Source of the DNA: Bacteroidia bacterium
GTDB lineage: Bacteria > Bacteroidota > Bacteroidia > AKYH767-A > OLB10
Direction of reading: 5' to 3'
NCBI GenBank assembly: GCA_017995075.1
Contig: JAGOJO010000005.1
Coordinates: 1 to 32,228 of the forward strand
Length of the DNA: 32,228 nt
A model generated the notes under the pieces. The model saw nothing but the letters and a program-made list of their open reading frames with translations, searched no databases and had not been told where the DNA came from. The translations under genes and the position numbers were made by a program. This document shows, in pieces, positions 1 to 32,228 of this stretch; within the stretch, counting starts at the first letter, position 1; each line of letters starts with the position of its first letter.

Positions 1-760
1 ACCAATCTAATATACGATCTGCATTTTCGGTGCTGAGTTTTCGTTTGGCTTCTGCAAATCGTTCGGTGATGAACTGTGCGTAAACTTCGTGTTCAATGGG
101 TCCTAATTGCAGGATGTCTGTGCTCTGGTAAAATGGTCGTCCCTGGTCGCGAAACATGGCTTGCAGAATGGAACTATGACTTCCGGAGAATATAAAACGG
201 ATGTTTTTACTCCGTTGCACAAATGTCCGCAAGAGTGCTTCTGTATTTTGTTCCTTGTATTCGGTGATTTGCTGAAATTCATCGAGTGCAATTACAATCT
301 GTTGTCCGCTTCTCTCCATGTAAGTGAAAATCTGGTCGAGACTATGTTCAGCCTGATAGTTGGCATCCAATGTAAACTCAATGGCCGGTGCTCCCGATAA
401 AGGATCGTACTGAATTACGGGACGAAGATGTGTGAAAAAATTCGCCAGCTCACGCATCAGTTTCATGTGATTGCTGTCGAGTTTACCGAGTGTATGACGG
501 GCCAGTGTTTTAATCAGGTCGGCCTGACTTTGTGTCGGATAGAGATCGATGTAAAAACATCGCATTCCTTTTTTACCGGAAATCTGCTCGAAAAGGTGTT
601 GTATTAATCCCGTTTTTCCCATCCGGCGCAAAGCAGTCAACGTTACGTTACGACCGTTTTTGATCGCTTCCTGCAATCGTTCAATTTCCTGCACCCGATC
701 GCAGAAATACTCCGGCCCCTGATAAGTAATGACCGGAAATGGGTTGGCAATTTTCTCCAT
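1..760 (-). CDS. AAA family ATPase, N-terminal part (runs off left edge)
   Basis: The open frame runs leftward from the ATG at 760-758 to the window edge, giving about 253 residues without a stop; the C-terminus is missing. The N-terminus (MEKIANPFPVI) is followed by a P-loop region at residues 45-52 (RRMGKTGL, lacking the first glycine of a classical Walker A), a Walker B strand (IVIALDEFQQI) and a sensor-like segment (RFIFSGSHSSIL). This arrangement matches the large group of Bacteroidota ATP-binding proteins with an RRxGKTGL loop, related to archaeal-type AAA ATPases. Their cellular role is poorly defined, so I assign none. The gene is divergent from trmH across 183 nt in which I see no strong promoter. 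The family call is firm; the function is unknown. Confidence 0.8.
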   Translation of the reverse strand, partial: MEKIANPFPVITYQGPEYFCDRVQEIERLQEAIKNGRNVTLTALRRMGKTGLIQHLFEQISGKKGMRCFYIDLYPTQSQADLIKTLARHTLGKLDSNHMKLMRELANFFTHLRPVIQYDPLSGAPAIEFTLDANYQAEHSLDQIFTYMERSGQQIVIALDEFQQITEYKEQNTEALLRTFVQRSKNIRFIFSGSHSSILQAMFRDQGRPFYQSTDILQLGPIEHEVYAQFITERFAEAKRKLSTENADRILDW

Positions 761-943
761 AATTTTACGTATAATCCGTAATGTAAAGTACGGAAAACGA
801 AAACCCATCTCCAAACGATGTAAATGGATTCAAAAAGGGGTTTTAAACAACGAATTGTTATCAGCAATAGACATCAGAATCACATTCGGCAGAAGTAGGG
901 TTTCCGGCTTTCGCAGGCACGGGGAATTTCCGAACTTCGCCAC

Positions 944-1648
944 GTGAATAAAACCAGTAATGCCGATGTATCTCCGGCGCTTCTTGCTTATCTCCAGGGC
1001 TTTCTGCTGGAAGAAAGAAAAGAACGGTTTGAGAAGGTACTGAAAAGCCGAACCCGTCACCTCACTTGTGTGCTGGAAAATATTGCGGATGCTCATAATG
1101 CCAATGCGGTTATGAGAAGCTGCGAATGTTTTGGTATTCAGGATGTTCACATCATTGAAAATGGAGCGAAGTTTAAGCCGGCGCGGAAAGTGTTGAAGGG
1201 ATCGCATAAATGGCTGAGCATTCATAAATACCGGGAGGAGGCACATAATTCTGCCCGCTGTATGCAGGAATTGAAGGCGAAAGGTTACCGTATTGTGGCG
1301 ACCTCTCCTCATAGCGGAAATAAAAGTCTTCACGATCTGGATGTTACTCAGCCGGTGGCCATAGTGCTCGGACAGGAACATATCGGTATCTCTGATGTGG
1401 TGAAGGAAATGGCCGATGATTTTGTCATTATCCCGATGCAGGGCTTTACGGAAAGTCTGAACATCTCCGTTGCCGCCGCTATTCTGCTGCAGGAACTTAG
1501 TCACCGTATCCGCACCTCCGACTCCATCGCCTGGCAACTTACCGAAGAAGAGAAAGATGATCTGCGTAAAACCTGGACGTTAAAAAATTTATACAGGAAC
1601 GAATTACTGATCGAGCGTTTCTTTCAGGATCAGCAAGCAACAAAATGA
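944..1648 (+). CDS. trmH: TrmH/SpoU family RNA 2'-O-methyltransferase, probably tRNA Gm18
   Basis: A 234-residue SPOUT-fold methyltransferase. All three SpoU motifs are visible: motif 1 at about 46-64 (NIADAHNANAVMRSCECFG, with R58 as the likely catalytic arginine), motif 2 at 141-150 (VLGQEHIGIS) and motif 3 at 163-185 (IPMQGFTESLNISVAAA). The motif spacing and the SAM-binding knot resemble E. coli TrmH, which methylates the ribose of G18 in tRNA. A charged tail after residue 190 also fits TrmH. RlmB-like or other SpoU substrates cannot be excluded. Translation appears to start at GTG (944), as no in-frame ATG precedes motif 1. The stop overlaps the next start as ATGA at 1645-1648, indicating translational coupling. 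Confidence 0.85.
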   Translation: MNKTSNADVSPALLAYLQGFLLEERKERFEKVLKSRTRHLTCVLENIADAHNANAVMRSCECFGIQDVHIIENGAKFKPARKVLKGSHKWLSIHKYREEAHNSARCMQELKAKGYRIVATSPHSGNKSLHDLDVTQPVAIVLGQEHIGISDVVKEMADDFVIIPMQGFTESLNISVAAAILLQELSHRIRTSDSIAWQLTEEEKDDLRKTWTLKNLYRNELLIERFFQDQQATK

Positions 1649-2313
1649 CCTACTACGACCTGCATACTCATCATCGTCCCGCCGCTCAGGTGATGGCCAT
1701 ACAAAACATCATGAATCCTGATGCGGTAGAAGAAACATTGATGAACGATGGTTATTATTCCATCGGGATTCATCCCTGGCATATTCACCCGGATCACTGG
1801 AAGGAGGATATTGAAACATTGCGAAAGCATATCCAACATCCGAAGGTACTTGCTTTGGGTGAAGCCGGACTCGATCGTCTGGTAGATTTACCGATGGTGG
1901 TGCAACAGGATGTTTTTCAAGCTATGGTGCAGCTCTCGGAAGAAGCAAAGAAACCGCTGATCATTCATTCAGTAAAAACGCATGCAGAGATTGTGATGAT
2001 GTATCGCAATTTGAAACCAACACAACCCTGGATCATCCACGGATTCAATGTGCGGTGGACCATTGCCGAAGGTATGTTACAACACAATATGTATCTCTCC
2101 ATCGGCGCTTCTGTGCTTTCACATCATTCCTCTGCAACAGATGTGGTGACCAGAATGCCATTGGAAAATTTATTTATTGAAACAGATGAACACCCTGAAT
2201 TGCTGTTGGAAATTTATCAGCGGGTGGCGCTCTTAAAAGGAATAACAGTCACGGAACTACTTGAAAATATTAGGAGTCGTTTCGAAAAATTATTTGGAAA
2301 TGTTGGATCGTAA
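1645..2313 (+). CDS. TatD-family metal-dependent hydrolase
   Basis: A 222-residue protein with the TatD amidohydrolase metal-site series: HxH at H7/H9 (DLHTH), E73 in ALGEAGLDR, H108 (IIHSVK), H132 (WIIHGF) and D181 (FIETD). It is shorter than E. coli TatD (about 260 residues), mostly through short loops between the metal ligands, as is common for Bacteroidota members. TatD-family enzymes are metal-dependent DNases or hydrolases of uncertain natural substrate. The start ATG (1645) overlaps the trmH stop, and the end overlaps tcdA by 14 nt. This places it inside a coupled tRNA-modification operon, which may hint at an RNA or D-aminoacyl-type substrate; that is inference only. Confidence 0.85.
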   Translation: MTYYDLHTHHRPAAQVMAIQNIMNPDAVEETLMNDGYYSIGIHPWHIHPDHWKEDIETLRKHIQHPKVLALGEAGLDRLVDLPMVVQQDVFQAMVQLSEEAKKPLIIHSVKTHAEIVMMYRNLKPTQPWIIHGFNVRWTIAEGMLQHNMYLSIGASVLSHHSSATDVVTRMPLENLFIETDEHPELLLEIYQRVALLKGITVTELLENIRSRFEKLFGNVGS

Positions 2314-3055
2314 GTGGTTATCAAGAACAGCACTTATTACCGGTGATGAAGGTCTCGACCGCCTGGCTGCTGCGCATGTGATCGTGATCGGTTTAGGTGG
2401 TGTTGGCTCGTATGCGGCAGAATTTATTGCCCGCTCCGGTGTTGGCGAGATGACGATAGTTGACGGAGATGATGTGGAAGCCAGCAACCGGAATCGTCAG
2501 TTACCTGCTCTGGCTACTACCGAAGGTCAGTCGAAGGCGCTAATCATGGAAGAACGATTAAAAGCCATCAACCCTGAAATAAAAATCAATGTTATCCGCT
2601 CATTTCTGATGCCGGAAGTGATTGAAGAGGTACTCAATAAACCATTCGACTATGTGGTGGAAGCCATCGATAGCATTACTCCGAAAACAATGGTTATCGC
2701 TGTTGCCAGAGCAAAGAAACTTCGCATCGTCAGCAGTATGGGCGCCGGAGGAAAACTTGATCCGACGAAACTGATAGTGACAGATATCTCTGAAACACAT
2801 ACCTGCCGCTTTGCCAAATATGTACGAAAACGTCTTAAAAAGATGGGCGTACGGAAAGGAGTAAAAGCAGTGTTTAGTTCAGAACTTGTAATCCGCGAAT
2901 CGCTCATGATGACAGATGGAAGCCGCTTTAAAAAATCTGCCTACGGTACAATCTCATATCTGCCGGCAACGTTTGGCGCTGTATGTGCATCGGTGGCTAT
3001 TCGTGATTTGCTGGATGATGTAGTAAAGACAAAAAAATCAGTAGAAGTAAAATGA
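2300..3055 (+). CDS. tcdA: tRNA threonylcarbamoyladenosine dehydratase (TcdA/CsdL), ThiF/E1-like
   Basis: A 251-residue E1-like enzyme that ATP-dependently cyclises t6A37 to ct6A37 in ANN-decoding tRNAs. The Rossmann loop GLGGVGSYAAEFIARSGVG (31-49), the MTIVDGDDVEASNRNRQ segment (51-67), DYVVEAIDS and the GAGGKLDPT motif align well with E. coli TcdA from memory. Relatives MoeB and ThiF have CxxC zinc pairs that are absent here, which favours TcdA. I chose ATG 2300 because the possible upstream TTG at 2261 would add a segment lying wholly within tatD and not resembling the family N-terminus. It overlaps tatD by 14 nt, and its stop overlaps tgt as ATGA (3052-3055). Confidence 0.88.
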   Translation: MLDRKWLSRTALITGDEGLDRLAAAHVIVIGLGGVGSYAAEFIARSGVGEMTIVDGDDVEASNRNRQLPALATTEGQSKALIMEERLKAINPEIKINVIRSFLMPEVIEEVLNKPFDYVVEAIDSITPKTMVIAVARAKKLRIVSSMGAGGKLDPTKLIVTDISETHTCRFAKYVRKRLKKMGVRKGVKAVFSSELVIRESLMMTDGSRFKKSAYGTISYLPATFGAVCASVAIRDLLDDVVKTKKSVEVK

Positions 3056-4191
3056 GCACCATGAAATTTAATTTACAAATTACTTCTGCGAAGAGTAAGG
3101 CCCGTGCCGGTGTATTGGAAACTGCACACGGAACTATTGAAACTCCGATTTTCATGCCGGTAGGAACAGCAGGAACAGTGAAAGGTGTCCACCAGCGGGA
3201 ACTAAAAGAAGATGTGAAAGCGGAGATTATTCTCGGCAATACCTATCACCTCTACTTGCGTCCGGGAACGGAATTATTGGAGCAGGCAGGTGGGCTGCAT
3301 AAATTCATGAACTGGGACCGGCCTATTCTCACCGATAGTGGCGGATTCCAGGTTTTTTCCCTCAGCGATATCCGCAAAATAAAGGAAGAAGGCGTTCAGT
3401 TTACCTCTCATATTGATGGCTCCAAACATCTCTTCTCCCCCGAAAGGGCGATTGACATTCAACGTAGCATCGGTGGAGATATCATCATGGCTTTTGATGA
3501 ATGTACTCCCTACCCTTGCGAATACAAGGCCGCAAAGAAATCCATGGAACTGACGCATCGCTGGCTGGAGCGTTGTTGCACACATATGGATGCACAACCA
3601 CCGCTTTACGGCTATCCGCAAACGTTATTCCCGATTGTTCAGGGCAGTACCTTCACGGATCTTCGTCGGCAAAGTGCGGAGTTTATTGCCTCGATGGATC
3701 GTGAAGGAAATGCTATTGGCGGTTTGAGCGTTGGAGAACCTACAGAAGATATGTACTCGCTGACGGACCTGGTTACAGATATACTCCCGGCTTCCAAGCC
3801 ACGTTATCTGATGGGTGTGGGTACACCGGCCAATATTCTGGAAGGGATTTCCCGTGGTATCGATATGTTTGATTGTGTGATGCCTACCCGGAATGCCCGG
3901 AATGGTATGTTGTTTACAAGCGAAGGAATCATCAATATCCGCAATGAAAAGTGGAAAAATGATCTTCGTCCCATCGATTTGAGCAGCGACCGCTATGTGG
4001 ATACTACCTACAGCCTCGCCTACCTTCGCCATCTGCATATCAGCAAGGAAATGCTGGCAGCACAGATTGCTACACTGCATAACCTCGGATTCTATCTCTG
4101 GCTCGTGAAAGAAGCGCGTAAACATATTCTGGAAGGCGATTTCGAACAATGGAAGGAAGTGATGGTGGAAAAAGTAAGCCGTCGACTCTGA
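3052..4191 (+). CDS. tgt: tRNA-guanine transglycosylase (queuine tRNA-ribosyltransferase)
   Basis: A 379-residue TIM-barrel enzyme that exchanges G34 for the queuosine precursor preQ1 in GUN-anticodon tRNAs. Family motifs in order: TPIFMPVGT (31-39), LGNTYHL (61-67), LTDSGGFQVFSL (93-104, with D95 as acid/base), MAFDECTPYP (146-155), IVQGS, IGGLSVGEP (222-230), RYLMGVGTP and GIDMFDCVMPTRNARNGMLF (269-288, carrying the nucleophilic aspartate). The C-terminal zinc-binding region is unusual: where E. coli Tgt has a CxCxxC cluster, this protein reads DLSSDRYVDTTYS (309-321) with no cysteine, although the following histidine (H343 in TLHNL) is kept. The start may equally be the ATG three codons further on. 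It is coupled to tcdA by an ATGA overlap and is last in the tRNA-modification run. Confidence 0.95.
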   Translation: MSTMKFNLQITSAKSKARAGVLETAHGTIETPIFMPVGTAGTVKGVHQRELKEDVKAEIILGNTYHLYLRPGTELLEQAGGLHKFMNWDRPILTDSGGFQVFSLSDIRKIKEEGVQFTSHIDGSKHLFSPERAIDIQRSIGGDIIMAFDECTPYPCEYKAAKKSMELTHRWLERCCTHMDAQPPLYGYPQTLFPIVQGSTFTDLRRQSAEFIASMDREGNAIGGLSVGEPTEDMYSLTDLVTDILPASKPRYLMGVGTPANILEGISRGIDMFDCVMPTRNARNGMLFTSEGIINIRNEKWKNDLRPIDLSSDRYVDTTYSLAYLRHLHISKEMLAAQIATLHNLGFYLWLVKEARKHILEGDFEQWKEVMVEKVSRRL

Positions 4192-4211
4192 TCCTTAATC
4201 ATCTACTCTAC

Positions 4212-4219
4212 TATCTTTA
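4212..4219 (+). promoter_or_regulatory. Possible -7 promoter element before lptG-like gene
   Basis: TATCTTTA matches the Bacteroidota TAnnTTTG element at seven of eight positions and lies 21 nt before the GTG start at 4241, within the 49-nt gap after tgt. No convincing TTTG box was found about 20 nt upstream, so the downstream gene may also be read through from the tgt operon. Confidence 0.3.
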
Positions 4220-4240
4220 GACACTCAATCAACCTACACC

Positions 4241-5323
4241 GTGAAAATTAAAATCCTCGACTGGTACATCATCCGGAAATTCCTGGGGACTTTCTTTTTC
4301 GCCCTGGCGTTGATTATTTCTATCGCGATTGTATTTGATATTAGCGAGAAGATTGATGATTTCCTGGAAAGGGAAGCACCGTTAAAAGCGATTGTATTCG
4401 ATTATTACCTGAACTTCATTCCTTTCTTCGGGAATCTGTTTAGTCCGTTGTTTATTTTTATTTCGGTTATCTTCTTCACCTCAAGGATGGCAGGATTAAC
4501 CGAGATTGTAGCGATTCTGGCGAGCGGCGTCAGTTTTAAAAGATTACTTGTCCCCTACCTTGTTGCATCTACTATTCTGGCTTCGATCTCCCTTTACCTG
4601 AACAATTATGTAATTCCGCACTCCAATACCAAGCGACTGGAATTTGAGACGAAGTACATTAAAAATCCCTTCATCTATCGCAACCGGCATGTACATCGTC
4701 AGATTGCTCCCGGACAATTTATTTACTTCGAAAGTTTCAATAATGTAGATCGCATCGGCTACCAGTTTTCGTATGAGAGAATGAAGGATGGTAAAATGGT
4801 ATTTAAATTACTATCAGAACGGATTCTTTGGGATAGCCTGAAGAATCAATGGACACTCGAAAATTATTTCGCGCGCACTATCGACGGAATGCATGAGACA
4901 ATCCGCACCGGCTATCGAATGGATACTACCCTTGCATTTCATCCGGCAGAGTTTAATCGTCGCACCAACTTCATTGAAACAATGGATACACCGGAGTTGA
5001 ATGAATACATCAAAGCAGAATTACTTCGGGGTTCAGAAGAAGTACCGTTTTATATGGTAGAAAAGCACCGGAGGATATCTCTTCCCTTCTCGACTTTTAT
5101 CCTCACGATCATTGGTGTTTCACTTTCTAGCAGAAAGGTCAGAGGAGGTATCGGAGTGCAGATCGGCGTGGGAATATTACTGAGCTTTACCTATATCATG
5201 TTTATGCAGGTAAGTCAGACTTTTGCAACCAACGGAAATCTCCCTGCATGGCTGGCATTGTGGATTCCGAATATGGTGTATGCGGTAATCGCTGTTGTAC
5301 TCCTGAGAAAGGCTGCTAAATAA
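4241..5323 (+). CDS. lptG: LptF/LptG-family permease (YjgP/YjgQ), lipopolysaccharide export
   Basis: A 360-residue inner-membrane permease of the LPS transporter that, with LptB2, extracts LPS and passes it to the periplasmic Lpt bridge. The predicted topology fits: three N-terminal membrane segments (about 15-33, 60-80, 103-122), a long periplasmic jelly-roll domain (about 125-270) and three C-terminal segments (about 280-298, 305-325, 337-357). The N-terminus (ILDWYIIRKFLGTFFFALAL) and the ISLPFSTFILTIIGVSLSSRKVRGG segment are typical of Bacteroidota LptG/YjgQ proteins. LptF and LptG are hard to separate by eye, so the symbol is tentative. It starts with GTG, 49 nt after tgt. Its stop lies only 3 nt from the stop of the convergent mqnE. 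Confidence 0.88.
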   Translation: MKIKILDWYIIRKFLGTFFFALALIISIAIVFDISEKIDDFLEREAPLKAIVFDYYLNFIPFFGNLFSPLFIFISVIFFTSRMAGLTEIVAILASGVSFKRLLVPYLVASTILASISLYLNNYVIPHSNTKRLEFETKYIKNPFIYRNRHVHRQIAPGQFIYFESFNNVDRIGYQFSYERMKDGKMVFKLLSERILWDSLKNQWTLENYFARTIDGMHETIRTGYRMDTTLAFHPAEFNRRTNFIETMDTPELNEYIKAELLRGSEEVPFYMVEKHRRISLPFSTFILTIIGVSLSSRKVRGGIGVQIGVGILLSFTYIMFMQVSQTFATNGNLPAWLALWIPNMVYAVIAVVLLRKAAK

Positions 5324-5326
5324 GAT

Positions 5327-6475
5327 CTAATTCAGCGCTACATCTACCTTTTCGTAGACCTTGATACGGTTATACAAAGTATCGCGCTCCACGGGAATTC
5401 GCTCTACCTGACGAATAAGATCTACTAACTGATCAGTACTTAACGTTGGATTCTGCTCTTCTGAACCGGCCATCGTGTAAATCTTTGTACTGTCATCGAT
5501 GGTTCCATCCAGATCATCTACACCAAACGACTGTGTTAACTGAGCAGTATTTCTTCCAATCATCGGCCAATAAGCTTTCAAGTGGTCGAAGTTGTCGAGA
5601 TAAATGCGGCTGACAGCATACATTTTTAAATCTTCCATCAGGTTTACTTCAGAGAGATGCGACATATCATTATCCTGATTGCGGAATTTCAATGGAATAA
5701 AAGTCTGGAATCCTTTAGTGATGTCCTGCAGCTCACGTAAACGGCGCATATGATCCACACGGTTCGCGTATGATTCAATGTGTCCATACAAGATGGTTGC
5801 ATTGCTACGAAGTCCTGCCTCATGCACAGCACGATGTATTTCCAGCCAGCGATCTGCATCTGCTTTGTCGGGACAAATTTCTGCACGTACTTTTTCATCA
5901 AAGATCTCTGCTCCACCACCGGGGATAGAATCAAGTCCTTTCGATTTTAAATACTCTACACCTTCTTTTGCTGATAATTTAGCTTTGCGGAACATATAAT
6001 CCAACTCCACTGCAGTAAAAGCCTTAATATGTAAATCGGGACGATGTTCCTTGATTTTCGACAATAATTCACCAAAGAAATACAGATCGAGTTTGGGATG
6101 TACTCCACCGACAATATGCACTTCGGTAATCGGTTGTCCGTCGTAAGCTTTCACCTTGTCGAACATTTCCTGCATACTCATTTCCCAGCCATCTTCCTTG
6201 TTTTTATATTCACGGCTGTAAGCGCAAAAATTGCAGGTGAATACACAAACATTGGTTGGCTCTATATGAAAGTTTCGATTGAAATAGGTGTAATGTCCGT
6301 TCTTCTTCTCTCGTACAAAATTGGCAAGCACGGCATATTCTCCCGGCTCCGCTTTCTCAAATAGATACAAGGCATCCGCATCGTTGATACGCTGACCATT
6401 GAACACTTTTACTGCAATATCTTTTATCTCACCCTGACTATTGTCCATGAGATAATGAATTCCGGTAGTTGACAT
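5327..6475 (-). CDS. mqnE: Aminofutalosine synthase MqnE (radical SAM), menaquinone biosynthesis
   Basis: A 382-residue radical-SAM enzyme. The cluster motif C77-x3-C81-x2-C84 sits in EPTNVCVFTCNFCAYSRE, followed by TEVHIVGGVHPKLDLYFF and IKAFTAVELDYM. These support MqnE, which joins 3-[(1-carboxyvinyl)oxy]benzoate and SAM to give aminofutalosine, over MqnC or the CofH F420 enzymes. Later motifs include SIPGGGAEIFDEKVR and FIPLKFRNQDND. It implies the futalosine pathway to menaquinone, but no other mqn gene is in the window. The ATG at 6475 lies 11 nt after the stop of the upstream M43 protease on the same strand, with no promoter visible between them, so readthrough from that unrelated gene is likely. 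A second in-frame ATG at 6448 is an alternative start. Confidence 0.88.
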   Translation of the reverse strand: MSTTGIHYLMDNSQGEIKDIAVKVFNGQRINDADALYLFEKAEPGEYAVLANFVREKKNGHYTYFNRNFHIEPTNVCVFTCNFCAYSREYKNKEDGWEMSMQEMFDKVKAYDGQPITEVHIVGGVHPKLDLYFFGELLSKIKEHRPDLHIKAFTAVELDYMFRKAKLSAKEGVEYLKSKGLDSIPGGGAEIFDEKVRAEICPDKADADRWLEIHRAVHEAGLRSNATILYGHIESYANRVDHMRRLRELQDITKGFQTFIPLKFRNQDNDMSHLSEVNLMEDLKMYAVSRIYLDNFDHLKAYWPMIGRNTAQLTQSFGVDDLDGTIDDSTKIYTMAGSEEQNPTLSTDQLVDLIRQVERIPVERDTLYNRIKVYEKVDVALN

Positions 6476-6486
6476 CGATCTGAGTT

Positions 6487-8136
6487 TTAATTACAGGTAG
6501 AAGCACCATTTACAGTGTTTTCTCCAGGTAGATATATGAACTTTACACTTTCATCATAGAGGTCGCCCGATATTCTGGCAATATAAATTCCAGCAGCCTG
6601 ATTGATCAGTGGAATCGATATCGCATCTCCCGGGTTAACCATGGTTTCTATTTCAGCTATTTTTTGTCCGAGAAGATTGTACAATCCTACAAACGCCATC
6701 TGACTTACATCTTTCTTCGCTTTTATACAGATGGTATTCGACTGAACGAGAGGATTCGGATAGGCAATGATAACGGTGCTTTCACAATCTTCCGAAGTCA
6801 ATCCATTTACCTTAAACCCTGAACTGCGGTAATTGTTTACTGTATTGGAATCCTTATCTGAAATTCTGAATTCCATCACATTATTTCCATCTCCGGCACC
6901 AATTTCTGGCAATGCAATTGTTATTGTATCCATTGGTGCCAGGCTGCCGGTCCAGTTATATGCTTTCTGTAAACTGCCGTACATGCCATATTTTATCTGC
7001 ACTGATTTTACTGTATCAATTCCATTATTCTTCAGACGAACCTCCGGAATAAAGCAACGTGTATTCGCCAGACGCACCGGAGAAATGATGGAATCCAATG
7101 CGACATCGAATGCATACGGCACCGGTAAAATATGTCCGGTTGTTAACTTCAATGAATCTCTGAGTCCGTTGATCACAGAACGTACTTTTTTGATTTGTCC
7201 GGCTGTAAAAAACATCATGCATTTATCATCGGTATAATCCATGTAATTCATGTACATGTATCCCGGACTCGTAGTAGCACAATCATCCAACGCAGGAAAT
7301 ACTTTGCACCTGAACGTAGGCTGAGCCTGATTCGGGGTATCGTCCCATCCGAAATTGATTTCCTGATTGGTAAAATCCTTTCCTGTGCAGGGATTCGACG
7401 CAGGATCATCACCCCAGATATGATTCAATGACATCCAGTGTCCAACTTCATGAGAAGCGGTACGACCATAATTGTATGGTTCAACAGAAGAACCTAAACG
7501 TCCGAATGCGCGTGGACTAATCACCACTCCATCATTATTCGCCGCTGAACCCGGGTAATTGGCATAACCAAGAGCATTTCCATTCAAAGGACAAACCCAC
7601 AGATTCAGGTATTGATTTCTCGGCCAGGCATCTTGTCCCCCACTATCCGATTCATAGATGGAAGGATCAAAAATATCGTAAGATGCCTTTTTCCCTTCGC
7701 TGTGTACAATTCCTGTAGTTGCATTACCCGCAGGATCTCGTTGTGCCAATGTGAATCGCAGATAACTATCCTTCGTTAATCCTTGCCATAAAAAAGGTAT
7801 ATCAAGTGATGTGGCATTCAATACTGCATAATCCTCATTCAGAACGTCTATTTGTGACTGAATCTGCTCATCACTCACTTTTCCTGCTCCATTGTAGGAG
7901 ATAACATGTACTACTACCGGAATGACAACGACTGAATCGACCGATGCAAATTGAAAACTTTGTCCGGTCTTATTGATAGCAGACTCAAATCGCTCTTTAT
8001 AGCCCGGCTCATGCAAACATTTATACTCATGCCACTCGGTAGTCAGGCAACGTGATTCCTGTGCAATAGCGGGTACTGATAAAGAAACCAGCAAGCAATA
8101 AACAAGCAAGAAAGACTGACGGAGAGTTGGTCGCAT
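6487..8136 (-). CDS. Secreted M43-family zinc metalloprotease with CARDB-like domain and T9SS sorting domain
   Basis: A 549-residue secreted protease. A signal peptide (about 1-25, ending PAIAQ) is followed by the M43 (pappalysin/cytophagalysin) catalytic domain. Its zinc site is H229-E-x2-H233-x5-H239 in SHEVGHWMSLNH, and the Met-turn is MNYMDY at 296-301. Residues about 340-445 form a beta-rich module resembling CARDB (VRLKNNGIDTVKSV). The C-terminus holds a T9SS type A-like sorting domain (AYPNPLV at about 458, then NLLGQKIAEI and AAGIYIARI) but ends in an atypical 13-residue tail after KFIYL. The start is the ATG at 8136: an in-frame TTG at 8148 lies within the -7 promoter element and so upstream of the likely transcript start. 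It is followed after 11 nt by mqnE. Confidence 0.9.
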   Translation of the reverse strand: MRPTLRQSFLLVYCLLVSLSVPAIAQESRCLTTEWHEYKCLHEPGYKERFESAINKTGQSFQFASVDSVVVIPVVVHVISYNGAGKVSDEQIQSQIDVLNEDYAVLNATSLDIPFLWQGLTKDSYLRFTLAQRDPAGNATTGIVHSEGKKASYDIFDPSIYESDSGGQDAWPRNQYLNLWVCPLNGNALGYANYPGSAANNDGVVISPRAFGRLGSSVEPYNYGRTASHEVGHWMSLNHIWGDDPASNPCTGKDFTNQEINFGWDDTPNQAQPTFRCKVFPALDDCATTSPGYMYMNYMDYTDDKCMMFFTAGQIKKVRSVINGLRDSLKLTTGHILPVPYAFDVALDSIISPVRLANTRCFIPEVRLKNNGIDTVKSVQIKYGMYGSLQKAYNWTGSLAPMDTITIALPEIGAGDGNNVMEFRISDKDSNTVNNYRSSGFKVNGLTSEDCESTVIIAYPNPLVQSNTICIKAKKDVSQMAFVGLYNLLGQKIAEIETMVNPGDAISIPLINQAAGIYIARISGDLYDESVKFIYLPGENTVNGASTCN

Positions 8137-8145
8137 AGATATTTG

Positions 8146-8176
8146 CAAAATTAGGCAATTAGGGTCTTCAATGCAA
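8146..8176 (-). promoter_or_regulatory. Bacteroidota-type promoter for the 549-residue M43 protease
   Basis: On the minus strand, TTG (8176-8174), 20 nt of spacer and TAATTTTG (8153-8146) match the consensus TTTG-N19-21-TAnnTTTG closely. The -7 box ends only 9 nt before the ATG at 8136, so the leader must be very short. This decides the start codon of that gene and separates it from the terminator just upstream. Confidence 0.65.
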
Positions 8177-8194
8177 TGAATAAAGCTGTATAAA

Positions 8195-8226
8195 ACAGAA
8201 AGGCCACCCGAAGGCAGCCTTTCTGT
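8195..8226 (-). terminator. Intrinsic terminator after the 442-residue M43 protease
   Basis: A 10-bp perfect stem, ACAGAAAGGC paired with GCCTTTCTGT (8195-8204 and 8217-8226), is followed on the minus strand by TTTTAT. It begins 15 nt past the stop of the protease that ends at 8242. It insulates that gene from the next protease gene, which has its own promoter at 8146-8176. Confidence 0.8.
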
Positions 8227-8241
8227 ATAGTTTGGTAATTA

Positions 8242-9570
8242 TTAGCGGGAAATCTGGAATTTAACCAGTTTTTTACCGAAATCATTATTTATCTCTACGA
8301 AATAGAAGCCCTGACTAATTGAAGTCAGATCCAACTCATATTCGCCATCAGCATTGAAGGATTTGATAGTAGATGTAACTTCAGCTCCTAGCATATTGAG
8401 GATGCGGAAGGTAACATCGCTAGTACCCTGCTGCTTACCAATCGAAACACGTATAATATCATTAGCCGGATTCGGATACAGGTTTACACTCAAAGTAGCC
8501 GTATTTTCATTCAATCCAACCGGAGTACAGGCAATTGAATTACGCTGACTCACACGCATTGGAGAGTTAGTTAAAACAGTCACCATACGTGTTTTCTGAT
8601 TCTCTGTAAACATATTCAGACAGTCGTCATCGCAATAGTCCATGTAATTCATGAACTGGTCACCATTAGGCGCATTACCTGTACAATTAGAAGTACTAGG
8701 GAATGTCGGACAGAAGAAATTAGATGTTTGCTGTGTAGGGGTATCTGTGCAGTAATCAGTAGCACAGTTATTATCACCCCAAATATGACGTAAGCCTAAC
8801 CAGTGACCTACTTCGTGAGTTAGTGTGCGGCCTTTGTTGTACGAAGGGTCAAGTTGACCAACACGTCCACAAGCGCGGTACCAAACAACAACTCCATCAG
8901 TGGTAGCAGTACCGAAATTACCTGTTACACCGCTCAATCCGCTTCCTGCAGGGAAAGTAGCATGTCCAAGTAACTGGAAACCGGAAGTGGTATAATCCGG
9001 CACAACCCAGATGTTCAGGTAGTTATTCGTGTTCCAGATAGTAGCCGGTTTGATGGTTGCATCGATGTATGTTTGAGTATACGGTGGTGCAGAAAATCCG
9101 AGTGTATTTCTGTTGACACGATCAATACCGGTGCTGGTATTTCCGCTCGGGTCACGTTGCGCCATGCAGAACTGAATTTCGCAATCAGCAGCAGCTCCGG
9201 CAAAAACACTTGGAGTATTGGTAGTATCAGCATTTAAACGGCGATAATCTTCATTAAGTACAGCCAACTGAGACAATACTTGTGCATCGCTGATATTATA
9301 AGAAACACCGACATTGCTGCCATTGTGAATTACGTGGAAAACAATAGGAATAGTGTATACTGTTTGTACGCCGCTTCCTTTTGCATTGGCACGCTCTTCC
9401 ATTTGTTTCTGAATCAGTGGTTGAAGCCATTGCTCATATTCATCAGGTAAGATTCCGGATCCACAGGTGCGTTGCATCCTGGTTTGGTTACCGGTAGATT
9501 GACCTTGCTGGGCTGTCACTGCCGAAGTCATACAGGCCACAGTTAAGATTGAAAGTAAAACTTTCTTCAT
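8242..9570 (-). CDS. Secreted M43-family zinc metalloprotease with T9SS sorting domain (compact form)
   Basis: A 442-residue protein. The signal peptide MKKVLLSILTVACMTSAVTA is followed by a short pro-region with the RTCG motif seen in this family. The M43 catalytic domain has its zinc site at H252-E253-x2-H256-x5-H262 (THEVGHWLGLRHIWGD), paired cysteines after the site and a Met-turn MNYMDYCDDDC at about 308. The domain is joined almost directly to a canonical T9SS type A C-terminal domain (LYPNPANDIIRV from 365, then ILNMLGAEV, ending KKLVKFQISR). It is therefore probably exported through Sec and T9SS and surface-anchored or released. It lacks the extra modules of its two neighbours, so it is the minimal architecture of the cluster. 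It has its own terminator. Confidence 0.93.
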   Translation of the reverse strand: MKKVLLSILTVACMTSAVTAQQGQSTGNQTRMQRTCGSGILPDEYEQWLQPLIQKQMEERANAKGSGVQTVYTIPIVFHVIHNGSNVGVSYNISDAQVLSQLAVLNEDYRRLNADTTNTPSVFAGAAADCEIQFCMAQRDPSGNTSTGIDRVNRNTLGFSAPPYTQTYIDATIKPATIWNTNNYLNIWVVPDYTTSGFQLLGHATFPAGSGLSGVTGNFGTATTDGVVVWYRACGRVGQLDPSYNKGRTLTHEVGHWLGLRHIWGDNNCATDYCTDTPTQQTSNFFCPTFPSTSNCTGNAPNGDQFMNYMDYCDDDCLNMFTENQKTRMVTVLTNSPMRVSQRNSIACTPVGLNENTATLSVNLYPNPANDIIRVSIGKQQGTSDVTFRILNMLGAEVTSTIKSFNADGEYELDLTSISQGFYFVEINNDFGKKLVKFQISR

Positions 9571-9611
9571 AGGGTAATGTTTATGGGATATTTCGTGAGT
9601 GTTTAATCATG

Positions 9612-9619
9612 TAAAATTA
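9612..9619 (-). promoter_or_regulatory. Possible -7 element for the compact M43 protease
   Basis: TAATTTTA on the minus strand (9619-9612) matches TAnnTTTG except for the last base and lies about 41 nt before the ATG at 9570. No clear -33 box was found, so this is a weak call. Confidence 0.3.
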
Positions 9620-9659
9620 ATCGAATCCCGCTGAATTTATATGGTCAGGGGTAAAAAAA

Positions 9660-11189
9660 TTACAATGAAGGCACTTTCGTTAGGATAAACTGACCCTGCC
9701 TAAAAACTTCTTCTCCGTAAACAACTGGACTATAGTCAATTAAATCAGAATCTATTATTCTGTAGTCGATATTGTACTTCAACGGAAGTTGGCTGTTTTG
9801 CAAAATTTTGGACCGGGCGATCACCTCCTGACTACAGGTTCCTGGTTTAAGGGAAACCTGGTATAACTCTCCCATCCTCTCATACCAATCCAGCATAAAG
9901 TCCTTTTCATGAATAATCGCCTTAAATCCGACCGGAATACTTCTTTTTGCTTCACATAAAAAAGACTCATCATTAACCATCGGTAAAATCACTGCCTCCT
10001 TTGGTATTTCGCGATCTATTCTTTCGTGCAATAGCTCCAAATCGGACTTCTTATAGTTACCAATTTTATAACGAGAACGAAGTTTATCTATCGGCAAAAC
10101 TGCACAGTTTATAATTAGTAAAAATCCAACAACAATAGCAGCAGATAATCCTCCGAAAACAACAGGTTTAACTTCAATATTTCTTCGAAGCTTATCCGAT
10201 ATAAAAACGGAAACAGGTACAATAGCATAATAAACAAGCCATGCATTGGTCTTAAACCATTGCAGTTTCACCAATGAAGTCAAGTCATTGAAGAAGCCAA
10301 ACGAGTAAACGATCGACCCCATCAAAACAAAAATCAAAAACTCAGGAACATATCTGTTTTTCTCCTTACTCTGCCGGGAAAAACAGAAAATGAGCAGCGC
10401 AAGCACAATGAATTCCTTCAGGTAATCGTTTAAAGGAAAACAAAGTGGATGATAATGATTGGCATTTCTGAAAATGAAAAGCACCTGATGATACAAATGA
10501 TTATCGCCGGGAACATTCGTTAGTAATTGTGTATACAAGACCGGGCCCAACATAGCGCATGAACAACCGATAAAAGCGAGACCCGATAAAACAATCTTTT
10601 TCGAGCCAAAAAATCTCTTACGCCATAACATTGTCAATCCAAATAATAGGAAAAGTTGTAAACCCATCAGCACCTGAAACAAAGCCGCCAACCCAGCAAG
10701 TGCAGAAGCCTGAACAGGTTTATCACCATCAAACTTCAAAAGCGCTATTGCACCCAACATCATCGCCATACTACTACAAGTCAATTGAACATCTAACAAG
10801 TGATTTCCTCCAACTGTCCATGTATTCCAAACCAATAATAAAACCGGAGCCACCCACCCTGCCACATTCCATATACTTCGCTTTAACGCCATTCTGGAAA
10901 CACAATAAGCAGAAACAACAAGTGACAACAAATGCAAGATAAACACCAGTTTATCCAATGGTATCAGGCTTCCACCAAAAGCGAGAAGATGTGCGAAGAA
11001 AAACCGTACAGTGAAAGTTGAGACCTGGCGCGGAATCAGGTAGTCATTCGGGTAAAGAGAAGAGTCAAGTAACTTATATACATATGGCAAATGCTCTTCC
11101 TGATCACCGTTATTAAACTGATAGCCGTACACAGCAATAAATGCCAATGCAAAGCCAACAGCTATTAAAATCCGGTGCCGGGTACTCAT
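9660..11189 (-). CDS. Polytopic membrane protein, GT-C glycosyltransferase-like (possibly DUF6798-related)
   Basis: A 509-residue integral membrane protein with roughly ten hydrophobic segments (for example 7-24, 81-98, 110-127, 162-188, 200-220, 259-271, 283-300, 315-331 and 343-366) and a soluble C-terminal region of about 130 residues. The first extracytoplasmic loop carries an acidic stretch (NNGDQEEHLPY, 26-36), as in GT-C-fold glycosyltransferases that use polyprenyl-linked sugars. The RNANHYHPLCFP segment (241-252) recalls a motif of DUF6798-type proteins, as far as I can judge from memory. No substrate can be named. It sits alone between two secreted protease genes and is divergent from the response regulator at 11299. 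A link to glycosylation of cell-surface or T9SS cargo is conceivable but unsupported by the sequence. Confidence 0.6.
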   Translation of the reverse strand: MSTRHRILIAVGFALAFIAVYGYQFNNGDQEEHLPYVYKLLDSSLYPNDYLIPRQVSTFTVRFFFAHLLAFGGSLIPLDKLVFILHLLSLVVSAYCVSRMALKRSIWNVAGWVAPVLLLVWNTWTVGGNHLLDVQLTCSSMAMMLGAIALLKFDGDKPVQASALAGLAALFQVLMGLQLFLLFGLTMLWRKRFFGSKKIVLSGLAFIGCSCAMLGPVLYTQLLTNVPGDNHLYHQVLFIFRNANHYHPLCFPLNDYLKEFIVLALLIFCFSRQSKEKNRYVPEFLIFVLMGSIVYSFGFFNDLTSLVKLQWFKTNAWLVYYAIVPVSVFISDKLRRNIEVKPVVFGGLSAAIVVGFLLIINCAVLPIDKLRSRYKIGNYKKSDLELLHERIDREIPKEAVILPMVNDESFLCEAKRSIPVGFKAIIHEKDFMLDWYERMGELYQVSLKPGTCSQEVIARSKILQNSQLPLKYNIDYRIIDSDLIDYSPVVYGEEVFRQGQFILTKVPSL

Positions 11190-11247
11190 CGTTTTGTATC
11201 ATTCAATTGTAAAAAACAACTAATAAGCGCAATCAATTGTCTGTGTT

Positions 11248-11280
11248 TTTGGTTTATACAGTACAAGAATACTAAATTTG
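11248..11280 (+). promoter_or_regulatory. Bacteroidota-type promoter for the orphan response regulator
   Basis: TTTG (11248-11251), 21 nt of spacer and TAAATTTG (11273-11280) match the Bacteroidota consensus well. The predicted transcript start is near 11285. An in-frame upstream TTG at 11278, overlapping the -7 box, therefore cannot be the start codon, and the ATG at 11299 is preferred. Confidence 0.7.
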
Positions 11281-11298
11281 TTCACATACACGATAGAT

Positions 11299-12000
11299 AT
11301 GAGCACCACAAGAATATTACTGGTAGAAGACGAGCAAAGCCTTGCAGACACAATTAAACTCAACCTGGAGTTGGAAGGCTATAAAGTTCAATGGGCAAAT
11401 GATGGCAAAAAGGCATTGAAAATGTTCAAACAGGAGCGCTTTGACCTCGTAGTTTTAGACGTTATGTTACCAGAAATGGATGGATTTACGGTATGCGAAG
11501 CGATTCGATTGGATAACGAGCAAATACCTGTCCTGTTTTTAACCGCCAAACATTCATCATCTGATCGGGTAACCGGATTAAAGATGGGAGCCGATGATTA
11601 TCTTACCAAACCCTTTAATCTGGAAGAACTACTTCTTCGTATTCAGGTATTACTTAAACGTGCACAAAGGGGATCGGATAAAGCTTCTCCACAAATCAGC
11701 ACCTATACTTTCGACAATTTTCAGATTAACTTCTCCGAAATGAGCGTCGTAACCCCTGAAGGTAAAAAACTCAATCTCACGAAGAAAGAAAACACCCTTT
11801 TGAAATTACTGGTTGAACGTAAAAACGAAGTTGTTTCCCGGGAACATATATTGGAAACGGTATGGGGTTATGATATCTACCCCAGCACCCGTACTATCGA
11901 TAATTTTATTGTAACCTTCCGCAAATACTTCGAAAAGGATCCTTCCAGTCCGATTCATTTTCAATCGGTTCGAGGTGTAGGCTATAAGTTTATTGAGTAA
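11299..12000 (+). CDS. OmpR/PhoB-family response regulator (no adjacent kinase)
   Basis: A 233-residue response regulator. The receiver domain (about 1-120) has the acidic pair D11/E12, phospho-acceptor D54 (VVLDVMLP), T82 (FLTAK) and K104 (LTKPF). The C-terminal winged helix (about 135-233) has the usual LTKKENTLLKLLVERKNEVV and STRTIDNFIVTFRKYFE segments, the latter being the recognition helix, and ends in the VRGVGYKF wing. All phosphorylation residues are intact, so it should be phosphorylated by a sensor kinase, but none is encoded nearby. Its neighbours are a GT-C-like membrane protein (divergent) and an M43 protease gene 321 nt downstream with its own promoter. Which genes it controls cannot be told from the window. 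Confidence 0.93.
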   Translation: MSTTRILLVEDEQSLADTIKLNLELEGYKVQWANDGKKALKMFKQERFDLVVLDVMLPEMDGFTVCEAIRLDNEQIPVLFLTAKHSSSDRVTGLKMGADDYLTKPFNLEELLLRIQVLLKRAQRGSDKASPQISTYTFDNFQINFSEMSVVTPEGKKLNLTKKENTLLKLLVERKNEVVSREHILETVWGYDIYPSTRTIDNFIVTFRKYFEKDPSSPIHFQSVRGVGYKFIE

Positions 12001-12321
12001 AAGATTCTACGATTAAAGTTGATTTTGACATTATCAGTGAACTCATTTCTTCATATTTGAGTAAAACCGGGCAGGAAACCCTTAAAAAAATCTTTCATTC
12101 AGTTATTAACAAGGTGTTTTATTGGATTTTTTAAAGTATTTGTAAGGAATTGCCATCATTTTTCTAATATTTTTCTGATTTACCCCCAAATTCGTTTGAC
12201 CAAAAGGCAGGATGGCCACTTGCCTCGTATGCTTATCTGTGCTTATATTTGAATAGGAATAAAAGCGCACACAGAACTTATTATTCTAACTCCTAAAAAA
12301 GCTTAATCAAACTAGAAAGTA
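12001..12321 (+). other. 321-nt AT-rich intergenic region between response regulator and M43 protease
   Basis: No open frame, RNA gene or strong terminator is seen. The region is AT-rich with several T-runs. It contains a short 5-bp dyad (AGGCA...TGCCT, about 12205-12226) and the promoter of the downstream protease (12220-12251), which leaves a leader of about 65 nt. The dyad lies at the -33 side of that promoter and could be an operator, but it is too short to argue strongly. A weak ribosome-binding stretch (AGAAAG) precedes the ATG. Confidence 0.5.
12220..12251 (+). promoter_or_regulatory. Bacteroidota-type promoter for the 646-residue M43 protease
   Basis: TTG (12220-12222), 21 nt of spacer and TATATTTG (12244-12251) match the phylum consensus. 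The predicted leader is about 65 nt, longer than at the other promoters in the window, leaving room for post-transcriptional or repressor control. Confidence 0.65.
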
Positions 12322-14262
12322 ATGAAGAAAAATTACATGGCAGCACTTGCCTTGTCATTCACCATGATGACAGGAGCAATGGCACAAAACACAAGAAATT
12401 GTGGCACGATGCATCACCTGCATGAGATGGAACAAAATGATCCTACTCTTCAGGCAAGAATGCAGAACATTGAGCGTGAAACGGAACAATGGATTCAGAC
12501 AAACAATAACAATGCTAACAAAGCAGCAGCAGTTATTACTATTCCGGTTGTAGTACACGTTGTATACAACACGGCGTCACAGAACATCAGCGATGCGCAA
12601 ATCAATTCACAGATTGCTATCCTGAACCAGGATTTCCGTAAACTGAATGCAGATATCTCATTAGTACCATCTGTATTTACTGCCTTGACTGCTGATTGCG
12701 AGTTGGAGTTTTGCCTGGCGAAACGTGACCCAAGCGGTAATGCTACAAACGGTATTGTTCGTAAATCCACCACCGTTACTTCGTTTTCGTCTAACGATAA
12801 CATCAAAAGAAGCGCTAACGGTGGATCGGATGCTTGGAACACTTCACAATACCTGAACATCTGGGTTGGGCCTCTTGGTGGTGGATTATTGGGTTATGCC
12901 CAATTCCCTGGTGGAACTGCTTCTACAGATGGTGTAGTAATTCTTCACAGTGCATTCGGTAACACAGGTACTGCGGCAGCTCCTTTCAACAAAGGACGTA
13001 CTGCAACTCATGAAATCGGTCACTGGTTGAACCTCCGTCATATCTGGGGTGATGCTACTTGCGGTAATGATCAGGTAACGGATACACCGACACAACAAAC
13101 TTCAAATTTCGGATGTCCTTCCTTCCCACATGTTACATGTAGCAATGGTCCAAACGGTGATATGTTCATGAACTACATGGATTACACCGATGATGCCTGT
13201 ATGTATATGTTCACTGCAGGTCAAAAAGCCAGAATGCTTGCTGCAGTAAACACCAATCGTCCGGGCTTGTTGACATCACAAGGTTGTGTTCCTCCATCTG
13301 GTGGATCTTCTTGTGGAACGCCAACATCATTGACTACATCTTCCATCTTCCAGACATCTGCTACTGTAACCTGGGCTGCTGTATCTGGTGCATTGTCGTA
13401 TAACATCCAGTATCGAGTAAATGGAACAACGGCATGGACAACTACAACCAGCACAACTAATTCGAAAAGTATTTCCGGTTTAGTTGCTTCAACTATTTAT
13501 CAGTATCAAGTACAAGCAGTATGCAGTGCGGCAACAAGTACCTACTCTTCTGTAGCTACATTCACAACTGTTTCTCCATCATGTACTGACGCTTATGAAT
13601 CAAATAACAGCCGTAATGCAGCAAAAATCATATCTGTAAACACTAATATTTCAGCAAAGATTGGTTCAGGAACTGATAAGGACTGGTTCAAGTTCACAAC
13701 GGTAGCTGGTGCAACCAATATCAAAGCAGTATTGGATCTGTTGCCTGCCGATTATGATCTGAAACTCTATAATTCGAATGGAACTCAACTTGCAGTTTCA
13801 CAACTCGGTGGAACTTCAACTGAGAACATTATCAGAAACACTGCTACGGCTGCTTCCTACTTTGTTCAGGTTTATCCATACAGCAGCACTGGATTTAACT
13901 CCAGCGTTTGCTACCGTCTGCGCGTAAATGCATCTGCATCTACTTTCCGTGATGGTGTTGGAACAGAGTATACTGAAGGAAATATCAATCCTGCTAAAAT
14001 GGAAGCGATTGATGGAATCAGTTTATATCCTAATCCAACAAGCGACGTGATTAACCTGAGCTTCTTCCAGGAGTATGATGGTTCAATCTACACTGAAGTA
14101 GTAGATATCATGGGTAAAGTAGTGTACTCAGCTAATTACGGTGCTGTTGAAGGATTCAACAAAACTGAAATCAGCACTTCAAATATGTCGAATGGTATTT
14201 ACTTCCTGCGTATTGTTCAGGATGAAATGAGTATTGTTCGCAAATTTGTAGTGAAACACTAA
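12322..14262 (+). CDS. Secreted M43-family zinc metalloprotease with FN3, PPC and T9SS sorting domains
   Basis: A 646-residue multi-domain secreted protease. A signal peptide (1-21, ending GAMAQ) is followed by a short pro-region with the RNCGTMHHL motif and the M43 catalytic domain. The zinc site is H230-E-x2-H234-x5-H240 ([16 protein letters not shown]), and the Met-turn [11 protein letters not shown] starts at 283. A fibronectin type III domain follows at about 333-416 ([18 protein letters not shown] ... YQYQVQAVC). Next comes a PPC (bacterial pre-peptidase C-terminal) domain at about 421-537 ([31 protein letters not shown]). The T9SS type A sorting domain is at about 567-646 ([31 protein letters not shown], ending KFVVKH). 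It is the largest of three local M43 paralogs. It has its own promoter and terminator. Confidence 0.94.
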
Positions 14263-14282
14263 TCGTAAAAACAAATCTCATG

Positions 14283-14316
14283 CAAAGCCTCCCGTTTCGG
14301 GGGGCTTTGTTATTTT
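14283..14316 (+). terminator. Intrinsic terminator after the 646-residue M43 protease
   Basis: The stem CAAAGCC / GGCTTTG (14283-14289 and 14303-14309) has an inner CCCG/CGGG extension and is followed by TTATTTT. It lies 20 nt after the stop at 14262. The T-rich tail (TATTTTAG) also resembles a -7 promoter element for the GNAT gene that starts at 14323. Confidence 0.85.
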
Positions 14317-14322
14317 AGCGGA

Positions 14323-14865
14323 ATGAATAAGGATATTTTTCCCCTCATTATCTCTTCTACCGCTAAACTTCGGCCTTTCCGTCATGAAGATGCCGCATCA
14401 TTGGCTCAACACGCCAACAACCCGAATATTGCCAAAAGTTTAAATGATGGTTTCCCGGAACCGTATACTCTGGATGATGCCCGCGACTTTATTCTTCGGA
14501 TGAAGCAAGACTATCCTGCAAAAGTGCTGGCGATAGAAGTAGATGGTGAGGTTTGCGGCGCTATTGGTGTTTTTCCTCAGCAGAATGTTCAACGACTGAA
14601 TGCAGAATTAGGCTATTGGCTCAGCGAAACATATTGGGGTAAAGGAATCACCTCTGCAGCAGTGAAACTTGTATTAAAATATGCCTTTGCTTATTTTGAC
14701 ATAATTCGTATTTATGCACGCCCGTTTCCGTTCAACAGAGCTTCTCAACGAGTATTGGAGAAAGCCGGTTTTAAACTGGAAGCAACAATTAAAAACGGGT
14801 TAATAAAGAATAATACGATTTATGACGAACTCATTTATTCCTTTTTAAAAGAAGATATTGCATGA
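14323..14865 (+). CDS. GNAT acetyltransferase, RimJ/RimL-like
   Basis: A 180-residue acetyl-CoA-dependent N-acetyltransferase of the RimJ/RimL (Acetyltransf_3) type. Landmarks are the N-terminal LRPFRHEDAASLAQHANNPNIAKSL segment and the core motif A strand and loop (ELGYWLSETYWGKGITSAAVKLVLKYAF, about 95-122, acetyl-CoA pyrophosphate loop). The family-typical NRASQRVLEKAGFKLEA motif follows at about 138-154. The substrate could be a protein N-terminus or a small amine, and cannot be read from the sequence. The ATG lies just 6 nt past the preceding terminator's T-tract. Its stop overlaps the nuclease gene as ATGA (14862-14865), so the two are translationally coupled. Confidence 0.9.
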   Translation: MNKDIFPLIISSTAKLRPFRHEDAASLAQHANNPNIAKSLNDGFPEPYTLDDARDFILRMKQDYPAKVLAIEVDGEVCGAIGVFPQQNVQRLNAELGYWLSETYWGKGITSAAVKLVLKYAFAYFDIIRIYARPFPFNRASQRVLEKAGFKLEATIKNGLIKNNTIYDELIYSFLKEDIA

Positions 14866-17636
14866 TCAGTTTTATCCATAAAATTGCGGCTGATGTTAAG
14901 GATCTTCCACCGAGGGAAACCCTGGTGATTTTCCCGACTCAACGTGCCTGTCGGGAATTCCGGATGGAACTTGCGAAGTTGAAATCCGGTGTTGACTGGA
15001 TGCCTACAGTATTGCCAATCCGCGATTTATTATCTAAACTGGAAGCTCCGTCGGTAGCTGATGACCTCACACTTTTACTGGAGCTCTGGGATGTTTACCG
15101 GAATTTATTTGGAGAAGAGGAATTTGAGTCGTTTATGGCTTATGGTCAACAAATCATCGACGACTTTAACGAAATAGACCGACAAAATATTGATGCTGCA
15201 CATCTGTTTGAAGAAATAAAGGATCTGAAAGTACTGGAATCAAGGTTTGCTCCAGGCGACGAAGAATATGAGTTTGTAAAATCGTTTTGGTCAGAGTTCC
15301 TGCGTACACCGCTTACTCCCTTGCAGGATTCCTTTCTTGGTTATTGGAAACAACTTCCCTTGCTTTATTCTAACTTCCGTGAAGCATTAAAAAGCAAAGG
15401 AATCGCCTATGAAGGAATGTCATGGAGAGTGGTCGCTGATACAATGTCAGAACAACCCTTTTTCAAAAAATGGAAGAAAATAGTTTTCGCCGGATTTTAT
15501 GCATTGAACACTACGGAGGAAAGAATATTTGAATGGCTTGATTCCCGTAAACAGCTTATTCTTTTTCGGGATGCAGATGCTTTGTATGCCGACAATTCTC
15601 TTCACGAAGCTGGTATGTTCTTCAGACGTGGCAAAATGGCGGATGAAAAAATTGGCTGGAAGGAAAATCATTTATCAGTTCCGAAAAAATCCTATATCGT
15701 TAAAGGCTGCAACGGCCGATTTAGTATTGCCCGTGAGTTGGTTGTTACATTATTGGACGATCTGAAAGAAGAAGCAGCCGGAGGACTAAAACAAAGTAGA
15801 ATCGTGGTGTTGGCAGATGAGTCGTTGCTCTACCCTTTTCTGCACCATTGTCAGCTGGCCGGACTCTCTATCAATGCCTCTATGGGATTCCCATTGAAGC
15901 ATCATCCTCTTTTCCATTTGCTGCAAACCATCAAAACCTGTAATCGTTATTCTTCCGCCGAACTTTCAGAAACTATCATGCTGCGTCATCTGAAAGATTT
16001 TTGTGAAGAGCCCCTATTACGAAGAGTTTATTCACCGGAACAATTGGGTGAAACGTCAAGAGAGGATACCACAATCTCACTTTCCTCCTATGATGCAGGT
16101 CTTATTAAATTACTGTTCCCACAAGACAAGGAAATAAGTATAGTTAAATCAGGTTTATATCGTTTCTTGCATTCCATACCATTTGAAAAAGATGAATGGA
16201 TGTATGAAGTTCATCTACATGCGTTACATGCAGTTGAAGCGGCATTTGAAATATTGTCATTGCATGAAGATCAAATCAGTCTGACCGTTTGGTGGCAGTT
16301 ATTCTTAGAGCACTTGCAGGTGCAGCGAATCCCCTTCTTATCTGATCGTGAAAACGGAATTCCTGTTGTAGGTTTTCTCGAGACAAGGATCCTGGATTAT
16401 GATACTGTTTACATCGCACCATTAAACGAAGGTACTCTTCCTGGAGATGCAATTTCAAAATCGTTGATCCCCTACTCTCTACGCAAAGCCTATCATTTAC
16501 CTTGTAAAGAAGAGCAGGATGCCGTAACGGCGTATCACTTTTACCGTTTACTTCAACGTGCCGAACATATTCGATTCCTCTACAATACTGACCTGAATGC
16601 AACCGGAGGCGGAGAACGTTCGAGATATTTATTTCAGATAGATCAGGATATTCTACGATATTATCCACCGGAAACCTTGATTTATCAGCAACAGGAAGCG
16701 ACTGTTAAACCAAATGATGCAATTCCAATAATAATTGAGAAAACAGAAAATGTACTTCAATTATTGAAGAAAAAGTTTTGTGGCCCTTCCGATGAAACGA
16801 ATTTATTCAAAGGTTTAAGTGCTTCGGCATTGAACACCTATATCTCCTGCCCGCTCAGGTTTTACCTCGATCAGATTGCCGGAATTCGGCCGGAGGATGA
16901 ACAAGAAGGTTTGAGTGCAGGACACTTTGGAAATGTACTTCACAAGAGCATGGAATTAGCTTATGAAGAAAAGGGTGTAATAAAACCAGATTACATAAAG
17001 GAATTGCCCGGAAAAATCCCTGCACTTGTAGAACAGGCTATTCGGGATGCGTACGGGAAACCGGTAAATACCGGACACGATTTTCTGATGAAAGGTGTTT
17101 TAACTGAACTGGTAAAACGAATAATTGAATTTGATCTCGACAATTCACCATTTGAAATTATCGGATTGGAAGAAAAACTAACCAGTGCTATTGAACTTCC
17201 GGGTGCAGGTGTGGTTTTGTTGAAGGGGATTATTGACCGACTGGATATTTTCAATGGAGAACTTCGTATCCTCGACTATAAAACCGGTCGTGATGTTGTA
17301 AAAGAGGCAGAAGATATTCAATTGCTATTTACAGATCCGGTTTACAAACTAAACCTGCAATTATTGCTTTATGTAATGTTAACACGCGATTATTATCCGG
17401 ACATGGAATTTCCTGTCAAAGCCGGAATTTTTAAAATGCGTCAGTTTGATGAAGGCATTACCTGGCTGCAGGAAGAGTTACCGGTAACAGATGATCAGAT
17501 TCAGGAATTCAGAGAAGGACTAATTGCTCTGGTAACAGAAATGTTTAACCCTGAGAAACCTTTTATTCAGACAACGGAACCGGAGAGATGCCGTTTCTGT
17601 GATTATAAAGGACTTTGTGGAAGACTGAGTAGTTAG
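14862..17636 (+). CDS. AddB-like PD-(D/E)XK nuclease with iron-sulfur cysteines
   Basis: A 924-residue protein resembling the AddB/RexB subunit of recombinational repair helicase-nucleases. The N-terminus (ETLVIFPTQRACREFRMEL) has the helicase-like motif Ia feel but no Walker A loop, so this helicase half is probably inactive. The C-terminal nuclease domain starts at GLSASALNTYISCPLRFYL. Catalytic residues include a histidine in FGNVLHKSMELAYEE, D792 in GIIDRLD and D805-Y-K807 in ILDYKTG. Four cysteines, C663 plus C910, C913 and C919 (CRFCDYKGLCGR), form the 4Fe-4S set that staples AddB-type nuclease domains. No addA or UvrD-like partner lies next to it; it is coupled to a GNAT gene instead. 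Its stop is 1 nt from the stop of the convergent gene. Confidence 0.85.
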   Translation: MISFIHKIAADVKDLPPRETLVIFPTQRACREFRMELAKLKSGVDWMPTVLPIRDLLSKLEAPSVADDLTLLLELWDVYRNLFGEEEFESFMAYGQQIIDDFNEIDRQNIDAAHLFEEIKDLKVLESRFAPGDEEYEFVKSFWSEFLRTPLTPLQDSFLGYWKQLPLLYSNFREALKSKGIAYEGMSWRVVADTMSEQPFFKKWKKIVFAGFYALNTTEERIFEWLDSRKQLILFRDADALYADNSLHEAGMFFRRGKMADEKIGWKENHLSVPKKSYIVKGCNGRFSIARELVVTLLDDLKEEAAGGLKQSRIVVLADESLLYPFLHHCQLAGLSINASMGFPLKHHPLFHLLQTIKTCNRYSSAELSETIMLRHLKDFCEEPLLRRVYSPEQLGETSREDTTISLSSYDAGLIKLLFPQDKEISIVKSGLYRFLHSIPFEKDEWMYEVHLHALHAVEAAFEILSLHEDQISLTVWWQLFLEHLQVQRIPFLSDRENGIPVVGFLETRILDYDTVYIAPLNEGTLPGDAISKSLIPYSLRKAYHLPCKEEQDAVTAYHFYRLLQRAEHIRFLYNTDLNATGGGERSRYLFQIDQDILRYYPPETLIYQQQEATVKPNDAIPIIIEKTENVLQLLKKKFCGPSDETNLFKGLSASALNTYISCPLRFYLDQIAGIRPEDEQEGLSAGHFGNVLHKSMELAYEEKGVIKPDYIKELPGKIPALVEQAIRDAYGKPVNTGHDFLMKGVLTELVKRIIEFDLDNSPFEIIGLEEKLTSAIELPGAGVVLLKGIIDRLDIFNGELRILDYKTGRDVVKEAEDIQLLFTDPVYKLNLQLLLYVMLTRDYYPDMEFPVKAGIFKMRQFDEGITWLQEELPVTDDQIQEFREGLIALVTEMFNPEKPFIQTTEPERCRFCDYKGLCGRLSS

Positions 17637-17637
17637 T

Positions 17638-17997
17638 TTACCAGTCTTTTTTCTCCTCTTTTGCAGTCAATGAATCAATTAAAGATGTAATCATTGAGAG
17701 GACGATACTGAACAGCATTGCCACCCAAAATCCATCCACCTTGAAACCATCCTTCAGCAAATAGGATGTAACGAGAATTATTGTTGCATTTATAACCAGA
17801 AGAAAGAGTCCCAATGTAACTACAGTAATCGGGAATGTCAGAAAGATCAAAATTGGTTTGACATACACATTCATCAGCACGAGCAACAAGGCTACCAACA
17901 ATGCAGTAGGAAGATTACTCACTTCCACACCGGGCATCAGTGTAGCAATCAAAAAGACCGCCAGTGCAGTCGAAACAATACGTATCAGAAACTTCAT
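17638..17997 (-). CDS. Small membrane protein of the PF04020-type (phage holin family 4) group
   Basis: A 119-residue protein that is almost entirely hydrophobic, with about four membrane segments (roughly 4-22, 30-48, 52-78, 92-110) and a short charged C-terminus (DSLTAKEEKKDW). The pattern LPTALLVALLLVLMNVYVKPILIFLTFPITVVTLGLFLLVINA is characteristic of the PF04020 family, labelled phage holin family 4 but widespread as a chromosomal gene of unknown role. No phage genes surround it, so a lysis function is unlikely. An exact -7 element lies just upstream (18012-18019). It is convergent with the AddB-like gene, with a single nucleotide between the two stops. Confidence 0.85.
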   Translation of the reverse strand: MKFLIRIVSTALAVFLIATLMPGVEVSNLPTALLVALLLVLMNVYVKPILIFLTFPITVVTLGLFLLVINATIILVTSYLLKDGFKVDGFWVAMLFSIVLSMITSLIDSLTAKEEKKDW

Positions 17998-18011
17998 ATT
18001 CGGAATTCGCT

Positions 18012-18019
18012 CAAAATTA
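18012..18019 (-). promoter_or_regulatory. -7 promoter element for the PF04020-type gene
   Basis: TAATTTTG on the minus strand (18019-18012) is an exact TAnnTTTG match, 14 nt before the ATG at 17997. A TTTG box exists only at 30-nt spacing, so the -33 part is not convincing. Confidence 0.45.
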
Positions 18020-18110
18020 AAGATTTTAATGAACTCCGGCTGTATTCCTCAAATATAATGCTCCTATAACTAAACAAAAGTACTATTTTGGTGTTCTCAA
18101 ACGTACACCA

Positions 18111-19202
18111 ATGAAAGGCTTCCGGTTTTCTGCTTTTTTACCACCCGAAGAAGGTTCTACCTTCGATTCGATGTTGAAGCTATTTACTGAACTGCTGCAA
18201 TATACCGCCGGTGATGCCAATGAAGCCCTGGGATGGTTAACCGAGTTGGACAGAGAATACAAATTCAGCAAACCGAACTATGGTATAGGTGACTTTATCA
18301 ATGATTTAAAAGAGAAAGGTTACTTAAAGGAAAACGACGACAGACAATTTGATATTACAGCCAAAACCGAACAAACCATCCGAAAACAATCACTTGATGA
18401 AATCTTCGGTAAAATCCGCAAGTCGGGGCGCGGTAGTCATAAGTCCAATAAATCTGGAACCGGCGATGAAATAAATGCAGACCTGCGTCCATGGGAATTT
18501 GGTGATACTCTTGACCAGGTAGATCTAACCGGCTCCATCCGTAATGCACAGGTACGGCATGGAATTGATGAATTCAGCATGTCGGAAGATGACCTTGAGG
18601 TGCAGGAGCGCGAACATAAGAGTAATCATGCTACTGTATTAATGATCGATATTTCCCATAGCATGATTCTCTATGGGGAGGATCGAATCACACCAGCCAA
18701 GAAGACAGCAATGGCCTTAGCAGAACTTATTCGGACAAGGTATCCCAAAGACATGTTAGATATTATTGTTTTCGGAGACGATGCCTGGACGATCGAAATC
18801 AAAGACCTCCCCTATCTGAAGGTCGGACCATATCACACCAATACCTCCGCCGGACTCGAACTAGCCATGGATTTGCTTAGGAAGAGAAAGACCCCCAACA
18901 AGCAGATTTTTATGATCACCGATGGCAAACCAAGCTGTATGAAAATCGGCAACAGTTATTACAAAAACAATTATGGTCTTGACCGGAAAATAGTAAACCA
19001 TGTTTTTAATCTCGCCGGACAAGCAAAAAGATTAAAAATTCCAATCACCACATTCATGATTGCCCGTGACTCCTACTTACAGGCCTTCATCCGCGACTTC
19101 ACCAAAATTAACAACGGTCGTGCTTTTTACAGTTCATTAAACGGACTCGGAGAATTTATATACGAAGACTACATTAAAAACAGAAAGAAAAACGTACGCT
19201 AG
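18111..19202 (+). CDS. VWA-domain protein partnered with a MoxR/BchI-like ATPase
   Basis: A 363-residue cytoplasmic protein; no signal peptide or membrane segment is seen. The N-terminal half is alpha-helical and charged, with a basic Ser/Gly/Lys-rich linker (about 104-118). The von Willebrand A domain spans about 172-355. Its MIDAS metal site is visible as D180-x-S182-x-S184 (MIDISHSM), a threonine in HTNTSAG (about 242-248) and D271 (MITDGKP). VWA proteins of this sort act with MoxR/BchI AAA ATPases, as in magnesium or cobalt chelatases and protein-maturation chaperones. The next gene, overlapping by 1 nt, encodes such an ATPase, so the two should work as a pair. The client is unknown. Confidence 0.88.
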   Translation: MKGFRFSAFLPPEEGSTFDSMLKLFTELLQYTAGDANEALGWLTELDREYKFSKPNYGIGDFINDLKEKGYLKENDDRQFDITAKTEQTIRKQSLDEIFGKIRKSGRGSHKSNKSGTGDEINADLRPWEFGDTLDQVDLTGSIRNAQVRHGIDEFSMSEDDLEVQEREHKSNHATVLMIDISHSMILYGEDRITPAKKTAMALAELIRTRYPKDMLDIIVFGDDAWTIEIKDLPYLKVGPYHTNTSAGLELAMDLLRKRKTPNKQIFMITDGKPSCMKIGNSYYKNNYGLDRKIVNHVFNLAGQAKRLKIPITTFMIARDSYLQAFIRDFTKINNGRAFYSSLNGLGEFIYEDYIKNRKKNVR

Positions 19203-20704
19203 TGAAAGCATATCTGAAAAATATCGATACAATAAAGACGCTCGGGGAGTTGAAATCTGCCGGCTATCAGCCTCAATCCGTAAAACTGGAAATGAGATCC
19301 AATCTGATAACTGCATTGCAAACCGGAAAAACACTTTTTAAGCCAATCCTCGGGTACAACGAAACGGTAATCCCGCAATTGGAAACCGCAATCTTATCAC
19401 GTCACAATATCATATTACTCGGGTTACGCGGACAGGCTAAAACGCGTCTTACTCGATTAATGGTTGACCTGTTAGATGAATATATTCCTGTAGTAAATGG
19501 AAGTGAAATTAACGATGATCCACTACGACCCATTTCCAAATATAGTCATGATCTCATCGCAGAAATGGGTGATTCCACACCTATCTCCTGGATGCATCGT
19601 GAAGAAAGATATGTAGAAAAGCTGGCCACACCTGATGTTTCTGTCGCTGATCTTATTGGTGATCTCGATCCGATAAAAGCCGCTTCGTTGAAATTAACCT
19701 ATGCAGATGAGCGAGTAATTCACTATGGATTAATTCCACGCTCTCACCGATGCATTTTTGTAATTAACGAGTTACCTGATCTACAGGCAAGAATTCAGGT
19801 TGCACTTTTCAATATTCTTCAGGAAGGTGATATTCAGATTCGTGGATTTCGTTTACGTCTTCCATTGGATATTGAATTTGTTTTTACAGCCAATCCGGAA
19901 GATTATACCAATCGCGGATCGATTGTAACTCCACTGAAGGATCGTATTGGATCACAGATTCTGACTCACTATCCGAAATCGGTGGAAATCAGCAGTGAGA
20001 TCACCAAACAGGAAGCCAAGCTGCCCGATGATCAGCAAACGGCAATTACCATTCCTCCATTAGTGCACCGTTTACTTGAACTGGTAGCATTCGAAGCACG
20101 TAAGAGCGAATATATTGACCAGAAAAGCGGAGTTTCAGCCCGACTAACGATAACCGCCTACGAAAATCTATACTCAGTGGTTCAACGTCGGATGTTGATC
20201 AATGGTGAAAAGAAAGGAATTGCACGTATCATGGATATTTATGGTATTATTCCTGCTATCACCGGAAAAGTAGAACTTGTATACGAAGGAGAACTGGAAG
20301 GAATTGCGAATGTGGCCTATATGCTCATTGGAAAAGCTATTCGCGCTGAGTATGTGATGCATTTCCCGGATCCGGAGCGTTCAAAAAAGGCAAAAGTTAA
20401 AAATCCATACACAGAACTATTAAATTGGTTCGGCGAAGGCAAAGAACTTGATATGCTGAATTCAGCAAGTGAGCAAACCTATGTTCAGTCGCTTGAAGCT
20501 TTACCCGGCCTTCAAACGCTTATCAAAGATTTCAAACCCGGAACTTCGAAAGAGGAAACACTGCTGTTAAAGGAGTTCATATTACATGGAATGGCAGAAT
20601 TCTCACAATTGTCAAAACGGAAGCTGGAAAGTAGTTTACGCTTCAGCGACCTTGTTGGCTCCATCTTCAACATGAAGGAAGAAGACGAGGATACCGAAAA
20701 CTAA
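19202..20704 (+). CDS. MoxR/BchI-like AAA+ ATPase (magnesium-chelatase subunit I-like)
   Basis: A 500-residue AAA+ protein. The nucleotide loop reads GLRGQAKTRL (74-83), with Ala in place of the usual Gly before Lys-Thr. The Walker B-like strand reads CIFVINELPDL, with Asn in place of the first Asp. From memory both variants also occur in other bacterial members of this subfamily, so they are probably not damage. Sensor region: VFTANPEDYTNRGSIVTPLKDRIGSQI. The C-terminal third is a helical lid plus an extension (to residue 500) without recognisable domains. It starts at GTG (19202), sharing one base with the VWA stop (TAGTG), which indicates strict coupling. Together they likely form a chaperone or chelatase-like complex. 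Confidence 0.88.
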   Translation: MKAYLKNIDTIKTLGELKSAGYQPQSVKLEMRSNLITALQTGKTLFKPILGYNETVIPQLETAILSRHNIILLGLRGQAKTRLTRLMVDLLDEYIPVVNGSEINDDPLRPISKYSHDLIAEMGDSTPISWMHREERYVEKLATPDVSVADLIGDLDPIKAASLKLTYADERVIHYGLIPRSHRCIFVINELPDLQARIQVALFNILQEGDIQIRGFRLRLPLDIEFVFTANPEDYTNRGSIVTPLKDRIGSQILTHYPKSVEISSEITKQEAKLPDDQQTAITIPPLVHRLLELVAFEARKSEYIDQKSGVSARLTITAYENLYSVVQRRMLINGEKKGIARIMDIYGIIPAITGKVELVYEGELEGIANVAYMLIGKAIRAEYVMHFPDPERSKKAKVKNPYTELLNWFGEGKELDMLNSASEQTYVQSLEALPGLQTLIKDFKPGTSKEETLLLKEFILHGMAEFSQLSKRKLESSLRFSDLVGSIFNMKEEDEDTEN

Positions 20705-20738
20705 ATTCTAATCAGACTGTTATTATTCAAAAAAGAAA

Positions 20739-21248
20739 ATGATAAAACTACTCTTATCCCTCCTCCTATTGTTAAGTCCTGCACAAAGCTTTTACAGCTT
20801 TAAAGTGAAAGATGTTGACGGCAAACCTATACAGCTCTCTGCTTACAAAGGAAAAAAAGTACTGATTGTTAATACAGCCTCTGAATGCGGCTACACACCT
20901 CAATACGCTGACCTGGAAAAATTGCATAAGCAATATGGAAGTAAACTTGTTGTTATCGCCTTCCCAGCCAATAATTTTGGTGGACAGGAACCTGGAAATA
21001 ACTCGGAGATTAAATCTTTTTGCTCTAAAAATTACGGAGTTTCATTTCCTGTAGCTTCGAAAGTATCAGTTAAAGGCAGCGACATTGATCCTTTATTCAA
21101 GTGGCTTTGTGAACAGGAGAATCCTGATTTCAAAGGCGATATTAACTGGAACTTTGAAAAGTTTCTGCTCGATGAAAATGGAAAACTGATCCATCGTTTT
21201 CGTTCTAAAGTAAAACCACTCGATCCAGCTATCACCGGAGCACTCTAA
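20739..21248 (+). CDS. Glutathione-peroxidase-like thiol peroxidase, exported
   Basis: A 169-residue thioredoxin-fold peroxidase. An N-terminal hydrophobic stretch (MIKLLLSLLLLLSPAQS, 1-17) looks like a signal peptide, so it probably acts in the periplasm. The catalytic set is present: peroxidatic C50 in NTASECGYTPQY, Q83 in FPANNFGGQEPG, and W137/N138 in INWNFEKFLLDENGKLIHRF. C95 (SFCSKNYGVSFPV) sits where atypical 2-Cys, thioredoxin-dependent family members have the resolving cysteine, so glutathione is unlikely to be the reductant. It follows the MoxR-like gene by 34 nt on the same strand without a visible promoter. Its TAA overlaps the TAG of the convergent response regulator (21245-21248). 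Confidence 0.92.
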   Translation: MIKLLLSLLLLLSPAQSFYSFKVKDVDGKPIQLSAYKGKKVLIVNTASECGYTPQYADLEKLHKQYGSKLVVIAFPANNFGGQEPGNNSEIKSFCSKNYGVSFPVASKVSVKGSDIDPLFKWLCEQENPDFKGDINWNFEKFLLDENGKLIHRFRSKVKPLDPAITGAL

Positions 21249-21940
21249 GCACTCTTGTTCACAAGTAGACGTACTCCCTTTCCATGCAGTGAAACAATTT
21301 CAATCTGAGGATCCTTCTTCAGGTATTTGCGGATACGGGTAATAAAAACATCCATACTGCGACCATTAAAATAGTTATCATCACCCCAAATCAGCTTCAA
21401 AGCTTTCTGACGGGGAAGGAGATCATTTTCGTGAAGGCATAAGAGACGAAGCAGATCAGCTTCCTTCGGACTCAGTTGCACCACTTCTTCCCCGTCACTT
21501 ATTTTTCGAAGTTTATAATCGAATTTATAAATACCGATTTCAAAATCTGTTTTATCCTCCAGTTCTGAGGAGCCCATGCTACGGCGAAGGACCGTTTGAA
21601 TTTTATGTAATAGCACTTCAGTATCGAACGGTTTGGTAAGATAATCATCACCACCAGCACGATAACCGGTCAGCATATCTTCTTTCATTCCCTTTGCAGT
21701 CAGAAAGAAAATTGGTGTTTTTTTATCCAACTCCCTGATTTGCTTCGCCAGTGTAAAACCATCTACTTTTGGCATCATTACATCCAGCACAATCAGGTCA
21801 TATCCACCTTTCGTAAATGCCTGCAATCCGGCCTGGCCATCTCTAACCAATTCCACCTGATATGAATTCAACTCAAGGAAATTTTTCATCACATTTCCGA
21901 AATTCATATCATCTTCAACTAACAGGATCTTTGCATTCAT
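21245..21940 (-). CDS. OmpR/PhoB-family response regulator, partner of the adjacent kinase
   Basis: A 231-residue regulator. The receiver domain has D10/D11, phospho-acceptor D53 (IVLDVMMP), T81 (FFLTAKG) and K103 (LTKPF). The winged-helix DNA-binding domain (about 130-231) includes LSPKEADLLRLLCLHENDLLPR and the recognition helix NGRSMDVFITRIRKYLKKD, and ends with the LHGKGVRLLV wing. The sequence style (WGDDNYFNGRSMDVF) resembles RprY-type regulators of Bacteroidota. It lies 4 nt after the histidine kinase stop, so the pair is one operon read from the kinase promoter. Four direct repeats upstream of the kinase (23661-23698) are the likely binding site, which implies autoregulation. Confidence 0.94.
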   Translation of the reverse strand: MNAKILLVEDDMNFGNVMKNFLELNSYQVELVRDGQAGLQAFTKGGYDLIVLDVMMPKVDGFTLAKQIRELDKKTPIFFLTAKGMKEDMLTGYRAGGDDYLTKPFDTEVLLHKIQTVLRRSMGSSELEDKTDFEIGIYKFDYKLRKISDGEEVVQLSPKEADLLRLLCLHENDLLPRQKALKLIWGDDNYFNGRSMDVFITRIRKYLKKDPQIEIVSLHGKGVRLLVNKSA

Positions 21941-21944
21941 TGTA

Positions 21945-23621
21945 TTACTGGTTTTGTTTTTTTAATGGTAGATTAATAGTAAATGTGCTACCTTTTAATG
22001 GTTCACTTTCAACTTCTATTGTTCCCTGATGCTCCGTCAAAATGGCTTTAACATAACTTAACCCGAGTCCAAAACCTTTGACATCATGAATATTTCCGGA
22101 TGTTGCTCTGTAAAATGTATCAAAAATTTTCTTCAGCACTTCTTTCGACATCCCAATACCTTTATCGCTGATTTCAATAATTACTGATTCAGGTTGGTTA
22201 TAAACGTTCACCGTAATCACCGGACTTTCGGGACTATATTTATTGGCATTATCAAGAATATTGATAAGCACATTTAATATATGAGTTGGATCTGCAAGTA
22301 TGGTGGTTTGAACTGCTTCATTATTAACAGTAATTTTTCCTTCGCGTTGTTCAACAGTCAACGACATACTTGAGACCGCTGTCTCTACCAGGTCGTTAAT
22401 ATCCGTATCTTCCATTTTCAATTTCACCTCGCCTTTATCAATCTGAGCCATTTGAAGCACAGTTTCTACTTGTCGAAGCATACGTTGATTCTCATCCCTG
22501 ATAATATTGTTATAAAACTCCAGTTTTTCAGGTACCTGATAAATTCTGGGATCACGCATGGATTCATTTGCAATTGCAATTGTTGCAATAGGCGTTTTGA
22601 ATTCGTGCGTCATATTATTAATAAAGTCGTTCTTGATGTCGGCTAATTTTTTCTGGCGCAGCACCACTTTCAATGTATAGGCAAAACCCCAGATTATTAA
22701 TACAGTAAATGCAATTGAAAACAGGAGTACGACCCAAATTCCATCAAGCAGATAATTCAGTTTATCGCTAAAGGAGATCGATAGCATTTCATTTCTTTTA
22801 AATACGTCATTAGGGAACAACATGAGTTTATAGTCGCTGTACTTCAACATAACTGAATCAGCATTTTCCGATAAATGCAACCACTCCTTCCCTTTCTCTT
22901 TATATACTCCGTATGAAAAATTCAGATTTAATCCCCTGTTGAACAACTCCCGGCGAATAATTGAATCTAGACTTTCTTTACTGATCCGGTTAAAAATGTT
23001 TCCGGAAGGATCTACAATCTGAAAAGTAAGTTTCTGCATCATCGAATTCAGCTTTTTAAGTCTCGACTGCATCCTTTGCTGCGTCAGCTGCTCGATGGAA
23101 TCCATCATCGATGAACTCTGATCAAATTTGAAAGCATACACTTCCTTCTGTTCAATATCTTTTTCAATCCGAATATCAATGGATGAATCAACATTGAAAT
23201 ACATGCTTTCTTCGGTGGGCTTGCGGTTTCTGGCCCGTTGCCTGAAATCAAAGATGCGATTAGAGATTTCCGTTTCTATGCGCATAATTTCAGACTCAGG
23301 ATCCGGAGGTCTGGGTGGCGGCGGTGGTGGCATCGGTGGTGCGGTCGCGATGTCAGAAAGAACCGTCATCAGACTATCATCCACCATATCATGTGTAACG
23401 GAACTATCCTCCGAGGTGATGAAATTATTTACAACAATCCGGAGATTCTCGTTTTCTTCCACCTGATCCACAATATCATTTAATGCCAGCATCACCGTAC
23501 GGTCAAACTGCTGTGATTTGATTTCAAAATCATGGGTGATCCAGTAAGTCTGAAGGAATATTAACCCCAGCAGCGATACTGACATCATCAAAACTATAAA
23601 CCTGAACCTTATTTTATTCAT
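21945..23621 (-). CDS. Membrane sensor histidine kinase with a proline-rich periplasmic domain
   Basis: A 558-residue kinase. TM1 lies at about 8-27 and TM2 at about 294-316. The 265-residue periplasmic domain between them matches no sensor fold I recognise. It contains a proline tract at 95-108 (PPMPPPPPPRPPDP), then a charged, probably coiled-coil stretch (about 110-195). The cytoplasmic part has the H-box with H339 (NMTHEFKTPIATI), N-box (NILDNANKYSPESP), G1 (ISDKGIGMS), F-box and G2 (GFGLGLSYV), all intact. Overall it resembles the RprX-type kinases of Bacteroidota. An exact TAnnTTTG element ends 5 nt before the ATG, implying a nearly leaderless message. It is divergent from a secreted protein that has a similar proline tract. 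Confidence 0.93.
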   Translation of the reverse strand: MNKIRFRFIVLMMSVSLLGLIFLQTYWITHDFEIKSQQFDRTVMLALNDIVDQVEENENLRIVVNNFITSEDSSVTHDMVDDSLMTVLSDIATAPPMPPPPPPRPPDPESEIMRIETEISNRIFDFRQRARNRKPTEESMYFNVDSSIDIRIEKDIEQKEVYAFKFDQSSSMMDSIEQLTQQRMQSRLKKLNSMMQKLTFQIVDPSGNIFNRISKESLDSIIRRELFNRGLNLNFSYGVYKEKGKEWLHLSENADSVMLKYSDYKLMLFPNDVFKRNEMLSISFSDKLNYLLDGIWVVLLFSIAFTVLIIWGFAYTLKVVLRQKKLADIKNDFINNMTHEFKTPIATIAIANESMRDPRIYQVPEKLEFYNNIIRDENQRMLRQVETVLQMAQIDKGEVKLKMEDTDINDLVETAVSSMSLTVEQREGKITVNNEAVQTTILADPTHILNVLINILDNANKYSPESPVITVNVYNQPESVIIEISDKGIGMSKEVLKKIFDTFYRATSGNIHDVKGFGLGLSYVKAILTEHQGTIEVESEPLKGSTFTINLPLKKQNQ

Positions 23622-23626
23622 TACTT

Positions 23627-23634
23627 CAAAAATA
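23627..23634 (-). promoter_or_regulatory. -7 promoter element of the kinase/regulator operon
   Basis: TATTTTTG on the minus strand (23634-23627) is an exact TAnnTTTG match, 5 nt before the kinase ATG at 23621. The only TTTG upstream (23653-23650) is at a short 15-nt spacing, so the promoter may depend on an activator bound at the repeats beginning about 27 nt further upstream. Confidence 0.5.
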
Positions 23635-23652
23635 GCGCATGTAAATGAACAA

Positions 23653-23698
23653 AACAGCGCATTAACGATACATTAACCGGTGTTAACCAGCCATTAAC
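23653..23698. promoter_or_regulatory. Tandem TTAAC repeat array, likely response-regulator operator
   Basis: Plus-strand hexamers ATTAAC (23661-23666), ATTAAC (23672-23677), GTTAAC (23682-23687) and ATTAAC (23693-23698) start 11, 10 and 11 bp apart. A degenerate fifth copy has its AAC core at 23653-23655. Direct repeats about one helical turn apart are the standard binding pattern of OmpR/PhoB-family regulators. The array sits midway between the -7 elements of the divergent kinase operon and the secreted-protein gene, and so could control both. The direct observation is the repeats; the bound protein is inferred. Confidence 0.65.
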
Positions 23699-23720
23699 GC
23701 TACACAGCCCGCTCCTCCCG

Positions 23721-23728
23721 TATCCTTG
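23721..23728 (+). promoter_or_regulatory. Possible -7 element of the secreted proline-rich protein gene
   Basis: TATCCTTG matches TAnnTTTG at all but one defined position, 19 nt before the ATG at 23748. There is no TTTG box at the normal distance; instead the TTAAC repeats end 22 nt upstream, as expected for an activator-dependent promoter. Confidence 0.45.
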
Positions 23729-23747
23729 CACTATAAAACAACATCAA

Positions 23748-24353
23748 ATGAAAACATTCCATCTATTATTGGGCGGGTTTCTGATGGCAGGAAGCGCAAC
23801 TACAGCTCAAACTCCGGATTCAGTATCGTCAAAATCAGGGAAAATCAGTCTGACTATTGTTCGGGAGGAAAACGGAAAAAAAACGGTCATCGATACCAGC
23901 TTTAACCTTTCAGATGAAAACCAATACAGGGCATTTCTGGAGCAAAACAATATAAAAATCGAAAATGATGCCTCCGGGAAAAGTGGCCAGCGTATCATGA
24001 AATTCAGATACGATATGCCTGAAAAAAGGGATGAAAAGGAAATTGTAATTGAAATGCCTGCTTCACCCGGGGACCCTCCTATGCCGCCTTTGCCACCAAT
24101 GCCTCCTTTGCCACCCATGAATCGGATGGAAATAGAATCAGAGAATGGCGATGTTCAAGTGTATACCTACCGAATTGATGATGATAAAATGGATCAGGAT
24201 ATTGAAGCACTGGTAAAAATCATGAGTGAGGATGGTGACCGAATGAAAATAAAGAAAGAAATCCGAAGAATTGAAATGCGTAGTGACGAGCCTAAAAAAC
24301 GTTCAAAGCATAAAAAGGCTAAACGAAAAATTATCATAATTGAAGAAGCTTAA
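23748..24353 (+). CDS. Secreted proline-rich, highly charged protein of unknown function
   Basis: A 201-residue protein I do not recognise. The signal peptide is at 1-20 (MKTFHLLLGGFLMAGSATTA), so the mature part should be periplasmic or outside. Residues 31-60 (GKISLTIVREENGKKTVIDT) look like a beta-rich module with a phrase common in small Bacteroidota exported proteins. Residues 104-124 form a proline tract (PPMPPLPPMPPLPPM) encoded by an 18-bp tandem repeat. Then come an acidic stretch (125-165) and a strongly basic tail (165-196, KKRSKHKKAKRK). It is divergent from the kinase/regulator operon, with operator-like repeats between, and has its own terminator. The layout resembles cpxP beside cpxRA, so an accessory or feedback role is plausible, but no CpxP motif is visible. 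Confidence 0.75.
   Translation: MKTFHLLLGGFLMAGSATTAQTPDSVSSKSGKISLTIVREENGKKTVIDTSFNLSDENQYRAFLEQNNIKIENDASGKSGQRIMKFRYDMPEKRDEKEIVIEMPASPGDPPMPPLPPMPPLPPMNRMEIESENGDVQVYTYRIDDDKMDQDIEALVKIMSEDGDRMKIKKEIRRIEMRSDEPKKRSKHKKAKRKIIIIEEA
24081..24116 (+). repeat. 18-bp tandem repeat encoding MPPLPP twice
   Basis: ATGCCGCCTTTGCCACCA (24081-24098) is followed directly by ATGCCTCCTTTGCCACCC (24099-24116), two copies with two silent differences. This creates the proline tract of the secreted protein, and such a repeat could change length by slippage in units of six residues. Confidence 0.85.
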
Positions 24354-24371
24354 GTTAGATTGTTAGAGAGT

Positions 24372-24408
24372 AGCCCCGATGGACGCACTTGTTCTTCGGG
24401 GCTTTTTA
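24372..24408 (+). terminator. Intrinsic terminator after the secreted proline-rich protein
   Basis: Stem AGCCCCGA / TCGGGGCT (24372-24379 and 24396-24403) with a 16-nt loop, followed by TTTTTA. It lies 18 nt after the stop. The tail runs into TATTTTG (24410-24416), a possible shortened -7 element for the ABC permease that starts at 24422. Confidence 0.85.
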
Positions 24409-24421
24409 GTATTTTGGTCTG

Positions 24422-25372
24422 GTGAATGCAGCTCCCCTGATAAAAGTATTTATTTCCTTTCGATTTCGTCAGGCCATGAGGGAATTGAAAGGACTTGGAT
24501 GGCTGTACTCCTCTGCCTTACTAATTTTTTTCGGTGGTATTTTATATATTTCGATCAAGGCTGCTTATTTAAATCAAGACGACCGGATTTCTTATTTACT
24601 ATTTAGTCCGGTATTAATGCTATATTTTATCAGGAGAGATATTCCGTTTCTGCGCAAACTGATCACCCATCCTTTCCCGGTCTTGCTGGCAGACTATCTT
24701 ACCATTGGATCACTGTATTTGCTATATTGTGCTATAACCGGCAACTTTAGTTTATTGATCATTGCGCTGGCATTCATACTACTCTTCAGCACAATGCCCT
24801 TTCGCCATTCTAAGAGTAATTATTTTCAACCCGGGTTACACTTTATTTCTTCAGATGCATATGAATGGAAGGCAGGCTTACGAAAAAACGGGCTGTTCTT
24901 GATCTTACTTTACCTATTTGCACTTTTAACCGTATCATTTCCCGCAGTCAGTTTACTATTCTGTTTTCTGTTGCACAGTATATTCACTACCTTTTATCAG
25001 CCTAATGAGAGTATTTCGCTGCTGCGGGTTCAGGGGAATAATCCAAAACAAATATTAAAAGGAAAAATTACACGTGGATTAAAACTCCAGACAATTATCT
25101 TTCTTCCTGTTGCCATTATCAATAGCTGTCTTCAGGATTTTTACGCTTACGTTTGGTTATTCTTCCTCATTGCGGCTTCCATCTCCCTCTCCTTCTCGAT
25201 CATTTCCAAATACAGTTATTACCGGCCTGAAACAGCCAATAGTCCATCGCAAGTCAATCAGGCCATCAGTATTTTCAGCTTTATCATTCCATTTCTACTT
25301 CCCTTGCCATTGTTGTTAAGTATCCTTCGTTTTCCATCTGCCATCCAAAAAATAAAAGATCATGTCGCTTAA
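24422..25372 (+). CDS. ABC transporter permease-like membrane protein
   Basis: A 316-residue polytopic membrane protein with about eight hydrophobic segments (for example 27-47, 57-68, 84-102, 108-123, 158-188, 225-245, 247-262, 286-306). It has no signal peptide. The N-terminus (KVFISFRFRQAMRELKGLG) is basic and amphipathic, as in ABC-2-type permeases. The family is not recognised by sequence; the permease call rests on topology and on the 11-nt overlap with the ABC ATPase gene downstream. No substrate can be named. Translation probably starts at GTG (24422), very close to the terminator tail of the preceding gene, so a very short leader is expected. A later in-frame ATG (24476) would cut into the first membrane-proximal region. 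Confidence 0.7.
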   Translation: MNAAPLIKVFISFRFRQAMRELKGLGWLYSSALLIFFGGILYISIKAAYLNQDDRISYLLFSPVLMLYFIRRDIPFLRKLITHPFPVLLADYLTIGSLYLLYCAITGNFSLLIIALAFILLFSTMPFRHSKSNYFQPGLHFISSDAYEWKAGLRKNGLFLILLYLFALLTVSFPAVSLLFCFLLHSIFTTFYQPNESISLLRVQGNNPKQILKGKITRGLKLQTIIFLPVAIINSCLQDFYAYVWLFFLIAASISLSFSIISKYSYYRPETANSPSQVNQAISIFSFIIPFLLPLPLLLSILRFPSAIQKIKDHVA

Positions 25373-26057
25373 TGTAAACAGGTTATCTCTCAGCTATAGC
25401 GGACACAAGGTTTTAAATTCTATCGACCTTCAACTGCAGAAACAACAGGTGCACGGATTAGTTGGAATTAATGGCGCCGGAAAAACAAGTCTGTTGAATT
25501 GCATTGCCGGTGTCGTCAAACAGCAGGAAGGAACAATTGAGTGGAACAATAGGCCCTGCACAGTAAATGAACTTTCTTATCTCGAAACATCTACTTATAC
25601 CTATCCAGGAATGACAGGAGACGATTACCTACGTTTTTTTAGTGCCGGCAACCCCTCTTTTTCCATCAACGACTGGAATAATTTATTCCATCTCCCTCTC
25701 CGTGAGTACACAGCCAATTACTCGTCTGGCATGCTAAAGAAACTTGCATTAATGGGAATCCTTGCATTAGATAAATCACTGATTCTACTTGATGAACCTT
25801 TCAATGCACTGGACTTGGAAGCGGTTGAGTTACTCAAGAAAATCATCGCACGACTTAAATCGCAGGGAAAAACAATTCTCCTTACTTCACATATTTTGCA
25901 AACACTGACCGATACCTGCGACCAGATTCACTACCTCAATAGCGGCTCAATACAACAAACTTTTAACCGGGAGAATTACCATCTGCTGGAAAAAGAAATC
26001 CAACAACATACCACCGGAAAATACGACGAAAAATTAAACATCGCAATGGGAAAATAA
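25362..26057 (+). CDS. ABC transporter ATP-binding protein
   Basis: A 231-residue ATPase subunit. Walker A is at 35-42 (GINGAGKT) and Walker B at 140-146 (LILLDEP), with a D-loop (NALD), and H177 is the switch histidine (LLTSH). The signature motif is YSSGMLKK (120-127), a variant of LSGGQ often seen in ABC-2 export or drug-resistance type ATPases. The Q-loop region around SYLETSTYTYPGMTGDDYL is the usual place of contact with the permease. It overlaps the membrane-protein gene by 11 nt, so the two subunits are translationally coupled and likely form a homodimeric exporter (two copies of each). Its stop sits in a 16-bp palindrome shared with the stop of the convergent cyanophycinase gene. Confidence 0.92.
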   Translation: MSLNVNRLSLSYSGHKVLNSIDLQLQKQQVHGLVGINGAGKTSLLNCIAGVVKQQEGTIEWNNRPCTVNELSYLETSTYTYPGMTGDDYLRFFSAGNPSFSINDWNNLFHLPLREYTANYSSGMLKKLALMGILALDKSLILLDEPFNALDLEAVELLKKIIARLKSQGKTILLTSHILQTLTDTCDQIHYLNSGSIQQTFNRENYHLLEKEIQQHTTGKYDEKLNIAMGK

Positions 26058-26070
26058 TCCCACGGGATTA
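26055..26070. repeat. 16-bp palindrome holding both convergent stop codons
   Basis: TAATCCCACGGGATTA is a 7-bp inverted repeat with a 2-nt centre. The plus-strand TAA of the ABC ATPase (26055-26057) and the minus-strand TAA of cyanophycinase (26070-26068) form its two ends. It could fold as a small hairpin (6-bp stem, CACG loop) in either transcript, but there is no T-tract, so termination is only a possibility. Confidence 0.5.
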
Positions 26071-26934
26071 AGACACATTATCTTCCACAAGGAATTTCCG
26101 CTTATGCAATTCATACGCGTTTCCTTTGGTCATTACATGTACAATCAGATTTTCTATACTAATCGGAGAACCTTCTGCAAGATCAGCAATGTTAGAATGA
26201 CGCATAGAATGTCCGTCTACGATAATTACCAGTCCGGAACCGATCGCTTCGAGGTGATTGTTTTCCTTGATCAACACACCAGTATCTTCACCCAGACCAA
26301 TACCAATACAACTTGGATTACTCGCAACTGCCTGCGCCAAACGTCCAAATCGTCCACGTTTGTCAAAGTGTGAGTCGATAATTACATCTTTAATGAATGC
26401 AAGTCCCGTAGTGATTTTCACTTCTCCTTTAATCAAGGCCCCGGCACTGCTGCCCTGATAAATCATAGTATTACTCATCGCCATTGCACCTGCAGAAGTC
26501 CCGGCAATAACAAAATCATCATTTTTCAGACGATCATGTAAAATGGACAATATCTCTGTCCCGCCAAAAATAGAACTCAAACGAAGCTGGTTACCACCTG
26601 TAAACATCACGCCATCACAGTTACGAATACGCTCGATATACTCCGGAGACTGAGCATCTGCCCGATCACGAATATGCATGAGATGAATATTGGTACATCC
26701 AATCTTTCCAAAAGCATGGGTATAATTTTCCCCTACTTCTTCAGGAATGCTTGAAGCACTTGTAATCACCTCAATATGAGCATCTTTCTGATGTTTACAC
26801 TCGTGAACGATCCGCGATAATATCTGGAGTTCAAAGAAATTGAGGTTATTTTTCTGTTGAAAATTTGGTTCCGGCTCAGTGCCTTTATCTTCATTACCGC
26901 CTATCGCGATCAGTTTACCTTTGATTGAATTCAT
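26068..26934 (-). CDS. cphB: Cyanophycinase (peptidase S51)
   Basis: A 288-residue serine exopeptidase that hydrolyses cyanophycin (multi-L-arginyl-poly-L-aspartate) to beta-Asp-Arg dipeptides. The nucleophile is S147 in the elbow GTSAGAMAMS. Other family landmarks are GKLIAIGGNEDKG (6-18), VITSASSIPEE (57-66), MFTGGNQLRLSSIF (110-123, with Q116), IDSHFDKRGRFGRL (186-199) and GIGLGEDTGVLI (211-222, with E216). There is no signal peptide, so it should act on intracellular granules, unlike secreted CphE-type enzymes. I chose the ATG at 26934, preceded by AAAAGAG. An in-frame ATG at 27042 would add 36 residues without family resemblance. It is divergent from cphA across 241 nt holding two dyads. 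Confidence 0.92.
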   Translation of the reverse strand: MNSIKGKLIAIGGNEDKGTEPEPNFQQKNNLNFFELQILSRIVHECKHQKDAHIEVITSASSIPEEVGENYTHAFGKIGCTNIHLMHIRDRADAQSPEYIERIRNCDGVMFTGGNQLRLSSIFGGTEILSILHDRLKNDDFVIAGTSAGAMAMSNTMIYQGSSAGALIKGEVKITTGLAFIKDVIIDSHFDKRGRFGRLAQAVASNPSCIGIGLGEDTGVLIKENNHLEAIGSGLVIIVDGHSMRHSNIADLAEGSPISIENLIVHVMTKGNAYELHKRKFLVEDNVS

Positions 26935-27044
26935 CTCTTTTAATTTCGGGACCAAGTTACAACGAGGTAACCATGCCAAGCAAGAAATATCCCGGATTTG
27001 GTTCGGTACGAAACTATTCTTATTTTCATCGGGCAGTACCATGC

Positions 27045-27060
27045 GATAACTTCTGTTATC
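27045..27060. promoter_or_regulatory. Inverted repeat in the cphB-cphA intergenic region, possible operator
   Basis: GATAACTTCTGTTATC is a perfect 6-bp inverted repeat with a 4-nt spacer, located centrally between the divergent cyanophycinase and cyanophycin synthetase genes. This is the usual form of a dimeric repressor site. No regulator gene is adjacent, so its use is unknown. Confidence 0.4.
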
Positions 27061-27150
27061 AACAGGTCAGAGATAAAAACTTTAGTCACAAAGCTACCGG
27101 GCACCAATGTCAATGAACTTTCCGCAAAGAGGTCATTCTGAATAGGTATC

Positions 27151-27162
27151 CGGTTAAAACCG
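27151..27162. promoter_or_regulatory. Second small dyad just upstream of cphA
   Basis: CGGTTAAAACCG has 5-bp arms (CGGTT/AACCG) around AA and ends 13 nt before the cphA ATG. It could be an operator half or a leader hairpin, but it is short enough to occur by chance. Confidence 0.25.
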
Positions 27163-27175
27163 CAAGATAAACACC

Positions 27176-29845
27176 ATGAAAATCCGTGAAATCAGGGCCA
27201 TGCGAGGCCCCAACTATTGGTCAATTCGTCGACATTTTCTCATCGTAATGAAGTTGGATCTGGAAGAAATGGAAGATTCTCCCACCAACCTGATTGATGG
27301 ATTTTCAGCCCGACTTGAAAAAATGTTCCCTACTATGTATTCGCATGAGTGCTCAGAAGGACACGCCGGTGGCTTTTTCAAGCGTGTGCAGGAAGGCACA
27401 TGGATGGGACACGTAATTGAACATATAGCTCTTGAGATTCAGACGCTGGCAGGAATGGATGTTGGTTTTGGTCGTACCCGTTCATCATCAGAGCATGGGG
27501 TTTACAATGTCGTTTTCTCCTATATGGAAGAGAAAGTGGGAATCTATGCTGCAAAAGCTGCAGTTCGTATAGCCCAGGCGTTAGCTGATGGTGTGGAGTA
27601 TGACCTGGAAGATGATTTGCAAAAAATGCGGGAGATCCGTGAAGATGAACGTCTGGGACCAAGTACAGGTTCGATTGTACAGGAAGCTGCCGCACGCGGA
27701 ATTCCCTGGATACGCCTGAACAGACACTCACTTGTTATGCTGGGATATGGTGTCAATCAAAAACGTATTCAAGCAACTGTCACTTCTGAAACAAGCAGTA
27801 TTGCAGTAGAAATCGCCTGCGATAAAGAGGATACAAAGAACCTACTTGAAGCAGCAAATATTCCGGTTCCCCGTGGTCGAATTATATATGATCAGGAAGA
27901 TCTTGAGAATGCCATTGAATCTATCGGCTATCCCTTGGTAATAAAACCGGTAAATGGTAATCACGGTCGTGGCGCCACTATCAATATCCGCAATAAAGAA
28001 GAAGCAATTGAAGCACTCGCAGCTGCGAAACGTATTTCAAGGGCTGTAATTTGCGAGAAGTTTGTAACAGGTTTTGATCATCGTGTTTTGGTGATCAATT
28101 ATAAATTTGTTGCTGCAGCTAAACGTACTCCGGCAATGGTAATTGGTGATGGGAAGTTGACCATTCAACAATTGATTGATGAAGTCAATAAAGATCCTCG
28201 TCGCGGTTATGGTCATGAAAAAGTATTGACGGCCATCAAGGTTGATGAGATGACCATGAATATTCTTCAGGAGAAGAATCTGACACTCGAATCGGTACTT
28301 TCTGCAGGTGAAGTATTGTATCTGAAATCAACGGCCAATATTTCAACCGGAGGAACGGCCACTGATGTTACTGATCAGGTCCATCCGCACAATGTATTTA
28401 TGGCCGAACGGATTGCCCGTATTATAGGTCTGGATATATGTGGTATCGACATCATGACAGATGACATCAGCGAACCAATTTCAGAGACGGGAGGAGCTAT
28501 CCTCGAAGTGAATGCTGCTCCCGGATTCCGGATGCACCTGGCTCCTACTGATGGTCTTCCCCGAAATGTTGCAGAACCGGTTATCGATATGTTATTCCCT
28601 CCCGGAACAGCTTTCAAAATTCCGATAGTAGCAGTAACCGGTACGAATGGTAAAACCACCACTACCCGACTGACAGCACACATCGCTAAAACAGCTGGTC
28701 ATAAAGTTGGATTCACCACTACTGATGGTATTTATATTCAAAACATCATGATGCAACGGGGAGATTGTACCGGTCCGCAAAGTGCTGAATTTGTATTAAA
28801 AGATCCAACAGTTGATTTTGCTGTATTGGAAACTGCCCGTGGCGGAATTTTACGTGCAGGACTCGGATTTCATCAATGCGATATCGGAATTGTAACTAAC
28901 GTTGCAGCTGACCATCTGGGACTTAAAGACATCAATTCCCTCGAAGATATGGCTCGAGTGAAGTCAATTGTTCCAGAGGCGGTGATGCCCACAGGATATG
29001 CAATTCTCAATGCAGATGACGAACTTGTAGTTGGAATGGCCAAAGGGCTGAAATGCAATATTGCGTATTTCTCGATGGACGAAAAGAATCCACTTATAAG
29101 TGAACATTGCAATAAAGGTGGACTGGCAGCGATAGCAGAAAATGGATTCATCACTATCTGCAAAGGAAACTGGAAAATACGCGTAGAAAAAATCGTAAAT
29201 ATTCCGCTCACCTTCCGAGGTAAAGCAGTGTTCATGATTCAAAATATTCTTCCGGCTGTCCTTACCGGATTCCTCCGCAACTTTAAGATTGACGATATCC
29301 GTTTAGCACTTGAAACTTTCATCCCATCACCGGTACAAACTCCGGGACGTATGAACCTCTTTGAATTTAAGAAGTTCAATGTAATGGTAGATTATGCACA
29401 TAATCCGGCAGGTTTCCAGGCTATCGCTAAGTTCTTAGAGAAGATAGAAGCCAAACCAAAAATCGGAATCATTGCCGGCGTAGGCGATCGTCGGGATGAG
29501 GATATTTTATTACTGGGTACACTCGCAGCGAAAATGTTTGATGAAATCATTGTTCGACAGGACCGAAATCTCAGAGGACGATCTGAACAGGAGATCATCG
29601 ACCTTATGATCAAAGGAATTCACAGTGTAGATGCGAATAAAAAGATCACCGTTATTCCCAGCGAACCGGAAGCCATTGATTACGCCTTCCAGCATGCAAA
29701 GAAAGGTGCCTTCATTATTATCTGTAGTGATGTTGTTCCTGATGCTCTTGACAGAGTAATGAAATACAAGGAAGAAGAAGATCGATTCGAATTGAAAGCA
29801 GAAGATATTCCGAATCAACATGAACAATTGAAGCCCGCGAACTAG
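27176..29845 (+). CDS. cphA: Cyanophycin synthetase
   Basis: An 889-residue enzyme of full family length that polymerises aspartate and arginine into cyanophycin with ATP. The N-terminal domain (1-160) includes WMGHVIEHIALEIQTLAG (77-94); the H79/E82/H83 cluster falls in the region reported in other CphA enzymes to have primer-generating hydrolytic activity, which I cannot confirm here. The ATP-grasp domain (about 215-475) has the GNHGRGATINI loop (261-271), ICEKFVTGFDHRVLVI and AILEVNAAPGFRMH. The Mur-ligase-like domain (about 480-870) has P-loop GTNGKTTTT (489-497), ARGGILRAGLGF, NVAADHLG, DYAHNPAGF and DRNLRGRSEQEI. It is divergent from cphB and 3 nt ahead of a DUF457 membrane-protein gene. 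Confidence 0.97.
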   Translation: MKIREIRAMRGPNYWSIRRHFLIVMKLDLEEMEDSPTNLIDGFSARLEKMFPTMYSHECSEGHAGGFFKRVQEGTWMGHVIEHIALEIQTLAGMDVGFGRTRSSSEHGVYNVVFSYMEEKVGIYAAKAAVRIAQALADGVEYDLEDDLQKMREIREDERLGPSTGSIVQEAAARGIPWIRLNRHSLVMLGYGVNQKRIQATVTSETSSIAVEIACDKEDTKNLLEAANIPVPRGRIIYDQEDLENAIESIGYPLVIKPVNGNHGRGATINIRNKEEAIEALAAAKRISRAVICEKFVTGFDHRVLVINYKFVAAAKRTPAMVIGDGKLTIQQLIDEVNKDPRRGYGHEKVLTAIKVDEMTMNILQEKNLTLESVLSAGEVLYLKSTANISTGGTATDVTDQVHPHNVFMAERIARIIGLDICGIDIMTDDISEPISETGGAILEVNAAPGFRMHLAPTDGLPRNVAEPVIDMLFPPGTAFKIPIVAVTGTNGKTTTTRLTAHIAKTAGHKVGFTTTDGIYIQNIMMQRGDCTGPQSAEFVLKDPTVDFAVLETARGGILRAGLGFHQCDIGIVTNVAADHLGLKDINSLEDMARVKSIVPEAVMPTGYAILNADDELVVGMAKGLKCNIAYFSMDEKNPLISEHCNKGGLAAIAENGFITICKGNWKIRVEKIVNIPLTFRGKAVFMIQNILPAVLTGFLRNFKIDDIRLALETFIPSPVQTPGRMNLFEFKKFNVMVDYAHNPAGFQAIAKFLEKIEAKPKIGIIAGVGDRRDEDILLLGTLAAKMFDEIIVRQDRNLRGRSEQEIIDLMIKGIHSVDANKKITVIPSEPEAIDYAFQHAKKGAFIIICSDVVPDALDRVMKYKEEEDRFELKAEDIPNQHEQLKPAN

Positions 29846-29848
29846 GTA

Positions 29849-30880
29849 GTGGATAGTATTACTCAGTTCGCACTTGGGGCTGCCATTGGCGAACATATAG
29901 CAGGAAAAAAGGCCGGCAATCGCGCAATCTTCTGGGGCGGGATTGCGGGCACTATTCCGGATCTGGATATTTTGTTAAATCCGTTTTTTACGGAATTGCA
30001 AAAATTATCTGTGCATCGCGGATTTAGTCATTCGCTGATGTTTGCCTTTCTTGTTGCACCGGTAATGGCCTGGCTAATTCATCGTTTATATCAGCGAAAA
30101 ACTGAAATGAACTACAAGGAATGGCTATGGCTATTTTTCTGGGGCATCTTCACTCACCCATTGCTGGATGCTTTTACACTCTATGGCACTCAACTCTTTC
30201 TTCCTTTCAGTGATTTCAGGGTTGCGTTTAATACCATTTCCATCATTGATCCGATGTATACACTGCCATTGCTTATCTGCAGTATCGGGGCGATGGTTTT
30301 GCGAAGAAAAAATTATACTAAAGCCTGGAATTGGAACAAGGCAGGATTGATTATCAGCTCAACATATCTCCTGCTTACTTGCGCGAATAAATGGTATTTG
30401 GAAGGAATATTTAACCGGAATCTTGCAGAGCAGGGAATTCAACCTACGCAATGTATGTCCAACCCGGTCATCTTCTCCAATCTACTTTGGTGCAGTGTTG
30501 TGAAAGATGACAGCGCCTGTTACATTGGCTACTACTCCATTCTTCAGAATAGCAATAAAGTACCCTATGAACGTTTCCCCATTCATCATGAACTGGCTTC
30601 TACAGTAAAAGATCAGGCCGGATTTAAAAAACTGGAATGGTTTACAAAGAACTATTATATTCTGGAAAACAAAAATGATACTTTATGTTTTTATGATATT
30701 CGCTATGGGAAATCAACTTTCGATCACCCGAAGGATTATGAAAAATCGTTTGTCTTTTATTTAAAAATTGCTGAACCGGATGCTAAACAGCTTACCATCG
30801 AGCGGTATTTGTCCAGAAAAGACATGGATATGTCCCGATTCTTTGATCAGCTTGGCCATAGGATCCTACATGACGAATAA
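29849..30880 (+). CDS. DUF457/YdjM-like membrane-bound metal-dependent hydrolase
   Basis: A 343-residue membrane protein of the LexA-binding, inner membrane-bound hydrolase family (PF04307, YdjM-like). The putative metal ligands are conserved: H15 (IGEHIAG), D38/D40 (GTIPDLDIL), H56 and H61 (SVHRGFSHSL) and H103/D107 (FTHPLLDAF). Membrane segments fall at about 64-78, 92-102, 136-151 and 165-180. A C-terminal soluble region of about 160 residues (185-343) is unusually long relative to small YdjM proteins and is probably extracytoplasmic. The substrate is unknown for the family. It starts at GTG (29849), only 3 nt after the cphA stop, so it is cotranscribed with cyanophycin synthetase; a functional link is possible but unproven. 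Confidence 0.85.
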   Translation: MDSITQFALGAAIGEHIAGKKAGNRAIFWGGIAGTIPDLDILLNPFFTELQKLSVHRGFSHSLMFAFLVAPVMAWLIHRLYQRKTEMNYKEWLWLFFWGIFTHPLLDAFTLYGTQLFLPFSDFRVAFNTISIIDPMYTLPLLICSIGAMVLRRKNYTKAWNWNKAGLIISSTYLLLTCANKWYLEGIFNRNLAEQGIQPTQCMSNPVIFSNLLWCSVVKDDSACYIGYYSILQNSNKVPYERFPIHHELASTVKDQAGFKKLEWFTKNYYILENKNDTLCFYDIRYGKSTFDHPKDYEKSFVFYLKIAEPDAKQLTIERYLSRKDMDMSRFFDQLGHRILHDE

Positions 30881-30990
30881 TTGATCGATTATTTCGATGA
30901 ATTCGTCAATCTACCCGTAGAGTTGGGCGAAAAATTATTATTCGGGGTTAATATGTTGTTAATGTCTGCGTTTTTGATTTAACCATAACC

Positions 30991-30998
30991 TACTTTTG
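30991..30998 (+). promoter_or_regulatory. -7 promoter element for the DUF5916 protein gene
   Basis: TACTTTTG is an exact TAnnTTTG match, 13 nt before the ATG at 31012. The nearest TTTG (30973-30976) is at a 14-nt spacing, shorter than usual. The 131-nt gap after the DUF457 gene shows no clear terminator hairpin. Confidence 0.5.
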
Positions 30999-31011
30999 TA
31001 ATACCTGACCT

Positions 31012-32228
31012 ATGTTGAGAACCTGCTTATTACTTTGCTGTCTGCTCTATTCGCTTTGCGGATTGTGTTCAACGGATGCTGATACCTTGAGAAAGGCAAC
31101 AGCCCTCCGAGTCGTTCAACCACCCCGCATAGATGGCAAACTCAATGAGAGCGAATGGATGCTCGCCACTCCAACCGGAGATTTTACCCAAAGCCGGCCG
31201 GAAGAAGGAAAGAAACCCCAGCAGATTACTCAGGTTAGAGTGTTATACACTGACTTCGCTATTTATGTGGGAGCATGGTGTTATGATACCCATCCCGACA
31301 GCATCCTGAAGCAATTAGGTAAACGGGACGAATCAGATCTCAATGCCGATAATTTCTATGTAAAGGTTGATCCATACAACAATCAACAAGATGCATATCA
31401 GTTCGGAGTATATGCTTCAGGTGTACAGTTAGACTCACGCTTCAGCGATCCAACTTTTGATGCAGTTTGGAATTCCGAAGTGAGCTTCGACGAAAAAGGC
31501 TGGTATGCAGAGATCGAAATTCCTTACAGTGCTATTCGTTTCCCTGATTCAGAAATACAAAAGTGGGGACTTCAATTCACCCGCTATATTCGCCGTACCA
31601 GAGAATTTGATACATGGTGCTATGTACCTTCCATCGCTTCAAACCCACAGATCTACTGGGGACATTTGTACAATATTTCAAATGTCAAAACCCCGCTTCG
31701 CTTATCGATTGTCCCCTATCTCGCTGTGAATTTCAGTCACGAACCTGTTTACAATGATGATGGTGGGTATAAATACTCCGACGCATTATCCTACAGTGCC
31801 GGAGCAGATATCAAGTATGGAATCGACGATCGCTTTACTCTTGATATGACCTTGCTACCTGATTTCGGACAAGTACAATCAGATCAACTCGTAAAAAACC
31901 TAAGTTACCGGGAAGTAGTTTATGATGAAAACCGACCTTTTTTCAAGGAAGCCATAGAACTATTCAGCAAAGGAAATCTTTTCTATTCACGGCGAATTGG
32001 TAAAACACCTTCCGGATTTTATTCTGCGTTTGACGAAGTTGGGCCCGATGAAAAACTGGAAGACAATCCATCGAAAGTGAAGTTACTTAACGCACTTAAG
32101 ATTTCCGGAAGGACGGATCATGGACTGGGAATTGGATTTTTTAATGCAGTAACCGATAATGCTTACGCAACAATAAAAACCGGCGACAACGGCACAAGGA
32201 AAGTACTTACAGAGCCATTCACCAACTT
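31012..32228 (+). CDS. CBM9-like/DUF5916 secreted or outer-membrane protein, N-terminal part (runs off right edge)
   Basis: The frame is open from the ATG at 31012 to the window end (405 codons), with the C-terminus missing. A signal peptide is likely (1-19, MLRTCLLLCCLLYSLCGLC). Residues about 35-200 form a carbohydrate-binding family 9-like, DOMON-type beta-sandwich (PPRIDGKLNESEW, TDFAIYVGAWCYD, YAEIEIPYSAIRF). From about 215 the DUF5916 region begins (IVPYLAVNFSH, YSAGADIKYGI, LDMTLLPDFGQVQSDQ, DENRPFFKEAIELFS, LFYSRRIG), which is rich in alternating strands suggestive of an outer-membrane beta-barrel. The pairing is common in Bacteroidota and Gemmatimonadota; the full-length proteins are about 700-900 residues. 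The function is unknown; surface binding of a glycan is a guess. Confidence 0.87.
   Translation, partial: MLRTCLLLCCLLYSLCGLCSTDADTLRKATALRVVQPPRIDGKLNESEWMLATPTGDFTQSRPEEGKKPQQITQVRVLYTDFAIYVGAWCYDTHPDSILKQLGKRDESDLNADNFYVKVDPYNNQQDAYQFGVYASGVQLDSRFSDPTFDAVWNSEVSFDEKGWYAEIEIPYSAIRFPDSEIQKWGLQFTRYIRRTREFDTWCYVPSIASNPQIYWGHLYNISNVKTPLRLSIVPYLAVNFSHEPVYNDDGGYKYSDALSYSAGADIKYGIDDRFTLDMTLLPDFGQVQSDQLVKNLSYREVVYDENRPFFKEAIELFSKGNLFYSRRIGKTPSGFYSAFDEVGPDEKLEDNPSKVKLLNALKISGRTDHGLGIGFFNAVTDNAYATIKTGDNGTRKVLTEPFTN

Follow-up and report, generated by a model that had tools for sequence, protein, structure and literature searches.

The described systems that come closest to the locus studied here are CpxRA-CpxP of Escherichia coli, Vibrio and Pseudomonas, RprXY of Bacteroides fragilis (with RprY of Porphyromonas gingivalis) and the PhoB/PhoP regulators. 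OmpR-family proteins bind direct repeats head to tail, and the pho boxes of Bacillus PhoP are tandem TTAACA-like repeats. Cpx targets include DegP/HtrA, Dsb and peptidyl-prolyl isomerase together with the divergent exported protein CpxP (PMC6737893), and CpxR is reported to act independently of the orientation of its sites (PMC5063474). The Bacteroidota −7 box has the consensus TAnnTTTG (cited in PMC7366714), −33 elements are difficult to discern in members of this phylum and dRNA-seq of B. thetaiotaomicron placed sensor kinases among the rare leaderless mRNAs (PMC7366714). A literature search that included RprY papers returned no DNA motif for RprY and no GTTAA motif for Bacteroidota. In the literature searched, no motif is described for the regulator branch treated here and no Cpx-like response is defined for Bacteroidota.

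The assembly of this Bacteroidia bacterium measures 3.24 Mb and is 80% complete; its contig C167 is the window, the whole stretch of 32,228 nucleotides that was analysed. A two-gene operon encoding a sensor kinase and a response regulator diverges from a secreted-protein gene, and the 126-bp gap between them holds an array of four GTTAA boxes (Table 1). Read on the plus strand, the cores are TTAAC at 23662-23666, 23673-23677, 23683-23687 and 23694-23698, spaced 11, 10 and 11 bp apart. The hexamers ATTAAC, ATTAAC, GTTAAC and ATTAAC that the sequence-only reading had placed at 23661, 23672, 23682 and 23693 were all present, and its distances of 27 nt to the −7 box of the kinase and 22 nt to that of the secreted gene held as well. 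The weak fifth core it suggested at 23653 did not stand, as AACAGC stands there and nothing in relatives corresponds to it; where relatives do carry a fifth box, it lies approximately 10 or 20 nt closer to the kinase than box 1. TTAAC-N5/6-TTAAC occurred five times in the window (three of these in the array) compared to 0.22 expected from 100 shuffles, with no single shuffle containing more than two. The array consists of tandem direct half-sites about one helical turn apart and upstream of a promoter, as in OmpR/PhoB-type operators.

Table 1. Features of the divergent kinase/secreted-gene locus and of the second operator, in window positions.
Feature	Position	Strand	Remarks
Sensor histidine kinase, 558 aa	21945..23621	−	HisKA, HATPase_c
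OmpR-family response regulator, RprY-like	21245..21940	−	Response_reg and Trans_reg_C; predicted binder of the array
Kinase operon −7 element TATTTTTG	23627..23634	−	27 nt from box 1; TAnnTTTG consensus
Four-box operator GTTAA-N6-GTTAA-N5-GTTAA-N6-GTTAA	23662..23698	−	Repeats and phylogenetic footprint
Secreted-gene −7 element TATCCTTG	23721..23728	+	22 nt from box 4; one mismatch to TAnnTTTG
Secreted 'DTTF' protein, 201 aa	23748..24353	+	Signal peptide-like start; N-terminal KxxIxIxKExxGKxxxxDTTF
Second operator GTTAA-N6-GTTAA	30947..30962	+	Same regulator class (predicted)
−7 element TACTTTTG	30991..30998	+	28 nt from nearest box of second operator
DUF5916 outer-envelope protein gene, CBM9-like N-terminus	31012..32226	+	Predicted regulon member; continues past window end

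The regulator has a receiver domain (102.4 bits) and a winged-helix Trans_reg_C domain (55.5 bits), both above gathering scores. Its best-scoring family was the RprY equivalog (NF051850), at 286.6 bits compared to a cut-off of 370, and its gene adjoins that of a sensor kinase, as rprY adjoins rprX. Scores fell below the cut-off of the CpxR model (NF008199; 106.8 compared to 341 bits) and far below that of the Bacteroidota PhoB model (NF053854; 163.2 compared to 270 bits), and the kinase scored 102.6 bits on the CpxA model (NF007007) against a cut-off of 486. The kinase has an extracytoplasmic region flanked by two membrane helices; its predicted structure is of moderate confidence only (mean pLDDT 68, pTM 0.38), with residues 67-177 disordered. 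The −7 element TATTTTTG lies 5 nt ahead of the kinase ATG, and in most relatives only some 4-9 nt lie between TAnnTTTG and the start codon. A leaderless kinase mRNA, conserved over large distances, is therefore probable. The array had also been proposed to replace the missing −33 boxes of both promoters. A search for a conserved −33 TTG found it at 22% compared to 13% in shuffles, and this argument is a weak one because the −33 element is poorly recognisable in the phylum and TTG is, if anything, mildly present.

The secreted protein of the window had no Pfam match. After the conserved DTTF motif the sequence varies and is proline-rich or charged. Longer relatives have a type IX secretion sorting tail (Por_Secre_tail) at their C-terminus; this tail is lacking from the window copy and was the only domain above cut-off in those relatives, apart from one marginal DUF3244. 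Among 27 related secreted-gene promoters, unlinked genes included, the distance from box to −7 element was exactly 22 nt in 23, and three of the other four had 33 nt, equal to 22 nt from a degenerate box. In four genomes (G005, G011, G012 and G016) the secreted gene is unlinked to the kinase and still has the exact four-box array upstream of it, in the same polarity. Since the array travels with the unlinked gene, it belongs to both genes and not just to the gap. A proline-rich PPMPPPPP-type stretch is common to the extracytoplasmic region of the kinase (residues ~93-107; window ~23300-23345) and the secreted protein (residues ~108-123; window ~24070-24120), and perhaps reflects an interaction between the two proteins, or is just a linker. 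Elsewhere in the window, positions 6487-9570 and 12322-14262 encode three large secreted metalloprotease-like proteins with apparent type IX secretion-like tails, as judged from their translations.

Relatives of the kinase were present in 51 of the 61 genomes searched, and nearly every orthologous kinase promoter examined within the order carried at least two boxes. GTTAA recurred approximately 40, 51, 61 and 72 nt ahead of the kinase start codon in relatives from the order and family. Loci in which some other gene diverges from the kinase usually retain only two or three boxes, those proximal to the kinase (e.g., L018-L021, L029, L032 and L034). Exact four-box arrays numbered 16 in 295 Bacteroidia genomes compared to one with the reversed pattern; 13 of the 16 adjoin the kinase gene, a homologous secreted-protein gene or both, two lie upstream of HtrA, and one could be assigned to neither group. 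Of 80 regulator loci from Flavobacteriaceae, Saprospiraceae, Mucilaginibacter, Maribellus and further Bacteroidia, 34 carried the full motif in the kinase-promoter region, and none was found elsewhere in the same loci (579 kb). The sequence-only reading had named a lack of conservation and of upstream enrichment as what would count against it; conservation was observed across Bacteroidia kinase promoters, supporting the proposal of OmpR/PhoB-type sites common to two divergent promoters, and upstream enrichment was observed in the form given below.

The boxes stand in two rigid geometries, a GTTAA pair followed by N27/28 and TAnnTTTG on the kinase side and, in opposite polarity, a TTAAC pair followed by N22 and TAnnTTTG on the side of the secreted gene. 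Across 61 genomes (totals are sums of the per-genome counts), the GTTAA pair at N26-29 from TAnnTTTG gave 101 matches compared to 12 for the reversed control, and the TTAAC pair at N21-23 gave 52 compared to 3. A decoy spacing of N31-34 for the GTTAA pattern was not enriched in the same genomes (7 matches compared to 8). The array had been put forward as a searchable regulon motif, and this stood for a pair at fixed distance from TAnnTTTG. The bare TTAAC-N5/6-TTAAC pair was rejected, as its 17 matches in the window's own genome compared to 28 in the reversed control make it unusable. Own-genome pairs at uppS, a MoxR gene, a serine-rich-repeat-like gene and a sigma-factor region were left uncounted, as TAnnTTTG did not stand at the required distance from them.

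The own-genome analysis consisted of pattern searches and one profile model. Within the window's genus, the kinase-polarity profile returned only the kinase promoter, htrA (C130:5525) and a site ahead of the DUF5916 gene (30947-30998) at E < 0.005; its top-ranking sites were in part also its training set. No further site of the own genome scored below E = 0.5. These three are the strong kinase-polarity sites of this genome. The DUF5916 site, which the sequence-only reading did not mention, is a second operator within the window, and orthologues of this gene in relatives sit downstream of the same motif. In L019-L021, moreover, the gene that diverges from the kinase is a homologue of the window's DUF5916 gene.

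Among the kinase-polarity matches with a downstream ORF (n = 84), 30 preceded histidine kinases, mostly orthologues and some paralogues, followed by HtrA-type proteases (10), M13 peptidases (10), MacB-like permeases (5) and DUF5916 proteins (5), with TolC, DsbD-like and DUF1573 proteins in the remainder. Targets in the opposite polarity were DUF5916 proteins (7), the secreted family, MoxR operons (5), S41 proteases, PPIC-type isomerases and DUF1573 proteins. Pfam confirmed the representatives tested (HtrA, M13, MacB, DsbD, S41, MoxR, PPIase and DUF5916). The DUF5916, M13 and DUF1573 families occurred with either polarity, depending on the species. TTAAC pairs stood at N22-23 from TAnnTTTG in MoxR-operon promoters of relatives (L198, L199, L204 and L223); the promoter of the MoxR operon in the own genome (L003) has a TTAAC pair and no good −7 box.

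Presence of the motif followed that of the regulator. The mean number of motif matches was 3.15 per genome where a close homologue of the regulator was present (E ≤ 1e-66) compared to 0.53 where it was not (one-sided Mann-Whitney P = 8e-8, the test treating genomes as independent though they are related), and control rates were 0.30 and 0.07, respectively. One genome (G052) had a regulator homologue and zero matches. In another (G002) matches were present and no regulator was found in its fragmented assembly; fragmented assemblies make up part of the genome set. The next closest regulator in the own genome (the C154 pair) is a paralogue with 47% identity, and the promoter of its kinase carries the degenerate boxes GTTAT/GTTAA/GTTAT in 11-bp steps (L097, positions 200-290). 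The operator of this paralogous system is thus probably a related one.

We consider it likely that the adjacent regulator, an RprY-like member of the OmpR family, has its operator in the array and that it serves autoregulation and a small Cpx-like envelope-stress regulon. We infer that protomers of the phosphorylated regulator would line up head to tail on the array, each occupying one GTTAA box, and would recruit RNA polymerase to the two divergent TAnnTTTG promoters. On the kinase side, where 27-28 nt separate the last GTTAA box from the −7 box, this would result in positive autoregulation of kinase and regulator; on the other side, the boxes reading TTAAC and ending exactly 22 nt before the −7 box would serve the secreted gene. 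The same two geometries would be used at htrA and the DUF5916 gene here and at M13, S41, MacB, DsbD, PPIase and MoxR genes in relatives. Upon envelope stress, the two-component system would thus induce periplasmic proteases, folding factors and the divergent exported protein, which may feed back on the kinase. An extension of this scheme, which we regard as doubtful, is that the exported protein acts as the sentinel cargo of an envelope-stress response common to the class Bacteroidia, in which the operator serves both promoters in opposite polarity, each at its own rigid spacing. Carrying a type IX tail in many species, the protein would leave the periplasm while export works; once export or folding failed, it would build up and send a signal to the kinase.

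Activation of both promoters by the array-bound regulator is, on the sequence evidence, the most economical reading. The opposite polarity of the two sides and their differing distances (27-28 compared to 22 nt) would also fit a regulator that activates one side and represses the other, leaving one promoter off while the other is on, and other PhoB/PhoP-type regulators can repress from reversed sites. We consider this split unlikely, as the −7 box is covered in neither geometry and the occurrence of DUF5916, M13 and DUF1573 genes with both polarities across species suggests that either polarity gives the same output; the orientation independence reported for CpxR (PMC5063474) points the same way. 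Alternatively, the main reader of the boxes could be the paralogous OmpR-family regulator, or the two paralogues could share them, given that the kinase promoters of paralogous pairs carry the same motif in G007, G012, G016 and G059, that the own-genome paralogue has its degenerate boxes and that it is the closest regulator after the one in the window. More than one regulator may indeed read the motif because the paralogous pair carries similar boxes; however, the most conserved and strongest site belongs to the adjacent operon, as autoregulation predicts, and matches track the adjacent regulator, and we hold this alternative to be improbable.

PhoB-type sites are likewise tandem 11-bp repeats, and TTAACATTAANTTAAC, a candidate Bacteroidota Pho box with a core similar to that of the array boxes, was found at pstS in this genome (L008; C93:2053-2068) and at PhoB-like regulator genes in relatives (L201, L202 and L217). 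The array is nevertheless very improbable as a Pho box read by PhoB: the pstS and phoB sites have a distinct, sequence-specific spacer, and we rejected this explanation on the score of the regulator against the PhoB model and on the targets, which are envelope proteases rather than phosphate genes. A chance repeat or DNA-structural element that involves no regulator would agree with the lack of enrichment of bare TTAAC pairs genome-wide, but is contradicted by the conservation, by the constant distance from the promoter element and by the controls, and is scarcely credible.

With the adjacent regulator as the reader of the array, the motif and its fixed promoter distance supply a regulon and a physiological role, both predicted, as well as a simple reporter assay for an anonymous two-component system that ranges from Flavobacteriaceae to Saprospiraceae. 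Through the two polarity-specific spacings it also becomes possible to test structurally how a single regulator bound in tandem may serve promoters on both sides.

Compared to the PhoB/PhoP pho boxes, the array shares direct repeats of a TTAAC-like core at approximately 11 bp and an OmpR-family reader; it differs in that the regulator is not PhoB by model score and the targets belong to envelope quality control, not phosphate. RprXY is the closest named regulator family by sequence and has the same gene pair, and a Maribellus regulator that passes the RprY model has a GTTAA pair at its kinase promoter. The window regulator, however, stays below the RprY cut-off, and the standard array is missing from the kinase promoters of Parabacteroides and Prevotella, classical Bacteroidales in which the regulator passes the RprY model. 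Two kinase promoters of Prevotella and Prevotellaceae (L305 and L309) show a different arrangement, GTTAA-N4-GTTAA followed by TTAAC words, perhaps a derived form of the operator in the RprXY branch. The likeness to CpxRA-CpxP extends to the two-gene kinase-regulator operon divergent from a small exported protein, to tandem pentamers about one helical turn apart (GTAAA-N4-8-GTAAA for CpxR, GTTAA-N5/6-GTTAA here), to the use of sites in both orientations and to a predicted regulon of periplasmic proteases and folding factors that includes the divergent exported gene. Unlike Cpx, the locus has a different core sequence, Bacteroidota-type promoters with a fixed spacing of 22 or 27-28 bp, and an exported protein without an LTXXQ/CpxP domain whose relatives carry a type IX secretion tail. 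As the proteins fall outside the CpxR, CpxA and CpxP families, the predicted system is best described as one that works like Cpx rather than one that is Cpx.
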